Shown: piece by piece, positions 1 through 64,000 of the stretch
Numbering within the stretch: position 1 is the first letter of the stretch
Layout of the letters: the number at the start of each line of letters is the position of its first letter
NCBI RefSeq assembly: GCF_014138045.1
Contig: NZ_JACGXA010000001.1
Location: forward strand, 1,237,501-1,301,500
Reading direction: 5' to 3'
Length of the DNA stretch: 64,000 bases
From: Nocardioides ginsengisegetis
GTDB taxonomy: Bacteria > Actinomycetota > Actinomycetes > Propionibacteriales > Nocardioidaceae
The notes under the pieces: generated by a model
Told to the model about the DNA's origin: nothing
Seen by the model: the letters and a program-made list of their open reading frames with translations, nothing else
The model's database searches: none
Program-made: the position numbers and the translations under genes

Positions 1-1784
1 CGCTGGCCGAGCTGACCCGGGGCGGTTACGTCGGCCGCGAGGACGGCGAGGCGCTGCACGAGGCCTACTCCTTCCTGCGGATGCTCGAGCACCGGATCCA
101 GCTCTCGCAGCTGCGTCGTACGCACGTGGTGCCGACCGACGAGGGGGCGCTGCGGCGGCTCGGCCGGAGCATGGGCTTCCACAAGGAGCCGGCCGCCAAC
201 CTCGACAAGACCTGGCAGCACCACCGCCGCGAGGTGCGTCGCCTGCACGAGAAGCTCTTCTACCGCCCGCTGCTGGCCGCGGTGGCGAAGATCCCCGGCC
301 CGGAGGCCCGGCTCTCGCCCGAGGCCGCGGCCTCCCGCCTGGCCGCGCTCGGGTACGCCGACCCGAAGGCCGCGCTGCGCCACCTCGAGGCGCTGACCAG
401 CGGCGTGACGCGGGCGGCCCGGATCCAGCGGGCGCTGCTGCCCGCGATGCTGGGGTGGATGGCCGACGCGCCCGACCCGGACGCCGGGCTCTTCGGCTTC
501 CGCCGGATCAGCGAGTCGCTCGGCGACACGCCCTGGTACCTCAAGACGCTGCGCGACGAGGGCCAGGTGGCCGAGCGGCTCGCGAAGCTGCTGGCCACCT
601 CGCGCTACGCCACCCGGCTGCTCGAGCGCGAGCCGCAGGGCGTGCGGATGCTGGGGGAGGACCTCGACCCGCTGCCCGCCGAGGCGCTCACCGAGGAGAT
701 GGTCGCCTCCAGCAGCCGGCAGCAGGACCCCGAGAAGGCGGTCCGCGCGATCCGCGCGATCCGGCGCCGCGAGCTGTTCCGGATCGCGGCCGGCGACATG
801 TTGGGGCTGATCGACGTGGCCGACGTGGGGGCCGGCCTGTCCCGCCTCACCGACGCGACGCTCGAGGCCACGCTCGTGGTCACGATGCGGGCGGTCTGCG
901 AGGCGCGGTCGCTGGACGCGCCGCCGACCCGGATCGCGGTGATCGCGATGGGTCGCTACGGCGGCTTCGAGCTGTCCTACGGCTCGGACGCCGACGTGCT
1001 GTTCGTGCACGACCCCGAGCCGGGCGCCGACCCGCAGGCTGCGGCGTCGTACGCCCAGGCAGTGGCCAACGAGATCCGCCGCCTGCTCTCGCTGCCCGGC
1101 GACGACCCTGCGCTGCTCGTCGACGCCGACCTGCGGCCCGAGGGCAAGCAGGGCGCGCTGGTGCGCACGCTGGAGTCCTACGCGGCCTACTACGCCAAGT
1201 GGTCGAAGGTCTGGGAGGCCCAGGCGCTGCTGCGCGCCGACGCGGTGGTCGGCGACCGCGACCTGCGCGAGCGCTTCGAGGCGATGATCGACCCCCTGCG
1301 CTTCCCGGCCGAGGGGATCACCGACGACGACGTGGTCGAGGTACGCCGGATCAAGGCCCGCGTCGACCAGGAGCGGTTGCCGCGGGGCGCCGACCCCACC
1401 ACCCACCTCAAGCTCGGCCGCGGCGGGCTCGCCGACATCGAGTGGACCGTGCAGCTGCTGCAGATGCGGCACGCCGGCCGGGTGCCCGCCCTGCGCACCT
1501 CCCGCACGCTCGAGGCGCTGTCCGCGGCGGTCGAGGCGGAGCTGATCTCGGTCGAGGACGCCGAGGAGCTCGAGCACGGCTGGCGCACGGTCTCGCGGAT
1601 CCGCAACGCCGTGACCCTGGTCCGCGGCAAGCCCGGCGACCACCTGCCCCGCGACGCCCGCGAGAAGGCGGCGGTCGCGGCCATGCTCGGCTACGCGCCC
1701 GGCGCCTCGGACGAGATGGTCAACGACTACCTCCGGATCACCCGCCGCGCCCACGCCGTCGTGGACCGGATCTTCTGGGGCTAG
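1..1784 (+). CDS. glnE: Bifunctional glutamine synthetase adenylyltransferase/deadenylase, 3' part
   Basis: This enzyme adds AMP to, or removes it from, a tyrosine of glutamine synthetase and so switches nitrogen assimilation. The frame is open from the window edge, so the N-terminal part lies outside; about 594 residues remain of a protein that is usually about 1000. The first part is the end of the adenylyl-removing domain. The second nucleotidyltransferase domain follows, with its signature GRYGGFELSYGSDADVLF and the later DLRPEGKQG segment. The C-terminus (DYLRITRRAHAVVDRIFWG) looks complete. Its target glnA is at 36.2-37.7 kb in the same window and keeps the target tyrosine. The PEP-mutase-like gene begins 10 bases downstream. 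Confidence 0.95.
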   Translation, partial: LAELTRGGYVGREDGEALHEAYSFLRMLEHRIQLSQLRRTHVVPTDEGALRRLGRSMGFHKEPAANLDKTWQHHRREVRRLHEKLFYRPLLAAVAKIPGPEARLSPEAAASRLAALGYADPKAALRHLEALTSGVTRAARIQRALLPAMLGWMADAPDPDAGLFGFRRISESLGDTPWYLKTLRDEGQVAERLAKLLATSRYATRLLEREPQGVRMLGEDLDPLPAEALTEEMVASSSRQQDPEKAVRAIRAIRRRELFRIAAGDMLGLIDVADVGAGLSRLTDATLEATLVVTMRAVCEARSLDAPPTRIAVIAMGRYGGFELSYGSDADVLFVHDPEPGADPQAAASYAQAVANEIRRLLSLPGDDPALLVDADLRPEGKQGALVRTLESYAAYYAKWSKVWEAQALLRADAVVGDRDLRERFEAMIDPLRFPAEGITDDDVVEVRRIKARVDQERLPRGADPTTHLKLGRGGLADIEWTVQLLQMRHAGRVPALRTSRTLEALSAAVEAELISVEDAEELEHGWRTVSRIRNAVTLVRGKPGDHLPRDAREKAAVAAMLGYAPGASDEMVNDYLRITRRAHAVVDRIFWG

Positions 1785-1794
1785 ATTCCTCGTC

Positions 1795-2577
1795 ATGGCC
1801 GACCGAGGAACCATCGAGCGCGGCGCGGAGCTGCTGCGCCTCCACCGTGACCCCAAGCTGCTGAGCCTCGTCAACGTCTGGGACGTCATCAGCGCCACCG
1901 TCGTCGCCGCCGTCGAGGGCACCACGGCCCTCGCGACCGCGAGCCACTCGATCGCCGCGACCTACGGCTACCCCGACGGCGAGAACATCCCGCTGGACAC
2001 GATGCTCGACATGGTCGGGCGGATCGTGGCCTCGACCTCGTTGCCGGTCACCGCCGACCTCGAGGGCGGCTACGGCGACCCCGCGGAGACGATCCGCCGC
2101 GCGATCGGCGTCGGCGTCGTCGGGGCCAACATCGAGGACCAGCTGCGCCCGCTGGCCGAGGCGGCCGGCAACGTGGAGAAGATGATGAAGGTGGCGGCCG
2201 AGGAGGGCGTCGACTTCGTGCTCAACGCCCGCACCGACGCCTTCGCGAAGGCCCGTGACCGAGACCCGGCCGAGAGCCTCCAGGACGCGGTCGAACGAGG
2301 CAAGGCCTACCTCGACGCCGGCGCCCCACTCGTCTTCGTGCCCGCCCGGTTGAACGAGGAGCAGGTCGAGACCCTGGTCGGCGCCTTCGGTCCACAGCGC
2401 CTGAGCATGATCGCCATCCCCGGCAACCCGTCGCTGGCTCGCCTGGAGGAGCTCGGCGTGAGCCGTGTGTCGTTCGGCCCGATGTCCCAGAACGTCGCGC
2501 TGACCGCCCTGCAGGAGCTGGTCGAGGAGGTCCAGCGCGGTGGGGGCGTCCCCCGGACGATGCGGATGCTGAACTAG
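1795..2577 (+). CDS. Isocitrate lyase/PEP mutase family protein
   Basis: A 260-residue cytoplasmic protein of the PEP mutase/isocitrate lyase superfamily, whose members make or break C-C or C-P bonds next to a carboxylate using Mg2+. Visible features are LVNVWDVISATVV near the N-terminus, the DLEGGYGD metal-binding loop around residue 85, GANIEDQ, and NARTDAF around residue 143, all as in the 2-methylisocitrate-lyase-like subgroup. The catalytic KKCGH-type loop of true isocitrate lyase is not evident, so the substrate cannot be named. It starts ATG 10 bases after glnE and may be co-transcribed with it. Family assignment is strong; the exact reaction is unknown. Confidence 0.8.
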   Translation: MADRGTIERGAELLRLHRDPKLLSLVNVWDVISATVVAAVEGTTALATASHSIAATYGYPDGENIPLDTMLDMVGRIVASTSLPVTADLEGGYGDPAETIRRAIGVGVVGANIEDQLRPLAEAAGNVEKMMKVAAEEGVDFVLNARTDAFAKARDRDPAESLQDAVERGKAYLDAGAPLVFVPARLNEEQVETLVGAFGPQRLSMIAIPGNPSLARLEELGVSRVSFGPMSQNVALTALQELVEEVQRGGGVPRTMRMLN

Positions 2578-2587
2578 CCTCCTGGGG

Positions 2588-3517
2588 GTGAAGGTTCTCA
2601 GCCGCGCCGCCCTGACCGTCACCACCCTCGCCCTCGTCCTCACGGGAGCGTGCTCCAGCGCCTCCCCGGGACCCGACGCGGGCCCATCGCCCGCCGGAGA
2701 GGCGAGCCACGCGGCTGCGGCCGTGGCCGCCGCGACGACCCCCAAGGTGACCAAGCTGCTCGTGGTCGTGGAGGAGAACCACTCGCTGGCGCAGATGAAG
2801 GCCGGCATGCCCTACACGTTCCGGTTGGCCAAGCGCTACGGCTACGCCACCGGCTACTACGCGATCACGCACCCCTCGCTGCCCAACTACATCGCGATCG
2901 CCGGCGGCAAGACCTACGGCATCGACGACGACGCCGACCCTGCGGCGCACCAGCTGGGTGGCCGCTCGGTGTTCGGGCAGGCCATCGCGAACGACCGCAC
3001 GGCGGCGACGTACGCCCAGGGCATGCCGAGCCGGTGCGCGCTGACCAGCAGCGGGAACTACGCCGTGCGGCACAACCCGTGGACCTACTTCGTCGACGAG
3101 CGCGCCCAGTGCCGCAAGCACGACCTGCGGATGAGCCGGTTCGCCGGCGATGTCACGGCCGGCGACCTGCCGCGGGTGGGCATGGTGGTCCCCGACCTCG
3201 CGCACGACGCCCACGACGGCACGCTGAAGAAGGCCGACGCCTGGTTCAAGGCGCTGATGACCCAGGTCTTCGACGGTCCCGACTGGACGTCGGGCCACCT
3301 CGCGGTCGTGCTGACCGCCGACGAGGACGACCGCAACCACGGCAACCGGGTGCTCACCGTCGTCATCCACCCCAGCCAGGACCACCACGTGATCAAGCGC
3401 CGCCTCAACCACTACTCGCTGACGCGCCTGTACGACGACGTCGCGCAGCTGCCCTACCTGCACCGTGCCAAGGGTGCGGCGTCGATGGCGGAGTCGTTCG
3501 GGCTGCCGGTGCGCTGA
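2588..3517 (+). CDS. Secreted phosphoesterase/acid phosphatase-like lipoprotein
   Basis: A 309-residue exported protein starting at GTG. The N-terminus has a positively charged start, a hydrophobic stretch and the lipobox LTGAC, so it is probably a lipoprotein with the lipidated cysteine near residue 22. The mature part resembles the alkaline-phosphatase-fold phosphoesterase family that includes acid phosphatases and phospholipase C-like enzymes: VVVEENHS near residue 60, THPSLPNYIAIAGG, then VVPDLAHDAHDG and LTADEDDRNHGN, which carry Asp/His metal ligands. Substrate is unknown; phosphate scavenging outside the membrane is plausible. It follows the PEP-mutase-like gene by 10 bases and ends in a hairpin shared with the converging histidine kinase gene. 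Confidence 0.8.
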   Translation: MKVLSRAALTVTTLALVLTGACSSASPGPDAGPSPAGEASHAAAAVAAATTPKVTKLLVVVEENHSLAQMKAGMPYTFRLAKRYGYATGYYAITHPSLPNYIAIAGGKTYGIDDDADPAAHQLGGRSVFGQAIANDRTAATYAQGMPSRCALTSSGNYAVRHNPWTYFVDERAQCRKHDLRMSRFAGDVTAGDLPRVGMVVPDLAHDAHDGTLKKADAWFKALMTQVFDGPDWTSGHLAVVLTADEDDRNHGNRVLTVVIHPSQDHHVIKRRLNHYSLTRLYDDVAQLPYLHRAKGAASMAESFGLPVR

Positions 3518-3537
3518 CCCCGGGCGGTCGGGGTCAG
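3514..3537. terminator. Bidirectional hairpin between converging genes
   Basis: A perfect 9-base stem (CTGACCCCG paired with CGGGGTCAG) with a 6-base loop covers the stop codons of both the phosphoesterase gene (TGA 3515-3517) and the converging kinase gene. Such a hairpin could end transcription from both sides. There is no T-tract, as is common in GC-rich actinobacteria. Confidence 0.6.
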
Positions 3538-4859
3538 AGGCGGGGGAGCCGCAGCACGAACAGCGCCCCGCCGGCGGGGGAGGCCCCCTCGGCGAGGAGT
3601 ACGTCGCCCCCGACAGAGCGCGCCACCCGACGGGCGATGCCCAGCCCCAGGCCGGTGCCTCCGCCCGGGCCCGCGGCGCCGGCGTCGAAGACGGCCTCGC
3701 GCACGGTCGGGTCGACGCCGGGGCCGTCGTCGCCGACCCGGACCTCGACGCCGGCCGGGTGCACCGCGACGTCGAGGGACACGGCCGAGCGGGCGTGCCG
3801 GACGGCGTTCTCGACGACCGGGGAGAGGGCCCGGACCACGAGGTCGCGCGGGGCCGCGACCCGGACCCCGTCGGGGCCTGCGGTGCGGGCCAGCGCGAGC
3901 TCGCCGGGCACGAGCGGGACGACCGCGTCGACCACGTCGCCGAGCAGGCAGGTCGCGGTGCTCTGGACCGCCTCGGGCTCGCGGGCCAGGTCGAGGAGGG
4001 TCGTGATGGTGACGGCCATGGCCCGTGAGGCGAGCGCGATCTGCTCGAGGTCCTCCCGGACGTCGTCGCTGACCTCGCCACGCATCAGGGCGAGGTCGGC
4101 CGAGCCCTGGATCGCCGCGAGGGGGGTCCGCAGCTCGTGGGCGAGCTCCGAGGTCAGCCGTTGCTCGGCCCGGATCGTCATCGCGACGCGTTCGAGCAGA
4201 CCGTCCAGAGTGTTGCCCAGGGCCGCGATCTCGTTGGTCGACGGGCCGAGCTCGAACCGCCGACCGAGGTCGTGCTCGCTCCAGTCGGTGGCCCGGTCGG
4301 CCATCTGGACCACCGGCGCCAGCGCCCGGTTGGTGACCCAGCGCGCGATCAGGCCGCTGGCGATGAGCACGATCAGGCCGATCGCGATGCAGGCGAACAT
4401 GACGAACCGGCCCGCGCGCTCGTAGGGCGCCAGCGGCTCGCTCACGATCACGACACCGGAGACGCCGGAGCCGGTCGTGAACGGCTGGGCGCGCAGGCGG
4501 GCGCGCTCGCCGATCCGGGTGTAGGTGGTCGTCGTGACGGTGGTCAGCGGCAGCAGGTGCTCGGTGGAGACCGTGGCGAGGTCGCCGGCGACGCGGTGGC
4601 CGTGGGCGTCGTACACGGCGACGCCGGGCTCGAGGACCTCGGCGGGCACCGTGAGGGTGGACCCGGAGGCCGAGTCGACCGCGGCGACGACGGCGTCGTT
4701 GCGCTCCTCGAGCAGGGTGTTGATGGTGTTCTCGGTGGTCTGGTGGAGCAGCAGCTGGATGCCGAACGTCACCGCGACCATGCCGAGCGCGATCAGCGCC
4801 ATCGTGGAGAACACGATCTGGGTGCGGAAGGACGCGTGGCGCCAGCGGCTCGTGATCAC
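3534..4859 (-). CDS. Two-component sensor histidine kinase
   Basis: A 441-residue membrane sensor kinase. The N-terminus has a transmembrane helix (residues 16-36), an extracellular segment of about 120 residues, a second helix near residues 155-175, a HAMP linker, then a HisKA domain with the phospho-accepting histidine in SELAHELRTPL (about residue 240). A HATPase domain follows with ENAVRHA (N box), GDDGPGVD (G1) and GTGLGLGIARR (G2). The GTG start overlaps the TGA stop of the response regulator by 3 bases, so translation is coupled. It probably phosphorylates that regulator. The signal is unknown. Confidence 0.92.
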   Translation of the reverse strand: MITSRWRHASFRTQIVFSTMALIALGMVAVTFGIQLLLHQTTENTINTLLEERNDAVVAAVDSASGSTLTVPAEVLEPGVAVYDAHGHRVAGDLATVSTEHLLPLTTVTTTTYTRIGERARLRAQPFTTGSGVSGVVIVSEPLAPYERAGRFVMFACIAIGLIVLIASGLIARWVTNRALAPVVQMADRATDWSEHDLGRRFELGPSTNEIAALGNTLDGLLERVAMTIRAEQRLTSELAHELRTPLAAIQGSADLALMRGEVSDDVREDLEQIALASRAMAVTITTLLDLAREPEAVQSTATCLLGDVVDAVVPLVPGELALARTAGPDGVRVAAPRDLVVRALSPVVENAVRHARSAVSLDVAVHPAGVEVRVGDDGPGVDPTVREAVFDAGAAGPGGGTGLGLGIARRVARSVGGDVLLAEGASPAGGALFVLRLPRL

Positions 4860-5518
4860 CTCAGGACGAACCCGACCCCGCGCACGGTCTGCAGGCTGAC
4901 CGGGGAGTCGAGCTCCTCGAGCTTGCGGCGGACCCTGCGGATGTAGGAGTCGACGGTGTTCTCGCTGACGATGGCGCCGTCGGGCCAGGCGGCGGCCACG
5001 ACGGCCCGGCGGCGTACGACCTCGCCGGGACGCGACGTGATCGCTGCCAGCATCCGGAACTCCGTGGGGGTCAGGGCCACCTCGGAGTCACGGCAGCGCA
5101 ACGAGTGACGGGTCGGGTCGAGCAGCAGGTCGCCGGAGGCGGCGACCGGGGTGCGCCCACGGCGGGCCAGGGCCTCCACGCGAGCGATCAGCTCCTTCAC
5201 GTCGAAGGGCTTGGGCAAGTAGTCGTCCGCGCCGGCCGAGAAGCCGGCGAGCCGGTCGTGGACCGTGCCGAGGGCGGTGAGGAACAGCACGGGGGCCGCC
5301 TGGCCGGCCGAGCGCAACGCCTGACAGACGTCGCGGCCGTCGGCGTCGGGAAGTCCGATGTCGAGGATGACCACGTCGAGGTCCACCTCCGGACCGAACT
5401 GGCGCAGCGCCTCGCCGCCGGTGTGGGCCGCGACGACGCTGTGCCCGGCGAGGCCCAGCGCCTGGCCGACCACGCGGCGGATCGCCGGGTCGTCCTCGCA
5501 GAGTCCGATGGTCGCCAT
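4856..5518 (-). CDS. OmpR-family response regulator
   Basis: A 220-residue DNA-binding response regulator. The receiver domain (residues 1-115) has the acidic pair EDD, the phospho-acceptor in VVILDIGLPD and the KPFD lysine. The winged-helix output domain (about 125-218) ends RRKLEELDSPVSLQTVRGVGFVLR, diagnostic of the OmpR/PhoB class. The ATG at 5518 begins the receiver domain exactly; the open frame upstream is not needed. It lies 4 bases after the DUF2231 gene and overlaps the kinase gene, so the three form one leftward operon. Confidence 0.93.
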   Translation of the reverse strand: MATIGLCEDDPAIRRVVGQALGLAGHSVVAAHTGGEALRQFGPEVDLDVVILDIGLPDADGRDVCQALRSAGQAAPVLFLTALGTVHDRLAGFSAGADDYLPKPFDVKELIARVEALARRGRTPVAASGDLLLDPTRHSLRCRDSEVALTPTEFRMLAAITSRPGEVVRRRAVVAAAWPDGAIVSENTVDSYIRRVRRKLEELDSPVSLQTVRGVGFVLR

Positions 5519-5522
5519 GTGG

Positions 5523-5990
5523 TCAGTCTCCCCCTGAAGTGGTGGTGGCGGACACCTGGTCGCCCCAGGCGGCGCGGGCGCCGGAGTCGCCGATCCGGTA
5601 GACCTGCACGGTCGTCGCCAGGGCGGCAACAACACCGAGGACCGCGACGGCCCGCAGGGCGGTGGTGGCGTCGGGCCGCCTGCGGTCCAGGAGCACGAGC
5701 GCCAGCGACAGCACGAGCAGCGGGACCAGGAACCAGATGAGCTGGTCGCCCAGGGCGGCGTGCTCACCGGGGTCGCCGACGTGCTTCTCGAGGGCCTCGC
5801 CGCTCGAGGTGGCGATCGGGTCCAGGATCGTGCCGAGCGCGGCGGCGCCGACGACGAGCCAGCCGTAGTGGTGGCGCCAGGTCGGTCGCAGGGCCAGCGC
5901 GATGGTGCCCAGCGCTGCCAGCGGCACGAGCACCACGACGGCGTGGACGACGAGGGGGTGGAGGGGCAGGCCGTTGATGAGGTCGAACAT
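5523..5990 (-). CDS. DUF2231-like four-helix membrane protein
   Basis: A 155-residue integral membrane protein with four predicted helices (roughly residues 12-32, 44-60, 83-103 and 112-130). The N-terminus NGLPLHPLVVHAVVVLVPLA, with its HP and H residues before the first helix, matches the DUF2231 family, which may bind haem or another ligand; its function is not established. A strong ribosome site (GAGGAG) sits 5-6 bases before the ATG. It is the first gene of the operon with the regulator and kinase, so it may be a sensory partner or a target of that system. Confidence 0.75.
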   Translation of the reverse strand: MFDLINGLPLHPLVVHAVVVLVPLAALGTIALALRPTWRHHYGWLVVGAAALGTILDPIATSSGEALEKHVGDPGEHAALGDQLIWFLVPLLVLSLALVLLDRRRPDATTALRAVAVLGVVAALATTVQVYRIGDSGARAAWGDQVSATTTSGGD

Positions 5991-6029
5991 GGGACTCCTC
6001 TGGGTGTGGACTGGGCGAGTTTCGTGCAT

Positions 6030-6048
6030 GGAACCTGCACGGAACCTG
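6030..6048 (-). promoter_or_regulatory. 11-base direct repeat, candidate OmpR-type operator
   Basis: Two copies of GGAACCTG begin at 6030 and 6041, exactly 11 bases apart, about 40 bases upstream of the DUF2231-regulator-kinase operon. OmpR/PhoB-class regulators usually bind tandem half-sites one helical turn apart, so autoregulation by the operon's own regulator is a reasonable inference. The site also lies upstream of the divergent gene at 6175. Confidence 0.45.
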
Positions 6049-6174
6049 ACTGGCGGGCACGGGAGCCCACTGGTGGTCACGGCCGGGCCCTCCGCCGGGT
6101 TCATCCGCCGGGTACATCCGCCTCCGACGCAAATGGCGTTGCGCCCCGCCGCCCGGCAGGAGAGGCTCGGCCGC

Positions 6175-7266
6175 GTGACCGAACTCGATGACCGGCTCAA
6201 GGCCGCCGTCCGCGCCTGCACCACCCTGGTGCCGTGGCACCCGAAGACCGCCCCGGCCGAGGTCTTCGCCGGCCTCGCCCGGGCGTGCGAGGAGCTCGGC
6301 ATCGACGACTGGGACATGTACGCCGACGGCGGGGCCGTCACCCGGCTCGAGACCGAGCTCGCCGAGCTCATGGGCAAGCCCGCGGCCGTCTTCTTCGTCA
6401 GCGGGACGATGGCCCAGCAGTCGATGCTGCGGGTGTGGTGCGAACGTCGCGGCACTCGTCGCGTGGGCATCCAGGACCTCTCGCACCTCCTCAAGCACGA
6501 GGCGGACGGGCCGCGACTCCTGCACGACCTTCGCTTCGAGCCGCTCACCTCCGGCCGCGAGGTCGCGACCGCCGAGGCGCTCCGGGCGATGACGCCGGGT
6601 CTCGGCGCCGCCCTCGTCGAGCTGCCGCTGCGCGACGCCGGGTGCCTGCTGCCCACGTGGGAGCAGCTCACCGAGCTGTCCGCCGCCGCCCGCGAGCTCG
6701 GGGTGCCGCTGCACGTCGACGGGGCCCGGATCTGGGAGTCGCAGCCCTTCTACGACCGGCCGCTCGCGGAGATCGCGGCGCTGTTCGACTCGATGTACGT
6801 CTCGTTCTACAAGGGCATGGGCGCCGCGTCCGGTGCCGCGGTGGTCGGCGAGCAGGACGCCATGGACGAGCTGCGCGTGTGGCGGCAGCGGATGGGCGGC
6901 CAGCTCTACCGGCTCTCGCCGTACGCCGTGGGCGCGCTGGTCGGGCTGCGAGACCGGCTCCCGCGGATGGGGGAGTACGTCGCGTGGGCGCGGGCGTTCG
7001 CCAAGGAGCTGGTGGCCGCCGGACTGCGGGTCAACCCGTCTCCGCCGCACACCAACACCTTCTTCGTCCACGCCGAGTCGCCGCTGCCGGGGCTCCAGGA
7101 GCGGTTCGCCGCCCTGATGGAGCGCGAGAAGGTCCAGCCGAGCGGCTCGTGGTGGGAGACCGACGTGCCCGGCGTGTGCATGACGGAGTTCACCGCCTAC
7201 GACTCGGCGCTGGGCCACGACCCGGCCAAGGTCGCGGCCTGGTTCGCCGAGCTCGCCGGGGCGTGA
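6175..7266 (+). CDS. Threonine aldolase/beta-eliminating lyase family protein
   Basis: A 363-residue PLP-dependent enzyme of fold type I, related to low-specificity threonine aldolase, which cleaves beta-hydroxy amino acids to glycine and an aldehyde. Visible landmarks are YADGGAVTRLETELAELMGKPAAVFF, LHVDGARIWE (the aspartate that contacts the PLP nitrogen) and SFYKGMGAASGA with the Schiff-base lysine at about residue 213. GTG at 6175 is chosen because AGGAGAGG lies about 9 bases before it; an in-frame ATG at 6133 is possible. Its stop overlaps the GTG start of the acetyltransferase gene. The exact substrate is uncertain. Confidence 0.82.
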   Translation: MTELDDRLKAAVRACTTLVPWHPKTAPAEVFAGLARACEELGIDDWDMYADGGAVTRLETELAELMGKPAAVFFVSGTMAQQSMLRVWCERRGTRRVGIQDLSHLLKHEADGPRLLHDLRFEPLTSGREVATAEALRAMTPGLGAALVELPLRDAGCLLPTWEQLTELSAAARELGVPLHVDGARIWESQPFYDRPLAEIAALFDSMYVSFYKGMGAASGAAVVGEQDAMDELRVWRQRMGGQLYRLSPYAVGALVGLRDRLPRMGEYVAWARAFAKELVAAGLRVNPSPPHTNTFFVHAESPLPGLQERFAALMEREKVQPSGSWWETDVPGVCMTEFTAYDSALGHDPAKVAAWFAELAGA

Positions 7267-8171
7267 GCACCGTCGGCACCGCGGTGGCCTCCGTGGACGA
7301 GGCGCTGCCGCAGATGCAGGAGCTCGCCTCCCGCCTGTGGACCCGGTCCGCACGTCACCACCCGGGCCAGCTGGCCTGGTCCGCCCGCTATGGCCTCGAC
7401 CTCGGACACGGCCCGGTCGCGCTGTTCCGGGTGGCGGGCGAGCTCGTGGGCTGGGCGTGGGCGGAGGCCGACGACTGGCTGGAGCTGTGCGTCGACCCCG
7501 CGCACCCGGATGTCGTCGACGACGCGGCCGGCTGGTTCCTGGACCGGGCACCGGCGGGTCCGTTGCGCACGATGACGCTGGAGACGGAGACCGGGGTGCT
7601 CGCGGGCCTGTCGCGGGCCGGCTTCGAGGTGGAGGACCAGCCCTGGTTCACCCACCACCACCTCGACCTCACGGCGTTGCGCGACGTGCCGCCCGTGCCC
7701 GGCTACACGCTGCGCCACGTGGAGCCCTCGGAGCACGAGGAGCGGGCCGCGTGCCACCGGGCCGCCTGGGCGGCTCCGGGCGGGACGAGCCGGGTGTCGG
7801 CTGCGGCGTACGCCGGGTTGATGGCGACGCCGCCCTACCGCCACGAGCTGGACTGGGTGGCGGTCACCGCCGAGGGCGAGATGGTGGCGTCCTGCCTGGT
7901 CTGGCTGGACCCGGGCACGGGCGTGGCGCTCGTCGAGCCCGTCGGCTGCGCACCCGACCACCGAGGACGTGGCCTGGCCGGAGCCGTCAGCCTGGCGGCC
8001 CTGCACGCCGCGCGGGACGCCGGGGCGAGCCTCGGCCTCGTCTGTCCTCGGGGCGACGACGACCACCCGGTGCCCGGGCGCGTCTACCGCGCGCTGGGCT
8101 TCGAGCCGGGGCCGCGGACGCTCACCTTGAGGTTCGGATCCCCAACCTCTGGAGACTTGTCGGCATCTTGA
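7263..8171 (+). CDS. GNAT family N-acetyltransferase
   Basis: A 302-residue protein with two GNAT-like halves. The C-terminal half carries the acetyl-CoA loop VGCAPDHRGRGLAGA (the R-x-x-G-x-G/A motif) and ends with VYRALGFEPGPRTLTL, typical of GNAT beta-6/7. The N-terminal half is more diverged. GTG at 7263 overlaps the stop of the upstream aldolase-like gene, which suggests coupled translation and perhaps a linked pathway. The acceptor is unknown. Its last bases overlap the conserved motif at 8155-8172 described separately. Confidence 0.82.
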   Translation: MSTVGTAVASVDEALPQMQELASRLWTRSARHHPGQLAWSARYGLDLGHGPVALFRVAGELVGWAWAEADDWLELCVDPAHPDVVDDAAGWFLDRAPAGPLRTMTLETETGVLAGLSRAGFEVEDQPWFTHHHLDLTALRDVPPVPGYTLRHVEPSEHEERAACHRAAWAAPGGTSRVSAAAYAGLMATPPYRHELDWVAVTAEGEMVASCLVWLDPGTGVALVEPVGCAPDHRGRGLAGAVSLAALHAARDAGASLGLVCPRGDDDHPVPGRVYRALGFEPGPRTLTLRFGSPTSGDLSAS

Positions 8172-8172
8172 G
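8155..8172. promoter_or_regulatory. Candidate operator upstream of the SipW locus (copy 1)
   Basis: ACTTGTCGGCATCTTGAG, with CTTG half-sites 11 bases apart, matches 14 of 18 positions of the site at 10894-10911 beside the response regulator gene. It lies about 106 bases before the CalY-like gene and overlaps the stop of the acetyltransferase gene. Binding by the local OmpR-type regulator is an inference. Confidence 0.45.
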
Positions 8173-8278
8173 CAAACCCCGAGGGAATCCCGGCCGGTCC
8201 CTTGAAGGGAGCCCTGCAGAGTTCTGGTCATCAAGGAAATGACCAGCCGGACAGCTGGTCCTGATCAAAGGAACAGCA

Positions 8279-8908
8279 ATGGCTACCTCCCTCCTGAGCA
8301 CCACCACCGCCAAGGTCCTGGCGTCCGTCGTCCTCGTCGGTGGAGCCGCCTCCGTCGCCGGCCTCGGCACCTTCGGCTCGTTCACCTCGAGCACCTCGGC
8401 CAGCGCCAACGTCACCTCCGGTGTCGTCCAGCTGGGTCTGAACCAGGGCGCGGTGGCCACCACCGTGGCCGCCACCCAGGTCCTCCCGGGTGACACGATC
8501 CAGCGGGCCGTCACGCTGACCCGCTCCGCGGGCACCGAGTCCTTCGGCTCGGTCAAGATGACCACCAGCACCAGCACCCCGAACCTGCTCACGAGCGACG
8601 CCACCAACGGCCTGCAGCTCGCGATCGACAGCTGCTCGGTCGCCTGGACCAAGGGCGCGTCGGACAACTCGCTCTCCTGCTCCGGCACGACCACCTCCGT
8701 CCTGGCCTCCCGCGCCGTCATCGGCACCAACCTCGACCTGGCCGCGGCCACCACGGCCCTCAACGCCAACGCCGGCAGCGCCGGCGCGGTCAACCTGCGC
8801 CTGTCGATGGTGCTGCCGACCGCTGCCGACAACACGTTCCAAGGCCTCACCAACGCCGTGACGTTCACCTTCGACGCCACGCAGAAGGCCACCGCCACCT
8901 ACCGGTGA
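8279..8908 (+). CDS. SipW-dependent exported protein, TasA/CalY-like
   Basis: A 209-residue exported protein. The N-terminus (residues 10-35) is a hydrophobic signal ending GLGTFGSFTSSTSASANVTSG, the pattern of SipW-type signal peptides, in which cleavage is followed by a Phe/Trp and Ser/Thr-rich start of the mature chain. The mature part is Ala/Thr/Ser-rich with predicted beta structure, as in TasA and camelysin, which form surface fibres or matrix components in Bacillus. An A-rich ribosome site (AAAGGAAC) precedes the ATG. The dedicated peptidase gene is next, separated by a strong hairpin. Fibre formation here is only an inference from the family. Confidence 0.8.
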   Translation: MATSLLSTTTAKVLASVVLVGGAASVAGLGTFGSFTSSTSASANVTSGVVQLGLNQGAVATTVAATQVLPGDTIQRAVTLTRSAGTESFGSVKMTTSTSTPNLLTSDATNGLQLAIDSCSVAWTKGASDNSLSCSGTTTSVLASRAVIGTNLDLAAATTALNANAGSAGAVNLRLSMVLPTAADNTFQGLTNAVTFTFDATQKATATYR

Positions 8909-8916
8909 CCCAGACC

Positions 8917-8954
8917 CCCGTGGGGTCGCCTGACCGAGCAGGCGACCCCACGGG
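8917..8954 (+). terminator. Terminator or attenuator hairpin between CalY-like gene and sipW
   Basis: A perfect 16-base stem (CCCGTGGGGTCGCCTG with its complement) and a 6-base loop lie 8 bases after the CalY-like stop, followed by CTCGTTGTCT. It probably ends most transcripts and allows partial read-through into sipW, giving much substrate and little peptidase. Confidence 0.75.
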
Positions 8955-9016
8955 CTCGTTGTCTCCCCGCCGCACACCCCGCCAACTCCCCGTCCGACCC
9001 AGAACAGGAGCAGACC

Positions 9017-9730
9017 ATGAGCCACACCGTTGCCAGCGCCGGACGCCACCGCGTCGAGGCTCCCGCTCCGTCGGCCGCGCGTCCCTCCTGGGGTCGCCGG
9101 ATCGGGCACTGGGTGGCCAACGGCGTCCTGCTCGTCTGCGTGCTGGCGTTCTTCGCCATCGCGCTCGGCCCGCACCTCTTCGGCTACCGCACCGCGACGA
9201 TGCTCACCGGCTCGATGGAGCCGGGGATCATGCCGGGTGACGTGGTCGTGACGGTGCCCAAGCCGACCAGCGAGCTGAAGGTCGGCGACGTGATCAGCTA
9301 CCAGATCCCGATCGAGGACCACCGGGTGGAGACCCACCGGGTGACCAAGATCGTCCGGGGCAAGGACGGCTCGACCACGATCGTGACCAAGGGTGACAAC
9401 AACCCGAACGTCGACCCCTGGACCGCGACGCTGAGCGACGACACCGTGTGGGAGGCACGGGCAGTCGTCCCCAAGCTCGGCACCGCGATCCGCGTCCTCC
9501 GCACGCCGGCTGTCCGGCACGGCGTGTTCTGGTTCGCCTTCGGCGGACTGATCCTCCTCGGCCTCACGCTGATCTGGGGCAAGGAGGAGGAGGGCGCGGA
9601 AGGGGGCAACGACCCCAGTGACACCAGGGGGGACACCGCCGGGGACGCCGCCGGGGACGCCGACGGCACCGACTCGGACGACGACCACGCGCAGCCCAGC
9701 CACGAGCACGAGGAGGTCGTCGCCGCATGA
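9017..9730 (+). CDS. sipW: Signal peptidase I, SipW (ER-type)
   Basis: A 237-residue membrane-bound signal peptidase of family S26, SipW type. One transmembrane helix lies near residues 35-55. The catalytic serine is in MLTGSMEPGIMPGDVV (about residue 74) and the ER-type histidine replaces the usual lysine in HRVETHRVTKI. KGDNN follows. A second helix near residue 170 precedes a highly acidic tail rich in Gly, Asp and Glu. SipW removes the special signals of TasA-like proteins, so the flanking exported proteins are likely substrates. Its stop overlaps the ATG of the next gene (ATGA). Confidence 0.9.
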   Translation: MSHTVASAGRHRVEAPAPSAARPSWGRRIGHWVANGVLLVCVLAFFAIALGPHLFGYRTATMLTGSMEPGIMPGDVVVTVPKPTSELKVGDVISYQIPIEDHRVETHRVTKIVRGKDGSTTIVTKGDNNPNVDPWTATLSDDTVWEARAVVPKLGTAIRVLRTPAVRHGVFWFAFGGLILLGLTLIWGKEEEGAEGGNDPSDTRGDTAGDAAGDADGTDSDDDHAQPSHEHEEVVAA

Positions 9731-10110
9731 GCGAGACCCTGCACCCAGCGCACCCGACGCCCCCGGCCTTCGACGCCAGCGCGCTGGCCCGCCTCGCCAG
9801 CGAGGTGGACGACACGACGTACCCGACGGTCTTCGCGACCCGCTACCAGTCCATGCTTCCCCAGCGCGTCGGCCGGATCGCCGAGGCCCTGGGATGCGCC
9901 GACCTCGAGGTCGCCCTCGACGCGGTGCTCAGCCTTCGGGTCTCCTCGACCACGGTCGGCACCTGCGAGCTGGCCGAGATCGCCGGCGACATCGAGGCGA
10001 GCGTCCGCCGCGAGGACCTGGCCTCGGCCCGGATGTCGGCTCGCCGGCTCGCGGTCGTGGCCTCCCGGGCGCACCTCGCGCTCGGCGGCTACCTCGCCGC
10101 CGCGGTCTGA
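9727..10110 (+). CDS. Hpt-like protein lacking the phospho-histidine
   Basis: A 127-residue soluble protein translationally coupled to sipW through an ATGA overlap. Its layout fits a histidine phosphotransfer (Hpt) domain: a pre-helix with FDASALARLASEV, a long central helix, then DAVLSLRVSSTTVGTCELAEIAGDIE, which aligns with the family pattern AHxLKGSSxxxGxxxLxxxxxxLE. At the place of the phospho-accepting histidine there is leucine, and the conserved Gly is Val. If the match is right it cannot relay phosphate and may instead dock onto the nearby response regulator. The assignment is by pattern only. Confidence 0.55.
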   Translation: MSETLHPAHPTPPAFDASALARLASEVDDTTYPTVFATRYQSMLPQRVGRIAEALGCADLEVALDAVLSLRVSSTTVGTCELAEIAGDIEASVRREDLASARMSARRLAVVASRAHLALGGYLAAAV

Positions 10111-10133
10111 CGCCGTCTCGTCCCCAGCGTCAG
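10107..10133. terminator. Weak hairpin between converging genes
   Basis: A 7-base stem CTGACGC/GCGTCAG with a 13-base loop spans the stop codons of the Hpt-like gene and the converging response regulator gene. It is a possible bidirectional terminator, weaker than the others in this window. Confidence 0.35.
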
Positions 10134-10876
10134 CTGGGTGCCTCCATGCGGTAGCCCACGCCCCGCACGGTGCGGATGAGCTTGGCCGCGCCGGGGCCCT
10201 CGCCCAGCTTGCGACGCAGGTTGCCGATGTGCACCTCGACGAGGTGGGTGTCGGTGGCCCACTCGGTGTCCCAGACAGAGCGCAGCAGCGCCTCGCGGGT
10301 CCAGACCCGGGCAGGGGTGCGCATCAGCTCGGTCAGCAGGTCGAACTCGGTGCGGGTCAGCGTCAGCTCGCTGTCGTCCTGGAAGGCCCGGCGGCCGTCG
10401 ACGTCGACGGTGAGGGTGCCGTGGCGCAGCACTTCGTGCTCGGGCTCGGCCGCGACGTGGTTGTTGACCGGGACGGCGACCGTCTGCGGGCCGCGGCGCG
10501 GCCGGCGGAACATCGCGTTGACGCGGGCCTTGAGCTCGCGGGGGCTGAACGGCTTGGACAGGAAGTCGTCGGCGCCGGTCTCCAGCCCGATCAGCTTCTC
10601 CACCTCGTCGTCGCGCGCGGTGATCATCACGACGTAGGCGTCGGAGATCTCGCGGATGCGACGGCAGGCCTCGATGCCGTCGATGCCGGGCAGGCCGAGG
10701 TCCAGGGTGACCAGGTCCGGGTCGTGGTCGCGCACCGCGTCGACGCCGGCCAGACCGGAGTCGACGGTCATGACGGAGAAGCCCTGCGTCGAGAGCGTGA
10801 ACTCGATGAGGGAGCGGATGTCCTCGTCGTCCTCGACGACGAGGGCCTTCCGGTCTTCTCCCGAGCTCGTTGACAT
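10130..10876 (-). CDS. OmpR-family response regulator of the SipW locus
   Basis: A 248-residue response regulator. The receiver domain has VVEDDEDI, the acceptor aspartate in VTLDLGLPG and the KPFSP lysine. A linker (about residues 125-145) leads to a winged-helix domain ending RRKLGEGPGAAKLIRTVRGVGYRM. No histidine kinase gene lies beside it, so it is an orphan in this window. It converges on the Hpt-like gene and is divergent from the exported protein gene at 10956. The start MSTSSGED is placed just before the receiver domain. Regulation of the flanking secretion genes is inferred from position and shared motifs. Confidence 0.9.
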   Translation of the reverse strand: MSTSSGEDRKALVVEDDEDIRSLIEFTLSTQGFSVMTVDSGLAGVDAVRDHDPDLVTLDLGLPGIDGIEACRRIREISDAYVVMITARDDEVEKLIGLETGADDFLSKPFSPRELKARVNAMFRRPRRGPQTVAVPVNNHVAAEPEHEVLRHGTLTVDVDGRRAFQDDSELTLTRTEFDLLTELMRTPARVWTREALLRSVWDTEWATDTHLVEVHIGNLRRKLGEGPGAAKLIRTVRGVGYRMEAPS

Positions 10877-10893
10877 GTGCACATGGTGCCAGA

Positions 10894-10911
10894 ACTTGCC
10901 GCTTTCTTGAG
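10894..10911. promoter_or_regulatory. Candidate operator in the divergent promoter (copy 2)
   Basis: ACTTGCCGCTTTCTTGAG sits between the regulator start (10876) and the exported protein start (10956). CTTG half-sites recur at 10895 and 10906, with looser copies near 10916 and 10928. It matches the site at 8155-8172 at 14 of 18 positions. Confidence 0.45.
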
Positions 10912-10955
10912 GTTGCTTCGGGTCCCGCTTGAATCCGTTTCGAAAGACTGGGGGC

Positions 10956-11417
10956 ATGACCAGCCTCGACCTCAGCCGCCGCGCGGCCACGGTGCTGCTG
11001 GTCGCTGCCCTCGTGGTCCTGACGCCGGGCCTGGCCCTCGCCCGTTTCAGCGCGTCCAGCTCGGCGCCAGCACAGTCCGTCGGCACCGCCGTCCTGGTGG
11101 CCCCGACGAGCGTCACCGGCACCTACCAGTGCACCAGCAGCGGCGGCACCGAGGGCGTCTCGGTGACGGTCAGCGGCTTCACCGACACCGGCCCCGCGGG
11201 ATCGTCGTACGCCGTGACGGTGACCAGCGAGGACGGCCCGAGCAACTCCTCGACCTCCACGGCGCACACCCGCACCGTCTCGGTGTCGCAGACGAACGAC
11301 AAGGCGTCGACGAAGTACACCGTCTCGATCCGCTCGGTCTACAGCAACTGGACCGGACCACTGTGGTCGAAGGTCGTGTCGTGCACGAAGGGCTCCACCA
11401 ACTCCGGCTCCCTCTGA
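10956..11417 (+). CDS. Small exported protein with SipW-type signal
   Basis: A 153-residue exported protein. Residues 8-28 form a hydrophobic signal followed by ALARFSASSSAPAQSVGT, which resembles the A-x-F-(S/T)-rich junction of SipW-dependent substrates. The mature part is Ser/Thr-rich (over a third) with beta-strand-like alternation and two cysteines, near residue 50 and near the C-terminus (VVSCTKG), that could form a disulfide. ATG at 10956 gives the cleanest signal; a TTG at 10929 is in frame. It is divergent from the response regulator. No functional family is recognised. Confidence 0.65.
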   Translation: MTSLDLSRRAATVLLVAALVVLTPGLALARFSASSSAPAQSVGTAVLVAPTSVTGTYQCTSSGGTEGVSVTVSGFTDTGPAGSSYAVTVTSEDGPSNSSTSTAHTRTVSVSQTNDKASTKYTVSIRSVYSNWTGPLWSKVVSCTKGSTNSGSL

Positions 11418-11420
11418 CAG

Positions 11421-11569
11421 GTCGAATCGGGACTTCCAGTCACTCGAATCGGGAGTTGTGACCACTCGAATCGGGGCTTTCCGCCAATGCCCTCGCGCCC
11501 GGCTGACCTGAAGTCCCGACTCACGTGACGAGAAATACCGACTCGAGTGACGGGAAGTCCCGATTCAAC
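11421..11569. repeat. 22-base-period inverted repeat array
   Basis: Six diverged copies of a unit like TCGAATCGGGACTTCC. Three forward copies begin at 11422, 11444 and 11466, and three inverted copies have their CCGA cores at 11515, 11537 and 11559. Both arms have an exact 22-base period and surround a spacer of about 30 bases. The RNA could fold into a long imperfect hairpin. It begins 4 bases after the stop of the exported protein gene and may end its transcript, or be a family of chromosomal repeat. Confidence 0.75.
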
Positions 11570-11606
11570 CCCCCTTCAGCGGCGGTTCAGGCTGCCTTCA
11601 GCGGGC
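11564..11606 (+). promoter_or_regulatory. 11-base tandem half-sites upstream of secreted protein gene
   Basis: TTCA occurs at 11564, 11575, 11586 and 11597, exactly 11 bases apart. The three 11-base units from 11574 are CTTCAGCGGCG, GTTCAGGCTGC and CTTCAGCGGGC. This spacing is typical of OmpR/PhoB/PhoP-class operators, and the half-site is near the actinobacterial PHO-box GTTCACC. The gene it could control starts at 11647. Confidence 0.5.
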
Positions 11607-11646
11607 ACGCGGCATCCTCGGGTGACCCCTCGAGGAAGGACCTCCC

Positions 11647-12411
11647 GTGAAGACCCTGACCATCGCCTCCCTGTGCCTGGCGAGCGCGGCCTCCGCAGCC
11701 GCCGTCACGACCGGCGTTGCCGCGTCCGGAGCAGCGCCCGTGACCGCGGCCGCACCGCACAACGTCACTCACCACGCGGCTCCCGCCGCCGTCGACCCGG
11801 GCGCGTTCGCGACGTCGAAGCCCAACCCCTACTTCCCGCTGAAGCCCGGCACCGTGGTCCGCTACCGCGGCGTCGACGAGGGGGAGCGGCTGACCGAGCG
11901 GCTCACGGTCACCCACGACACCAAGATGATCCAGGGCGTGAAGACGCGGGTCATCCACGACGTCGTCTTCCGTGCCGACGGCTCGGTCGCCGAGCGGACG
12001 CGTGACTGGTACGCCGCGGACCAGGACGGCAACGTCTGGTACTTCGGCGAGAACACCGCGACGTACGACGAGCACGGCAACGTCGACTCCCGCGAGGGGT
12101 CGTGGCGGGCCGGGCGCGACGGCGCGCGGGCCGGGATCATCATGCCGGCGCACCCCCGCCCGACCGACGCCTACCGCCAGGAGTTCCTCCGCGGGCACGC
12201 CGAGGACCAGGCCTGGATCGTCCAGAACGACGCGACGGTGCGGGTCGCCGGCCACCGCTACACCTCGGTCGTGCGCAGCTTCGAGTGGTCGCGGCTGGAG
12301 AAGTCGGTCGTGTCGGTGAAGTACTACGCCCAGGGCGTCGGCATCGTCACCGAGCAGGACCTCGCCGGCGGCAGCGAGAAGTTCGAGGCCGTGGCGGTCA
12401 CCCACCCGTAG
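11647..12411 (+). CDS. Secreted protein of unknown function
   Basis: A 254-residue exported protein starting at GTG with GAGGAAGGA a few bases upstream. A signal peptide (residues 1-25, ending ASAAAVTTGVAASGAAP) is followed by an Ala-rich spacer and a folded domain beginning NPYFPLKPGTVVRYRG. The repeated pattern of charged and aromatic strands (TRVIHDVVFRADGSVAERTRDWYAADQDGNVWYFGE) suggests a beta-sheet lipocalin-like or LolA-like fold, but I do not recognise a named family. The 11-base half-sites upstream suggest control by a response regulator, possibly that of the SipW locus. Confidence 0.7.
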   Translation: MKTLTIASLCLASAASAAAVTTGVAASGAAPVTAAAPHNVTHHAAPAAVDPGAFATSKPNPYFPLKPGTVVRYRGVDEGERLTERLTVTHDTKMIQGVKTRVIHDVVFRADGSVAERTRDWYAADQDGNVWYFGENTATYDEHGNVDSREGSWRAGRDGARAGIIMPAHPRPTDAYRQEFLRGHAEDQAWIVQNDATVRVAGHRYTSVVRSFEWSRLEKSVVSVKYYAQGVGIVTEQDLAGGSEKFEAVAVTHP

Positions 12412-12471
12412 GCGCTGCCTAGCGCGGGTGGGCCTTGCGGCGGGGGCTGCGACAGGGCCAGTGTCGGGGCC

Positions 12472-13452
12472 ATGAGCAGGGTGGGGCTCGTCCTGGGAGC
12501 CGGCGGGGTGGTGGGGCAGGCCTACCACGCCGGCGTGCTCGCCGCCCTCGAGCACGACCTCGGCTGGGACCCCCGGGACGCCGAGGTCGTCGTGGGCACC
12601 TCGGCCGGCGCGATCACCGGGACCCTGCTGCGCGTCGGTGTCCCGGCGCCGGAGCTCGCAGCCTGGATCGTCCAGGCGCCGCTCGAGGCCGAGGGCATGA
12701 TGCTGCGCAGCCTGCTGGGCAACGAGATCCCCGTGTTCGAGCCGTTCCGGCTGCTGCCGCTGCTGCGCCGGCTCCCGGACCCGCCCGGGTGGGAGATGGT
12801 GCAGCGGGCGGTGATCCGGCCGTGGACCTTCCGGCCGATGGCCGCCGCGCTCGCCCTCCTCGCCCCGGGCCGCGTCGACATCGCCGAGCAGCTGGGCATG
12901 CTGCGCGAGGTGGAGGGCCGGTCCTGGCCCGACCGCGACCTCTGGATCTGCGCCGTGCGCCGCCGCGACGGCCGGCGCGTCGTCTTCGGCCGGCCGGGTG
13001 GGCCGGAGGCCCCCCTGCACCTGGCCATCGCCGCGTCGTGCGCGGTGCCCGGCTACTTCATGCCCGTCACGATCGATGACCACGTGTACGTGGACGGCGG
13101 CGCGCACTCACCCACGAACGCCGCGCTCCTGCGGGGACAGGACCTCGACCTGGTGATCGTGGTGTCGCCCATGTCGGGGCCGGTGCAGATCCCCACCGAC
13201 CTCTACGCCCTGTCCCGCGGCCACGCCGCACGACTGGCCAGGCGCGAGGCCCGCGCGCTCCGGGACAGCGGCACGCCCGTGATCACGTTCCGTCCCGGCG
13301 CGGCCGAGCTGGCCGCCATGGGCAACGACTTCATGGCGCGGGAGCGGGTCGACGAGATCGTCCAGCAGGCGTTCCTGGGTGCCGGCTCGTACGCCGCCAG
13401 GCCCGAGATCCGGGAGCTGCTGATCACCGCCGGGCTCCGGCGGGGCCACTAG
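12472..13452 (+). CDS. Patatin-like phospholipase
   Basis: A 326-residue cytoplasmic lipid acyl hydrolase of the patatin family with a Ser-Asp dyad. The oxyanion loop GAGGVVGQAYHAGVL is at residues 9-23, the nucleophile elbow GTSAG has Ser44, and the catalytic aspartate lies in VDGGAHSPTNAALL near residue 206. Length and motif order fit RssA/YchK-type bacterial patatins. The natural lipid is unknown. Its stop overlaps by 4 bases the stop of the convergent exonuclease gene. Confidence 0.88.
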   Translation: MSRVGLVLGAGGVVGQAYHAGVLAALEHDLGWDPRDAEVVVGTSAGAITGTLLRVGVPAPELAAWIVQAPLEAEGMMLRSLLGNEIPVFEPFRLLPLLRRLPDPPGWEMVQRAVIRPWTFRPMAAALALLAPGRVDIAEQLGMLREVEGRSWPDRDLWICAVRRRDGRRVVFGRPGGPEAPLHLAIAASCAVPGYFMPVTIDDHVYVDGGAHSPTNAALLRGQDLDLVIVVSPMSGPVQIPTDLYALSRGHAARLARREARALRDSGTPVITFRPGAAELAAMGNDFMARERVDEIVQQAFLGAGSYAARPEIRELLITAGLRRGH

Positions 13453-14480
13453 CCGCGGTCGGCCCCCTGGGCGGACGCGGGCGGCTCGGTGAGCACACGC
13501 AGCGCCAGGTCGGTGGTCGCGGTGACGTTGAGGTGGCCGACGACGCGCAGCACGCGCTCCACGTCGAGGGGGAGCAGGCCGGGGGAGCCGGGCACGTCGG
13601 GGGTCAGCCCGAGGTCGAGGTCGGTCCTGCCGGACATGATCGCCAGGTTGAACTCGAACCGCTCCCGGGCGCCGGGTGCCGTGAGGCGCTTGAGCAGCCC
13701 CGCCCCGATCTTGCGGAGCCCCTCCTCCTCGCAGTAGGAGTCGAGGGTCGCGACGAGGTTGAGGCCGTCGGCGTGGTCGATGTCGGCCCACACCGACTGC
13801 ATCGACCCCATCTGGGTGAGCAGCACCGGAGCGGTCTTCTCGCCGATGCCCGCGACGCCGGGCAGGTTGTCGCTCGCGTCGCCGCGGAGGGCGGCGTACT
13901 CGAGGTAGTGCTCGGGGGCGATGCCGTACATCGACTCCAGGCGTGCGGGGCTGAGCAGCGGCGACGCCGCGATCCCGCCGTTGATCAGGCGCAGCACCCG
14001 GGTGTGGTCGCTGATGTGGGCGAAGGCGTCCCGGTCGGAGGTGATCAGGACGCAGCTCCAGCCCTCGCGCTCGGCCCAGGTCGCCGCCGAGGCGTTGACG
14101 TCGTCGGCCTCCAGCCCCGGCGGGGTCACGGTGTTGAAGCCCAGGGCGTCGAGCATCGCGCCGGCCCGGTCGAGCTGGTCGACCAGGGTCGCGTCCTTCT
14201 CCGCACGCCCCGCCTTGTAGTCCGGGTAGGTCGCCGCGCGGATGGAGTGGCTGCGGTCGTCGAGGCCGAAGATCACGGCGTCCGGGGCGAACATGTCGAT
14301 CGCCTCGAGGATCTGGCGCAGCATCCCGTGCAGCGCCCACGCGGGCCGGCCGCCACGGTCCAGCAGGCCCGTGTCGGAGCGGGCGTGGTGGCTGCGGTGG
14401 AGGAGCGAGGGGGCGTCGACGGCGAGCAGCAGGCGGCGGTCGGTGAAGGGGGTTCCGGAGGTCTGCATGGGAGGCCCCAT
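13449..14480 (-). CDS. 5'-3' exonuclease, PolA N-terminal/FEN type
   Basis: A 343-residue stand-alone 5'-3' exonuclease, the domain found at the N-terminus of DNA polymerase I; it removes RNA primers and flaps. Visible are LLLAVDAPSLLHRSHHA, FGLDDRSHSIRAATYPDYKAGR, PGLEADDVNASAA, the metal-site segment LITSDRDAF, and the helix-hairpin-helix GDASDNLPGVAGIGEKTA. The start is either ATG 14480 or 14468 (MQTSG); both lack a strong ribosome site, and 14468 leaves a normal gap to the divergent gene at 14497. A full polymerase I gene is probably elsewhere. Confidence 0.9.
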   Translation of the reverse strand: MGPPMQTSGTPFTDRRLLLAVDAPSLLHRSHHARSDTGLLDRGGRPAWALHGMLRQILEAIDMFAPDAVIFGLDDRSHSIRAATYPDYKAGRAEKDATLVDQLDRAGAMLDALGFNTVTPPGLEADDVNASAATWAEREGWSCVLITSDRDAFAHISDHTRVLRLINGGIAASPLLSPARLESMYGIAPEHYLEYAALRGDASDNLPGVAGIGEKTAPVLLTQMGSMQSVWADIDHADGLNLVATLDSYCEEEGLRKIGAGLLKRLTAPGARERFEFNLAIMSGRTDLDLGLTPDVPGSPGLLPLDVERVLRVVGHLNVTATTDLALRVLTEPPASAQGADRG

Positions 14481-14496
14481 GCTCTACCCTCCCAGC

Positions 14497-15522
14497 GTGA
14501 GTGCCCAAGCCCCCTCCGCTGTGATCCTCATCCGCGCCGAGAAGTTCGTGCCCAACCCGGCGACCGCGGCCGACAACGCCTTCCAGGCCGACATCCCGGC
14601 CGGGCAGTCCGCCGACATCACCTCCGCCCAGGCGCTGGCCGAGATGGACGCCGTCGCCGACGCGCTCCGCGAGGCCGGGGTGCGCGTGCACGTCTTCGAG
14701 GACCACGACCACACCCGCCCCGACAGCGTCTTCCCGAACAACTGGCTCTCGACGCACGCCGGCGGCACGGTCGCGGTCTACCCGATGTATGCCTCCAACC
14801 GGCGGCACGAGCGCCGGGCCGACGTGCTGGAGATGCTCAAGTCGTCCTACCGCGTCCAGACGATCGTGGACTACTCCGGCCTCGAGCCCGACGGCATCTT
14901 CCTCGAGGGCACCGGCGCGATGGTCCTCGACCACGTGTCCCGGGTCGCCTACATGGCGGTCAGCCACCGCGCCGACTCCCACGTCCTGGAGCGCTTCTGC
15001 ACCGACTTCGGCTACGAGCCGATGGCCTTCGACGCCGTCGACTCCAGCGGCGTGCCGGTCTACCACACCAACGTGATCGCCTGCATCGGCACGGACGTCG
15101 CGATGATCGCGCTGGAGATGATCCCCGACGTCGTACGCCGTGAGCAGGTCCGCGAGCGCCTCACCGTCAACGGCCGCAAGGTCGTGGAGCTCACCGAGGC
15201 GCAGATCCGCGAGTTCGCCGGCAACGCGGTCGAGCTCTGCGGCCGCACCCCGGACGGCCGGCGCCGCTACATCATGGCGATGTCCGCGCGGGCCCGCCGC
15301 AGCCTCACGCCCGAGCAGGTCGCGGTGATCGAGGAGTCCTGCGAGATCGTCGCGATCGACATCCCGACGATCGAGCTGGCCGGCGGGTCGGTGCGCTGCA
15401 TGATCGCCGGCGTCCACCTCGACCTGCGCCCCACCGAGGTCCCGCCGACGACCGCCGTCCGGGCCATCAACGAGGACCACCCGGTCACCGCTGACGGCCG
15501 GTACGTCGACGCCGGCGTCTGA
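14497..15522 (+). CDS. ctlX: Citrulline utilization hydrolase CtlX-like amidinohydrolase
   Basis: A 341-residue enzyme of the guanidino-modifying superfamily (arginine deiminase, DDAH). Landmarks are DSVFPNNWLSTHAGGTVAVYPM near residue 70, EGTGAMVLDH, the histidine in VYHTNVIACIGTD, and the C-terminal GGSVRCM with the nucleophilic cysteine. FPNNW and GGSVRCM match the CtlX group, described as cleaving citrulline-type substrates. GTG at 14497 is chosen because it is the first codon before the conserved fold and lies in the spacer from the divergent exonuclease gene. The precise substrate is not proven. Confidence 0.82.
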   Translation: MSAQAPSAVILIRAEKFVPNPATAADNAFQADIPAGQSADITSAQALAEMDAVADALREAGVRVHVFEDHDHTRPDSVFPNNWLSTHAGGTVAVYPMYASNRRHERRADVLEMLKSSYRVQTIVDYSGLEPDGIFLEGTGAMVLDHVSRVAYMAVSHRADSHVLERFCTDFGYEPMAFDAVDSSGVPVYHTNVIACIGTDVAMIALEMIPDVVRREQVRERLTVNGRKVVELTEAQIREFAGNAVELCGRTPDGRRRYIMAMSARARRSLTPEQVAVIEESCEIVAIDIPTIELAGGSVRCMIAGVHLDLRPTEVPPTTAVRAINEDHPVTADGRYVDAGV

Positions 15523-15526
15523 GGCC

Positions 15527-17002
15527 TCAGGCCCCGGCGATGCTCACGTAGCCGACCCGCCACCCGTAGGCGTACTGGGCGGGCTCGAGGATGGCGTAGT
15601 AGGTGGCGCTCGGGTTGGCAGCGAAGGAGATCTCGCAGTCCTGGGTGCCGCCGCCGTTGTCCCGGCAGCTGCCGCCCGAGCCGCCCTGGCCCGCGGCGAA
15701 GTCGAGCAGCTGCTGCCACTCGCCGTCGCGGATCACGGCCTGGTCGGTGAGCAGGGCGCGGTCGCCGGCGACCACGGCCTCGATCACGGCGTCCAGCGCC
15801 TGCTCGGCGGTGACGGTGCCGGTCGCCCCGTCGGCCGCGGGGCCGGCGAACGCGCGGCAGCCCCCGAGCGTGACGCTGCAGCGGACGAGCCGGGCGTCGG
15901 CCTGTCCCCGGAGCGGCAGCAGGACCGCAACGAGGGTCTCGTCGTCCTCCCACGCCCAGGTGTTGACGGCGAAGCCCCAGTGGTCGGGTGCGGCCAGCAC
16001 CATCTCGTCGGTGCTGCCCACCTCCTGCGCGTCCAGGGAGGTCGTGAGGGTGACGTCCCCCCCGATGGTGCCGGCCGGCGCGCGGACGAGCCAGGTGCCG
16101 CCGGGGCTGACCTCGAGGTCGTCGTACGTCGGCAGGGTGTCCGTGCGGGTCAGCACGCCGTCGGCGGAGATGGTCGCGAGGTACGGCTCGGTGCTGGTGG
16201 CGTCGGTCGCGCCGTCGGCCCCGTCGACGACGACCAGCCCGGCGCCCGTGCCCTGCAGCACCACCTGGTCGGGCGCCGTCTCGTTGAGGTCGACGACCGT
16301 CTGCTGGTCGCCGGTCCCGGCGCGCCACATCAGGCTGGTGCGGGTGCCCTGGACGATGACGTCGCCGTCGTCGGTGACGGCGCGGACCTTTACGGAGACG
16401 CCGTCCTCCCGGCGGGGCAGGTCGACCGGCGCGGCGCCGAGGCCCTCGCCCGAGGGGGAGGTGTCGAACCCGGTCAGGACGGGCTTGCCGCTGCTGATGT
16501 CGACGAACGCGACGTACTTCCCGTGGGGCGAGAGCACCGGTGCCTCGTCGATCACGGCATCGATCGGCCCGGCGTCCACGCCCGGGGCGCCGAACCACCA
16601 CGTGCCGTCGGGCTGCCAGGCCAGCCAGGCCCCGCCGCGCGACTCGACCGACCAGAACTCGCCGGGCACCTGCGTGCCGTCGACGTAGAGCTTGCGGTCG
16701 ACGACGTAGGGCACGGCCGGCGGCGTGGCCGCGATCTTCGTGTCCGGCGTCGGGGTGACGCTGGGTGCGGTGGGGGTGGGCTGCGGAGCCGGCTGCGGCC
16801 GGCCGTCACCGCCCTGGTCGAGGAACAGCGCCACCGCGCCCACGATCAGCACGACGACCGCAGCGACCAGCAGGGGCTGCCAGTGCCGCACGCGGCCCGG
16901 TCGCGCCTCCTCCCGGGGCAGGGACGGCATCGGCGGCACATGGAGGCCGTCGGCGACCTCGTGCAGCTCGCGGACCAGCACCTTCTCGAGTTCCGTGGTC
17001 AT
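15527..17002 (-). CDS. Membrane-anchored propeller protein paired with sigma factor
   Basis: A 491-residue protein with a short cytoplasmic N-terminus (MTTELEKVLVRELHEVADGL), one transmembrane helix at about residues 43-62, a Pro/Thr-rich linker (PQPAPQPTPTAPSVTPTP) and a large outer domain whose repeated strands (LYVDG, WQPDGTWWFG, LSPHGKYVAFVD) suggest a beta-propeller. Its start lies 1 base beyond the stop of the ECF sigma gene, so the two are translationally linked. The arrangement resembles a sigma factor with a membrane partner, perhaps an anti-sigma factor, though no zinc-binding HxxxCxxC motif is seen. Compare the fused version at 57417. Confidence 0.7.
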   Translation of the reverse strand: MTTELEKVLVRELHEVADGLHVPPMPSLPREEARPGRVRHWQPLLVAAVVVLIVGAVALFLDQGGDGRPQPAPQPTPTAPSVTPTPDTKIAATPPAVPYVVDRKLYVDGTQVPGEFWSVESRGGAWLAWQPDGTWWFGAPGVDAGPIDAVIDEAPVLSPHGKYVAFVDISSGKPVLTGFDTSPSGEGLGAAPVDLPRREDGVSVKVRAVTDDGDVIVQGTRTSLMWRAGTGDQQTVVDLNETAPDQVVLQGTGAGLVVVDGADGATDATSTEPYLATISADGVLTRTDTLPTYDDLEVSPGGTWLVRAPAGTIGGDVTLTTSLDAQEVGSTDEMVLAAPDHWGFAVNTWAWEDDETLVAVLLPLRGQADARLVRCSVTLGGCRAFAGPAADGATGTVTAEQALDAVIEAVVAGDRALLTDQAVIRDGEWQQLLDFAAGQGGSGGSCRDNGGGTQDCEISFAANPSATYYAILEPAQYAYGWRVGYVSIAGA

Positions 17003-17003
17003 C

Positions 17004-17534
17004 TCAGGCCTCCTCTCCGTCGTACAGGTCGTGGCCGACGGCGGCTCGCAGTGACTTGAGCGCGCGGTGGGCCGTGGACTTGACGTTGCCGGTCGAGCAC
17101 CCGAGTGCGTCGGCGATCTCTCGTTCACTGAGTTGTTCGTAGTAGCGCAGCACGATCACGGCCCGCTGTCGGGGCGGCAGCGAGGCGACGTGCGGCCAGA
17201 GCTCCAGGTGGTCCTCGGGACCGGCGGCGCCCGGCGCCGTGCGTGGCTCCGGGGGAGCGTCGGTGAGGAGCTCCAGCTTGCGAGCCAGCGGGCGTTGCTG
17301 GGAGACGTAGATGTTGGTGAGCGTGCGCCGCAGGTAGGCGATCGGCTGGTCGGCCCCGCTCACCTTGGTCCAGGACCGGTAGGCCTGCAGCAGCGCCTGC
17401 TGCGCGAGGTCCTCGGCGTCCGCATGGTTCCCGGCGAGCAGGTACGCCGAGCGGTACAGCCTCGGCCACGCGGACGTGGCGAGCTCCTCGAACGCCGACG
17501 CGTCCTGCGTCTGCTTCGTGGTCGTGAACGCCAT
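17004..17534 (-). CDS. ECF RNA polymerase sigma factor, SigE family
   Basis: A 176-residue sigma-70 family protein of the SigE (ECF) type. Region 2 covers about residues 14-85 (FEELATSAWPRLYRSAYLLAGNHADAEDLAQQALLQAYRSW) and region 4 about residues 118-165 (LPPRQRAVIVLRYYEQLSEREIADALGCSTGNVKSTAHRALKSLR). A purine-rich ribosome site (GAAGGGGG) precedes the ATG. It shares an operon with the membrane propeller protein, which may control it. Targets are unknown; autoregulation is common in this class. Confidence 0.9.
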   Translation of the reverse strand: MAFTTTKQTQDASAFEELATSAWPRLYRSAYLLAGNHADAEDLAQQALLQAYRSWTKVSGADQPIAYLRRTLTNIYVSQQRPLARKLELLTDAPPEPRTAPGAAGPEDHLELWPHVASLPPRQRAVIVLRYYEQLSEREIADALGCSTGNVKSTAHRALKSLRAAVGHDLYDGEEA

Positions 17535-17823
17535 CTGGCACCCCCTTCGTACCCCTCTTGACGACACCCGGGGGAGAAAGGTTGCGCCGTGGGCGGGCGG
17601 ATGACGGGCACGACCAGCCCACCACACGACAGCGCGTGGCGCCACAGAGGCTGAAGCGCTGCAGATTCCTGCGCCACTCGAAGCCGGCCGACCACGCTCC
17701 CGGCGAACCAGACGACGGGGTGGCGAACTCGCAGCGGGACGTTGGTCCCGGCCTCGGGGCCCGATGAGCCCTGCCGCGCCCGGATCGCTGCGCGGAAGGT
17801 CGAAGCAGGGAGGGAGCGCTGCC

Positions 17824-18120
17824 ATGGAGTGGGACCTGGGGTTCGAAGGACTCGCGGTGCTCGCCGCCATGTCGCTCGGCTTCGGCGCGTTCGCCGGACT
17901 GGTGGTGACCCGGTCCGTGGAGCACCGGTTGCTGGCGGCCGCGATCACGACCGTCGCCTGCTTCGCCGTCGGCCTGGTCACCAGCGAGGTGCTCTTCGGC
18001 TGGGCCACCGAGGAGGAGCTCCAGCCGAACGTCGACGGGCTGTCGCGTGACGAGGTGCTCCTGTCCAGCGTGCTCACCACGGCCCTCGTGGTGCTGGTGA
18101 TGAGGCGACGCCACCCCTGA
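17824..18120 (+). CDS. Small three-helix membrane protein
   Basis: A 98-residue integral membrane protein with three hydrophobic helices (about residues 8-27, 36-56 and 78-92) and a basic tail RRRHP. ATG at 17824 is preferred over upstream in-frame starts because GCAGGGAGGG lies just before it. No family is recognised. It stands alone between a leftward sigma gene and a leftward PAS protein gene. The 289 bases before it hold no gene that I can support. Confidence 0.55.
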   Translation: MEWDLGFEGLAVLAAMSLGFGAFAGLVVTRSVEHRLLAAAITTVACFAVGLVTSEVLFGWATEEELQPNVDGLSRDEVLLSSVLTTALVVLVMRRRHP

Positions 18121-18172
18121 GCCCTGCGCGCCCCCCGTTCGCGTGGGCACTCCGGAGCGGGTCGCCCGGGCG

Positions 18173-18835
18173 TCAGGACCGCAGGCTCGTGACCGTCGAG
18201 CGAATCTGCGTGACCGTTCGATCCAGCGCGCTGATGGCCTCCTCGACGAACTCGGTCACCCGCGGGTCGTTCGACGTCGCGAGCGCGCGGGCGAGGGTCA
18301 GTGTCGCAGCGAAGATGCTGCGCGTGGTCGCGTCCGTCAGCTCCAGGGCGATCCGTTCACGTTCCCGGAGCAGCTCGAGCCTGTGCTGGTTGGCCTCGGC
18401 GCTCCTGCGCTCGGTCGCGTCACGCGTGAGCTTGACGAATCCCGTGAGTTCGCCGTCAGGCCCGAAGACGGCAGTGATGACGACGTCGGCCCAGAACGTC
18501 GTGCCGTCCCGGCGGACTCGCCATCCCTCGCCGCACCAGTCGCCGTGCTGGATGGCGTGGGCAAGCGTGGCCTCGGGAAGGCCGGCCTGCTGGTCCTCGG
18601 GCAGGTAGAAGACCGAGAAGTGTCGGCCGAGGATCTGCTGCTCGGTGTAGCCCTTGATGCGGTGTGCGCCGACGTTCCATGTCTGCACCGCACCCGTCGC
18701 GTCCAGGGAGAAGATCGCGTACTCCTCGACCGCCTTGATCAACAGCCCGAGCGTGAGATCCGCCTCGGGGATCCGAGGCCGTTGCCGGTCAGGTGGTCGC
18801 GGTGCGGGCACGGGTGCCTGGTGCACGGACGTCAT
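18173..18835 (-). CDS. PAS-domain sensor protein without kinase ATPase
   Basis: A 220-residue cytoplasmic protein. A PAS domain covers about residues 28-140 (EEYAIFSLDATGAVQTWNVGAHRIKGYTEQQILGRHFSVFY ... DGTTFWADVVITAVFGPDGELTGFVKLTRDATERR). It is followed by a helical segment (HRLELLRERERIALELTDATTRSIFAATLTLARAL) resembling a HisKA_3-type dimerisation helix, but the protein ends before any HATPase domain. The form YSxWNxGAxRIKGY is found in blue-light or redox PAS proteins; no LOV cysteine motif (NCRFLQ) is present. It is divergent from the GAF-ANTAR gene, which may act with it. Confidence 0.75.
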   Translation of the reverse strand: MTSVHQAPVPAPRPPDRQRPRIPEADLTLGLLIKAVEEYAIFSLDATGAVQTWNVGAHRIKGYTEQQILGRHFSVFYLPEDQQAGLPEATLAHAIQHGDWCGEGWRVRRDGTTFWADVVITAVFGPDGELTGFVKLTRDATERRSAEANQHRLELLRERERIALELTDATTRSIFAATLTLARALATSNDPRVTEFVEEAISALDRTVTQIRSTVTSLRS

Positions 18836-19051
18836 GGGAGCAGGTCGAGCGGCAGGGAGAGCATGAGACCTCCAGAGGGCACGCCAAGAACATCGTGCCA
18901 CCGAGGTCTGGAGTGGCCCCACCGCCGGGGTCCGGGGCGGTCGAAGTGCGGATCGCTTCAACGCTAGCACTCGAGCCCCGACCGGGCCGCCCAGTAGAGT
19001 CGCGATGAGTCCTCGTCGTCGTGTCGCGACGGCCTGGGCGTGGAGGGGGTC

Positions 19052-19753
19052 ATGCCCGACCGGAGGATGTTCCTGCAGGCATTGTCGGACTTCGCCCACG
19101 CCCTCATCGCGCCCTACGACGTCGAGGTGGTCCTGGGCGAGCTGACCGGGCACGTCACTGCCGTGCTCGGCCTGGCCGGCAGCGGAGTCAGCCTGGTGCA
19201 GGACGGCCAGCTGCACTTCGCCAACGCCGTCAACCCGGCCGCCATCGATCTCGAGCAGGCCCAGCACGACCACCGGACCGGGCCGTGCCTCGACGCGATC
19301 CGGACCGGCGAGGTCGTGGCGATCGCCGACCTCACCGACCTCGGCGAGCGGTGGCCGGAATACGTCGCGGTGGCCCGTCGGCACGGGGTGTCCAGCGTCG
19401 CCGGCATCCCCCTGACCCTGGTCGACGCCACGGTCGGTGCGCTCGACCTGTACTCGCACGAGCCCCGCGAGTGGTCGGCCGAGGAGCTCCTCACCGCCCG
19501 CGTCTTCGCCGACATGGCCACGGCGTACCTCGTGAACGCCTCCAAGCTCGACCAGCAGCGTCAGCTCACCGAGCAGCTGCAGCGAGCCCTGGACCAGCGC
19601 GTGGTCATCGAGCAGGCCAAGGGCATCACCGCACACGCCCACGGCACCGGCGTCGACACAGCCTTCGCCCTGATCCGGCGGCATGCCCGTGACCACAACG
19701 CCAGCGTCCGGGTCGTCGCCGAGGCGATCGTCCACGCGGGGCTCCGGGTCTGA
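19052..19753 (+). CDS. GAF and ANTAR domain regulator
   Basis: A 233-residue regulator. A GAF domain (about residues 15-160, with GLAGSGVSLVQDGQLHF and SVAGIPLTL) is followed by an ANTAR domain (about 170-230: QLQRALDQRVVIEQAKGITAHAHGTGVDTAFALIRRHARDHNASVRVVAEAIV). ANTAR proteins bind paired hairpins in nascent RNA and prevent termination. ATG at 19052 has GGAGG five bases upstream; the GTG at 19040 is less likely. The downstream leader of hsp20 contains strong hairpins, and the divergent PAS protein may be part of the same sensing unit. Confidence 0.85.
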   Translation: MPDRRMFLQALSDFAHALIAPYDVEVVLGELTGHVTAVLGLAGSGVSLVQDGQLHFANAVNPAAIDLEQAQHDHRTGPCLDAIRTGEVVAIADLTDLGERWPEYVAVARRHGVSSVAGIPLTLVDATVGALDLYSHEPREWSAEELLTARVFADMATAYLVNASKLDQQRQLTEQLQRALDQRVVIEQAKGITAHAHGTGVDTAFALIRRHARDHNASVRVVAEAIVHAGLRV

Positions 19754-19828
19754 GGGCGCCCCGGCCCGGATTCGGGGAGCCGGTCGGGACCATCGACCCT
19801 TGCTGCGGTCCGGGGGGCGGGCGTAGGC

Positions 19829-19864
19829 CTGAGAACGAGGGGGTGCGAGCCCCCAGGGTCTCGG
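19829..19864 (+). promoter_or_regulatory. Structured leader hairpin upstream of hsp20
   Basis: GGGGG-TGCGAG-CCCCC (19839-19854) forms a stem with a six-base loop inside an outer CTGAGA/TCTCGG pairing, 40 bases before the hsp20 start. It could influence hsp20 mRNA. ANTAR targets have six-base loops with A at position 1 and G at position 4; here G is at position 4 but position 1 is T. Confidence 0.35.
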
Positions 19865-19904
19865 CGGGCCCGCTGTCGTCCCGCCACTGTCGAAAGGAAG
19901 AGTC

Positions 19905-20387
19905 ATGAGCCTGATCAAGCGCGAGCCCCGGATGACCTGGCCGCTGGACATGGTGTGGAGCGAGCAGCGGGTCGACCAGATGTTCCGGGACATGTTCCAG
20001 GACTTCTTCGGGGGTCAGGGCTTCGTGGACCGCACGGTCGAGGGTGGCTCCCACCTCATGCGGGTCGAGGAGTACCTCGAGGACGACACGTGCGTGATCC
20101 GCGCGGAGCTTCCCGGGATCGACCCCGACCACGACGTGGAGATCAGCGTGGCCGACGGCATCCTGCACTTGCGGGCGGTGCGCGAGGAGCGCACGAAGGA
20201 GGAGCGTCCCGACAGCTACCGCTCGGAGTTCCACTACGGGATCCTCGAGCGCAGCCTCCGGCTGCCCGAGGGGACGACCGAGTCCGACGTCAGGGCGACG
20301 TACCACGACGGCATCCTCGAGGTGAGGGTTCCCGCGCCCAAGACCCCGATCAAGCCCGCGGCGAGGATTCCGATCGACCGGAGCTGA
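19905..20387 (+). CDS. Hsp20/alpha-crystallin family small heat shock protein
   Basis: A 160-residue holdase chaperone that binds unfolding proteins without ATP. The N-terminal arm (MVWSEQRVDQMFRDMFQDFF) is followed by the alpha-crystallin domain from about residue 45: VIRAELPGIDPDHDVEISVADGILHLRAVRE, then FHYGILERSLRLPEGTTESDVRATYHDGILEVRVP. A C-terminal I-x-I-like motif (ARIPIDRS) is present. GAAAGGAAGAG precedes the ATG. No HspR HAIR operator was seen upstream. The last 38 bases overlap the convergent membrane protein gene. Confidence 0.92.
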   Translation: MSLIKREPRMTWPLDMVWSEQRVDQMFRDMFQDFFGGQGFVDRTVEGGSHLMRVEEYLEDDTCVIRAELPGIDPDHDVEISVADGILHLRAVREERTKEERPDSYRSEFHYGILERSLRLPEGTTESDVRATYHDGILEVRVPAPKTPIKPAARIPIDRS

Positions 20388-21033
20388 CGCGACCGCCCCC
20401 CGACCGAGGTGGGGCGTAGCGCAGGTGTGCGGCGATGGCGACGCTCGTGATCGCTGCCCAGACGCACCACAGGGAGATGAGACCGGCCTGGTTGACCCAC
20501 GCGAGGACGAGCACCGCGGCCAGGTTGACCACCCCCCACGCCCGGACATGGACGTGGTCGGAGACGAGCAGGGCGCCGCAGGTCGCCAGCACGTAGAGGA
20601 CCGTGAGCGCCCCTCCGTGCCAGAGGTCGACGTCGTAGGCGATGTAGTGGCCACGGATCGTCGCCTCGATCGGGCCGCGCACGACGGCGTACATGAGCAT
20701 GACGGCGACGAACGTGCCCAGGGCGACGAACGCGCCCGTCCGGCGTCGATGTGCGACGGGTTCCAGCGCGCCCACGGCCACCGGCACCAGGATCGGGAGG
20801 ACCCCGAACGCGATCGCCAGGTAGACCCATTCCGCCGCGTGCCCGACCGCCGCCGCGTCCTTCCCCTCCAACCCCCACCACACGCCCGCCTCGACCAGCT
20901 GGTGCACGGCGAAGACGAGCGGCAGCGCGGCCAGCGGACGTTCGGCGGCTGTCCCGACGTGTCGGACCGCGTCGATCCCAACCGCCCCGATCACCAGCCC
21001 GGCGAGGACGTCGACGTCGGGGGAGAAGCACAT
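20350..21033 (-). CDS. DUF6629-like membrane protein
   Basis: A 227-residue integral membrane protein with about seven hydrophobic helices. The start MCFSPDVDVLAGLVIGAVGIDAVRHV and the segment PLVFAVHQLVEAGVWWGLEG are characteristic of a conserved actinobacterial family (DUF6629) of unknown function. The C-terminal tail (GGGRVSSGRSESSPRA) is read from DNA that also encodes the end of hsp20 on the other strand, so the tail may be poorly constrained. It lies 10 bases after the end of the secreted protein gene at 21044-22099 and could be in its transcript. Confidence 0.7.
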   Translation of the reverse strand: MCFSPDVDVLAGLVIGAVGIDAVRHVGTAAERPLAALPLVFAVHQLVEAGVWWGLEGKDAAAVGHAAEWVYLAIAFGVLPILVPVAVGALEPVAHRRRTGAFVALGTFVAVMLMYAVVRGPIEATIRGHYIAYDVDLWHGGALTVLYVLATCGALLVSDHVHVRAWGVVNLAAVLVLAWVNQAGLISLWCVWAAITSVAIAAHLRYAPPRSGGGRVSSGRSESSPRA

Positions 21034-21043
21034 GGCTCGTGCC

Positions 21044-22099
21044 TCAGCGTCCGGCCAGGACCACCGGTGGTGCGGCGTAGTACACCGACGGGTCCGCGGG
21101 CACCGGGACGTCCCAAAGCCTGCTCGCCCGCTCGCACGTGCCGGCGAGGTCGCAGCGGATGACGGCGGCCCGGCCCGCGTCGCTCTGGGCCAGGGTGAGG
21201 AAGTGTCCGTCGTCCTCCCAGACCGCGTCCCAGTCGAGTCGCCCGGTGATCCGGGCCTGGCGGGCGGCGGTGCGGCCCTGGATGACCCACCAGCGGTCGG
21301 TGCCGGCGGCGTCGAAGTAGGTGTGCGTCGCCAGTGCGTGCCGACCGTCGGGTGACCACTGGTGCGGGTAGATCCGGCAGCTGTGCCACAGCGTGTGCGC
21401 GGGGTGGGACAGGAGCGCGACCCGGTTGCAGAACTCGCCGACGGGGTTCCGGTCGAAGACGACCTTGTCGTGCCGGAGGTCGGCGCCCACGGCGGCCTGG
21501 TGGTAGACCCGCCTCAGGGTGTCGGCCGGGTAGTTCCACCAGACGGTGGCCGGGTGGTGCCAACGTGCCCGGATGCCCACCAGGGCCCGGTGGTCGGTGA
21601 GGGCGACCAGGTTGGCGTGCCGCAGCTCGCGGTGCGCGAGCACCTTCCCCGTCCGGGGCCGGGACACCGTGATGACCGAGCGGAGGCTGTCCGACCCGAC
21701 CGTGCGCTGGATCGCTACCCGCCGCCCGCTGCCGGAGACGGCAACGGTCAGCAGCTCGGGGGACCGGGCGACGACGCGCCGCTTGCCGGTCGGGGCGATG
21801 TAGACCACGCGGGTCAGGTGCCGAGGCCCCACGTTGACGTCCCGGACGAGATAGCCGCCCGCGACCTCCCAGAGGGCGTCGTGCCGGCCGCGCGTGGTCG
21901 CCGGCACCCGCAGGGCCCCGTCCCGGATGGTGTCGCGGACCAGGAGGGCGACCGCGGGGTTGTCCCCGCGGGGCAGGGTGGCCGAGTCGATGTGGGGCGG
22001 GTCGGCCGCGGCCGGGAGCCACGGGAGCACGGCGGCCGCGGTCGCCGCCGCCATGCCGAGCAGCAGGGTCCTCGTGCGGCGAGCGGCTGGCACGTCCAT
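21044..22099 (-). CDS. Secreted propeller-like protein of unknown function
   Basis: A 351-residue exported protein with an Arg-rich start (PAARRTRT), a hydrophobic signal (LLLGMAAATAAAVLPWL) and a likely cleavage after AAA near residue 32. Repeated strand patterns (HLTRVVYIAPTGKRRVVAR, VAVSGSGRRVAIQR, HQWSPDGRHALATHTY, WDAVWEDDGHFLTLAQ) suggest a TolB/WD-like beta-propeller. Cysteine pairs (CNR, CRIY, CDLAGTC) may form disulfides. No catalytic motif or named family is recognised. It is probably transcribed with the downstream membrane protein gene. Confidence 0.6.
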   Translation of the reverse strand: MDVPAARRTRTLLLGMAAATAAAVLPWLPAAADPPHIDSATLPRGDNPAVALLVRDTIRDGALRVPATTRGRHDALWEVAGGYLVRDVNVGPRHLTRVVYIAPTGKRRVVARSPELLTVAVSGSGRRVAIQRTVGSDSLRSVITVSRPRTGKVLAHRELRHANLVALTDHRALVGIRARWHHPATVWWNYPADTLRRVYHQAAVGADLRHDKVVFDRNPVGEFCNRVALLSHPAHTLWHSCRIYPHQWSPDGRHALATHTYFDAAGTDRWWVIQGRTAARQARITGRLDWDAVWEDDGHFLTLAQSDAGRAAVIRCDLAGTCERASRLWDVPVPADPSVYYAAPPVVLAGR

Positions 22100-22155
22100 G
22101 TCTCACTCCTGGGATGGTCCGACCCCTCGAGCCTGCGGCGTGCGGGCGCGTGCCA

Positions 22156-22197
22156 GCAGAGGCGATCGTCCGTGCGGTGGGCGACGAAAGCCTCTGC
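22156..22197 (-). terminator. Hairpin after the fructan operon
   Basis: An 8-base perfect outer stem GCAGAGGC/GCCTCTGC with further internal CGTC/GACG pairing lies 6 bases beyond the stop of the last GH32 gene (leftward). It probably ends the sugar operon transcript. Confidence 0.55.
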
Positions 22198-22202
22198 CGC
22201 AG

Positions 22203-23666
22203 TCACGAGCGGTCTGCGCCGGTGTCCAGGTCGAGCGGTGCCAGCTCCCAGACATCGAGGACGAGGCGTGCGGCTCCCTCACCTGCCGTGTTGGTCCGCA
22301 GCCTCCACCCGTCGCGGCCGCAGGGGTAGAAGCGCGCGGTCAGGGCCATCCCGGTCTCCGTGAACACCTCGACCACGGAACCGTCGACCACGGCGCGGAG
22401 CTCCACGGTGCCTCCCGGGGCCACGGCCGTGGGCAGCCTCCACGACCCCCGCTTCGCACGGGGGTCGAGAGACGCCCGCGAACGGTCGACGACGACGTCA
22501 CCCGTGGTGGGGTCCAGGCCGATGTCGAGGCGTTCCCGGCCGTCGTCCGAGGTGACGAGGCGCATCCCGGACGCGGCCAGGCCGTCACCGCTGCGGCTGA
22601 GCACGGCGACGGCGTCGAACACGGTCCCGACCGTGCCGAGGTCGGACGGCTCGTCGCTGGTGGCCAGGGTCGTGGCCCGGACGAGGAGGCGGCCGCGCAG
22701 CTCGCCGACCTCGCGGGCCGGCGCCTGATGCAGTCCGTGGTCGGTGAGTGAGAGCTCACGGGGGAGTGAGAGCATCCCGGCCCAGCCGACCTCGTCGATC
22801 CACGTGCCGGGCGCACCCACGCGAGCCTCGTCCCTGGCCTCCCACACCCAGGACCACGCGAGCCAGCGACCGTCGGGGGCCTGCAGCAGTGCCGGCGCGT
22901 AGACGTCGGGACCGTGGTCGAACGCGAGCAGCTCCGCCGGGTGGAACTCGGCGCCGCGGTCCTCCCCGACGTACGCCGCGGCGCTGGCCGCACCGGTGGC
23001 AGGGTTCCAACCGCTCACGACCAGGACGCCGCGGCCCGGGACCAGCTCGGCGTACTGCACGCACTCCCAGCCCTGCGCGGTGTCGTCCCCGGTGGGGAGG
23101 GGCTCGGGGCGCCTGGACAGGAAGGGACCGACGTAGTCCCAGGAGACCAGGTCGGGGGAGGTGTACTGGAGAGCCGCGGCACGTCCGTCGTCGAGTGCGG
23201 CGCCGACGAGCATGCGCCAACCGCAGGTGTCCCGCCACACGTAGGGGTCCCGGAACATCACCGTGCCCGGTGGTGGCTTGGACACCAGGAGACGCTCGGA
23301 CTTCTCGAAGTGCACTCCGTCGTTCGAGCTGGCCGAGGTGACCGGTTGCCACCACCGGTCGTCACGCCTGGCCGAGTAGAACGCGACCAGGCGGCCGTCG
23401 ACGCTCACCGCGTTGCCGGACCACACCCCGTCGGCGTCGTCGCCGCCGGGTTCGGGGGACAGGGCGACCGGGAGCAGCTCCCACGCGCGCAGGTCGCGGC
23501 TGCGCCAGTGCCCCCAGTGCATGTTCTCGTGGCGCGCGCTCTCGGGGTTGAACTGGAAGAAGACGTGGAAGTGGCCGTCGTGGTGCGTCAGGCCGTTGGG
23601 ATCGTTGACCCAGTGCCGAGGGGGACGGAGGTGGATGGCCGGGAAGTGCGGGTCCGGCGAGCTCAA
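22203..23666 (-). CDS. Glycoside hydrolase family 32 (fructosidase/sucrose-6-P hydrolase type)
   Basis: A 487-residue GH32 enzyme that hydrolyses beta-fructosides such as sucrose, inulin or levan oligosaccharides. The five-bladed propeller shows the nucleophile motif HWVNDPNGL at residue 19, FRDPYVWRD (transition-state aspartate) and WECVQ, the position of the acid/base glutamate. A beta-sandwich follows (VELRAVVDGSVVEVFTETG, typical of GH32C). No signal peptide is visible, so it acts inside the cell on imported sugars. The start codon overlaps the LacI gene stop by 4 bases. It is the last gene of the operon. Confidence 0.92.
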   Translation of the reverse strand: MSSPDPHFPAIHLRPPRHWVNDPNGLTHHDGHFHVFFQFNPESARHENMHWGHWRSRDLRAWELLPVALSPEPGGDDADGVWSGNAVSVDGRLVAFYSARRDDRWWQPVTSASSNDGVHFEKSERLLVSKPPPGTVMFRDPYVWRDTCGWRMLVGAALDDGRAAALQYTSPDLVSWDYVGPFLSRRPEPLPTGDDTAQGWECVQYAELVPGRGVLVVSGWNPATGAASAAAYVGEDRGAEFHPAELLAFDHGPDVYAPALLQAPDGRWLAWSWVWEARDEARVGAPGTWIDEVGWAGMLSLPRELSLTDHGLHQAPAREVGELRGRLLVRATTLATSDEPSDLGTVGTVFDAVAVLSRSGDGLAASGMRLVTSDDGRERLDIGLDPTTGDVVVDRSRASLDPRAKRGSWRLPTAVAPGGTVELRAVVDGSVVEVFTETGMALTARFYPCGRDGWRLRTNTAGEGAARLVLDVWELAPLDLDTGADRS

Positions 23667-24727
23667 CGCGCTGCGCCGGGAGAAGGCTCGGCGATCACGC
23701 CAGGACGCAGTCCGGCCACCGATCCGCGCGGGACAGGCGGGCAGGCCACGGTGAGACGCCCGTCGTCGCCGACTTCGTCGAGCCCCAGGAGCACGCGCAC
23801 CCCGGCCTGTCCCAGCTCGTAGTGCGGGAGCGCCACCGTGGACAGGGGAGGCCGGAGGTGGGCCGCGATGACCTCCTGGTTGTCGAACCCGACGACGGCG
23901 AGGTCGGCCGGGACCGCGACGCCGGCCTCGCGCACCCCGTCGTAGAGGCCCATCGCGACCCGGTCATTGTGGCAGAAGACTCCGCTGACTCCCAGGCGCA
24001 ACAACGCGGGAACCGCGGCGTAGCCGCCTTCCTGATCGGGTTGTACGTCGATCACGAGGTCCGGGTCGAAGTCGATCGCCGCCTCGGCCAGCGCGCGCCG
24101 GTAGCCCGCGAGCCGCCCGTCGTGCGCCGGGGACGGTGTCGTCGTGTTGAGGAAGCCGATGCGCCTGTGGCCCTGCTCGATCAGCATCGTGGTGGCGTCG
24201 TGGCCGCCGGTCTCCTCGTCGGGGACCACCGCGGGCACGTCGGCGGTGCTGAAGCAGTTGACCAGCACGCAGTCGGCCTCGGTGAGCCCCGTGGGCAGGT
24301 CGACCTGCCGGTGGTACCAGGTCGAGTAGAGGATGCCGCGCACCTTGTGCTCCAGCATCATGGCGAGCGCCTCGCGCTCGGCGTCCTCGTTGCCCTCGGT
24401 GTTGGCCACGAGGAGCACGAAGCCGTGCCGCCAGGCCTCGTCCTGGGCGCCGTGGATGATCTGGCCGGCGAACGGGGTCGTGGCGATCGCATCGGCGACG
24501 AGCCCGATGAACCGGGACCGACCACTCACCAGGTCCTTGGCCAACGCATTGGGGCGGTAGCCCAGCTCCTCGATGGCCTGCTGCACCCGGCGCCGGGCGT
24601 CGTCGCCGATCCGGGCGCCGACCTTGTTGTTGATGACGAGCGACACCGTGGAGATCGACACCTTCGCGGCCTCGGCCACCTGACGCATCGTGACCGCTCG
24701 CGTGCCGTCGGGCCGTGGTGGCTTCAT
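23663..24727 (-). CDS. LacI family transcriptional regulator
   Basis: A 354-residue repressor. The N-terminal helix-turn-helix is TMRQVAEAAKVSISTVSLVINNKVGARIGDDARRRVQQAIEELGYRPNALAKDL, followed by a periplasmic-binding-protein-like effector domain (LVADAIATTPFAGQIIHGAQ, GFDNQEVIAAHLRPPLSTVALP). Its gene overlaps both the upstream permease and downstream GH32 genes by 4 bases. It probably binds the two matching sites at the operon promoter (29385-29441), with a fructoside as inducer; that link is inferred. Confidence 0.93.
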   Translation of the reverse strand: MKPPRPDGTRAVTMRQVAEAAKVSISTVSLVINNKVGARIGDDARRRVQQAIEELGYRPNALAKDLVSGRSRFIGLVADAIATTPFAGQIIHGAQDEAWRHGFVLLVANTEGNEDAEREALAMMLEHKVRGILYSTWYHRQVDLPTGLTEADCVLVNCFSTADVPAVVPDEETGGHDATTMLIEQGHRRIGFLNTTTPSPAHDGRLAGYRRALAEAAIDFDPDLVIDVQPDQEGGYAAVPALLRLGVSGVFCHNDRVAMGLYDGVREAGVAVPADLAVVGFDNQEVIAAHLRPPLSTVALPHYELGQAGVRVLLGLDEVGDDGRLTVACPPVPRGSVAGLRPGVIAEPSPGAAR

Positions 24728-25638
24728 CCCTTGTTCGCTCCGCTCTCGAGGCCGTAGATCATCGCCTTGTTCAGCACCAGGAAGACGAGCAGCAGCGGCG
24801 TGACCGTCACGCACACCGCGGCGAACGTGGCGGTCCAGTCCGTCTTGCCCATCGCGCCGATGTAGTTCTGGAGTCCCAGGGGGATCGTCTTCAGGTTCTC
24901 CGAGAGTACGAACGTGTTGGCGAAGATGAAGTCGTTCCAGATGAAGATGCTGTTGACCATGACGACCGTGACGACGGTGTTGACCGACAGCGGCAGCGTG
25001 ATCCGGGCGAAGACGCGGTAGGGCCCGGCCCCGTCGAGCGATGCTGCCTCGTACGTCTCGCGCGGAATGTAGCCGAAGAACGAGGAGAACAGGTAGATCG
25101 ACATGGGGAGCGAGAAGCCCGCCAGCGGGATCACCATCGACTGGTAGGTGTCGAGCAGGCCGATCTTGGAGTAGTCGATGAAGAGGGGGACCAGCGCGAC
25201 CTGCACCGGGACGATGACCCCGAGGAGGAACATGCCCCGCACCACGCCGCTGAGACGGAAACCGAGGACGGTCAGCGCGTAGGCGCCCATCATCCCGCAG
25301 ACCACGATCAGCAGGTCGGCCCCGGCCGTCACGATGATGCTGTTGAGGATGTAGCGCCACAGGTTGCCGACGCCGAACGCCCGCGAGAAGTTGTCGAGCG
25401 TGAAGGAGTGGGGGAGTCCGAAGGGGTTCCCGGTGGCGAAGTCCCGCTCGTCGCGGACGCTGGTCATCAGCAGCCAGAGCAGCGGATAGACCTGGACCAG
25501 CACGAGGAGCCCGACCAGCAGACGGTTCAGGAGCCGGTAGATGTCACGCCGCGGCCGCTGCCGGGACGGAGGTGGTCCCCAGGGACTGTCGTCATGCGAC
25601 GGCGCGGTCCGGGAAGGGGTGAGCACGTTGAGGGTCAT
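24724..25638 (-). CDS. Carbohydrate ABC transporter permease (CUT1, MalG type)
   Basis: A 304-residue inner-membrane permease with six helices. The EAA loop that contacts the ATPase is ETYEAASLDGAGPYRVFARITLPLS near residue 200. The N-terminal cytoplasmic extension is Pro/Arg-rich. ATG at 25638 overlaps the upstream permease stop by 4 bases. Together with the other permease and the lipoprotein it imports an oligosaccharide. No ATPase gene is in the operon, so a shared MsmK/MsiK-type ATPase encoded elsewhere is likely. Confidence 0.92.
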   Translation of the reverse strand: MTLNVLTPSRTAPSHDDSPWGPPPSRQRPRRDIYRLLNRLLVGLLVLVQVYPLLWLLMTSVRDERDFATGNPFGLPHSFTLDNFSRAFGVGNLWRYILNSIIVTAGADLLIVVCGMMGAYALTVLGFRLSGVVRGMFLLGVIVPVQVALVPLFIDYSKIGLLDTYQSMVIPLAGFSLPMSIYLFSSFFGYIPRETYEAASLDGAGPYRVFARITLPLSVNTVVTVVMVNSIFIWNDFIFANTFVLSENLKTIPLGLQNYIGAMGKTDWTATFAAVCVTVTPLLLVFLVLNKAMIYGLESGANKG

Positions 25639-26516
25639 GCGTCTGCCCTCCTCCGGAGCATGGCGACCAGGAGGCCGACCGCGACCAGGCACTCGACCAC
25701 GATGAAGACGGCCAGGGTGCTGGCGTAGCCGTAGTTCGTGCTGGTGAACGCCGTCTTGTACATGTACGTCGTGACCAGCTCCGAGGACTGACCGGGGCCA
25801 CCGTTGGTGAGCAGGTAGGGGATGTCGAAGCCGCGGAGCGCGTACGTCGTGGCCATGATCGTCGTGGTCAGCCACACGGGTCGGATGTGGGGGAACCGGA
25901 TGTGGCGGAAGATGTGCCAGGCGTTGGCCCCGTCCAGGCTCGCGGCCTCGGCGAGCTCCTGGGGGACCGCGATCAGCGCGGCGTAGATGATCACCATGTA
26001 GATGCCGATGAAGCGCCACCCCTCGGGCGTCGACACCGCAGCGAGCACGGTGTTGACGTCGGAGAGCCACGGCCGCTCCCAGCCGTCGAGCCCGACGGCG
26101 CCGAGCAGGCCGTTGACGAGGCCCTGCGGGTGCACGGCGTAGACCCGGTTGAAGAGGAACGCGATCGCGACGGTCGAGATGACGGCCGGCAGCAGGTAGA
26201 GGACCTTGATGACCTCGCGCCCCCGGGTGAGGGACGCCAGCAGGCTGGCCACGACGAGCCCGCCGCCGAGCTGGAGGACCAGGCAGATCGCGACGTAGCC
26301 GAGCTGGTTGAGGAAGGTCCGCCAGAAGACCGGGTCACCGGTCAGCATGAACCGGTAGTTGTCGAGGCCCACGAACTGCATCTCCGTGATGCCGTCCCAC
26401 GAGAACAGGCTCAGGACGAGGGACTGCCCGATGGGCAGCAGGACCGCGGCCCCGTAGAGCAGGAGTGGCGGTGCCAGGAAGAGCGCCACGGACAGTTTCG
26501 AGCGATACGGGAGCAT
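25635..26516 (-). CDS. Sugar ABC transporter permease (CUT1, MalF type)
   Basis: A 293-residue inner-membrane permease with six helices beginning PYRSKLSVALFLAPPLLLYGAAVLLPI. The ATPase-contact loop is ELAEAASLDGANAWHIFRHIRFPHIRPV near residue 195. ATG at 26516 gives the standard N-terminus; the open frame upstream is not coding. It is the partner of the second permease, in a tight operon after the solute-binding protein gene (56-base gap). Confidence 0.92.
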   Translation of the reverse strand: MLPYRSKLSVALFLAPPLLLYGAAVLLPIGQSLVLSLFSWDGITEMQFVGLDNYRFMLTGDPVFWRTFLNQLGYVAICLVLQLGGGLVVASLLASLTRGREVIKVLYLLPAVISTVAIAFLFNRVYAVHPQGLVNGLLGAVGLDGWERPWLSDVNTVLAAVSTPEGWRFIGIYMVIIYAALIAVPQELAEAASLDGANAWHIFRHIRFPHIRPVWLTTTIMATTYALRGFDIPYLLTNGGPGQSSELVTTYMYKTAFTSTNYGYASTLAVFIVVECLVAVGLLVAMLRRRADA

Positions 26517-26572
26517 GACCGGCCTTTCCGTGTGGTGGGGGCCGACGTCGGTGCGCCGGCCCCCACCTACGG

Positions 26573-27904
26573 TCACTTGAAGTACTTGGGGGCGTTCTGT
26601 TCCAGGGTGGCGTCCATCTTGGAGACGAACTCGTCTGCCGAGATGTTGCCCTGGACCAGCAGCGTGAGCTCCTGCTGGAGCATGGTGTTGGTCGTGGGGT
26701 CGAGCTGGGTGTCCCACGGCATGATCGTCTCCTCACCGGCGTCGTTGGCGGTGCTCACGGCCTTCTCGTAGAGAGGGGTCGCGTTGGCCGGGATCTTCGG
26801 CTCGGTCGACGTCGGCCCGAGCGCCCCGCTGGCGGCGTACTCGTCCGGGTAGCGGGTCAGCGCGAACTGCAGGAAGTCACGCACGAGCGGGTCGTAGGTC
26901 TTGGCGTTGACCGCCATGCCGATGCCCGACGGGGCGACGTACTCGTTGGGCTGTGTCGCCGAGCCGTCGACGGTCGGCAGGGTGAAGAAGTCGACGTCGT
27001 CGCGGATGCTCGGGTCGAGCGCGTCGGTGGCCAGCGCCCCGAGCTCCCAGGTGCCCATGTTGTAGACGGCGGCCTTGCCGGTGGTGAAGAGGTTCTCCGC
27101 GTCGGTGTAGCCCACGGAGGAGAAGCCCTCCTCGAAGCACTGGGAGGAGCCGAGGTCGCTCAGCCACTGGGCGGCCTTCTGGCCCGCCGGGTCGCTGAAC
27201 TTCGCGTCGGCCGACTTGAGCGCCTTCACGTACTCCGGGCCGTCGGTGCGGAAGGGCTGGTAGGCGATCCACCGCTCGAGCGGCCACTGGTCGGCGCCGT
27301 CGATGGCGATCGGGGTGACGCCCGCGGAGCGCAGGGCCTTGCACATGGCCGGGAAGTCGTCGAGCGAGGTGGGCACGTCGATGCCGGCCTTGGCGAAGAG
27401 CGCCTTGTTGTACCAGAACACCTCGGCGCCGTACTCGAACGGGATCATGTAGAGCGACCCGTCGTCGAACCGCTGGTAGGCGAGGGCGGACGGCCGGTAG
27501 TCGTCGTACAGGCCCAGGTCCTTGAGCAGCTTCTCGGCGTCCATCATCCGGCCCTGCTCGGCGAGCTTCTGCGCGAACGGGGTGGCGTCGGTGTCGAAGA
27601 GCTCGGGCAGCTTGTTCGCGGCCGCCAGCGTCTCGTACTTCTGGATGTAGGAGGGACGGTCGGGCGTCGTGATGAGGTTGAGCTTGAAGCCGGGGTGGTC
27701 CGCGGCGTACTCGTCGGCCAGCTTCTCCATGGTCGTGATCACCGCGCCGTCCGCCGGTCGCGACAGCAGCCACGAGATGGCGCGGGGCTCGATCTTGCCC
27801 TGGGGGTCGACGTTGCCGGGATCCGCGCCACCCGAGCCGCCGCACCCGGCTGTCAGCAGGGCGAGCGCCGACAGCGCGGCCAGCGAGCGGTAGAGCTTCT
27901 TCAT
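26573..27904 (-). CDS. Sugar-binding lipoprotein of the ABC transporter
   Basis: A 443-residue family 1 extracellular solute-binding protein. The signal MKKLYRSLAALSALALLTAGC ends in a lipobox with the lipidated cysteine at residue 21. Conserved parts include DEYAADHPGFKLNLITTPD, LFDTDATPF, VFWYNKALFAKAGIDVPTSLDDF and AVYNMGTWELG. It captures the sugar outside the membrane and hands it to the two permeases. Flanking GH32 enzymes suggest a fructose-containing oligosaccharide. Confidence 0.92.
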   Translation of the reverse strand: MKKLYRSLAALSALALLTAGCGGSGGADPGNVDPQGKIEPRAISWLLSRPADGAVITTMEKLADEYAADHPGFKLNLITTPDRPSYIQKYETLAAANKLPELFDTDATPFAQKLAEQGRMMDAEKLLKDLGLYDDYRPSALAYQRFDDGSLYMIPFEYGAEVFWYNKALFAKAGIDVPTSLDDFPAMCKALRSAGVTPIAIDGADQWPLERWIAYQPFRTDGPEYVKALKSADAKFSDPAGQKAAQWLSDLGSSQCFEEGFSSVGYTDAENLFTTGKAAVYNMGTWELGALATDALDPSIRDDVDFFTLPTVDGSATQPNEYVAPSGIGMAVNAKTYDPLVRDFLQFALTRYPDEYAASGALGPTSTEPKIPANATPLYEKAVSTANDAGEETIMPWDTQLDPTTNTMLQQELTLLVQGNISADEFVSKMDATLEQNAPKYFK

Positions 27905-27938
27905 CTGCTTCTCCTTGGATGGATTCGCGCCTGGCCGG

Positions 27939-29366
27939 TCATCCGGCGGGACGTCGGCGCACGGTGAGTTCCCGAAGCTTCGCGGTGCCGTCACCGGCGA
28001 AGATCCCGAGACGGTCATGGGTCTGGTCGTAGAGGCGAGTGCTCAGACAGACCTGGCTGTCGAGGACCACCACGGCCAGGTCGCCCTCGAGGATCAGCTC
28101 GAGGGTGTGGGAGGTGCCGGTGAGGTTGGCCGGCCTCTCGAGCTCGACGACGTGGGGTACGTCGCCCGAGACCTGCCACTGGGCCTCGCCGGTGGTCGGC
28201 CGCGGCCAGCGGTCCAGGACCAGTCGGCCCCGCTTGGGCTCGAGCCGGACCACGTAGGAGTGGTCCCCGTCGGCACTGGACCGCAGGAGCAGCCCGCACT
28301 CCGTGGTGCCCGGGTCGATCTCGAGCTCGGCCCGCACGTAGCAGTCAACGGGGAGCGGGTCTCCGCTGACGAGGCAGGCGTAGCCGTCCTCGGCCGAGAG
28401 GCCCGTGGGTCCGAGGTCGACGTCGACCTCCTCGGTGAAGGAGGCGACGACCTCGTGCGGGACGTGGAAGGCGAGCGTGCCGTCGGAATTCTGCTGCGCC
28501 TCGAGGAGCGAGAGCGTGCCCGCCCACTGCCAGGCCCCGTCGTCGGTCTCACCCTCGCGGGTCGCGATCCAGCCGGCGAAGATGCGACGGTCCCCGAAGG
28601 GGGCGGACTTCGCCGCGTAGAAGGCGCGACCGTCGATGGAGTCGAGATCGGGCGCCAGCCACGGGCCGTCCAGGGATCGGGCCATCCGGTAGCGGGTCAC
28701 GAACGCGTCGGAGAACTCGGAGTAGACGAGATACCACCAGTCTCCGATCCGGAACACCTCCGGGCACTCGTGGGTGATGTAGCGGCGCGGGTCCCAGAAG
28801 GGCACCGTCGGCGTCCAGGTGACCAGGTCATCCGAGACCAGCTGGGCGATCACCCCGCGGCGCCTCTCGGGCCCGTTGTCGTGGCGTGCTGCCAGCAGCA
28901 TCCGCCAGGTCCCGGCCTCGTCGTCGCGCACCACGAACGGGTCGCGCCAGTCGGTCGGCTCGTAGCCGGCCGGCGCCCCGAACGTATGGCCGGGGTGCTT
29001 GACCCAGCTCTGCATCCCGTCGTCACTGGTCGCGTGCATGACCAGCTGCAGAGGCAGCCCGTTGTCGGCCACGCGGCGCGGGTTCTGCCCGGTGTAGAAG
29101 AGGTGGTGCCGCCCGTCTTCGTCGGTGACGACGCTGCCCGTGTAGGCGTTGAAGTCGGCGTCGTCGTGCCCGCCGTGGGGGAGCGCGACGCCCGCGTCCG
29201 TGAAGGTCACGAGGTCGTCGGTGCGGACGAGGGCCCAGGGGGTGCCCGGCTTCGGCGACTCACGCAGCTCGAGCAGGTAGTAGAGCCACAGGTCTCCCTC
29301 GTGCTCGACCGGGATCACGTCGCCGACCCAGGCGTGGTCGGGGCGGAAGAAGACCTGGTCCGTCAC
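27939..29366 (-). CDS. Glycoside hydrolase family 32-like fructosidase
   Basis: A 475-residue enzyme and the first gene of the sugar operon, with AAGGAG before a GTG start. The propeller shows FFRPDHAWVGDVIPVEHEGDLWLYYL (nucleophile region), DWRDPFVV and HECPEVF (acid/base glutamate), followed by a C-terminal sandwich. The usual NDPNG is replaced by a GD motif, which marks a distinct GH32 clade. No signal peptide is present, so it is probably intracellular. It may act on a fructoside linkage different from that of the second GH32 enzyme at the other end of the operon. Substrate is not known. Confidence 0.85.
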   Translation of the reverse strand: MTDQVFFRPDHAWVGDVIPVEHEGDLWLYYLLELRESPKPGTPWALVRTDDLVTFTDAGVALPHGGHDDADFNAYTGSVVTDEDGRHHLFYTGQNPRRVADNGLPLQLVMHATSDDGMQSWVKHPGHTFGAPAGYEPTDWRDPFVVRDDEAGTWRMLLAARHDNGPERRRGVIAQLVSDDLVTWTPTVPFWDPRRYITHECPEVFRIGDWWYLVYSEFSDAFVTRYRMARSLDGPWLAPDLDSIDGRAFYAAKSAPFGDRRIFAGWIATREGETDDGAWQWAGTLSLLEAQQNSDGTLAFHVPHEVVASFTEEVDVDLGPTGLSAEDGYACLVSGDPLPVDCYVRAELEIDPGTTECGLLLRSSADGDHSYVVRLEPKRGRLVLDRWPRPTTGEAQWQVSGDVPHVVELERPANLTGTSHTLELILEGDLAVVVLDSQVCLSTRLYDQTHDRLGIFAGDGTAKLRELTVRRRPAG

Positions 29367-29384
29367 GGGAGCTCCTTGCTAGAA

Positions 29385-29441
29385 CGTTTGATCAGAAACC
29401 ATAGTGACGGGGGTCACGCTGGTCAAGCGTTTGATCAGAAA
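29385..29441 (-). promoter_or_regulatory. Fructan operon promoter with two LacI-type operators
   Basis: On the minus strand, TTGACC (-35, 29421-29426) and TATGGT (-10, 29398-29403) are 17 bases apart. Identical 14-base sites CGTTTGATCAGAAA (plus-strand sense) lie at 29428-29441, just upstream of the -35, and at 29385-29398, at and just downstream of the -10, 43 bases apart (about four helical turns). TGATCA is the palindromic centre. The layout fits repression, perhaps by looping, by the operon's LacI protein. Confidence 0.7.
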
Positions 29442-29521
29442 ATGTTGCCGGGGCCCCGGACAGGTCTTCGATCCGGGTGCATCGCTGGACAGGGCTGCTG
29501 GTCTCGCGCGAGGGTGCGGGG

Positions 29522-30613
29522 ATGCGACGTCTCGGGTACATCGTCCTGTCCACCGCGCTCTGCGGGAGCGTCCTGTTCGGAGGAGCGGCTGGCGCCGTGG
29601 GAGCTCATCGTCACGATGGCGGAGCCGGTGACGGAGTCGGGTGGCGGGAGGTGGTGGTCGACGCCGGACAGGGATTCCGGGGACTCGACGCCGTCGACCG
29701 GCGTACGGCCTGGGTGACCGGCGGCAGCGCGACCGAGGGCGGGTCGGGGACGGTCTACCGCACCACCGACGGTGGCCGGTCGTGGCAGGACGTGAGCCCG
29801 CCGGGCAGCGACGGGCTGATGTTCCGCGACGTCGAGGCGCGTGGCGACGACGAGGCGGTGGTGCTGGCGATCGGGCCGGGCGACGCGTCGCGGATCTACC
29901 GCACCACCGACGGCGGGGCGACCTGGACGGCGGCGTTCGTCAACGACGACCCGGACGCGTTCTACGACTGCCTGGCGTTCTACCCCGGCGGGCAGCGCGG
30001 GCTGGCGTTGAGCGACCCGGTCGACGGGAAGTTCCGGATCCTCGCGACCGAGGACGCCGGCCGGACGTGGCACGTGCTGCCCAGCGACGGGATGCCCGAG
30101 GCCGCGGGCGAGGCGGGTTTCGCCGCGAGCGGCGACTGTCTGGTGACGGTCGGCCGGACGGCGTACTTCGGGTCCGGCGGGTCGGCCGCCCGCGTGTTCC
30201 GCTCCGACGACCACGGCCTCACCTGGACCGCCACCGACTCGACTATCCCGGCGGGCGAGGCGGCCGGGGTGTTCGCGCTGGCCTTCCGTACGCCGCGTGA
30301 GGGCGTCGCGGTCGGGGGCGACTTCGCCGAGCCGGCCGAAGGAGCCGTGGCGACGACAGACGACGGCACCACGTGGACCAGCGGCGGCGACCTGACCCAC
30401 CTGGCCGAGGACGCTGCGTACCTCCCGGGGAGCGACCACGCGCTGCTCGCCACCGGGCAGTCCGGCGACGTGAGCGGGACCAGCCTCAGCCGCGACGGCG
30501 GCCGGACGTGGACGCGCGTGAGTGACCTCGGCTACCACACGCTCGACTGCACGGCCGACGGCTCGTGCTGGGCCGCCGGCGCCGGCGGGCGGGTCGCGCG
30601 GCTGGAAGGGTGA
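29522..30613 (+). CDS. Secreted BNR/Asp-box repeat protein (sialidase-like or YCF48-like propeller)
   Basis: A 363-residue exported protein with signal MRRLGYIVLSTALCGSVLFGGAAGAVGA. At least six Asp-box or BNR repeats are visible: YRTTDGGRSWQDV, YRTTDGGATWTAAF, TEDAGRTWHVL, FRSDDHGLTWTAT, TTDDGTTWTSG and SRDGGRTWTRV, giving a beta-propeller. The catalytic residues of true sialidases are not evident, so a binding or YCF48-like role is equally likely. It is divergent from the fructan operon and shares the 155-base spacer. Confidence 0.75.
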   Translation: MRRLGYIVLSTALCGSVLFGGAAGAVGAHRHDGGAGDGVGWREVVVDAGQGFRGLDAVDRRTAWVTGGSATEGGSGTVYRTTDGGRSWQDVSPPGSDGLMFRDVEARGDDEAVVLAIGPGDASRIYRTTDGGATWTAAFVNDDPDAFYDCLAFYPGGQRGLALSDPVDGKFRILATEDAGRTWHVLPSDGMPEAAGEAGFAASGDCLVTVGRTAYFGSGGSAARVFRSDDHGLTWTATDSTIPAGEAAGVFALAFRTPREGVAVGGDFAEPAEGAVATTDDGTTWTSGGDLTHLAEDAAYLPGSDHALLATGQSGDVSGTSLSRDGGRTWTRVSDLGYHTLDCTADGSCWAAGAGGRVARLEG

Positions 30614-30617
30614 CCCT

Positions 30618-30959
30618 TCAGCTGCGGAGGACCTTCTCCAGCGCCTTGCCCTTCGCGAGCTCGTCGACCAGCTTGTCGAGGTAGCGGATCTGTCGCATGA
30701 GCGGGTCCTCCACCTCCTGCACCTTCACGCCGCAGACGCTGCCGGTGATCAGGCTCGCGCCGGGGTTGAGGGTGGCACCGGCGAAGAAGTCCGCGAAGGT
30801 CGTCCCGGTGTCGAGGTGGTCGGCGAGCTGCCCGGCGTCGTACCCGGTCAGCCAGCAGATCGTCGCGTCGAGCTCCTCGCGCGTGCGGCCCTTGCGCTCC
30901 ACCTTGGCCAGGTAGTGCGGATAGACCGAGGCGACGCTCGTGGTGAAGATCCGGTGCAC
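30618..30959 (-). CDS. DUF2200 domain-containing protein
   Basis: A 113-residue soluble protein matching the DUF2200 family: [40 protein letters not shown] at the start and [36 protein letters not shown] at the end. The function of the family is unknown. It starts at GTG, and its stop is 4 bases from the convergent BNR protein gene. The DUF1684 gene lies 9 bases upstream in the same direction, so the two are probably co-transcribed. Confidence 0.85.
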
Positions 30960-30968
30960 GACGTCAGC

Positions 30969-31721
30969 CTAGGAGAACGCCGGGATCCGCTCGCCCGCCT
31001 CGACCGGGAAGGGCAGCGTGTTCTCCGGCGGCGGCAGCGGGCAGGTCGCGAAGTCGGTGTAGGCGCAGGGCATGTTGTAGGCCCGGTTGAGGTCGAGGGT
31101 GACGGTGCCGTCGGGCGCGGGCGGGTCGACGACCAGCTGGCGGTTGGCGGGGTACGTCGTCACGCCGCTGGTCGCGTCGCGGAACAGGATCCAGAGCCCG
31201 CCCTCGTCGTCGTCCCACGCGACCAGGCGGTGCTCGGCCCCGTCGTGGGTGAACGTCACCTCGCCGATGGCCTCGCCGCGCGGGACGTCGTACGCCGTGA
31301 AGTGGCCGGGCAGCGCCCACGCCGGGTCGGGTGCGTAGCAGGGCGTGCCGCGGTAGGTCTGCAGGGTGGGGGAGTCAGGGTGACGCGGGCGCACGATCGT
31401 CCGCCCGTCGCGGTCGGCGACGTCGGCGACCGCGACGCCGAACTCGACCCGCACGCCCTCCTCGTCGACCGGCCCGAGGTCGTGGGTGCCCGTCGCCAGC
31501 AGCCGTCCGGCGACGGTGAGTGCCTCGCCGGCGTCGAGGGTCACGGTCGCCGCGGTGGCGGTGCCGGACCAGGCGCCCGGCACGTCGGCGTACCGCTCCG
31601 GGGTGTCGGTGAGCCAGTGGATCGCGGTGATGGCGAGCCAGCCACGCGGCCCGCGCAGCCGGGTCTCACGGGTGTCGCGCCAGGCCTGCCAGGCGTCCTC
31701 GAAGTCGGTCACGGGGAGCAT
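30969..31721 (-). CDS. DUF1684 domain-containing protein
   Basis: A 250-residue protein of the DUF1684 family, whose function is unknown. Diagnostic parts are RETRLRGPRGWLAITAIHWL near the N-terminus, ILFRDATSGVTTYPANRQLVVD, and the C-terminal LDLNRAYNMPCAYTDFATCPLPPPENTLPFPVEAGE with two cysteines. No signal peptide is present. It is the first gene of a leftward pair with the DUF2200 gene. Confidence 0.88.
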   Translation of the reverse strand: MLPVTDFEDAWQAWRDTRETRLRGPRGWLAITAIHWLTDTPERYADVPGAWSGTATAATVTLDAGEALTVAGRLLATGTHDLGPVDEEGVRVEFGVAVADVADRDGRTIVRPRHPDSPTLQTYRGTPCYAPDPAWALPGHFTAYDVPRGEAIGEVTFTHDGAEHRLVAWDDDEGGLWILFRDATSGVTTYPANRQLVVDPPAPDGTVTLDLNRAYNMPCAYTDFATCPLPPPENTLPFPVEAGERIPAFS

Positions 31722-31934
31722 GGTGCCACCCCGTCACGGGTTCTGTGTTCGGTACGAGACCGGGCGCATGGTGGCGGCCGACAGGCGTCGGGCGCAGGCG
31801 ATGCCGGAGCCCATGGGCCAGCCGTCGCCGTCGAGGGCCCTTCGGTCCTGGATGCGGGTGCGAACAGCCCTGTGACCCGTCGTGTCCGCGCGTGAGGCTC
31901 AGGGGAGAAGCCCCTGATCCGAGAGGACGACGCC

Positions 31935-32174
31935 ATGTGGTGGGACCACGACGGGAACTGGGCCGGCTGGCTCGCGATGAGCGTCGGGATGGTCGGCGTC
32001 TGGGTCCTCGTGGCGCTTCTGGGCCTGGTGGTGGTTCGTTCCGGCCGGGGCCAGGGCGCCGGCCCGTCAGAGCCGGAGCCGCGACAGATCCTGGAACGGA
32101 GACTGGCGCGCGGCGAGATCGACGTCGAGGAGTACCGCGCACGCCTCGAGGCCATGGGCCAGGCGGGCGCATGA
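31935..32174 (+). CDS. Small membrane protein with SHOCT domain
   Basis: A 79-residue protein with a Trp-rich N-terminus (MWWDHDGNWAGWL), one transmembrane helix (about residues 15-37), and a C-terminal SHOCT domain (EPRQILERRLARGEIDVEEYRARLEAM). SHOCT is a short oligomerisation domain common in small bacterial membrane proteins. GAGAGGACG precedes the ATG. The stop overlaps the ATG of a 29-codon frame, which in turn overlaps the ATPase gene start. Confidence 0.8.
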   Translation: MWWDHDGNWAGWLAMSVGMVGVWVLVALLGLVVVRSGRGQGAGPSEPEPRQILERRLARGEIDVEEYRARLEAMGQAGA

Positions 32175-32260
32175 CCGCACGCCGCGTGGGCTGTCGCCAC
32201 GACCAGGACGCGGAGATCGCCCCTGCGGGGTTCACCTGCCTCACCGAGGTCCCGCGATGA
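32171..32260 (+). CDS. Possible 29-residue coupled small protein
   Basis: A 29-codon frame that begins with ATGA overlapping the SHOCT gene stop and ends with ATGA overlapping the ATPase gene start. It has two cysteines (residues 8 and 23) and two histidine or acidic patches. The double overlap could carry ribosomes from one gene to the next, or be chance. No homologue is recognised. Confidence 0.3.
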   Translation: MTARRVGCRHDQDAEIAPAGFTCLTEVPR

Positions 32261-32892
32261 CGTCGACCGCGTTCGCTTGCCTCTGCGACCGGACTCACCA
32301 GACCCGCCGCGTCGTGCTCACTGGTGGCCCCGGAGCCGGGAAGACCGCGGTGCTTGAACTGGTCCGCGCCACCGCCTGCCGTCACGTACGGGTCCTGCCG
32401 GAGGCAGCCAGCATCCTCTTCGGCGGCGGGTTCCCACGCCGCGACGGGTTCGAGGAGCGCCGAGCCGCCCAACGAGCCCTCTTCCACGTCCAGCGTGAGC
32501 TCGAAACGCTCGGCGAGATCGAGGGCGCGGCGATCATGCTGTGTGACCGTGGCACCGTGGACGGGCTGGCGTACTGGCCCGGTGATCCCGGGGACCTGTG
32601 GGCGGCGGTGCACAGCAGTCTCAAGGCGGAGCAGCAGCGGTACGCCGCAGTGATCCACCTGCAGACTCCGTCGGAAGGAGTGGGCTACAACCACGCCAAC
32701 CCGATCCGCACGGAGACCGCCCGAGCCGCGGCCCTCATCGACGCGCGCATCACCGAGGTCTGGGCAGGTCACCCGCGGGTGACCACCATCCCGGCCTCGG
32801 ATGACTTCCTGGTCAAGGCCAACGCCGCGCTCGACGTCATCCGCTCGGAGCTGCCCGGTTGCTGTCGCCTTCACGTGGTCCCGGCCGGCTGA
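32257..32892 (+). CDS. AAA family P-loop ATPase
   Basis: A 211-residue P-loop protein with Walker A GGPGAGKT at residues 23-30 and a Walker B-like segment GAAIMLCDRGTVDGLAYW. The arrangement (P-loop, EAASILFGGGFPRR, DRGTVDGLAYW, VIHLQTP) matches the AAA_28 group, proteins related to nucleoside or small-molecule kinases whose substrates are often unknown. It has CLC near the N-terminus and GCC near the end, which may bind metal. It is coupled to the SHOCT protein through short overlaps. Confidence 0.8.
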   Translation: MTSTAFACLCDRTHQTRRVVLTGGPGAGKTAVLELVRATACRHVRVLPEAASILFGGGFPRRDGFEERRAAQRALFHVQRELETLGEIEGAAIMLCDRGTVDGLAYWPGDPGDLWAAVHSSLKAEQQRYAAVIHLQTPSEGVGYNHANPIRTETARAAALIDARITEVWAGHPRVTTIPASDDFLVKANAALDVIRSELPGCCRLHVVPAG

Positions 32893-32984
32893 CCGGTCAG
32901 CATCGGGCACTGCGGGATCCCGTTGCTGCCGCCGTGGCGATCCAGTCAGGATCCGGGATCGGGAGACGCACACACGGAACGGCG

Positions 32985-33839
32985 TCAGCGCACCACGATG
33001 ACGGGGCACTCGGCGCGGTGGAGGACCTCCTGGGAGACCGAGCCGAGCAGCATCTCCTGCCACGGCGTCCGGCCCCGCGAGCCGACCACCACCAGCGAGG
33101 CGTCGTCGGAGAGCCGCGCCAGCACCCGACCGGCCCGGCCGATCACGGCGGTGCTGCGCAGATCGACGTCGGGGTAGTCCTCGGCGATGCCCGCGACCAG
33201 CTCGGCGGCGAGCCGCTCGGCGTCGTCGACGATCTCGGTGTCCACGTCGATGGGCAGGACCGCCAGGCCGGTCGGAGTGCCGGAGAACATCGGCAGCTGG
33301 TAGGCGTGGACGGCGAGCACCGACTCGCCGGTGAGCGCGGCCCGGTCGGCCGCGTAGCGCAGCGCGCTCTCGCTGGCGGACGAGCCGTCGACGCCGACCA
33401 CGATCCGGTGCGACCTCGGGTTGTGGGCCCGCCGGACCACGGCGACCGGGCACCGGGCATGGCCGGCGAGATGCTGGCTGACCGAGCCGAGCCAGCGCGC
33501 CTCGAACATGTTGTAGCCCCGACTGCCGGCGACCAGGAGGCCCGCGTCCGCGGCGGCCTGCAGCAACGTCGGCACCGGCCAGCCGTGCTCGACGACCACC
33601 TCGGCCTCGATGTCCGTGGCCGTCTTGACGGCGTCGCGCGCGGCCGCCACCGCGCTGTGGACGCGGTGCTCCTCGAAGTCGCGCAGCTGGACCGGCTGGG
33701 TGTCGGCGGCCAGTGAGACCACCACCACCCGCACGTCCTGGTGGGTCAGCTCCGCGGTGCGGAGGCCCCACTCGAGGGCCAGGTCGGCGTCCGGTGACCC
33801 GTCGTAGGCGATGACGACGGGGTGCTTGTCGGTGCTCAT
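32985..33839 (-). CDS. Universal stress protein, tandem UspA domains
   Basis: A 284-residue protein with two Usp domains (about residues 5-140 and 150-284). Each keeps the nucleotide-binding pattern G-x2-G-x9-G-(S/T): GSRGYNMFEARWLGS in the first and GSRGRTPWQEMLLGS in the second, so both probably bind ATP. Such proteins help survival during starvation or hypoxia. ATG at 33839 (MSTDKHPVVIAYDGS) is chosen because the domain begins there; the upstream extension is unlikely. Confidence 0.92.
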   Translation of the reverse strand: MSTDKHPVVIAYDGSPDADLALEWGLRTAELTHQDVRVVVVSLAADTQPVQLRDFEEHRVHSAVAAARDAVKTATDIEAEVVVEHGWPVPTLLQAAADAGLLVAGSRGYNMFEARWLGSVSQHLAGHARCPVAVVRRAHNPRSHRIVVGVDGSSASESALRYAADRAALTGESVLAVHAYQLPMFSGTPTGLAVLPIDVDTEIVDDAERLAAELVAGIAEDYPDVDLRSTAVIGRAGRVLARLSDDASLVVVGSRGRTPWQEMLLGSVSQEVLHRAECPVIVVR

Positions 33840-33926
33840 GTGCCCACGATCGCCCCGCGACCTCGGCGGCACAGGGGCCGATTGGGCATGGTCGAGGGCC
33901 GATCGGCCCTAGGGGCCGCCAGGGCC

Positions 33927-34574
33927 TCAGCCCGAGTGCTCCTCCTCCGACCAGCGCGCCTGCTCGAGCACCTCGCGGGTGCGGTCGGCCGAGATCCGGT
34001 GGGAGGAGATGTCCTCGGGCCAGCCCTCCACCTCGCCGGTCGCCCAGTCGGCCCAGTCGGCGACGAGCTTGTAGAAGTCGGTGAGGAAGGCTCCGAGCAG
34101 CAGCGCGGTCGCTCGACGCTCGGCGTACAGGCCGTCCTCCGCGGCCGCGAACTTCTCCCCGGCCTCGATGCTGCCGGCGTTCTGCTCGACCGCCCACCGG
34201 CGGGCGCGGGCCAACGAGGCCAGGGCGCCGTCGCGGCTGCCGTGGTCGGCGAAGATCAGCTTGACCAGCCCCTCGAACTCCAGCGCCGGTCCCTGGCCGG
34301 GTTCGGCGAGCCAGTCCGCGAGGGCGCGGCGTCCGTCCGGGGTGATCGTGTAGAGCGTGCGCGGGCGTCGTCCGACCGCGTCGTCCCGGGCGGTGGCGTA
34401 CCCGTGCTCGACGAGCTTCTTCGGCTCCTCGAAGAGCTTGCTCTGCGCGCGCGGCCAGACCCTGCCGACGCTGCGGTCCATGGCCTTGGCGAGCTCGTAG
34501 GTCGAGTGGGGGCGCACCGCGAGCAGGCCGAGGACGCCGTAGGTCGTGGTGGTGAGTCGGGAACGTCTTGACAT
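33927..34574 (-). CDS. PadR family transcriptional regulator
   Basis: A 215-residue repressor-type protein. The winged helix (about residues 5-85: TTYGVLGLLAVRPHSTYELAKAMDRSVGRVWPRAQSKLFEEPKKLVEHGYAT ... RTLYTITPDGRRAL) is followed by a helical dimerisation domain of the PadR C-terminal type. AAAGGGAGG precedes ATG 34574. It is divergent from the methyltransferase gene, so the shared 67-base spacer is its likely operator. Confidence 0.88.
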   Translation of the reverse strand: MSRRSRLTTTTYGVLGLLAVRPHSTYELAKAMDRSVGRVWPRAQSKLFEEPKKLVEHGYATARDDAVGRRPRTLYTITPDGRRALADWLAEPGQGPALEFEGLVKLIFADHGSRDGALASLARARRWAVEQNAGSIEAGEKFAAAEDGLYAERRATALLLGAFLTDFYKLVADWADWATGEVEGWPEDISSHRISADRTREVLEQARWSEEEHSG

Positions 34575-34641
34575 GATCCTCCCTTTGGGACTAAATCTAG
34601 CAGAGACTCTTCTCGGGACCTGGGCGAGGAGGTTGGCGGCG

Positions 34642-35496
34642 ATGAACGAGACAGCGGTGGAGGTCGACCCGCGCAACGCCGGCCAGCTGCGCGACTGGGA
34701 CGGCGAGCACGGGGCCTACTGGGCCGAGCACGCCGAGACCTACGAGGCGTCGGTGGCGCGCTACCAGCCGGCGCTCCTGGCCGCCGTCGACGCCCGGCCG
34801 GGGGAGCGGGTGCTCGACGTGGGTTGTGGGTCGGGCCAGCTGGCGCTCGACGTGGTGGGTCGTACGCCGGGCGCGACCGCGGTGGGGGTCGACCTCTCCA
34901 GCGCCCAGCTGGAGGTGGCGCGAGCCAGGGCGGGCGACCTGCCGGTCGAGTTCCTCCAGGCCGACGCGCAGGTGCACGACTTCGGCGAGGCGGCGTACGA
35001 CGTGGTCGCGAGCCGGACGGGCACGATGTTCTTCTCCGACCCGGCGAGGGCGTTCGCGAACCTGGCGAGGGCGACCCGGCCGGGTGGCCGGCTGGCGCTC
35101 CTCGTGTGGCGCGGGATCGAGGACAACGAGTGGCTGCGTGAGTTCATGGGGGCCATCGGGCAGGTGCTCCCGCTGGCCTCGCCGCCGGCGGACGCACCCG
35201 GGCCGTTCGCTCAGAGTGATCCCGACCGGGTGCGCGGGGTGATCGAGGGCGCCGGTTGGGAGGGCGTCACGTTCACCGCGCACGACGAGCCCCTGTGGTT
35301 CGGACCCGATGCGGACCGGGCCACGACGTTCATCGTCGGGCAGATGGTCTGGCTGTTCGCCAAGCTCGACGCGGACGGCAGGCGTCGTGCGGAGGCGAAC
35401 CTCCACGACGTCATGGCCGCGCACCAGGACGCCGACGGTGTGCGGCTCGCGTCGGGAGCGTGGCTGGTGACCGCCCGACGCGCGACTGGTACCTGA
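34642..35496 (+). CDS. Class I SAM-dependent methyltransferase
   Basis: A 284-residue methyltransferase with the SAM-binding motif I VLDVGCGSGQLALDV at about residues 53-67, the acidic loop GVDLSSAQL, and the post-motif YDVVASRTGTMFFSD and RPGGRLALLVW. The length and C-terminal extension resemble ubiquinone/menaquinone-type or small-molecule methyltransferases, but the substrate is unknown. GAGGAGG lies about 9 bases before the ATG. It is divergent from the PadR regulator, which may control it. Confidence 0.88.
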   Translation: MNETAVEVDPRNAGQLRDWDGEHGAYWAEHAETYEASVARYQPALLAAVDARPGERVLDVGCGSGQLALDVVGRTPGATAVGVDLSSAQLEVARARAGDLPVEFLQADAQVHDFGEAAYDVVASRTGTMFFSDPARAFANLARATRPGGRLALLVWRGIEDNEWLREFMGAIGQVLPLASPPADAPGPFAQSDPDRVRGVIEGAGWEGVTFTAHDEPLWFGPDADRATTFIVGQMVWLFAKLDADGRRRAEANLHDVMAAHQDADGVRLASGAWLVTARRATGT

Positions 35497-35526
35497 CTGA
35501 TACCGGGAACGACTCAACTGGCGTAC

Positions 35527-36189
35527 ATGACTGATCTACGCACGGAGCGTCCGAAGACGCAGCGCCCCCGCCGTCTCGCGTGGGCTGCGGGCGTGGTCGC
35601 GGTGGCTGCCGTGGTCGCCGTGGTCTGGGCCCTGGGGCCGGGCTCCGACTCCTCCGGGACCGCCCAGTCCCCATCGGCAGGACCACTGACGGCGGAGCGG
35701 GCTGCTGCTGACTATGTCGACGCCTACGCGAGCTTCGACCGCACGCGGCTGAGGTCCCTCCTGGCAGACGACGCCTCGGGCTTCTGGCTCGCTCTGCGCG
35801 ACTACAACCGGGCGGACGAGGCGATCGAGTTCCGGATCCTGCCCGGCGCCTGCTCGGTGGCGGGTGAGGAGGTTGACGGGACCCTGGTGAGCTGCGGCTT
35901 CGACGTCCACGCGCTCGGGTCGGAGCAGCTCGGGCGCGGGCCCTACACGGACAACCAGTTCCTCGTCCTCGTGCGGGACGGCAAGGTCGTCGAGTCGGAG
36001 ATGGACGTCGCCTACGACAGCAACGGCTTCGCCGGCCAGATGTGGGAGCCGTTCGTGGCCTGGGTGACGAAGCACTACCCGAAGGACCTCCCGCGCATGC
36101 TCGACGGGGGCGACGCACGACCGGACGCCACGTCGATCAGGCTCTGGCACCGGCACATCGCCGAGTACGTCGCGGCGCGGTCCGCGTGA
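35527..36189 (+). CDS. Membrane-anchored protein with NTF2-like outer domain
   Basis: A 220-residue protein with a basic cytoplasmic start (RTERPKTQRPRR), one transmembrane helix (about residues 18-37), a Ser/Pro linker and an outer domain beginning LTAERAAADYVDAYASFDRTRLRSLLADDA, a pattern common in NTF2/SnoaL-like folds. Two cysteines may form a disulfide. No function is recognised. It ends in a strong hairpin before the convergent glnA gene. Confidence 0.65.
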   Translation: MTDLRTERPKTQRPRRLAWAAGVVAVAAVVAVVWALGPGSDSSGTAQSPSAGPLTAERAAADYVDAYASFDRTRLRSLLADDASGFWLALRDYNRADEAIEFRILPGACSVAGEEVDGTLVSCGFDVHALGSEQLGRGPYTDNQFLVLVRDGKVVESEMDVAYDSNGFAGQMWEPFVAWVTKHYPKDLPRMLDGGDARPDATSIRLWHRHIAEYVAARSA

Positions 36190-36195
36190 GAACGC

Positions 36196-36227
36196 CGAAG
36201 GCCCCCGGATCGCTCCGGGGGCCTTCG
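36196..36227. terminator. Bidirectional terminator between converging genes
   Basis: A perfect 14-base stem CGAAGGCCCCCGGA/TCCGGGGGCCTTCG with a 4-base loop (TCGC) lies 7 bases after the upstream stop and 22 bases from the glnA stop on the other strand. Confidence 0.8.
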
Positions 36228-36248
36228 GGTGTACGACGAGCGGGTGGC

Positions 36249-37673
36249 TCAGATGTCGTAGTAGAGCTCGAACTCGTGCGGGTGCGGGCGCATCTGCACG
36301 GGCAGGATCTCGTTGCTGCGCTTGTAGTCGATCCAGGTCTCGATCAGGTCCGGCGTGAACACGTTGCCCTGGGTCAGGAACTCGTGGTCGGACTCGAGGG
36401 AGTCGAGCACGGCGTTGAGCGACGTGGGGACCTGGTCGATGTCGGCCATCTCGTCCGGCGGGAGCTCGTAGATGTCCTTGTCGATCGGGGCGGCGGGCTC
36501 GATCTTGTTCTTGATGCCGTCGAGGCCGGCCAGCAGCAGCGCCGAGAAGGCGAGGTAGGGGTTGGCCGACGGGTCGGGGCAGCGGAACTCGATGCGCTTG
36601 GCCTTCGGGTTGGAGCCCGTGATCGGGATCCGGACGCAGGCCGAGCGGTTGCGCTGGCTGTAGACCAGCGAGATCGGGGCCTCGAAGCCGGGCACCAGGC
36701 GGTGGTAGGAGTTCACCGTCGGGTTGGTGAAGGCCAGCAGCGACGGGGCGTGCTTGAGGATGCCGCCGATGTAGTAGCGGGCCATGTCCGAGAGGCCGCC
36801 GTAGCCGGTCTCATCGAAGAACAGGGGCTCGCCCTGGTCCCAGATGGACTGGTGGACGTGCATGCCCGAGCCGTTGTCACCGAAGATCGGCTTGGGCATG
36901 AAGGTGGCCGACTTGCCGTTGCGCCAGGCGACGTTCTTGATGATGTACTTGAACTTCATCACGTCGTCGGCGGCCTTGAGCAGCTCGTCGAACTTGTAGT
37001 TGATCTCGGCCTGGCCGGCGGTGCCGACCTCGTGGTGGGCGCGCTCGACCTGCAGGCCGGACTTCTCCAGCTCGATGACCATCTCGTCGCGGAGCTCGCC
37101 GAAGTGGTCGGTCGGGGCGACCGGGAAGTAGCCGCCCTTGTACTTCACCTTGTAGCCGCGGTTGTCGTTCTCGAACGAGTCGCCGGTGTTCCAGGCGCCG
37201 GCGACGGAGTTGATCTCGTAGTAGCCGGCGTTCTGCTTGGTCTCGAAGCGCACGTTGTCGAAGACGTAGAACTCGGCCTCGGGGGCGAAGTAGGCCTTGT
37301 CGCCGACGCCCGTGCTCGCCAGGTAGGCCATCGCCTTGCGCGCGATGTTGCGCGGGTCGCGGGAGTAGGCCTCACCGGTGAGCGGGTCGTGGATGAAGAA
37401 GTTGACGACCAGGGTCTTGGCCGCGCGGAAGGGGTCCAGGTACGCCGTCGTCGGGTCCGGGAACAGCGACATGTCGGACTCGTGGATGGCCTGGAAGCCG
37501 CGGATGGAGGAGCCGTCGAAGTTGAGGCCGTCGTCGAAGACGGACTGGTCGAACGACGACACCGGGACCGTGAAGTGCTGCATGACGCCGGGAAGGTCGC
37601 AGAAGCGGACGTCGACCATCTCGACGCCTTCATCCTTGACGTACTTGAGCAGCTCGTCGCTGTTCTGGAACAT
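36249..37673 (-). CDS. glnA: Glutamine synthetase type I
   Basis: The 474-residue dodecameric enzyme that joins ammonia and glutamate to make glutamine with ATP. Visible are the N-terminal beta-grasp part ([29 protein letters not shown]), the Mg-site segments PEAEFYVFD and [28 protein letters not shown] and the adenylylation loop YELPPDE with Tyr402, the target of GlnE. AAGGAGGA precedes the ATG. A GlnR-type operator lies about 110 bases upstream. Activity is probably controlled at both transcription (GlnR) and protein (GlnE) level. Confidence 0.97.
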
Positions 37674-37778
37674 TCGTCCTCCTTGGCTGCGACCTCGGTG
37701 GGCAGCCGACACAAAGCAAGCGAGTAGTCGGCCCGGAGCGGCGCTGCGCCGGGCACTGCCCGAACCTAGGGTCGGGCA

Positions 37779-37816
37779 GTTTCTTGACCGTATCTGGTTT
37801 GTTTCGGCCATGTAAC
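37779..37816 (-). promoter_or_regulatory. GlnR-type operator upstream of glnA
   Basis: On the minus strand the sequence reads GTTAC-n6-GAAAC-n6-GATAC-n6-GAAAC. The published actinobacterial GlnR pattern is gTnAC-n6-GaAAC, repeated. Three of the four half-sites match fully and one (GATAC) at most positions. The site lies 106-143 bases upstream of the glnA start, between glnA and the divergent RDD gene, and fits nitrogen-dependent activation. Confidence 0.8.
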
Positions 37817-37864
37817 AGGTGGCCGGACCCCGGACCGCCGGGACCGCCCCTCTAGCCTGACCCC

Positions 37865-38293
37865 GTGAACTCCCTCGAGACCGCGTCCTGGGCACGCCGG
37901 ATCCTGGCCCTGGTCGTCGACTGGTTCGCCTCGAGCCTCGTGGTCGTGCTGATCCTGGGACCGGGCCGCTTCTTCGCCGACCAGTCCCAGCACCCCGACC
38001 CGCTGCCGGGCATGCTCACGCTGCTGGTTTTCGTCCTCGAGACCGCGCTGCTCGTGACCCTCGCCGGCGGCTCGTTCGGCCAGCTCGCGACCCGGCTGCG
38101 CGTCGTACGGTTCGACGGCTCCGGCCGCCCGGTGCCGCTCCTGCCGTCGCTCGCGCGCAGCATCCTCGTGATCGCGGTGATCCCGCCGCTCGTGTTCCGC
38201 CCCGACGGGCGGGGGCTGCACGACCTGATGGCGCGCACCGCCACCGTCACCCTGCAGACAGCGCGGGGCGGGCAGGGCACGCCTCGGGACTGA
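37865..38293 (+). CDS. RDD family membrane protein
   Basis: A 142-residue membrane protein with the RDD signature residues: R12 and D19 in the first helix ([15 protein letters not shown]) and the later [10 protein letters not shown]. Three helices are predicted (about residues 12-33, 47-68 and 94-112). RDD proteins are of varied or unknown function; some are thought to be transporters. It starts at GTG and is divergent from glnA. Confidence 0.85.
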
Positions 38294-38299
38294 TGCGGG

Positions 38300-39010
38300 T
38301 CAGCGACCCCGCATGTTGCCGCGCATGCCCTTCATGCTGGTCGGCACCGGGCCCTTGGGCATCGGGATGGCCGACCGGTTGGCGTCGAGCGCCTTGAGGC
38401 GGTTGAGGATGTCGGTCATCTCGGCGGGCTTGACCGAGCGGCCGAGCTTCTGGACGTGGCGCGCCAGCTTGGGCAGCGGCACCTCGCCCTCGCCGTTGCC
38501 GCACACGATCTCGTGGACGGGGGCGTCGGAGACGACGCGCTCGTGCTTGCGGCGCTCGCCGGCCAGCAGCTGGCGGACCCGGTTGGGGTTGCCCTCGCCG
38601 ATCAGGACGATGCCCGGAGGGCCGACCACGCGGTGCACTACGTCCTGCTGCTTGGTGAAGGCGACGGCCGGGTCGGTGCGCCAGCCGCGCTTGAGCATCC
38701 GCAGGGCGGCCGCGGCGGCGCCGGGCTGTCCCTCCATCTGGCCGTAGGCGGCCTTCTGGGCGCGCCGGCCGAAGACGATGAGCGCGGCGAGCGAGCCGAA
38801 GAGGATCGCGCCGACGATCGCGATGACCAGGCCGATGACCCCGCCACCGGGCAGGAACCAGAACACGGCGAAGCCGACAGCCGCGGCGACGAGGAACGCG
38901 ACGACCAGCAGCAGACCGAGCCGGGGGTCGGTCTTCTTCGCCATCCGGTAGGTCTCGACGAACTGCCGACGGCGGCTCATCTTCTCGGGATCGGTGGGGG
39001 CCTTGGCCAT
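38300..39010 (-). CDS. DUF4191 family membrane protein
   Basis: A 236-residue protein with a basic N-terminus (KMSRRRQFVETYRMAKKTDPRLG), two transmembrane helices (about residues 31-51 and 56-78) and a basic cytoplasmic tail ending in Met/Gly/Arg-rich residues (PTSMKGMRGNMRGR). The family is conserved beside lipA in actinobacteria, and its function is unknown. It follows lipA with a 65-base gap in the same direction. Confidence 0.88.
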   Translation of the reverse strand: MAKAPTDPEKMSRRRQFVETYRMAKKTDPRLGLLLVVAFLVAAAVGFAVFWFLPGGGVIGLVIAIVGAILFGSLAALIVFGRRAQKAAYGQMEGQPGAAAAALRMLKRGWRTDPAVAFTKQQDVVHRVVGPPGIVLIGEGNPNRVRQLLAGERRKHERVVSDAPVHEIVCGNGEGEVPLPKLARHVQKLGRSVKPAEMTDILNRLKALDANRSAIPMPKGPVPTSMKGMRGNMRGR

Positions 39011-39075
39011 GGTGTGTGCGGTCTCCTGCGGTGGTGCGGGCTGGTGGTGCCGGATAGGGGAAGGCTACTGCCGGA

Positions 39076-40041
39076 TCAGGCGCTCGCGCCCTCGCGAGCG
39101 GCCATCGCCTGCTGGTAGAGGCGCCCGGCGCGGTACGACGAGCGCACCAGCGGGCCCGACATGACGCCGGAGAACCCGATCTGGTCGGCCTCGTCCTTGA
39201 GCTCGACGAACTCCTCCGGCTTGACCCAGCGCTCGACGGGGTGGTGCCGGGCGGAGGGGCGGAGGTACTGGGTGATGGTGATCAGCTCGCAGCCGGCCTC
39301 GTGCAGGTCGCGCAGCGCCTGGCTGACCTCCTCGCGGGTCTCGCCCATGCCGAGGATGAGGTTGGACTTGGTCACGAGACCGAAGTCGCGGGCCTGGGTG
39401 ATCACGTCGAGGGAGCGCTCGTAGCGGAACGCGGGACGGATCCGCTTGAAGATGCGCGGCACCGTCTCGACGTTGTGGGCTAGCACCTCGGGCCGCGACT
39501 CGAAGACCTCGCGGAGGAGGTCGGGCTTGCCGTTGAAGTCGGGGATGAGGTTCTCGACGCCGGTGTCGGGGTTGAGCTCGTGGATCTGCTTGACGGTCTC
39601 GGCGTACAGCCAGGCACCGCCGTCCTCGAGGTCGTCGCGGGCGACGCCGGTGATGGTCGCGTAGCGCAGGTCCATCTTCTGCACCGACTCGGCCACGCGG
39701 CGGGGCTCGTCGCGGTCGAGGGGCTGCGGCTTGCCGGTGTCGATCTGGCAGAAGTCGCAGCGCCGCGTGCACTGGTCGCCGCCGATGAGGAAGGTCGCCT
39801 CGCGGTCCTCCCAGCACTCGAAGATGTTGGGACAGCCGGCTTCTTGGCACACGGTGTGGAGGCCCTCGGACTTCACCAGGCTCTGGAGGTGCTTGTACTC
39901 GGGGCCCATCTTGGCCCGGGTCTTGATCCACTCCGGCTTCCGCTCGATCGGGGTCTCGGCATTGCGGACCTCGAGGCGGAGGAGCTTGCGGCCTTCGGGT
40001 TGCGTCACGTCGCGCAACTCTACGCCGGGGGAGTGGGGCAC
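39076..40041 (-). CDS. lipA: Lipoyl synthase
   Basis: The 321-residue radical-SAM enzyme that inserts two sulfurs into protein-bound octanoyl groups to make lipoate. The auxiliary iron-sulfur cluster cysteines are C65, C70 and C76 ([12 protein letters not shown]). The radical-SAM cluster is CTRRCDFC (C91, C95, C98). The C-terminal RSSYRAG serine motif is present. The GTG at 40041 precedes the conserved start. It works after LipB, encoded at 40533-41267; the E2 protein at 50530 is a likely target. Confidence 0.96.
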
Positions 40042-40081
40042 CCAATTCGGTCAACCGCGTGCGGGATACGGTCGGGGCACC

Positions 40082-40525
40082 ATGACCAGAGCAGCCACCA
40101 CCGCACGCGCACGCCGTGCGCTCGCCGCCTCCTCGATCGTCCTGCTGGGCTCGCTGCTGAGCGCCTGCGGCGACGACTCCTCGACGCCCTCGTCGGCCGA
40201 CTCCTCCTCGGGTGCACCGACCTCGCAGGCCGTCCCGAGCCAGGGCAGCGCGGACAACCCGTTCGACTCCTCGCTGGTCGGGCCGACCAAGGGCCAGCCC
40301 GGGCAGGTGCTCACCGAGACGCTGACCAACACCGGCCGGCTGCCGGACGCCTACCAGGTCGTCATCGACCCCGCCGAGGCCGCGCGGGTCAAGGTCTCCA
40401 GCTTCACCCTGGGGCCGGGCGAGAGCGCGAAGGTCAAGATCCTGGTGCTGTCCACGCCGTTCGACGTGCACCTCAAGACCGCCGGCGGCGGCGCCCCCGA
40501 CACCACCGCGATGACGATCTCCTAG
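40082..40525 (+). CDS. Small lipoprotein of unknown function
   Basis: A 147-residue predicted lipoprotein. The signal MTRAATTARARRALAASSIVLLGSLLSAC ends in lipobox LSAC, with the cysteine at residue 29. A Ser/Asp-rich linker leads to a domain (GQVLTETLTNTGRLPDAYQVVIDPAEAARVKVSSFTLGPGESAKVKILV) that looks like an immunoglobulin-like beta sandwich. The gene sits between lipA and lipB, divergent from lipA and convergent with lipB. No named family is recognised. Confidence 0.7.
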   Translation: MTRAATTARARRALAASSIVLLGSLLSACGDDSSTPSSADSSSGAPTSQAVPSQGSADNPFDSSLVGPTKGQPGQVLTETLTNTGRLPDAYQVVIDPAEAARVKVSSFTLGPGESAKVKILVLSTPFDVHLKTAGGGAPDTTAMTIS

Positions 40526-40532
40526 GAGACGA

Positions 40533-41267
40533 CTAGGAGCGCGTCGGCGTCAGCAGCTCGATGCGTGGCGCGCGGCCGGGCTCGGGCCTCGGCTCGTAGT
40601 CCGGCGTGGCGTCGTACGGCGCCCACGCGAGGTAGTCGCGCAGGTGGCGCTGCACGGTCGGCAGCACCTCGTCGACGGTCACGTCGCGGCCGAGCTCCTG
40701 GCTGAGCGAGGTGACGCCGGCGTCGGCGATGCCGCAGGGGACGAAACGGTCGTACCAGCCGAGGTCGACGTCGCAGTTGAGCGCGAAGCCGTGCATGGTC
40801 ACGCCGCGGCTGACGCGGATGCCGAGCGCGGCGATCTTGCGCTCGGGGCCCCGGTCGTCGGCCTGCAGCCAGACACCGGACCGCCCGGGCACCCGGGCGG
40901 TGGTGACGCCGAGGTCGGCGCAGACGTGGATCAGGGCCTCCTCGACGCGGCGGACGTAGTCGACGACCTTCACGTGGTCGGGGAGCGTGACGATGGGGTA
41001 GCCCACCAGCTGGCCGGGGCCGTGGAAGGTGATCTTGCCGCCGCGGTCGACGTCGATGACCTGGGCGCCACCCGGGTCGGCCGGCCGCTCGTGCGGGTCG
41101 GTGCGCTTGCCGGCGGTGAAGACCGGCGGGTGCTCCAGCAGCAGGACCGTGGCGGGCAGGTCACCCGCGACGACCGCCGCGTGCACGTCGCGCTGGAGGT
41201 CCCAGGCGGCGAGGTAGTCCACCGCGTCGGGGCCGAGGCCGACGGTCCGGAAGGTCAGGTCGCTCAC
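40533..41267 (-). CDS. lipB: Octanoyltransferase
   Basis: A 244-residue enzyme that moves octanoyl from acyl carrier protein onto lipoyl domains, the first step of lipoate synthesis. Motifs are [32 protein letters not shown], the conserved lysine in [21 protein letters not shown] and the acyl-cysteine in [14 protein letters not shown]. The start is GTG at 41267 ([10 protein letters not shown]). It is separated from lipA by a small lipoprotein gene on the other strand. Confidence 0.95.
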
Positions 41268-41292
41268 GGATTCGACCCTACTCCGGCGCCAC

Positions 41293-42189
41293 TCACGCCC
41301 CGAGGCTCGCCCCGAGGAAGGCCAGCTGCTCGGGCAGCATCCGGCGCCAGTAGCCGGTGTCGTGCCCGCCCGGCTCGTTGATGGCGACCACGGTGCCGTC
41401 CGGGAAGCCCGCGACGTAGTCCACGACGGCGGGGAAGAACGGGTCGCCGGTGCCGACGTCGATGCGCACGGCGATGCCGGCCAGGTCGGACTGGTGCCCG
41501 AAGACGGTGTTCTGCTCGTACTCCTCGGGGCTGGAGAAGCCCGAGTCGGACGCGTCATCCGCGTCCGTCCACAGGGCCGGGCTCGACGCGACCACCGCCG
41601 GGACGACCTCGTTGCCGAGCAGGCCGGCGAGGCGGAGGGCGCCGTACCCGCCCATGGACCAGCCGATCAGGCCGTAGCGGTGGGTGGCGACGCCGTGGCC
41701 GGCGAGCCGCGGGAGCAGCTCGTCGGTGACCATTGCCGAGGCGTCCTCGCCGGAGGGGCGCGGGTGCCAGTACGACGTGCCGCCGTCGACCGTCGCGATC
41801 GCGAACGGCTCGCCCCCCTGGGCGACGTACTGGGCGAGGTAGCGGCCCAGCCCGAACGACGGGCCGGTCAGGGTCGCGTGGTCCTCGCCGAGGCCGTGCA
41901 GGGCGACGACCAGCGGGAGGATGCCGGTGCTGACGGGCGGCATCACGAGCGACCAGCCCGTCTCGGCGCCGAGGCGGTGCCGCGAGGTGAACGAGCCGCT
42001 GACGACCGGCCCCGGCTCGATGTCGGGGACGGTGCCGGGGTCGCCGTTGAGCCCCAGGTGCTGCTGGAGCCAGGGTCGGCCGGGCAGCACGCGCCGCTCG
42101 ATCCCGACGCCGGCGCCGGCCACCGCGGCGACCCCGACCACGGCGGTGCCGCCCAGGATGAGCGAACGGCGGCTGATCGACCGAGACAT
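41293..42189 (-). CDS. Tat-exported esterase, alpha/beta hydrolase
   Basis: A 298-residue enzyme of the esterase D/antigen-85-like alpha/beta hydrolase group. The N-terminus [25 protein letters not shown] has a twin-arginine signal (SRRSL). The nucleophile elbow GWSMGG is near residue 175, the oxyanion region is [15 protein letters not shown], and the catalytic His lies in [19 protein letters not shown]. The substrate may be an ester or acylated sugar or lipid. ATG 42189 is required for the Tat signal. Confidence 0.82.
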
Positions 42190-42255
42190 GCCGCCAGTCT
42201 CCCAGCCCTGTGGACAACCGGCGGGTGGCCGCGCCGCAGTGGGTAGGAGGTGGGG

Positions 42256-42690
42256 GTGATCCTCCCGTCGCTCGCCCTGCTCACGGCCCTGGCACCCCCG
42301 GTGGCCCCCGCCCCGCCCGACCCGCTCGAGGTCCTCCACGCGTGGGACGCCGCGCGGGCCGCGGCCTGGGCACACGCCGACGTACCCGCGCTGCGCAGCC
42401 TGTACGCCGCCGGGTCGGCGTCGGGCGCCGCCGACGTCGCAATGCTGCGGGAGTGGCGTGCCCGCGGCGTGCGCGTCGAGGGGATGTCGATGCAGGTGCT
42501 GGCGGCTCGTGAGCTGTCCGCGACGTCCCACCGGCTGGTGCTGCGGGTGACCGACCGGCTCGTGGGCGCGCAGGCGGTCGTGGCAGGACGGCGGGTGCCG
42601 CTCCCGCGCGACGAGGTGTCGCGGCGGGTGCTGGTGCTCGTGCGGGTGGCCGGGGAGTGGCGGGTCGAGGAGGCGCGGGACGCAGGCTGA
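42256..42690 (+). CDS. Small exported protein, NTF2-like
   Basis: A 144-residue protein starting at GTG, 5 bases after AGGAGG. A short hydrophobic start (LPSLALLTALAPPVAPAP) suggests a signal peptide, followed by LEVLHAWDAARAAAWAHADVPALRSLYAAGS, the opening helix of an NTF2-like fold, and strands ending VLVLVRVAGEWRVEEARD. Function is unknown. It lies between the divergent esterase gene and the convergent ABC exporter gene. Confidence 0.6.
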   Translation: MILPSLALLTALAPPVAPAPPDPLEVLHAWDAARAAAWAHADVPALRSLYAAGSASGAADVAMLREWRARGVRVEGMSMQVLAARELSATSHRLVLRVTDRLVGAQAVVAGRRVPLPRDEVSRRVLVLVRVAGEWRVEEARDAG

Positions 42691-42693
42691 GGG

Positions 42694-45600
42694 TCAGCCC
42701 GCGAGCCGCCCCCACCGCGCCGAGAGCTCGGCCCAGGGGCCGACGGCCGCGACCCGGCCCTCCACCAGCACGACGACCCGGTCGGCCTGCGCCAGCGCGG
42801 CCCGCTTGGACGTGGCACCGACCACGGTGGCGCCCCGCTCGCGGAGCCCCCGCCACAGCTCGATCTCCGTGGCGGCGTCCAGCGCCGACGAGACGTCGTC
42901 GGCGACGAGCAGCTCGGCGTCGCAGGCGAGGGCACGGGCCAGCGCGAGGCGCTGGACCTGGCCGCCCGAGAGCCGCACGCCGCGGTGGCCGACGACCGCG
43001 TGGGGGCCGCCGGCCTCCTCGACGTCGCGGCCGAGGCGGGCCGCCTCGAGGGACGGGTCGACCAGGCGGGTGGCGTGGTCGAGGCTGACGTTCTCGCCGA
43101 ACGTGCCGGACAGCACCCGCGGCACCTGCGCGACGTGGGCGACGCGGCCCGGGCGCAGGAAGGTCTGGGGGTCCTCGACCGGACGGTCGTTCCAGCGGAT
43201 CTCGCCGGTGCTGGAGACCAGCCCGCTCAGCGCCGACAGCAGGCTGGACTTGCCCGAGCCGACCTGGCCGAGCAGCAGCACCAGCTCGCCGCGGTGGAGG
43301 GTGAGGTCGACGTCGCTGACGCCGACGGTGCCGTCGTCGTGGACGGCGGTCAGGCCGACCAGCTCGAGCGTGCGCAGCTCCTCACGGGGCACCGGGGTCG
43401 GCGCGGGTGCGGCGCCGGTGACGAGGTCGACGCCCGGCGGCAGCTCCATCAGGTCACCACCCCCGGCCAGCCGGCTGGTGGCGCGCATCCATGCGCGGGT
43501 GCCGGGCGCCTCGGTGATGACCGAGCCGGCCACGCGACCGAACCAGTCGAAGCCGTTGACCGCGCCGGCCACGAGCAGGGCCGTGGCCAGCCCCCAGCCG
43601 CCGCCGACCAGGACCGCCCACGCGGTCACGACACCGCACTGGACCATGACGATCGGGACACCGTCGAGCAAGGCCTGGACGCGGTGCTCGCGGACCGCCG
43701 CGTCGACGCGGCCGCCGTCGACCTCGCGGAGGTGGGCGTGGACGCTCGGGGTCGCCGCCGCCAGCTTGACCGTGCGGACGGAGTCGAGCGTGGAGACCAG
43801 GGAGCGGCCGAAGCGGGCGCGCGCGGCCGAGGAGGCAGCGGCGGAGCGACCGGCGATCCGGCGGCCGAACGACGAAGCCAGTGAGCTGGCCAGCATCACC
43901 ATGAGCAGCACGCCGCCGGCCAGGAAGCTCTGGGCGGCCACCGCGGTGACGCCGGCGATGATCAGGCCGTTGACGAAGTCGACCCAGCGGTCGGCGTAGC
44001 GGGCCAGCCGGTCGGCGTCCATGGTGCGGGCCACGACCTCGCCCGGCGGGGTGCGGTCGAGGCGGCGCTGCATCGTCTGCCCGACGAGGACGGCCGTGCG
44101 GGCCCGCAGCATCACCGAGATCCACCAGCGCGGGTAGCGCCGGAAGGCCTCGGCCATCAGGAGCGGCCCGACGAGCAGGGAGACCACGAGCGCGGTGACC
44201 AGGACCCACGGGTCCTCACCGCGCTGGAGGCCGGCCACGAGGTGGCCCCAGAGGAATCCGGTGACCGCACCGAAGGCACCGGTGAGCGCCGAGACCAGGA
44301 ACAGCCCGACCGAGAGCAGGCCCCAGCGCGGCTCGATCAGGAGCGCCGACGTCGTGGCCCGGGCCAGGCCGGGGATCGGTCGCAGCGTGGGCGGGGCCGG
44401 CGGCTCGCCGGTGCGCCGGGCGGTGCCGACCGCGGTGCCGGGGTGGGCGGCCCCGTGGTCGTGCTCGTGGTCGTGCTCGTGCTGCTCGGCGTCCCGCGAG
44501 GCCGCCAGCAGGTCGCGGAAGGGACCGTCGGCCTGCGCCAGCCGCGCCCGCGGGCCCTGCTGCACGACCCGGCCGCCCTCGAGCACGGCCACCTGCTCGG
44601 CACGCTCGGTCGTCGAGAGCCGGTGGGCCACGAGCAGGCCGGTGCGGCCGGCGAGCAACCGGTCGGCGGCACGCACGACGTGGGCCTCGGTGACGGGGTC
44701 CATGCGGGCGGTTGCCTCGTCGAGGACCACGACGCGCACGTGCCGGACCAGCAGCCGGGCGAAGGCGACCAGCTGCTCCTCGCCCGACGACAGGCTGGTG
44801 CCGCCGGGGCCGAGGAGCGTCTCGAGGCCGTCGGGGAGGCCGGCGACCCAGTCCTCGAGACCGAGCTCGACGATCGCGGCCTCGACCTCGGCCCGCGGCA
44901 CGGGCTGGAAGAGAGTGATGTTCTCGGCGAGGGTGCCGGCCAGGATCTCGGTGCGCTGGGTGACCACGCCGACCGCGGACCGGAGCTGCTGCAGGTCGAC
45001 GCCGAGCAGGTCGACCCCGCCGAGGAGGACCGACCCGGGCTCGGGCTCGACGGCGCGGGACAGCAGCGAGGCGAGGGTGGACTTGCCCGAGCCGGTGCGG
45101 CCGACCAGCGCGCAGGTGGTGCCGGCGGGCACCCGGAGGTCGACGTGCTGGAGGGCGAAGGGGCCCTCGGCGTAGGCGAAGTGGAGGTCGCGGAACTGCA
45201 CGTCGAGGGCGCCCGCGGGCAGCGCGTCGCCGCCGACCGGCTCGGGCTCGGAGCCGAGCAGGCCCCGCAGGCGGAGCACCGCACCGAAGCCCGCCTGGAG
45301 GTCGGGCAGGTGCCGGGCGAGCTGGTCGACCTGGCCGACGAACATCGTGGTGACGAGGTAGAGCGTCACGAGCGCGGCCGTGTCGAGCCGGCCGTCGACG
45401 ACCAGCGCCACGCCGACGACGGCGGTGGCCGCGAGGACCCCGTGGAGCAGGGTGCCGGTGCGTCGCCCGATCCGGCTCTCGTAGCCGAGCACGACGGCGA
45501 AGCGGTGGTGGACGGTCGCGGCGAGCTCGGTGCAGCGACGCAGCAGGTAGGCCTGGCCGAGGCTGGCGCGCAGGTCGTCGCGACCCGCCACGCCCTCCTC

Positions 45601-46218
45601 CATCGCGGCCGCGTGGTCGGTCCAGGCGGCCTCCTCCTCGACCTTGCGGGCCGCGAGTGGAGCGAGCAGCGGCCGCACGACGGCGACCGCGGCCAGGCCC
45701 GCGACGGGGAAGAGGAAGAACGCCGGCCACCAGGTCGTGCCGGCCACGATCCACAGGGGCACCGAGGCGAGCGAGGTGCGGATCGCCTGCCACGCGCTCT
45801 GCCGCAGCAGCACGCCGACCTCGTGGGTGTCGTCGTCGACCCGGTCGAGGACCTCACCGACGGCCTGCTCGGTGAGGGCCGCCAGCGGCTGGTGGAGCGC
45901 CGCGTCCAGCAGGTCGGCGCGCAGCCGCCCCTCGGCGCGGTCGACAACCCCGGCCCAGAGGGTGCGGGCGGCGGTGTCGAGCACGGCCGCGCCGACGACA
46001 CACGCGGCCAGGGTCCAGAGCAGGTCGGTCGTGGCGTGCTCGGCGAGCCGACCGGCGACCAGCGAGCCGAGGGCGGTGCCGACGGCCGCGAGGGCACAGG
46101 CCGCGAGCGCCCAGGCGGCGATCGGGCCGCGCAGCCGGCGCCAGTCGACGGTGCGCTCGGGACCCGGCTGCGGGGTCGTCGCAACCGGGTGAGGGGTGGG
46201 GATCTCGGTGAGCGTCAT
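42694..46218 (-). CDS. Fused double ABC exporter (TMD-NBD-TMD-NBD)
   Basis: A 1174-residue protein made of two ABC exporter halves in one chain. Half 1 has six helices (about residues 30-310) and an ATPase domain with Walker A GRTGSGKST (Lys379), a degenerate signature SLSSGEEQL and Walker B VVLDEATA. A linker (about residues 572-592) contains the His/Asp/Glu-rich run HEHDHEHDH. Half 2 has helices to about 900, Walker A GQVGSGKSS (Lys990), canonical LSGGQ and Walker B LVADDVSS, in which Asp1108 replaces the catalytic Glu. One composite ATP site is thus consensus and one degenerate. The substrate is unknown. Confidence 0.9.
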   Translation of the reverse strand: MTLTEIPTPHPVATTPQPGPERTVDWRRLRGPIAAWALAACALAAVGTALGSLVAGRLAEHATTDLLWTLAACVVGAAVLDTAARTLWAGVVDRAEGRLRADLLDAALHQPLAALTEQAVGEVLDRVDDDTHEVGVLLRQSAWQAIRTSLASVPLWIVAGTTWWPAFFLFPVAGLAAVAVVRPLLAPLAARKVEEEAAWTDHAAAMEEGVAGRDDLRASLGQAYLLRRCTELAATVHHRFAVVLGYESRIGRRTGTLLHGVLAATAVVGVALVVDGRLDTAALVTLYLVTTMFVGQVDQLARHLPDLQAGFGAVLRLRGLLGSEPEPVGGDALPAGALDVQFRDLHFAYAEGPFALQHVDLRVPAGTTCALVGRTGSGKSTLASLLSRAVEPEPGSVLLGGVDLLGVDLQQLRSAVGVVTQRTEILAGTLAENITLFQPVPRAEVEAAIVELGLEDWVAGLPDGLETLLGPGGTSLSSGEEQLVAFARLLVRHVRVVVLDEATARMDPVTEAHVVRAADRLLAGRTGLLVAHRLSTTERAEQVAVLEGGRVVQQGPRARLAQADGPFRDLLAASRDAEQHEHDHEHDHGAAHPGTAVGTARRTGEPPAPPTLRPIPGLARATTSALLIEPRWGLLSVGLFLVSALTGAFGAVTGFLWGHLVAGLQRGEDPWVLVTALVVSLLVGPLLMAEAFRRYPRWWISVMLRARTAVLVGQTMQRRLDRTPPGEVVARTMDADRLARYADRWVDFVNGLIIAGVTAVAAQSFLAGGVLLMVMLASSLASSFGRRIAGRSAAASSAARARFGRSLVSTLDSVRTVKLAAATPSVHAHLREVDGGRVDAAVREHRVQALLDGVPIVMVQCGVVTAWAVLVGGGWGLATALLVAGAVNGFDWFGRVAGSVITEAPGTRAWMRATSRLAGGGDLMELPPGVDLVTGAAPAPTPVPREELRTLELVGLTAVHDDGTVGVSDVDLTLHRGELVLLLGQVGSGKSSLLSALSGLVSSTGEIRWNDRPVEDPQTFLRPGRVAHVAQVPRVLSGTFGENVSLDHATRLVDPSLEAARLGRDVEEAGGPHAVVGHRGVRLSGGQVQRLALARALACDAELLVADDVSSALDAATEIELWRGLRERGATVVGATSKRAALAQADRVVVLVEGRVAAVGPWAELSARWGRLAG

Positions 46219-46281
46219 CGAGGACGACGCTACGTCCCGGGACCGACGTCCGTCGTCCCGTTTTTGCGCTCTTGGCAGGGG

Positions 46282-47172
46282 TCAGCCCAGCCCGGTGGCC
46301 AGCACCTCGGTGACGTCGCGGTCGCGGAAGGAGTAGCCCGCGGACTGCAGGGCGGCGGGCCGGACGTTGAGCGAGCCGAGCAGCTCCGGGGCCATCTCCC
46401 CGGCGCCGACCCGGAGCACCGCGGCCGGGGCGAACGCGAACGCGGGCCGGTGCAGCAGCCGGGCCAGCGTCTTGGTGAACTCCGCGTTGGTGGGGGTGCG
46501 CGGGCAGCACAGGTTGAAGGGGCCGTGCGCGTCCTCGTGCTCGGCGAGGTGGACCACGCCACCCACCCAGTCGCGGAGCGAGACCATCGCCATGTGCTGG
46601 CGGCCGTCGCCCAGCCGGGCCCCGAGACCGAGCCGGAAGACGGTCGCGAGCTGCTTGAGCGGGGCGCTGCGGTGGTCCATCACCGGCGCGGTGCGCAGCA
46701 CGCAGACACGGGCCCCGGCGACGGACGCCGGCTCGGTGGCCGCCTGCCAGTCGCGGGTCACCTGGGTGAGCAGGGCCTGTCCCCGGCTGTCGGACTCCTC
46801 GGTCAGGACCTCGTCGCCGTGGTCGCCGTACCAGCTGATGCCGTTGCCCGCGAGGTACGCCGGGTGGGTGCCGCTGCTCGCGATCGACTCGGCGAGCACG
46901 CGGGTCGTGGTCACCCGGCTCTCGCGCAGCTCGCGGGCCCAGGTCTTGGAGTGCGGGTTGCCCGCCGTCGGGGTGCCGGCGAGGTTGACCACGACGTCGG
47001 CGGACGCGACGACGTCGTGGTCGAGGGTGCCGGAGTAGGGGTCCCAGGAGGACTCGCCGCGGCCGGGTGAGGTGCCCCGGACGAGTCGGGTGACCTGGTG
47101 TCCCCGGGTGGTGAGCTCGCGGGTCAGGTGGGTGCCCAGGAAGCCCGAGGCTCCCGCGACGACGACGTGCAT
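46282..47172 (-). CDS. TIGR01777-type epimerase/SDR, SulA-like
   Basis: A 296-residue NAD(P)-dependent short-chain dehydrogenase-like protein. The N-terminal dinucleotide loop is VVVAGASGFLGTHLTREL. NLAGTPTAGNPHSKTWARELRESRVTTTRVL and the C-terminal DUF1731 part (GAGEMAPELLGSLNVRPAALQSAGYSFRDRDVTEVL) match the YfcH/TIGR01777 family, whose substrate is unknown. Four 14-base repeats lie directly upstream of its ATG. The reading frame stays open through them, so an earlier start is possible but less likely. Confidence 0.88.
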   Translation of the reverse strand: MHVVVAGASGFLGTHLTRELTTRGHQVTRLVRGTSPGRGESSWDPYSGTLDHDVVASADVVVNLAGTPTAGNPHSKTWARELRESRVTTTRVLAESIASSGTHPAYLAGNGISWYGDHGDEVLTEESDSRGQALLTQVTRDWQAATEPASVAGARVCVLRTAPVMDHRSAPLKQLATVFRLGLGARLGDGRQHMAMVSLRDWVGGVVHLAEHEDAHGPFNLCCPRTPTNAEFTKTLARLLHRPAFAFAPAAVLRVGAGEMAPELLGSLNVRPAALQSAGYSFRDRDVTEVLATGLG

Positions 47173-47180
47173 GACGCCAC

Positions 47181-47236
47181 CCAACCATGTCCGGCCAACC
47201 ATGTCCGGCCAACCATGTCCCGCCCACCATGTCCCG
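47181..47236. repeat. Four 14-base tandem repeats in a divergent promoter region
   Basis: Units CCAACCATGTCCGG (47181 and 47195, identical), CCAACCATGTCCCG (47209) and CCCACCATGTCCCG (47223) run head to tail with an exact 14-base period, 9 bases upstream of the epimerase gene and 50 bases upstream of the hybrid kinase gene. They may bind a regulator or vary in number. Confidence 0.85.
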
Positions 47237-47286
47237 GGTCCGAGGGGTCCAGTGATTCGGAGGGTCCTGAGACGCCGTGGTCCGGA

Positions 47287-50200
47287 ATGCGGGACCATCT
47301 GGGCATGGAGCTGCGCGACCGGGACGACGACGCGGCCACGGGGAAGCTCGAGGACTGGGTGCTCCGTGCGGTGCCCGACGGCCTCTGGGTCATCGGCCCC
47401 GACGGCGCCACGACGTACGCCAACGACCAGCTGGCGCGGATGCTGGGCCTGGCCGACGACGAGGTCCTCGGTTTCTCGGCCTTCGACGCCCTCGACGCCG
47501 AGGGCGGCGAGCAGCTGCGCGAGCACCTCGCCCGGCTGGAGGTCTCCCGGGAGCCGGGCGCCGACCTGGAGTGCCTCTTGCGCCGCCGGGACGGCTCGGA
47601 GTTCTGGGCGCTGGTCAGCCACACGCCGCTCGTCGACCACCGCGGGGAGCACCAGGCGTGGCTGCACCGGGTGCGCGACCACTCGGCCCAGCGCCGGATC
47701 TTCGAGGAGCTCGAGCGCCGCGAGGTCCAGCTCGCCGAGGCCCAGGCCATCGCCCGGATCGGCAGCTGGGAGCGCGACGTCGGTGAGGGCGTCCTGCGGT
47801 GGTCCGACGAGCTCTACCGCGTCTTCGGGCTCGACCCGCAGACGTTCGTGCCGTCCCCCGAGTCGTTCTTCGAGCTGCTCCACCCCGACGACCGGGCCGC
47901 GGCCCACCAGACGTACGCCGAGCTCCAGAACGGGAGCCAGCCCGTGGAGACCATCGAGATGGACTCCCGGCTGGACCGGCCGCTCGGGGAGCCGGCGCGC
48001 TGGGTCCGCACCCGGGGCGTCGTGGTCCGGGACGAGACCGGAGCCATCATCCGCACCGGCGGCACCGTGCAGGACGTGACCGACAGCAAGGAGGCCGAGC
48101 TGGGGCTGGCGTTCCTCGGCGCGATGGCGGGGGCCGCGAACGAGGCCTCCACCCTCGAGGAGGCGCTGCTCGCCGCGGACACCGTGGTGCGCCCCTTCAC
48201 CCAGTGGCCCGCCGTGCTCGTGTCCGTCCCGGACCCGGGGACGCCCGGCAGCCTGGTGCACGTCGAGGCGGGCTGGGCCGGCACCACCGAGGAGCAGTTG
48301 GCGGAGGCGCGGGCCCTCGCCGTCCGCGCCGCCGACGAGCGCCGCGTGGTGCAGCAGGTCGGCTCCGACGGCACCCACCTCGTGGCCGGGCCGGCGCTCG
48401 TGGGCGAGCGCCTGGCCTGCGTGATCACCTCCAGCACCCGTGCCGCGACCCCGCCGCGCCCGTCCGAGCTGTCGATCTTCCGACAGATGCTGACCCTGCT
48501 GGCCCACGTCTCCGAGCGTGAGGAGGGCGGCAAGGAGCTGGCCACGGCACGCGACGAGGCGCTGGCCGCCTCCCGCGCGAAGTCGGACTTCCTGGCGACG
48601 ATGAGCCACGAGATCCGGACGCCGCTCAACGGCGTGATCGGCCTCAGCGAGCTGCTCAGCCGGACCGAGCTGACCGCCCACCAGCGCCGGCTCGCCCAGG
48701 GCGTCGACCAGGCCGGCCGCACCCTGCTCGCGCTCGTCAACGACATCCTCGACCTGTCCAAGATCGAGGCCGGGCGGCTCGACCTCGAGGAGGTCGACTT
48801 CGACCCGCGCGCCATCCTCGAGCAGAGCGTCGGCCTGGTCTCGGACCGGGCCAGCCGCAAGGGGCTGGAGCTCGTGGTCTCCAGCGCCGGCCAGATGCCC
48901 TCGATGGTCCGCGGCGATCCCGTCCGCTTCGGGCAGGTGATCACCAACCTCGTCGCCAACGCCGTGAAGTTCACCCACGCGGGCGAGGTCGTGGTGCGGG
49001 CCCGTGGGGATGGCGACGGGTCGACGGTGCGCGTCGAGGTCTCCGACACCGGCATCGGGATCGAGCCGGAGGTGCAGCGGCGCCTGTTCACGGCGTTCTC
49101 ACAGGCCGACAGCTCCACCACCCGCCGCTACGGCGGCACCGGGCTCGGCCTGGCCATCAGCCAGCGGATCGTGGCAGCCATGGCCGGGGAGATCGGTGTC
49201 GAGAGCGCTGCGGGTGCGGGCAGCACCTTCTGGTTCACGGCGGCGTTCGGGCCGGCCACCCTGCAGCAGCCGCCCACCGAGCAGGCCCTGCGGGAGGCCG
49301 TGGCTGGGCTGCGGGTGCTCGTCGTCGACGACAACGCCACCAACCGCTTCATCCTCTGCGAGCAGCTCGAGGCCTGGCAGGTCGAGGTGACCGCGGTCGA
49401 GTCGTCGTACGAGGCCCTCGTCGAGCTCGACGCCTCCGCCCGCGGGGCCGCGCCGTACGACGTCGCCCTGCTCGACTACATGATGCCGGGCGCCGACGGT
49501 GAGCAGCTCGCACGGATCATCCGGTCGGAGGAGCGGCACCGCGGGCTGCGACTCGCGCTGCTGTCCTCGTCGCTGGAGCCCGGCCCGGAGTGGCTCGCGA
49601 GCGCGGGCATCGACAGCTTCCTGGGCAAGCCCGTGCTGCCGTCGCGGCTCCTCGACCTGCTCGCCACGCTCGGCGGCCGGCTGGATCCGGGGCAGGCCGT
49701 GACGCCGGTCGTGACCCGCCCGGTGTCGGGCGCCGCGCGCGGTCGGCTGCTGGTCGTGGAGGACAACCCGGTCAACCAGATGGTGGCCGAGGGCGTGCTC
49801 GGCGCGCTCGGCTACGACGTCGTGCTGGCCGACAACGGCGCCGCCGGCGTCTCCGCGCTCGCCGACGACCCCGACGGCTTCGACGCGATCCTGATGGACT
49901 GCCAGATGCCGGTGATGGACGGCTTCGACGCCACCCGCGCGGTCCGGGCGATGAGCGGTGACGGCGCGCGCATCCCGATCATCGCGATGACCGCGGCCGC
50001 GACCGGCGAGGAGCGCGAGCGTTGCCTCGACGCCGGCATGGACGACTTCCTGACCAAGCCCGTCGTGCCCGACGTCATCGAGGCCACCCTGGCGCGCTGG
50101 GTGCACCCCACCGACGTACGCCGCGGCTCCACGGCCGCCCGTCGCCTGCACGAGCTCGTCGAGCGCGACGGCATCGACGCCTCGCTCGTGCGCCGCATGG

Positions 50201-50472
50201 TGGACCGCTTCGGCGACTCGGCCACCCAGGCGGCCCGGGCGCTCGCCGCAGCCGTGCGGGCGGGCGACGCCGAGGAGGTCGTGCGGGTCGCCCACGGGCT
50301 GCGGGGGAGCGCGGCCAACCTCGGACTGCTCGACCTGGCCGAACGGTGCGCGACGCTGGAGGAGCACGCCCGCGGCGGGTCGGTGCCCGCCGCCGCCCAG
50401 GCCGCCGAGGTGTCCGACGCGGTGGTCGTCGGCATCGCCGAGCTCACCGAGGCCGTCCGCGACCTGCCGTAA
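47287..50472 (+). CDS. Hybrid sensor histidine kinase with two receiver domains and Hpt
   Basis: A 1061-residue phosphorelay protein without clear transmembrane helices. In order: PAS (about 15-130), PAS_3 (about 135-260, WERDVGEGVLRWSDELYRVFGLDP), GAF-like (about 270-400), HisKA with FLATMSHEIRTPLNGVIGLSEL (His441), HATPase (about 540-660), a receiver with LLDYMMPG (Asp730), a second receiver with LMDCQMPVMDGFDATRA (Asp871), and an Hpt domain with AHGLRGSAANLG (His1003). The start is ATG 47287 or 47305. The order resembles BarA/ArcB-type kinases. Its final response regulator is not adjacent. Confidence 0.92.
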   Translation: MRDHLGMELRDRDDDAATGKLEDWVLRAVPDGLWVIGPDGATTYANDQLARMLGLADDEVLGFSAFDALDAEGGEQLREHLARLEVSREPGADLECLLRRRDGSEFWALVSHTPLVDHRGEHQAWLHRVRDHSAQRRIFEELERREVQLAEAQAIARIGSWERDVGEGVLRWSDELYRVFGLDPQTFVPSPESFFELLHPDDRAAAHQTYAELQNGSQPVETIEMDSRLDRPLGEPARWVRTRGVVVRDETGAIIRTGGTVQDVTDSKEAELGLAFLGAMAGAANEASTLEEALLAADTVVRPFTQWPAVLVSVPDPGTPGSLVHVEAGWAGTTEEQLAEARALAVRAADERRVVQQVGSDGTHLVAGPALVGERLACVITSSTRAATPPRPSELSIFRQMLTLLAHVSEREEGGKELATARDEALAASRAKSDFLATMSHEIRTPLNGVIGLSELLSRTELTAHQRRLAQGVDQAGRTLLALVNDILDLSKIEAGRLDLEEVDFDPRAILEQSVGLVSDRASRKGLELVVSSAGQMPSMVRGDPVRFGQVITNLVANAVKFTHAGEVVVRARGDGDGSTVRVEVSDTGIGIEPEVQRRLFTAFSQADSSTTRRYGGTGLGLAISQRIVAAMAGEIGVESAAGAGSTFWFTAAFGPATLQQPPTEQALREAVAGLRVLVVDDNATNRFILCEQLEAWQVEVTAVESSYEALVELDASARGAAPYDVALLDYMMPGADGEQLARIIRSEERHRGLRLALLSSSLEPGPEWLASAGIDSFLGKPVLPSRLLDLLATLGGRLDPGQAVTPVVTRPVSGAARGRLLVVEDNPVNQMVAEGVLGALGYDVVLADNGAAGVSALADDPDGFDAILMDCQMPVMDGFDATRAVRAMSGDGARIPIIAMTAAATGEERERCLDAGMDDFLTKPVVPDVIEATLARWVHPTDVRRGSTAARRLHELVERDGIDASLVRRMVDRFGDSATQAARALAAAVRAGDAEEVVRVAHGLRGSAANLGLLDLAERCATLEEHARGGSVPAAAQAAEVSDAVVVGIAELTEAVRDLP

Positions 50473-50480
50473 ATGACGAA

Positions 50481-50519
50481 TCGGCGCAACTGCCGGGGAA
50501 TCCCCGGCGGTTGCGCCGA
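50481..50519. terminator. Terminator between hybrid kinase and sucB
   Basis: An 18-base stem TCGGCGCAACTGCCGGGG with CCCCGGCGGTTGCGCCGA (one G-U type pair) and a 3-base loop lies 8 bases after the kinase stop and just before the converging sucB stop. It is a probable bidirectional terminator. Confidence 0.8.
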
Positions 50520-50529
50520 CTCGGCGAGG

Positions 50530-52341
50530 TCAGACCTCGAACTGGCCCGCCTCGAGGCGCTGCTTGACGTCCTTGAGGAAGCGGCCGGCGTCGGCCCCGT
50601 CGACCAGCTGGTGGTCGTAGGAGAGCGACAGGTAGACCATCTGGCGCACGGCGATCGTCTCGCCGAGGTTCGGGTCGTCGATGACGACCGGGCGCTTGAT
50701 GACGGCGCCCGGACCGAGGATCGCGACCTGCGGCTTGTTGATGATCGGGGTGTCGAAGAGCGCCCCGAAGCTGCCGAGGTTGGTGATCGTGAAGGTGCCG
50801 CCGGACAGCTCGTCGGGGCCGATCTTGTTGGAGCGGGTCCGCTCGGCGACGTCGGCGATCTTCTTGGCCAGGCCGGCGATCGAGAGGTCGCCCGCGTCCT
50901 TGACGACCGGGGTGAGCAGGCCCTTCTCGGTGTCCACCGCGAACGCGACGTTCTCGCGGTCGTAGTAGGTCACCTCGCCGGCCTCGGTGTCGATCGCGGC
51001 GTTGAGCTTCGGGTGCACCTTGAGCGCGTCGATCGCCGCCTTGGCGAAGAACGGCAGGTAGGTCAGCTTCACGCCCTCGCGGGCCAGGAAGTCGGCCTTC
51101 ACGCTCTCGCGCAGCCGCGCGATGTTGGTGACGTCGACCTCCATCACCTGGGTCAGCTGGGCCGAGGTCTGCAGCGAGTCGACCATCCGGGTGGCGATGA
51201 TCTTGCGCAGCCGCGACATCTTCTCGGTCGTGCCCCGCAGCGGCGACGGGGTCGTCGACACGGGTGCCGACGAGGCGGCCGCGGCGGGGGCGGCGGGGGC
51301 GGCGGCCGGGGCGGCGGGCTGCTGCTTGGCGGCCGCGGCGTCGAGGACGTCCTGCTTGCGGATCCGGCCACCCACGCCGGTGCCGGTCACCGTCGACAGG
51401 TCGACGCCGTGCTGGCCGGCCATCTTGCGGACCAGCGGCGTGACGTAGCCCGCGGCGTCGCCGCCCCGGGTCGACTCGGCGGCGGGCTCGGGCTCCTTCT
51501 CGGGTGCCTTCTCCTCGGCCTTCGGCTCGGCCTTGGGCTCTTCCTTGGCGGGCTCGGGCTCCTTCTCGGGTGCCTTCTCCTCAGCCTTCGGCTCGGCCTT
51601 GGGCTCGTCCTTGGGCTCGTCCTTGGCGGGCTCGGGCTCCTTCTCGGGTGCCTTCTCCTCAGCCTTCTCCTCGGCCGGGGCGGCGCTGCCGTCACCGATC
51701 ACGGCGAGCTCGGCACCGACCTCGACGGTCTCGTCCTCCTCGACCTTGATCTCGAGCAGGGTGCCGGCGACCGGCGAGGGGATCTCCGTGTCGACCTTGT
51801 CGGTGGAGACCTCGAGCAGCGGCTCGTCGACCGCGACCTCGTCGCCGACCGCCTTCAGCCAGCGGGTGACGGTGCCCTCGGTGACGGACTCGCCGAGCGC
51901 GGGCAGCGTGACGGACGTGCCGCCGCCACCCCCGCCGGACGGCTTGCTCTCGGCGGCCGGCTTCTCCTCGGCGGCGGGCTCCGGGGCCTGCTCCTCCTCG
52001 GGCTCCTCGGCCTGCTCCTCGGCGGCGGGCTCGGGGGTCTCCTCCTCGGCGGGCGCCTCCTCCGCCGGCGCCTCCGCGGACTCCGACGACCCGCCGGACT
52101 CACCCTCGTCACCGATGAGTGCGAGCACCGCGCCCACCTCGACGGTGTCGTCCTCGTTGGCCTTGATCTCGAGCAGCGTGCCCGCGACCGGCGAGGGGAT
52201 CTCGGTGTCGACCTTGTCGGTCGAGACCTCGAGCAGCGGCTCGTCGACGGCCACGCTGTCGCCGATCGACTTCAGCCAGCGGGTGACGGTGCCTTCGGTG
52301 ACGGACTCGCCCAGTGCTGGGAGGTTGACTTCGGTGGCCAT
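50530..52341 (-). CDS. sucB: 2-oxoglutarate dehydrogenase E2, dihydrolipoamide succinyltransferase
   Basis: A 603-residue acyltransferase at the core of a 2-oxo acid dehydrogenase complex. It has two lipoyl domains with the lipoyl lysines in [10 protein letters not shown] (Lys43 and Lys182), each followed by an Ala/Pro/Glu/Lys linker, the second with repeated units. An E3-binding domain follows ([32 protein letters not shown]) and then the catalytic domain ending [18 protein letters not shown] with the active-site His and Asp. Sequence type suggests the actinobacterial SucB/DlaT enzyme that can serve pyruvate and 2-oxoglutarate complexes. The E3 gene lies 57 bases upstream. Confidence 0.93.
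51475..51690 (-). repeat. In-frame tandem repeats in the sucB linker
   Basis: DNA encoding the second linker contains three copies of [13 protein letters not shown], joined by [10 protein letters not shown] or [14 protein letters not shown]. Units are about 66-78 bases and nearly identical, so copy number could change in frame by slippage or recombination. Such Pro/Glu/Lys linkers act as flexible swinging arms between lipoyl and core domains. Confidence 0.8.
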
Positions 52342-52398
52342 GGAGTTCCTTCGCTCGCGTCTGTGTCTGGTGGAGAAAGCTGGGTGATGAGTCTGGGA

Positions 52399-53790
52399 TC
52401 AGGAGTGGGCGTGCAGCGCCTTGCCGGCCAGGGCCAGGTGGGCCTCGCCGAGCGCTTCGTTCTGGGTGGGGTGGGCGTGGATCAGGGGCGCCACGTCCTC
52501 GGCGTGACCCTCCCAGTTGTAGATCAGCTGCGCCTCACCGATGAGCTCGCCGACGCGGTCGCCGACCAGGTGGACGCCGATGACCGGGCCGTCCTTCTGG
52601 CGGATCAGCTTCACGAAGCCCGAGGTCTTGAGGATCTGGCTCTTGCCGTTGCCGCCGAGGTCGTAGGTGATCGACTCGATGCCGTCGGCGCCGTACTTCT
52701 CGGTGGCCTTCGCCTCGTCGAGCCCGACCGACGCGATCTCGGGGTGGCTGTAGGTGACGCGCGGGATGCCGGCCTCGTCGATCGGCTGCGGGGCCAGGCC
52801 CGCGATCTCCTCGGCGACGAAGATGCCCTGCTGGAAGCCGCGGTGGGCGAGCTGCAGGCCCGGGACGATGTCGCCGACGGCGTACACGCCCTCGACGTTG
52901 GTGCGGCAGCGCTCGTCGGCGAGCACGAAGCCGCGCTCCATCGCGATGCCCTGCTCCTCGTAGCCCAGGCCGACGGTCGACGGGCCGCGGCCGACCGCGA
53001 CGAGCAGCAGGTCGGCCTCGATGACGCTCTGCTCACCGTTGGCCCCCTCGACCGTGACGGCGACGCTGTCGTTCGTGGACTTCACGCTGTGGAAGCGTGT
53101 GCCGACCTTGAAGTTGATCTTGCGCTTGCGGAACGCCCGCTCGAGCGCCTTGGAGGACGCCTCGTCCTCGACGGCGACGAGCCGGGGGAGCGCCTCGATG
53201 ATGGTGACCTCGGCGCCGAAGCTCTTCCAGACGCTGGCGAACTCGCAGCCGATGACGCCGCCGCCGAGCACGATCACGGACTTCGGGACCGACTCGAGGC
53301 GCAGGGCGTGCTCGGAGGTGATGACCCGCTCGCCGTCGACGTCCAGGCCGGGCAGCGACTTGGAGTAGGAGCCGGAGGCCAGCACGACGTGGGCACCGGT
53401 GTAGGCGGTGTCGCCGACCGTGACCTGCCTGGGTCCGGTCAGGCGGCCCTCGCCCTCGATGACGGTGATGCCGCGGCCCTTGATGAGTCCGGTGAGGCCC
53501 TTGAAGAGACGGGAGACGACACCGTCCTTGTAGGAGTTGACCCCGGCCATGTCGATGCCCTCGAACGTCGCGTTGACGCCGAACTGCTCCGACTCACGCG
53601 CGGAGTCGGCGACCTCGGCCGCGTGCAGCAGGGCCTTCGTCGGGATGCAGCCCACGTGGAGGCAGGTGCCGCCGAGGTTGCCCTTCTCGACCAGGCCGAC
53701 CTTCAGCCCGAGCTGGGCGGCCCGCAGGGCACAGGCGTAGCCGCCACTGCCCGCACCGAGGATGAGTACGTCGAAGTCGGCGTCGGCCAC
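52399..53790 (-). CDS. lpdA: Dihydrolipoyl dehydrogenase
   Basis: The 463-residue E3 flavoprotein that reoxidises dihydrolipoamide with NAD+. FAD-binding GAGSGGYACALRAAQLG at the start, the redox disulfide GGTCLHVGCIPTKAL (Cys43 and Cys48), NAD-binding VIVLGGGVIGCEFASVW, a second FAD motif VYAVGDIV, and the C-terminal active-site pair HAHPTQNEALGEA are visible. GTG at 53790 has GGAAGGA upstream. It lies immediately before sucB, so the two subunits are co-expressed. It also serves the glycine cleavage system. Confidence 0.96.
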   Translation of the reverse strand: MADADFDVLILGAGSGGYACALRAAQLGLKVGLVEKGNLGGTCLHVGCIPTKALLHAAEVADSARESEQFGVNATFEGIDMAGVNSYKDGVVSRLFKGLTGLIKGRGITVIEGEGRLTGPRQVTVGDTAYTGAHVVLASGSYSKSLPGLDVDGERVITSEHALRLESVPKSVIVLGGGVIGCEFASVWKSFGAEVTIIEALPRLVAVEDEASSKALERAFRKRKINFKVGTRFHSVKSTNDSVAVTVEGANGEQSVIEADLLLVAVGRGPSTVGLGYEEQGIAMERGFVLADERCRTNVEGVYAVGDIVPGLQLAHRGFQQGIFVAEEIAGLAPQPIDEAGIPRVTYSHPEIASVGLDEAKATEKYGADGIESITYDLGGNGKSQILKTSGFVKLIRQKDGPVIGVHLVGDRVGELIGEAQLIYNWEGHAEDVAPLIHAHPTQNEALGEAHLALAGKALHAHS

Positions 53791-53900
53791 GCTGGTCCTT
53801 CCGTGAGGTCGCCCGGAGGGGCTGGATGTCGGCCCCATCTTTGCACTTCTCCCGAGCCTGTCCACACCGGCCCGATGCGACTGGTCAGTAGCCTGTACGC

Positions 53901-54260
53901 ATGGCTTGGTTGGACCGATTCCGTCGTGGCACGCGCATGCGTCGCCCGGCCCGTGATGCCGCCCGCACCGGATCGACACGCGTGCGTGCCTCGACCAACG
54001 CCGACGAGCAGCACCTCCACCAGTGGGTCACCGAACGCCGTGGCGTCGAGGGGTTCGTCGAGCCCCGCACCGCCGTCAGCGACGTGACGCTGCTGCTGGT
54101 CGCCCACGACGGGGAGTGGACCCGCCGTCGCGTCCCGTCGGTGCAGTGGGCGCACAAGTTCTGCAACGGGCACCAGGTGCCGTCGTACGACGCCGCCGTC
54201 GTCGGCGTGCCGCAGCGGATGCGCGACTACAACCGGCGGCGCAAGCAGCAGGGGCTGTAG
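53901..54260 (+). CDS. Conserved small basic protein of unknown function
   Basis: A 119-residue soluble protein with a very basic N-terminus (MAWLDRFRRGTRMRRPARDAAR) and a compact domain DEQHLHQWVTERRGVEGFVEPRTAVSDVTLLLVAHDGEWTRRRVPSVQWAHKFCNGHQVPSYDAAVVGVPQRMRDYNRR. The pattern looks conserved in actinobacteria near lpdA and pepA, but I do not know its role. The Cys-Asn-Gly-His segment could bind metal. It is divergent from lpdA and ends before a nested inverted repeat. Confidence 0.7.
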   Translation: MAWLDRFRRGTRMRRPARDAARTGSTRVRASTNADEQHLHQWVTERRGVEGFVEPRTAVSDVTLLLVAHDGEWTRRRVPSVQWAHKFCNGHQVPSYDAAVVGVPQRMRDYNRRRKQQGL

Positions 54261-54275
54261 GGCGGCTGGCCCCAC

Positions 54276-54377
54276 CGACGACGCTTCACCATGTGAAGTG
54301 GTCGAGCCGTCACTTCTCACGGTGAATTCACCATGAGAAGTGCAGCTTCACCCACTTCACATGGTGAAGCGTCGTCG
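54276..54377. repeat. Nested inverted repeat with four copies of a 16-base motif
   Basis: A perfect 26-base inverted repeat (54276-54301 and 54352-54377) encloses a 32-base near-palindrome (54311-54342, one mismatch, GAATTC core). All four arms contain TTCACC(A/G)TG(T/A)GAAGTG in alternating orientation, with same-orientation copies 42 bases apart. It lies between two converging genes and could be a long double-hairpin terminator or a small repeat element. Confidence 0.85.
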
Positions 54378-54391
54378 CGGCCGGGCGGGCG

Positions 54392-55894
54392 CTATTCGGC
54401 CAGCGACCGTGCGTAGTCGACGAGGGTGGCCACGGCGAAGCCGGTGCCGCCGGAGGTGACGTGGCCCCACGGGCTGCCGGAGTTGAAGGCCGGGCCGGCG
54501 ATGTCGAGGTGCGCCCAGGGCAGGCCGGCGGTGAACTCGCGCAGGAAGGCACCGGCGAAGAGGCCGCCGCCCCAGCGGATCCAGTCGTGCTGGGCGAGGT
54601 CGGCGACCTTGCTGCTGGTGATCCGCTCGCTCATCTGCTCGGGGATCGGCATCGGCCAGTGGTCCTCGCCGGATGAGGCAGCGGCGGCGAGGACGCCGTC
54701 GACGATCTCCTGCGAGCCCATCACGCCCGCGACCCGGTCGCCGAGGGCGATGACCATGTGGCCGGTCAGGGTGGCGACGTCGAGGATGACGTCGGGCTTC
54801 GCCTCGGTGGCGCGGACGAGCGCGTCGGCCAGGATCAGCCGGCCTTCGGCGTCGGTGTTGAGGACCTCGACGGTCTTGCCGCCGTACATGCGCAGCACGT
54901 CACCGGGACGCGTCGCGGAGCCGGACACCATGTTCTCGGCCATCGGGGCGTAGCAGGTGACCTTGATCGGCAGGCCGAGCTCGGCGATCGCGAACGTCGC
55001 CTGGACGACGGCGGCCGCACCGCCCATGTCGCTCTTCATCTCCTGCATGCCCTGGGCCGGCTTGATGGTCAGGCCGCCGGAGTCGAAGGTGATGCCCTTG
55101 CCGACGAGGGCGAGGTGCTTGGTCGCGCCCTTGGGGGCGTAGGTGATCTCGACAAGGCGCGGGGGCGCGTCCGAGCCGGCGCCGACGCCGAGGATGCCGC
55201 CGCAGCCGAGCTCGGCGAGCTCCTTCTCGTCGAGGACCTTCACCGTCACCTTCGGCGCGCCGCGGCCCTTGGTCAGCTCCTTGGCGGAGGCGGACACCGC
55301 GTCGGCGAACTTCGGCGGCGTCAGGTCGCCCGGAGGGCAGTTGACCCAGTCGCGGGTCCCGGTGACGGCCTTGACGAGGACCTGCGCGTCGGTGAACGCC
55401 GCGACGTACTCCTTCTTGCGGGCGTCGGCGGCAAGCACGACGACGTCGCCCGGGTCGGTCGCGTCGGTCTTGGAGTCGTGCTTGTACGCCGTGTAGGTGT
55501 AGGCGCCGAGCTGGTAGCCCTCGATCACGGCGCGGACCATCTCGGGCGTGTCGGCGGGCAGCGCCAGCGAGACCGAGGCGGCGTTGGTGACGGCGCGCGC
55601 GGCGGTGCCGGCGGCGCGGCGTACGTCGCTCGTCGTGGCCGTCTTGCCCAGGCCCACCAGGACCAGCAGCGAGGACGTGAGGGTGCCGTGCGTGGGCACC
55701 TTGACGACCTCGCCGGCCTTGCCGGTGACGCCCAGCGTCGACAGCAGCGGGCTCAGCTTGCGCCCGTAGGCCTTGGCCACGTCCTCCCCGCCGGGGGCGA
55801 TCGAGGCGCCCTTCGGCGTCTGCAGCACACCGACGACGACGGCGTCGGTGCGGGTCTTGGCAGGGCTGGCGCTTCGAAGCGTGTACGAGGTCAC
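54392..55894 (-). CDS. pepA: Leucyl aminopeptidase (M17)
   Basis: A 500-residue cytosolic aminopeptidase that removes N-terminal residues from peptides with two metal ions. The C-terminal catalytic domain shows VGKGITFDSGGLTIKP with the metal-ligand Asp, MKSDMGGAAAV, the family signature NTDAEGRLILADAL and the active-site Lys in KGITFD. The N-terminal macro-like domain is present (residues 1-160). Length and motifs fit PepA. It converges with the small basic protein gene. Confidence 0.95.
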   Translation of the reverse strand: MTSYTLRSASPAKTRTDAVVVGVLQTPKGASIAPGGEDVAKAYGRKLSPLLSTLGVTGKAGEVVKVPTHGTLTSSLLVLVGLGKTATTSDVRRAAGTAARAVTNAASVSLALPADTPEMVRAVIEGYQLGAYTYTAYKHDSKTDATDPGDVVVLAADARKKEYVAAFTDAQVLVKAVTGTRDWVNCPPGDLTPPKFADAVSASAKELTKGRGAPKVTVKVLDEKELAELGCGGILGVGAGSDAPPRLVEITYAPKGATKHLALVGKGITFDSGGLTIKPAQGMQEMKSDMGGAAAVVQATFAIAELGLPIKVTCYAPMAENMVSGSATRPGDVLRMYGGKTVEVLNTDAEGRLILADALVRATEAKPDVILDVATLTGHMVIALGDRVAGVMGSQEIVDGVLAAAASSGEDHWPMPIPEQMSERITSSKVADLAQHDWIRWGGGLFAGAFLREFTAGLPWAHLDIAGPAFNSGSPWGHVTSGGTGFAVATLVDYARSLAE

Positions 55895-55950
55895 CGGGGC
55901 ATGGTAGCCAGCCTCCCGGCCGGGGGTGCCCGCTGCGGTAGGTTCGCGCC

Positions 55951-57075
55951 ATGTCCGACACGACGACCGACGGGCCCGCGTTGCTCAGGTCCCCGATCCA
56001 TGACCGTCACGAGGCCCTGGGGGCCAAGTTCGCGGAGTTCGGCGGCTGGTCGATGCCGCTGGAGTACCCCTCGGGCACCGTCAAGGAGCACACCGCCGTC
56101 CGCGAGTCGGTCGGCATCTTCGACGTCAGCCACCTCGGCAAGGCGATGGTCGTCGGCCCCGGCGCCGCGGCGTACGTCAACGCGACGCTGACCAACGACC
56201 TCGGCCGCATCGCGCCCGGCAAGGCGCAGTACACCCTGTGCTGCGACGACGAGACCGGCGGCATCGTCGACGACCTGATCGCCTACTTCCACGACGACGA
56301 CCACGTCCTCCTCGTCCCGAATGCGGCCAACACCGCCGAGGTCGTACGCCGCCTGCAGGCGACGGCCCCCGAGGGCGTGAAGGTCGTCGACCACCACCGC
56401 GACTACGCCGTGCTCGCGGTCCAGGGCACGAAGTCCGACGAGGTGCTCGCGAAGGTCGGCCTGCCGGTCGGCCACGACTACATGTCCTTCGTCGAGGCGG
56501 AGTTCGCTGGGAGCGGCGTCGTCGTCTGCCGGACGGGCTACACCGGCGAGCGCGGCTACGAGCTGATCGCGGCCAACGACGTCGCCGCCGAGCTCTGGGA
56601 CGCGCTGATGGCCGCCGGCGAGGAGTTCGGGATCCTCGCGTGCGGCCTGGGCTCGCGCGACACGCTGCGCACCGAGATGGGCTACCCGCTCCACGGCCAG
56701 GACATCTCCCTCGACGTCACCCCCAACCAGGGCCGCCTGGGCTGGGCGGTCGGCTGGCAGAAGGAGGCCTTCTGGGGCCGCGACGTGCTGCTCGCCGAGA
56801 AGGAGGAGGGGCCCAAGCGCCTGCTCCGCGGCCTGGTCGCCGTCGGCCGCGGCATCCCGCGCCCCGGCATGCGGGTCTCGCTGACCCCCGACGTGCCGCT
56901 GTGCGAGATCACCTCGGGCACCTTCTCGCCGACCCTGCGCAAGGGCATCGGCCTGGCGCTGGTCCCGACCTTCGTCAACCCCGAGGCCGAGCTGGGCGTC
57001 GACGTCCGCGGCCGCCGCGAGATCTTCCAGCTGGTCAAGCCACCCTTCGTGGATCCGTCCGTCCGAGAGGCCTGA
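55951..57075 (+). CDS. gcvT: Glycine cleavage system T-protein (aminomethyltransferase)
   Basis: A 374-residue tetrahydrofolate-dependent aminomethyltransferase that takes the aminomethyl group from lipoylated H-protein. Visible are [49 protein letters not shown], the folate-site Asp in [33 protein letters not shown], and the C-terminal barrel ending [17 protein letters not shown]. The 56-base upstream gap is too short for a glycine riboswitch. Other gcv genes are not in this window. Confidence 0.95.
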
Positions 57076-57082
57076 TGCACCC

Positions 57083-57340
57083 GTGAACCTGCCCGAGCAG
57101 CCGCCGACGTTCCGACCGCCGACGCCCGCCGAGCGCCCCTGGTGGTGGCGCCTGGAGAACAAGGCCGGCGTCGAGGTGAAGGTCTCCGCCGACCTCGCGG
57201 GCGAGCGCTTCGCCAGCCAGGCCGACGCCGAGTCGTGGGTCGGGGAGATCTGGTCCGACCTGGCGGCCGAGGGCGTCGACGCGGTGACGCTCTTCGAGCA
57301 CGACCGGCAGGTCTACGGGCCGATGTCGCTGCACCCCTGA
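57083..57340 (+). CDS. Small conserved protein of unknown function
   Basis: An 85-residue soluble protein starting at GTG, 7 bases after gcvT, so probably co-transcribed. It has a Pro-rich start (EQPPTFRPPTPAERPWWWRLENKAG) and an alpha/beta body (VEVKVSADLAGERFASQADAESWVGEIWSDLAAEGVDAVTLFEHDRQVYGPMSL). The Ala-Glu-Ser-Trp segment within a helix resembles small conserved actinobacterial proteins. No function is known. Confidence 0.7.
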   Translation: MNLPEQPPTFRPPTPAERPWWWRLENKAGVEVKVSADLAGERFASQADAESWVGEIWSDLAAEGVDAVTLFEHDRQVYGPMSLHP

Positions 57341-57416
57341 CCCGCGCTGCACCCATCCGCGGCGTCCTCGTCTCCGAACACTCCCCGGGACGCGGCCGCC
57401 ACGTGAGGATGGGTGC

Positions 57417-58937
57417 ATGCAGCAGGACAGCGACTTCGCGGCCTACCTGGCCGCGCGCTGGCCAGCGCTGGTCCGCACCGCGGTGCTGCTGGGCTGCCCG
57501 CGGCGCGAGGCCGAGGACGTCGTCCGCGACGCGCTCGCCCGCTGCCACCGCGGCTGGGAGCGCGAGCGGCACGCCGGCGACATCGATGCCCGGGTCCACG
57601 AGGCGCTGCTCGAGGCCGTCGCCCGCGCCGCCAGGCGGCGCACCGTCTGGCCGCACCCGGGGCTCGGGCAGCCGCAGCCGGTGCTCGACCTCGTCCCGGC
57701 CCTCGACCGGCTGACCCCACCGGTCCGGGCCGCCCTCGTGCTCGAGGCGGTCGCCGGGCTGGACCCGGACCAGCTCGACCGCCTCCTCGTTGCCTCGCCC
57801 GGTACGTCGCCCGCCGCGGGCCGGCCCGGTCCCGCGGAAGTCCGGGACGCGGCGGCGGCGATCGACGTGCTCGCTCCGCCGATCGACGCCGTCGTCATCA
57901 CGGCCCGGGACCTCCGGCGCCGCCAGCTCAAGCAGATCGCCGGCGCGACGGCCGCGGTGCTCGTGCTGGTCGGCCTCGGTGCCTGGGCCGGTACCCGCCC
58001 GCCGCTCGCACCCGCTGCGGACCGGCCGCACGTCACCCGCGCGCAGAACCTCGCCGAGGTCGCCTGGTGGGCTAACGGGGTGCTGCACCTGCCGCGGGTC
58101 GAGGTGGAGCTGCCGCGGGTCAGCAGCCTGGTCGAGGTCGGCGAGGGTGCGGTGATCGGCGACCCGAGCGGCGCCGTGTCGTGGGTCGCCGATGACGGCG
58201 CCGTGACCAGGATCGGCGACAAGGCGCCGCTCGCGCCCCTGGTCGCCTCCGACGCCCACGGGTGGGCGGCCTGGGTGGACCCGGGCAGCCCGGGCGTCAC
58301 GCGCCTGATCGTGTGGGACCTCGCGGCCGGGCAGGAGCTTGGGCACATCGACGTCGCGGCGCACGGTCCGCTGGCCGACCGACTCGACGACGGGCCGCAC
58401 CCGGTGGGCTTCGACGGCGCCCGCCTCTACTACGCGGCCGCCGACGGCGAGTGGTCGTGGCAGGTGCCCGACGGCGAGCAGGCGGGGCTCGGCATCCCGT
58501 CGCTGCTCGCCGTCTCGCACGGCACCCGCGCCACCGCGCCGGGCGCCGGCATCCACGTCGAGCAGACGTCGTACGGCGTCTCCTTCGAGGTCGCGGGCAC
58601 GGACGCCCAGCTGTCGCCGGCGGGGGAGTACCTCCTCACCCACCGGCCCACCGCCGACAACCAGCTCGGCACACCGCTCATCTACGACACCCGCAGCGGC
58701 GACCAGATCTTCACCGGCCTCGACCCGGGCGACCTGGCCGTCGCGGCCACGCTCGGCCCCGACGACGAGGTGACCTACGTGGTCGCGCACGCCGCGGACC
58801 AGCCGGAGGCGGGGGAGTTCGTCCGGCAGTCGTTCTCCGGCCCCTACGAGCTGCGCACCTGCCACCTCGGCGAGCGCACCTGCTTCACCGTCACGAAGTT
58901 CCCGCACACCGGGGCGCTGCCCGTCCTGGCCCACTGA
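57417..58937 (+). CDS. Sigma-factor-like domain fused to a membrane propeller
   Basis: A 506-residue protein. Residues 5-125 resemble a SigE-type ECF sigma factor: AAYLAARWPALVRTAVLLGCPRREAEDVVRDALARCHRGWERE aligns with region 2 and LDRLTPPVRAALVLEAVAGLDPDQLDRLL with region 4, but the DNA-reading helix-turn-helix is lost. A transmembrane helix follows (about residues 178-198), then an outer domain of propeller-like strands (GAVSWVADDGAVTRIGD, LSPAGEYLLTHRP) with two cysteines near the end. It looks like the sigma and membrane-propeller pair at 15527-17534 joined in one chain. Confidence 0.65.
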   Translation: MQQDSDFAAYLAARWPALVRTAVLLGCPRREAEDVVRDALARCHRGWERERHAGDIDARVHEALLEAVARAARRRTVWPHPGLGQPQPVLDLVPALDRLTPPVRAALVLEAVAGLDPDQLDRLLVASPGTSPAAGRPGPAEVRDAAAAIDVLAPPIDAVVITARDLRRRQLKQIAGATAAVLVLVGLGAWAGTRPPLAPAADRPHVTRAQNLAEVAWWANGVLHLPRVEVELPRVSSLVEVGEGAVIGDPSGAVSWVADDGAVTRIGDKAPLAPLVASDAHGWAAWVDPGSPGVTRLIVWDLAAGQELGHIDVAAHGPLADRLDDGPHPVGFDGARLYYAAADGEWSWQVPDGEQAGLGIPSLLAVSHGTRATAPGAGIHVEQTSYGVSFEVAGTDAQLSPAGEYLLTHRPTADNQLGTPLIYDTRSGDQIFTGLDPGDLAVAATLGPDDEVTYVVAHAADQPEAGEFVRQSFSGPYELRTCHLGERTCFTVTKFPHTGALPVLAH

Positions 58938-58954
58938 TCGCTAGGGTCCGGGAC

Positions 58955-59776
58955 ATGCGCTTCAGCCAGGTCGACGTGTTCTCCAGCGAGCCGCTGCGCG
59001 GCAACGCCCTCGCGGTCGTCCACGACGCCGATGCCGTCAGCGATGACGAGATGGCGGCCTTCGCCCGCTGGACGAACCTCTCGGAGACGACGTTCCTCCT
59101 GGCGCCCACCTCGCCGGACGCGGACTATCGGGTCCGCATCTGGACGCCCGGCGGCGAGCTGCCCTTCGCAGGCCACCCGACGCTCGGCTCCTGCCACGCC
59201 TGGCTGGAGGCCGGGGGAGTGCCGGCCTCCAGCGAGCACGTCGTCCAGGAGTGCGGCGCCGGGCTCGTCCGGGTGCGCCGCGATGGCGACCGGCTCGCGT
59301 TCGCCGCACCGCCGCTGACCCGGACCGGGCCGGTCTCCGAGGACGACGTGGCCGCCATCTGCCGGGCGCTGCGCATCACCGACGACGAGGTCCTGGAGTC
59401 GGAGTGGATCGACAACGGCCCCGGCTGGGTCGGCGTCCGGCTCGCCGACGCCGACGCCGTCCTCGCGCTCGACCCGGACTGGGCGGCCTTCGGCGACCTC
59501 AAGGTAGGCGTGGTGGGGGAGTACGCCGCCGGGCCGGTCGCCGTCGAGGTGCGCGCGTTCTGCCCCGGCTACGGCATGCCGGAGGACCCGGTCACCGGCT
59601 CGCTCAACGCCGGGATCGGCCAGTGGCTGGCGGGCACCCGCCTGCCCACGGCGTACGTCGCCAGCCAGGGCACCGCCCTGCAGCGCGCGGGCCGGGTCCA
59701 CGTCTCGCTCGAGGACGGCACGGTCTGGGTCGGCGGCGAGACACGCACGACCATCGCCGGAACCGTCACGCCCTGA
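58955..59776 (+). CDS. PhzF family isomerase
   Basis: A 273-residue enzyme of the PhzF/diaminopimelate-epimerase fold, which catalyses proton shifts in small metabolites. It begins RFSQVDVFSSEPLRGNALAVVHDA; WTNLSETTFLL carries the catalytic glutamate. The first domain shows IWTPGGELPFAGHPTLGSCHAWL and the second FCPGYGMPEDPVTGSLNAGIGQWL, both PhzF signatures. It starts at ATG 58955 after the fusion gene. The substrate is unknown; phenazine genes are not seen here. Confidence 0.9.
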   Translation: MRFSQVDVFSSEPLRGNALAVVHDADAVSDDEMAAFARWTNLSETTFLLAPTSPDADYRVRIWTPGGELPFAGHPTLGSCHAWLEAGGVPASSEHVVQECGAGLVRVRRDGDRLAFAAPPLTRTGPVSEDDVAAICRALRITDDEVLESEWIDNGPGWVGVRLADADAVLALDPDWAAFGDLKVGVVGEYAAGPVAVEVRAFCPGYGMPEDPVTGSLNAGIGQWLAGTRLPTAYVASQGTALQRAGRVHVSLEDGTVWVGGETRTTIAGTVTP

Positions 59777-59803
59777 CCGCCGCGCGGCGGTAGTCTCGGC
59801 GGC

Positions 59804-60598
59804 GTGCAGCAGTACCTCGACCTCCTCCAGCGGATCCTCGACGATGGCGCGGAGAAGGGCGACCGGACCGGCACCGGCACCCGCTCGGTCTTCGGGCACC
59901 AGATGCGCTTCGACCTCGCCGAGGGGTTCCCCCTCGTGACGACCAAGAAGATCCACACCCGCTCGGTCTTCGCCGAGCTGCTGTGGTTCCTGCGCGGCGA
60001 CACCAACGTGAAGTGGCTGCAGGACCGCGGCGTCTCGATCTGGGACGAGTGGGCCGACGACAACGGCGACCTCGGGCCCGTCTACGGCTACCAGTGGCGC
60101 TCCTGGCCCACCCCCGACGGGCGGCACGTCGACCAGATCGCCGAGGTCGTCGAGCAGATCCGCACCAACCCCGACTCGCGCCGCCACATCGTCTCGGCGT
60201 GGAACGTCGCCGACATCCCGCAGATGGCGCTGGCGCCGTGCCACACGATGTTCCAGTTCTACGTCGCGCAGGGGCGGCTGAGCTGCCAGCTCTACCAGCG
60301 CTCGGCCGACGTGTTCCTCGGCGTGCCGTTCAACATCGCGTCGTACGCCCTGCTGACCCACATGGTCGCGCAGGTGGCCGGCCTCGAGGTCGGCGACTTC
60401 GTGCACACCCTCGGCGACGCGCACCTCTACTCCAACCACCTCGACCAAGCGCGGCTTCAGCTGACCCGCTCGCCGCGGCCTCTCCCGACGCTCACGCTCG
60501 ACCCGTCGGTCACCGAGCTCGACGCCTTCGAGCTCGAGCACATCACCCTCGAGGGATACGACCCGCACCCCGGCATCAAGGCACCCATTGCCGTCTGA
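59804..60598 (+). CDS. thyA: Thymidylate synthase
   Basis: The 264-residue enzyme that methylates dUMP to dTMP using methylenetetrahydrofolate, making dihydrofolate. [19 protein letters not shown], the catalytic cysteine in [42 protein letters not shown] and the C-terminal PIAV (the end of the folate site) are all present. The start is GTG. The dihydrofolate reductase gene begins before its stop codon, so the two enzymes of the folate cycle are co-translated. Confidence 0.97.
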
Positions 60599-61070
60599 GG
60601 ACAAGCGCGTCGTGCTGGTCGCCGCTGTGGCCGACAACGGCGTGATCGGCGCCGACGGCGACATCCCCTGGCGGATCCCCGAGGACTTCGCGCACTTCAA
60701 GCGGACGACGCTGGGCCACACGCTGGTGATGGGCCGGGCGACCTACGACTCGATCGGCCGCCCGCTCCCGGGACGTACGACGATCGTGCTCACCCGCTCA
60801 CCCTCGTGGTCGGCCGAGGGCGTCCTCGTCGCCGACTCGCTCGAGGCCGCGCTGGCGCTGGCCGCCGACCTGCCCGGTGACGTGATGGTCGCCGGGGGAG
60901 CGACGGTCTACGAGCAGGCGATGCCGCTCGCCACCCACCAGGTGCTGACGTGGGTGCACCGGTCGCCGGACGGCGACACCTTCTACCCGGCGTACGACGC
61001 CGACGACTGGATCGAGACCGCGCGCGAGGAGCACGCCGGCTACGCAGTCGCGTGGCTGGAACGCGCCTAG
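60588..61070 (+). CDS. folA: Dihydrofolate reductase
   Basis: A 160-residue enzyme that reduces dihydrofolate to tetrahydrofolate with NADPH, regenerating the cofactor used by ThyA. Visible are [63 protein letters not shown] and [13 protein letters not shown]. The start is uncertain: TTG at 60588 overlaps thyA, while GTG at 60612, preceded by TGAGGA, would give a chain 8 residues shorter. The stop overlaps that of the convergent sulfotransferase-like gene by 4 bases. Confidence 0.95.
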
Positions 61071-61657
61071 AGCGCCGAGCGGTAGACCTCGAGGTCGGCC
61101 GCGTAGTGCGCCTCGAGCTTGGCCCGGGTCGCCGGGTCGATCGCGGCCGCACGCTCGGGCGAGACGTTGGCCGACGCCAGCTCGGGCACCTTCACGCCCA
61201 GCTTGTCGGCCATCCAGGCGGCGGCCCGGTCGAGGTGCTCGTAGCGGTAGATCCGGTCGACGAGGACCTCGCCCTCCAGGCTGCTGACGAACTTCGCCGA
61301 GCTGCCGAGGTAGACCTCGCCGGTGCAGATCCGGTCGGCGAACTCGTCGAAGCCCATGTCGCCCGTGTAGGTCCTGCGGCCCTCGGTGCCCGGCCGGGCC
61401 CGGTAGCGCCACCACGAGGCGGCCCAGTCGACCGGCTCGCGGACCATTGCGACCGTTTCGTAGGACTCGCGCGCGAAGCCGTAGTGCGTCAGCACCGGCG
61501 CGATGGAGGCCTCGAAGAAGCGTGCCGTCATGTGCTTCATCGGCGGCGGCTTGGAGGCGACGAGCTGGGCGTGCCGCTCGAACTCGCGCTGGATGGTCGT
61601 CGAGCCCGTCTTCGTCATCGACAGGAACACGAAGCCCGCCTGGGCCATGGCCATCAT
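61067..61657 (-). CDS. Sulfotransferase-like protein
   Basis: A 196-residue protein. The segment GFVFLSMTKTGSTTIQREFERHAQL is like the PAPS-binding loop (K-T/x-G-S/T-T) of sulfotransferases, and VAMVREPVDWAASWWRY resembles the 3'-phosphate loop with its Arg and Ser. The chain is short for the family and ends after a helical region. The start is one of three nearby ATGs (61657, 61654 or 61648). Acceptor and biological role are unknown. Confidence 0.7.
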   Translation of the reverse strand: MMAMAQAGFVFLSMTKTGSTTIQREFERHAQLVASKPPPMKHMTARFFEASIAPVLTHYGFARESYETVAMVREPVDWAASWWRYRARPGTEGRRTYTGDMGFDEFADRICTGEVYLGSSAKFVSSLEGEVLVDRIYRYEHLDRAAAWMADKLGVKVPELASANVSPERAAAIDPATRAKLEAHYAADLEVYRSAL

Positions 61658-61853
61658 GGGCGGGACCCTATCGGGCCGGTTGAGTCGCTGCCGGTCGCTG
61701 CCGGTCGCTTGTGTGCGCACGATCATCATTTCGCGGCGCTGGGTGATGATCCTGCGCACTCCTTCGGACGGAACCACCGGTTAACCGGTGATTCCGACCT
61801 CGGCTCCCTGCCCCGGCATCCCGGACTTGGCGCCGCCTGTCAGGGTGGGGCGC

Positions 61854-62777
61854 ATGGAGCTGCGCATCTTCACCGAACCCCAGCAGGGAGCGACGTACGA
61901 CGACCTCCTCGCGGTCGCCCGGACCGCCGAGGAGCTCGGGTTCGGGGCCTTCTTCCGGTCCGACCACTACCTCGGCATGGGCACCGAGGGGCTGCCCGGG
62001 CCGAGCGACGCCTGGACGACGCTGGCCGGCCTGGCGCGGGACACCAGCACGATCCGGCTCGGCACGATGATGACGAGCGCGACGTTCCGGCACCCCGGCC
62101 CCCTCGCCATCCAGGTGGCCAACGTCGACCAGATGAGCGGCGGTCGCGTCGAGCTCGGGATCGGTGCGGGCTGGTTCGCCCAGGAGCACACGGCCTACGG
62201 CATCCCCTTCCCCTCCACCGGCGAGCGCTTCGACCGGTTCGAGGAGCAGCTCGCGATCATCACCGGGCTGTGGGGCACGGCGGTGGGGGAGCGGTTCACC
62301 CACCGCGGCACCCACTACGAGGTCATCGACTCCCCGGCCCTGCCGAAGCCGACCCAGGCCCGGCCGCCGGTGCTGATCGGCGGGCTGGGCAAGAAGCGGA
62401 CCCCGGAGCTCGCCGCCCGCTACGCCGACGAGTTCAACCTGCCCTTCGTCGATGAGGAGACGACCGCGGCGCAGTTCGCCCGGGTGCGCGCCGCCTGCGA
62501 GGCGCAGGACCGCGACCCGGCGACGATGACCTGGTCCAACGCCCTCGTGGTCTGCGTCGGTGCCGACGAGGCCGAGGTCGAGCGTCGGGCGAAGGCGATC
62601 GGGCGGGAGCCCGAGGAGCTGCGCACCAACGGCCTCGCCGGCTCACCGGACGAGGTCGTCGACAAGCTCCGCCGCTACGCCGCCCTCGGTGCCGAGCGCG
62701 CCTACCTCCAGGTGCTCGACCTGGGGGACCTGGACCACCTGCGGCTCATCGCCACCGAGGTCGCGCCGCACGTCTGA
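61854..62777 (+). CDS. LLM class F420-dependent oxidoreductase
   Basis: A 307-residue luciferase-like TIM-barrel oxidoreductase. It begins MELRIFTEPQQGATYDDLLAVARTAEELGFGAFFRSDHYLGMG; GTMMTSATFRHPGPLAIQVANVDQMSGGRVELGIGAGWF is typical of the F420-dependent glucose-6-phosphate-dehydrogenase/methylenetetrahydromethanopterin reductase-like groups. The start is ATG 61854; upstream in-frame starts read into poorly conserved sequence. The last 135 bases overlap the convergent slipin gene. The substrate is unknown. Confidence 0.88.
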   Translation: MELRIFTEPQQGATYDDLLAVARTAEELGFGAFFRSDHYLGMGTEGLPGPSDAWTTLAGLARDTSTIRLGTMMTSATFRHPGPLAIQVANVDQMSGGRVELGIGAGWFAQEHTAYGIPFPSTGERFDRFEEQLAIITGLWGTAVGERFTHRGTHYEVIDSPALPKPTQARPPVLIGGLGKKRTPELAARYADEFNLPFVDEETTAAQFARVRAACEAQDRDPATMTWSNALVVCVGADEAEVERRAKAIGREPEELRTNGLAGSPDEVVDKLRRYAALGAERAYLQVLDLGDLDHLRLIATEVAPHV

Positions 62778-63578
62778 CGCACGCCGCGGCCGGGGGACCG
62801 GCTCCGCGGCGGCGGCCTCGCGCCGCAGGAACGCACCGAGGTCGGCGATGGTGCTCATCAGGGGTGCCGGGAAGACCACGGTCGTGTTCTTGTCGACGCC
62901 GATCTCGACCAGGCTCTGCAGGTTGCGCAGCTGGAGGGCGAGCGGGTGGGCCATCATCGTGTCGGACGCGTCGCCCAGCGCGGCAGCAGCCGCCGCCTCA
63001 CCCTCGGCGGCGATGATCTTGGCGCGCTTCTCCCGCTCGGCCTCGGCCTGGCGGGCCATCGCGCGCTTCATGCTCTCCGGGAGCTGGATGTCCTTGAGCT
63101 CGACGAGCGTGACCACGACGCCCCAGTCGGCGGTCGTCACGTCGAGGATCTCCCGGATGCTGGCGTTGATGGAGTCGGTCTCCGACAGCGTCTGGTCCAG
63201 CGAGCTCTGGCCGACGACGTTGCGCAGCGTGGTCTGGGCGATCTGGTTGATCGCGGCCGCGACGTTCTCGATGGCGACGATCGCCTTGGTGGCGTCGACG
63301 ATCCGGTAGTACGCCACCGCAGCCACGTCGATGCTCACGTTGTCCCGCGTGATGATCCCCTGGGACTGGATCGGCATCGTCACGATCCGCAGGGAGACGC
63401 GGCGCAGCTGGTCGATGACCGGGATGATGAAGTGCAGCCCCGGCTCCCGGACCCCGATGACGCGTCCGAGCCGGAAGAGCACCCCCTTCTGGTATTGCGT
63501 GACCACCCTGATCGACAGGGCGAGACCGATCGCGGCGACGACCGCGACCACCAGTCCGACGACGCTCCAGGTGTTCAT
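62643..63578 (-). CDS. SPFH/band 7 slipin-like membrane protein
   Basis: A 311-residue protein anchored by an N-terminal hydrophobic helix (about residues 4-24). The SPFH/band-7 domain follows (YQKGVLFRLGRVIGVREPGLHFIIPVIDQLRRVSLRIVTMPIQSQGIITRDNVSIDVAAVAYYRI), then a coiled-coil (RQAEAEREKRAKIIAAEGEAAAAAALG). Slipins organise membrane domains, usually with an NfeD partner, not seen next to it. The C-terminal 45 residues after FPAPLMSTIADLGAFLRRE are read antisense to the oxidoreductase gene, so they may be a recent extension. Confidence 0.88.
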   Translation of the reverse strand: MNTWSVVGLVVAVVAAIGLALSIRVVTQYQKGVLFRLGRVIGVREPGLHFIIPVIDQLRRVSLRIVTMPIQSQGIITRDNVSIDVAAVAYYRIVDATKAIVAIENVAAAINQIAQTTLRNVVGQSSLDQTLSETDSINASIREILDVTTADWGVVVTLVELKDIQLPESMKRAMARQAEAEREKRAKIIAAEGEAAAAAALGDASDTMMAHPLALQLRNLQSLVEIGVDKNTTVVFPAPLMSTIADLGAFLRREAAAAEPVPRPRRASDVRRDLGGDEPQVVQVPQVEHLEVGALGTEGGVAAELVDDLVR

Positions 63579-63730
63579 GGCGGGCTTCCCTCCCGGCGGG
63601 CCACGGACGGGTCCCGCCTGCTCCCACCCTCTGCCGCGGAGGGCGGCCCGGGGAGAGGCGTGCGGCCCGGCCACCTCGCCGAACGTCCCGCACCGTCCCG
63701 CGCGTCGGGGGAGCGGCGGGGAAGCGATAA

Positions 63731-64000
<270 letters not shown>

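Follow-up and report, generated by a model that had tools for sequence, protein, structure and literature searches.

The locus lies within 64 kb of Nocardioides ginsengisegetis DNA (hereafter the window, meaning the whole stretch that was analysed) and comprises five genes, encoding a TasA-like protein, SipW, a pseudo-Hpt, a response regulator (RR) and the exported protein exp2. Together with the first of two predicted operators, they occupy window positions 8156-11417. The features are as follows.

8156..8204, + strand: predicted RR operator before tasA, with CTTG at 8156 and 8167 (an 11-bp step) and a third at 8201
8216..8232, + strand: GCAGAGTTCTGGTCATC box, shared with other tasA upstream regions
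8279..8908, + strand: TasA/camelysin-like exported protein, 209 aa (Pfam PF12389 and TasA PDB profile matches)
9017..9730, + strand: SipW, ER-type signal peptidase I, 237 aa (NCBIfam models and orthologue residues)
9727..10110, + strand: pseudo-Hpt, 127 aa, with Leu replacing the phospho-His and Val at H+4
10130..10876, - strand: OmpR-type RR, 248 aa, phosphorylation residues intact
10895..10931, + strand: predicted RR operator between the RR gene and exp2, with CTTG at 10895 and 10906 and a third at 10928
10956..11417, + strand: exp2, exported FN3-like domain protein with a SipW-like signal, 153 aa
11420..11570, no strand assigned: array of a dispersed 22-nt repeat, which occurs three times and, inverted, another three times; outside the unit
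11647..12411, + strand: exp3, exported-looking protein of no known family, outside the unit

Our results support the assignments that an earlier note on this DNA had made for the export genes, namely a TasA/CalY-like exported protein, an ER-type SipW peptidase and a second exported protein with a SipW-like signal. The tasA-like product matched Pfam PF12389 (M73 camelysin) at E 5e-11, above the cut-off, and a profile of 12 of its relatives matched B. subtilis TasA (8aur, E 2.4e-4; 5of1, E 1e-3), these matches covering the first part of TasA. The sipW product matched NCBIfam TIGR02228 above its cut-off (E 2e-19) and the Bacillus SipW equivalog model at E 5e-16, which is below the cut-off of that model. 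It has two hydrophobic segments (33-51 and 169-187), and S66 (in GSM) and H107 (in ETHRV) are invariant in six of six orthologues, which is the His arrangement of the ER-type peptidases. The exp2 product starts with a hydrophobic segment followed by A-x-A-x-F...VGTA, and its fold is FN3-like. No TapA-like gene was found between 8279 and 11417. From these sequences we infer that the unit may perform SipW/TasA-type matrix export, including SipW-dependent processing and the formation of fibres.

The earlier note had also described a coupled Hpt-like protein lacking the phospho-histidine, and this proved to be a constant trait of a family. The genes sipW and pseudo-hpt share 4 nt, ATGA, in which the stop of the former runs into the start of the latter. 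Conservation was counted over 65 loci with a pseudo-Hpt, and since these loci are related the counts are not independent; outside the genus, a single place was taken from each of five class-search genomes (L142-L146). Alone, the window protein matched Pfam Hpt at E 0.049, below the cut-off, while 62 of the 65 family members matched at E up to 0.1. Its structure model is a high-confidence Hpt fold (pLDDT 96) with HptB as the best PDB match (TM 0.83), so both the model and the family matches give the four-helix Hpt fold. The phospho-His position is Leu in 65/65 members, the residue next to it is Ser and that at H+10 is Gly, both also in 65/65, and Lys or Arg occupies H+3 in 64/65. At H+4, where Hpt domains have a small residue, mostly Gly, we found Val in 45, Thr in nine, Ala in five, Ser in four and Asn in two, and Gly in 0/65. 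Beyond the 65, Gly takes the place of Leu at the His position in one Arthrobacter relative (L186). Changes at H+4 of Ypd1 nearly abolish phosphotransfer and lower the affinity for the RR only modestly (PMC6341664).

The regulator on the opposite strand, likewise read by the earlier note as OmpR-type, carries the receiver and the winged helix (Trans_reg_C) that define this type. Its best NCBIfam match is MtrA, below the cut-off (219.6 of 300 bits). The acidic pocket, D59 and K108 are invariant in 58/58 aligned RRs. The suggestion that this regulator may take its signal through docking rather than phosphorelay stands in part: docking is the best reading of a family in which the phospho-His is absent from all members studied, but since the RR keeps its phosphorylation residues it need not itself be phosphorylation-independent. 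When a cognate kinase for the window RR was sought using the GAF kinase that neighbours the RR of locus L114, the search of the own genome gave general kinase matches only (31 matches, best E 4e-32, 37% identity) and pointed to no particular partner.

The search for co-occurrence in related genomes found the five genes kept together, and in four relatives the order of all five is preserved; an actinobacterial SipW/TasA-type export unit with its own regulator is thus supported. However, this interpretation needs widening. SipW is present in 36/65 loci, and the pseudo-Hpt and RR persist in most of the 29/65 that are without it, the convergent RR standing beside pseudo-hpt in 61/65. The conserved core is the pseudo-Hpt/RR pair, which is more widely kept than SipW. 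No RR lies near the pseudo-Hpt at four loci (L110, L119, L120 and L158), and in one case (G008) RR, sipW and tasA occur without a pseudo-Hpt.

These patterns bear on two other readings of the pseudo-Hpt. It could be mainly a subunit of SipW, serving its stability, place or activity, next to an ordinary RR that it does not touch. In support of this, besides the overlap with sipW in the window, SipW and pseudo-Hpt form a single open frame in 9/65 loci, and at L110 and L158, which have no RR nearby, the pseudo-Hpt still accompanies SipW. However, the 29 loci in which it occurs without SipW, mostly with an RR, and a fold and surface motif of the RR-docking protein type make this reading unlikely. 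Alternatively, the RR could be an ordinary two-component regulator, its kinase unlinked or adjacent, and the pseudo-Hpt a decaying leftover. The RR does retain all phosphorylation residues, and a histidine kinase adjoins the pair in some relatives. But with decay, Leu, Ser and Gly (H+10) would not be invariant in 65/65 members across families, and the gene would not have stayed beside the RR in 61/65; we consider this possibility very remote. A kinase for the RR would be equally compatible with docking by the pseudo-Hpt.

A third reading, that the pseudo-Hpt competes with canonical Hpts for hybrid kinases and does not act on the adjacent RR, seems improbable to us. It finds support in the four canonical Hpts of the own genome, which are encoded within long open frames (912-2201 aa), and in the plant pseudo-HPt AHP6, which acts by competition. 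To be set against it is the association of the gene with one RR subfamily. This was seen in a scan of named genomes, for which the RR alignment was used because the 65-row pseudo-Hpt alignment is too variable: among 80 of 585 relatives, pseudo-hpt lies near 6/7 of the nearest RRs and 10/15 of the next, compared with 0/57 of the most distant.

The RR most likely binds tandem 11-bp CTTG sites, as their distribution suggests. The window contains CTTGn7CTTG only twice (at 8156-8170 and 10895-10909; 0.30 expected), and at least two copies occurred in 4/100 shuffles of the 64 kb. Across 566 kb of loci the element occurs 100 times, compared with 4.3 in shuffles; 95 of the 100 have the orientation of a module gene and lie ahead of it by no more than 330 bp, and one lies on the other strand. 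It precedes exp2 in 32/33 loci and tasA in 28 of the 33 loci with tasA. Where SipW is missing, it precedes pseudo-hpt in 16/29 loci (17 at any distance), and in 12/29 pseudo-hpt has no such element within 330 bp. In genomes with a SipW-less RR locus, five of 11 unlinked SipW gene clusters carry the element; it is absent from four more unlinked SipW places of genomes that have the RR, making 5/15 in all. In genomes without a pseudo-Hpt it was found at 1/19 SipW-type places. A separate box, AGAGTTCTG, lies upstream of 21/50 tasA and 6/36 sipW genes, with none on the other strand, and was found in 0/55 RR and 0/33 exp2 upstream regions.

Note that other spacers between two CTTG were also raised: spacers of 5, 8, 11 and 14 gave 29, 48, 48 and 34 occurrences, which we read as codon-phase repeats inside genes. 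A genome-wide regulon defined by the motif alone was rejected. The form with three half-sites is not commoner across the genome than its reversed control (8 matches versus 11), so the motif is unusable for this purpose without conservation.

The earlier note had placed the third exported protein and its half-sites in the same unit, a claim that we do not uphold. The exp3 gene, an open frame with a signal-like start, had no match in Pfam, and tblastn against the five syntenic loci L039-L043 gave no hit. In favour of a common regulon, it follows exp2 without a change of strand and is preceded by tandem 11-bp repeats. However, these are TTCA repeats, not CTTG (11-bp steps at about 11564-11600, in two 22-nt copies), and the dispersed repeat array separates exp3 from exp2. 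Common regulation of exp3 and its half-sites with the unit is thus highly improbable. The 22-nt inverted repeats of the array, which precedes the TTCA repeats, were also rejected as a specific operator of exp3: their 12-nt core is present at 8 sites, spread over 6 places of the genome, and the stretch 11420-11570 forms a long hairpin on folding (z -7.2).

Having weighed these alternatives, we consider it probable that the locus is a Nocardioides surface-matrix export unit of the SipW/TasA type under a dedicated RR with a dead phosphotransfer partner that exerts anti-response-regulator feedback. In the proposed mechanism, the RR would bind the CTTG sites upstream of tasA-sipW-pseudo-hpt and those between the RR gene and exp2, and would thereby switch on the TasA-like subunit, the accessory FN3 protein exp2 and the maturing peptidase. 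The pseudo-Hpt keeps the Hpt fold and probably docks on the RR receiver in the manner of an Hpt, but it cannot take up or pass on phosphate at the usual position. Since CTTG sites precede pseudo-hpt even without SipW, its most likely role is feedback on the RR, presumably negative in sign. In the loci with SipW, the pseudo-Hpt is translationally coupled or fused to the predicted cytosolic tail of the peptidase, a single open frame of the two being found in Arthrobacter L180 as well, so that RR activity could follow how much export machinery is present or what state it is in. More tentatively, these proteins may represent a bacterial class of anti-response-regulators: dead Hpts that bind one dedicated OmpR-type RR, are expressed under its sites and, in SipW loci, are tethered to the cytosolic tail of the peptidase, so that the secretion machine itself holds or releases the RR that builds the surface matrix.

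If this is true, a cytosolic peptidase tail with a regulator-docking domain would explain in physical terms how the Bacillus SipW could play the regulatory part attributed to it, and bacteria, like plants, would retain phosphotransfer domains that are dead but serve response regulators as permanent partners. With a defined DNA site and few target genes, the idea lends itself to direct testing. In the open-licence literature we found no description of such a partner in an actinobacterial SipW unit or of a bacterial pseudo-HPt family of this kind, which does not prove their absence from print. Two papers on unusual bacterial Hpts (PMC11481889, PMC3842833), in the parts accessible, do not describe this pseudo-Hpt family.

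Like tapA-sipW-tasA of B. subtilis, the locus encodes a TasA/camelysin-type subunit together with an ER-type SipW; here, however, no TapA was found, and exp2 is an FN3-like protein. Like HptB and Ypd1, the pseudo-Hpt has the four-helix Hpt fold and Lys or Arg at H+3, but it lacks the His and, in all 65 members, Gly at H+4. Terra et al. (2012) reportedly described a regulatory role of SipW in Bacillus. Such a second role is cited in passages of PMC4238804 and PMC9486643, and the former attributes, in the part available, the control of tapA-sipW-tasA to SinR/SinI and Spo0A. In contrast, the regulator here is an OmpR-type RR with a pseudo-Hpt that is sometimes fused to SipW. In plants, AHP6 is an Hpt of the cytokinin pathway in which Asn replaces the phospho-His; it stands beside intact response regulators and works by competition. 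The pseudo-Hpt differs from it in having Leu at this position, one dedicated RR next door, DNA sites shared with it and the fusion to SipW. Finally, the RR shares with OmpR/PhoB-type regulators the receiver and winged helix and, in its predicted sites, direct repeats that recur every 11 bp, as PhoB boxes do, but its predicted half-site is CTTGAGg and its proposed partner is a pseudo-Hpt.

The gene set around sipW recurs in relatives. Five genes lie in the following order between 8279 and 11417 of the window:

8279-8908, + strand, TasA-like exported protein (tasA)
9017-9730, + strand, SipW-type peptidase (sipW)
9727-10110, + strand, Hpt-like protein without the phospho-histidine (pseudo-Hpt)
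10130-10876, - strand, OmpR-type response regulator (RR)
10956-11417, + strand, FN3-like exported protein (exp2)

The sipW and pseudo-hpt genes overlap in an ATGA junction, pseudo-hpt and the RR gene converge with their stops 19 bp apart, and exp2 diverges from the RR gene, with 79 bp between the starts. A search of 58 genomes, the window's own among them, found a close SipW in 5 others (49-60% identity). All five genes were present in 4 of these 5 relatives, with 1-4 tasA copies each (by HMM), an hpt-like gene, and a convergent RR 70-77% identical to that of the window. The fifth genome, G008, has the RR, sipW and tasA; hpt is absent. The exported-looking frame at 11647-12411 (exp3), which had been counted with the unit, had no homologue in the loci of the five relatives, and was dropped from it. 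Note that the own genome (4.46 Mb) contains three further SipW-type peptidase matches, 33-36% identical, at C1:1424957-1427245 and 2834479-2834892.

A pseudo-Hpt profile built from five members matched 75 of 215 genus genomes (E up to 0.01). Counted from the profile listing, 60 places in 53 genomes had E < 1e-15; the weaker matches were mostly Hpt domains within kinase-sized frames. Class-wide, 53 of 394 genomes matched, 12 of them from the genus (own genome counted). The 60 genus places, including the window's, and one place from each of five other-family genomes gave 65 loci. The proposed lack of the phospho-histidine was confirmed, since that column is Leu in 65/65 loci. The next residue is Ser in all 65, H+3 (counted from the phospho-His column) is Lys or Arg in 64, and H+10 is always Gly, while H+4 is never Gly (Val 45, Thr 9, Ala 5, Ser 4, Asn 2). 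A profile alignment matched these columns to the His, Ser, Lys and Gly residues of HptB from P. aeruginosa. As a control, the His was kept in 6 of seven weaker Hpt matches. Pfam Hpt matched 62 of the 65 members with E no higher than 0.1 (1.4e-9 for the strongest match), and the AF2 model from the 65-sequence alignment (pLDDT 96) was closest in the PDB to HptB 7c1i (TM 0.83) and Shewanella Hpt 3myf. From the residue pattern, the HptB alignment, the Pfam matches and the model, we conclude that pseudo-Hpt has an Hpt fold but, at the usual site, is incapable of the Hpt reaction. In yeast Ypd1, H+4 substitutions nearly abolished phosphotransfer and lowered receiver affinity only modestly (PMC6341664), a result that fits a pseudo-Hpt docking without chemistry. 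A canonical Hpt domain is also present in the window (about 50197-50457), in a 1133-aa open frame that matches a kinase domain too.

In these comparisons, pseudo-Hpt and the RR make up the conserved core. In 61/65 loci the pseudo-Hpt domain has a convergent RR no more than 840 bp away, and in four loci a tasA copy sits between the two. The RR acidic pocket, D59 and K108 are kept in 58/58 aligned RRs, an alignment that excludes L144, L145 and L169 (truncated). From the RR side, among the best 80 of 585 relatives in named genomes, pseudo-hpt was close to six of the seven nearest RRs (Nocardioides and Arthrobacter, 53-70% identity), the remaining one being on a Jatrophihabitans contig; it was found in 10 of the 15 next loci (L181-L195, mostly Arthrobacter and kin), whereas the 57 remotest RRs (L197-L253) all lacked one nearby. 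In L185 and L186 it is some kilobases away from the RR, and the L186 protein has Gly at the phospho-His column; L196 has an Hpt with His about 5 kb from the RR. Two loci, L119 (G111) and L120 (G162), lack both sipW and the RR; their tasA and pseudo-hpt genes are followed by genes for a ROK-like regulator and an ABC binding-protein-like product.

The sipW gene is present in 36 of the 65 loci and absent from 29, and its presence requires at least 5 to 6 changes on branches with SH-aLRT 95 or more of the RR tree (69 rows, quick search, several long branches). By eye from the sequence, SipW-less Nocardioides loci often adjoin a glnE-like gene and glutamine synthetase, a GAF-type kinase lies near the RR in L114, L122 and L125, and in L142-L146, from two other families, the stretch also holds a kinase, accompanied in L142 by type-II-secretion/Tad-like genes and in L146 by a prepilin-peptidase-like gene. 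SipW and pseudo-Hpt form a single stop-free frame in nine loci (L110, L131, L133, L135, L136, L156, L158, L159, L161), pseudo-Hpt being placed after the second hydrophobic segment of SipW. The same single frame occurs in Arthrobacter L180, and in L179 it runs across a masked stretch; in L178 the frame preceding pseudo-hpt is not SipW. The window SipW has two hydrophobic segments (33-51 and 169-187) and, since the SipW catalytic domain lies outside, its tail is predicted to face the cytosol, and pseudo-Hpt with it.

The 65 loci (566 kb) contain 100 copies of the predicted RR operator, CTTGn7CTTG (an 11-bp repeat), whereas ten shuffles averaged 4.3. The counts are not independent because the loci are related. 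Other CTTG spacers gave 0-5 copies out of codon phase and 29-48 in codon phase. Of the 100 elements, 95 are found at most 330 bp upstream of a gene of the unit on the same strand, and 1 is on the opposite strand. The element precedes exp2 in 32/33 loci and a tasA in 28/33 (the window has one before each), and pseudo-hpt in 16 of the 29 SipW-less loci within 330 bp (17 at any distance). Among 20 genomes with a SipW-less RR locus, 9 have a SipW-type peptidase elsewhere (E up to 1e-20; 11 places), and 5 of these 11 unlinked gene clusters carry the element, or 5/15 after adding four places from RR-bearing genomes, read over short stretches only. Genomes that lack pseudo-Hpt, G008 excluded, had it at 1 of 19 distinct SipW-type places, mostly read over short stretches; in G008, which has the RR, it precedes tasA. 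These unlinked counts, the 1/19 and the G008 element indicate that the element goes with the RR. As counter-evidence, the three-half-site form was not commoner in the whole own genome than a reversed control (8 vs 11).

Other elements and repeats were also noted. At position 3576 of L274 (own genome C1:1384500-1393500) the near-consensus CTTGAGGGTTTCTTGAGG adjoins a STAS-like gene and a kinase-like ORF of 702 aa, and L289 and L295 have elements near genes like these; the L274 neighbourhood is possibly a further target or partner. At position 2978 of L275 (C1:644500-652500), four CTTG half-sites in 11-bp steps precede a 301-aa exported-looking protein, and L292 (G085) carries a sigma-factor-like gene in two near-identical copies, each with a CTTGAGGA-TCCTTGA element in front of it. 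Window 11420-11570 holds a dispersed array of 22-nt repeats, some copies inverted, with a much stronger predicted fold than shuffled sequence (z -7.2); its core occurs at 8 sites in 6 places of the own genome, the others near C1 236.5, 2145, 2700.8, 3410.9 and 3730.8 kb, and L040 has, by eye, an array of similar build and different unit near 9300-9500. TTCA half-sites in 11-bp steps precede exp3 (11564-11600) and are perhaps sites of another OmpR-type regulator; in L164 a comparable CTTCAG repeat, spotted by eye, lies upstream of the RR.

We propose that the RR would bind the predicted tandem CTTG sites and drive the export genes and pseudo-hpt, and that pseudo-Hpt would dock onto the RR. The element before pseudo-hpt itself in SipW-less loci suggests that pseudo-Hpt may be a feedback partner of the RR, and the SipW-pseudo-Hpt fusions point to SipW, through its amount or state, as a possible input to this loop. 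In the literature searched, we found no description of the pseudo-Hpt/RR pair, its site pattern or the SipW fusion. Its export part adds a new member to the SipW/TasA kind. B. subtilis SipW has a described second, regulatory role (Terra et al. 2012, as cited in PMC4238804 and PMC9486643), which the mechanism proposed here would parallel.
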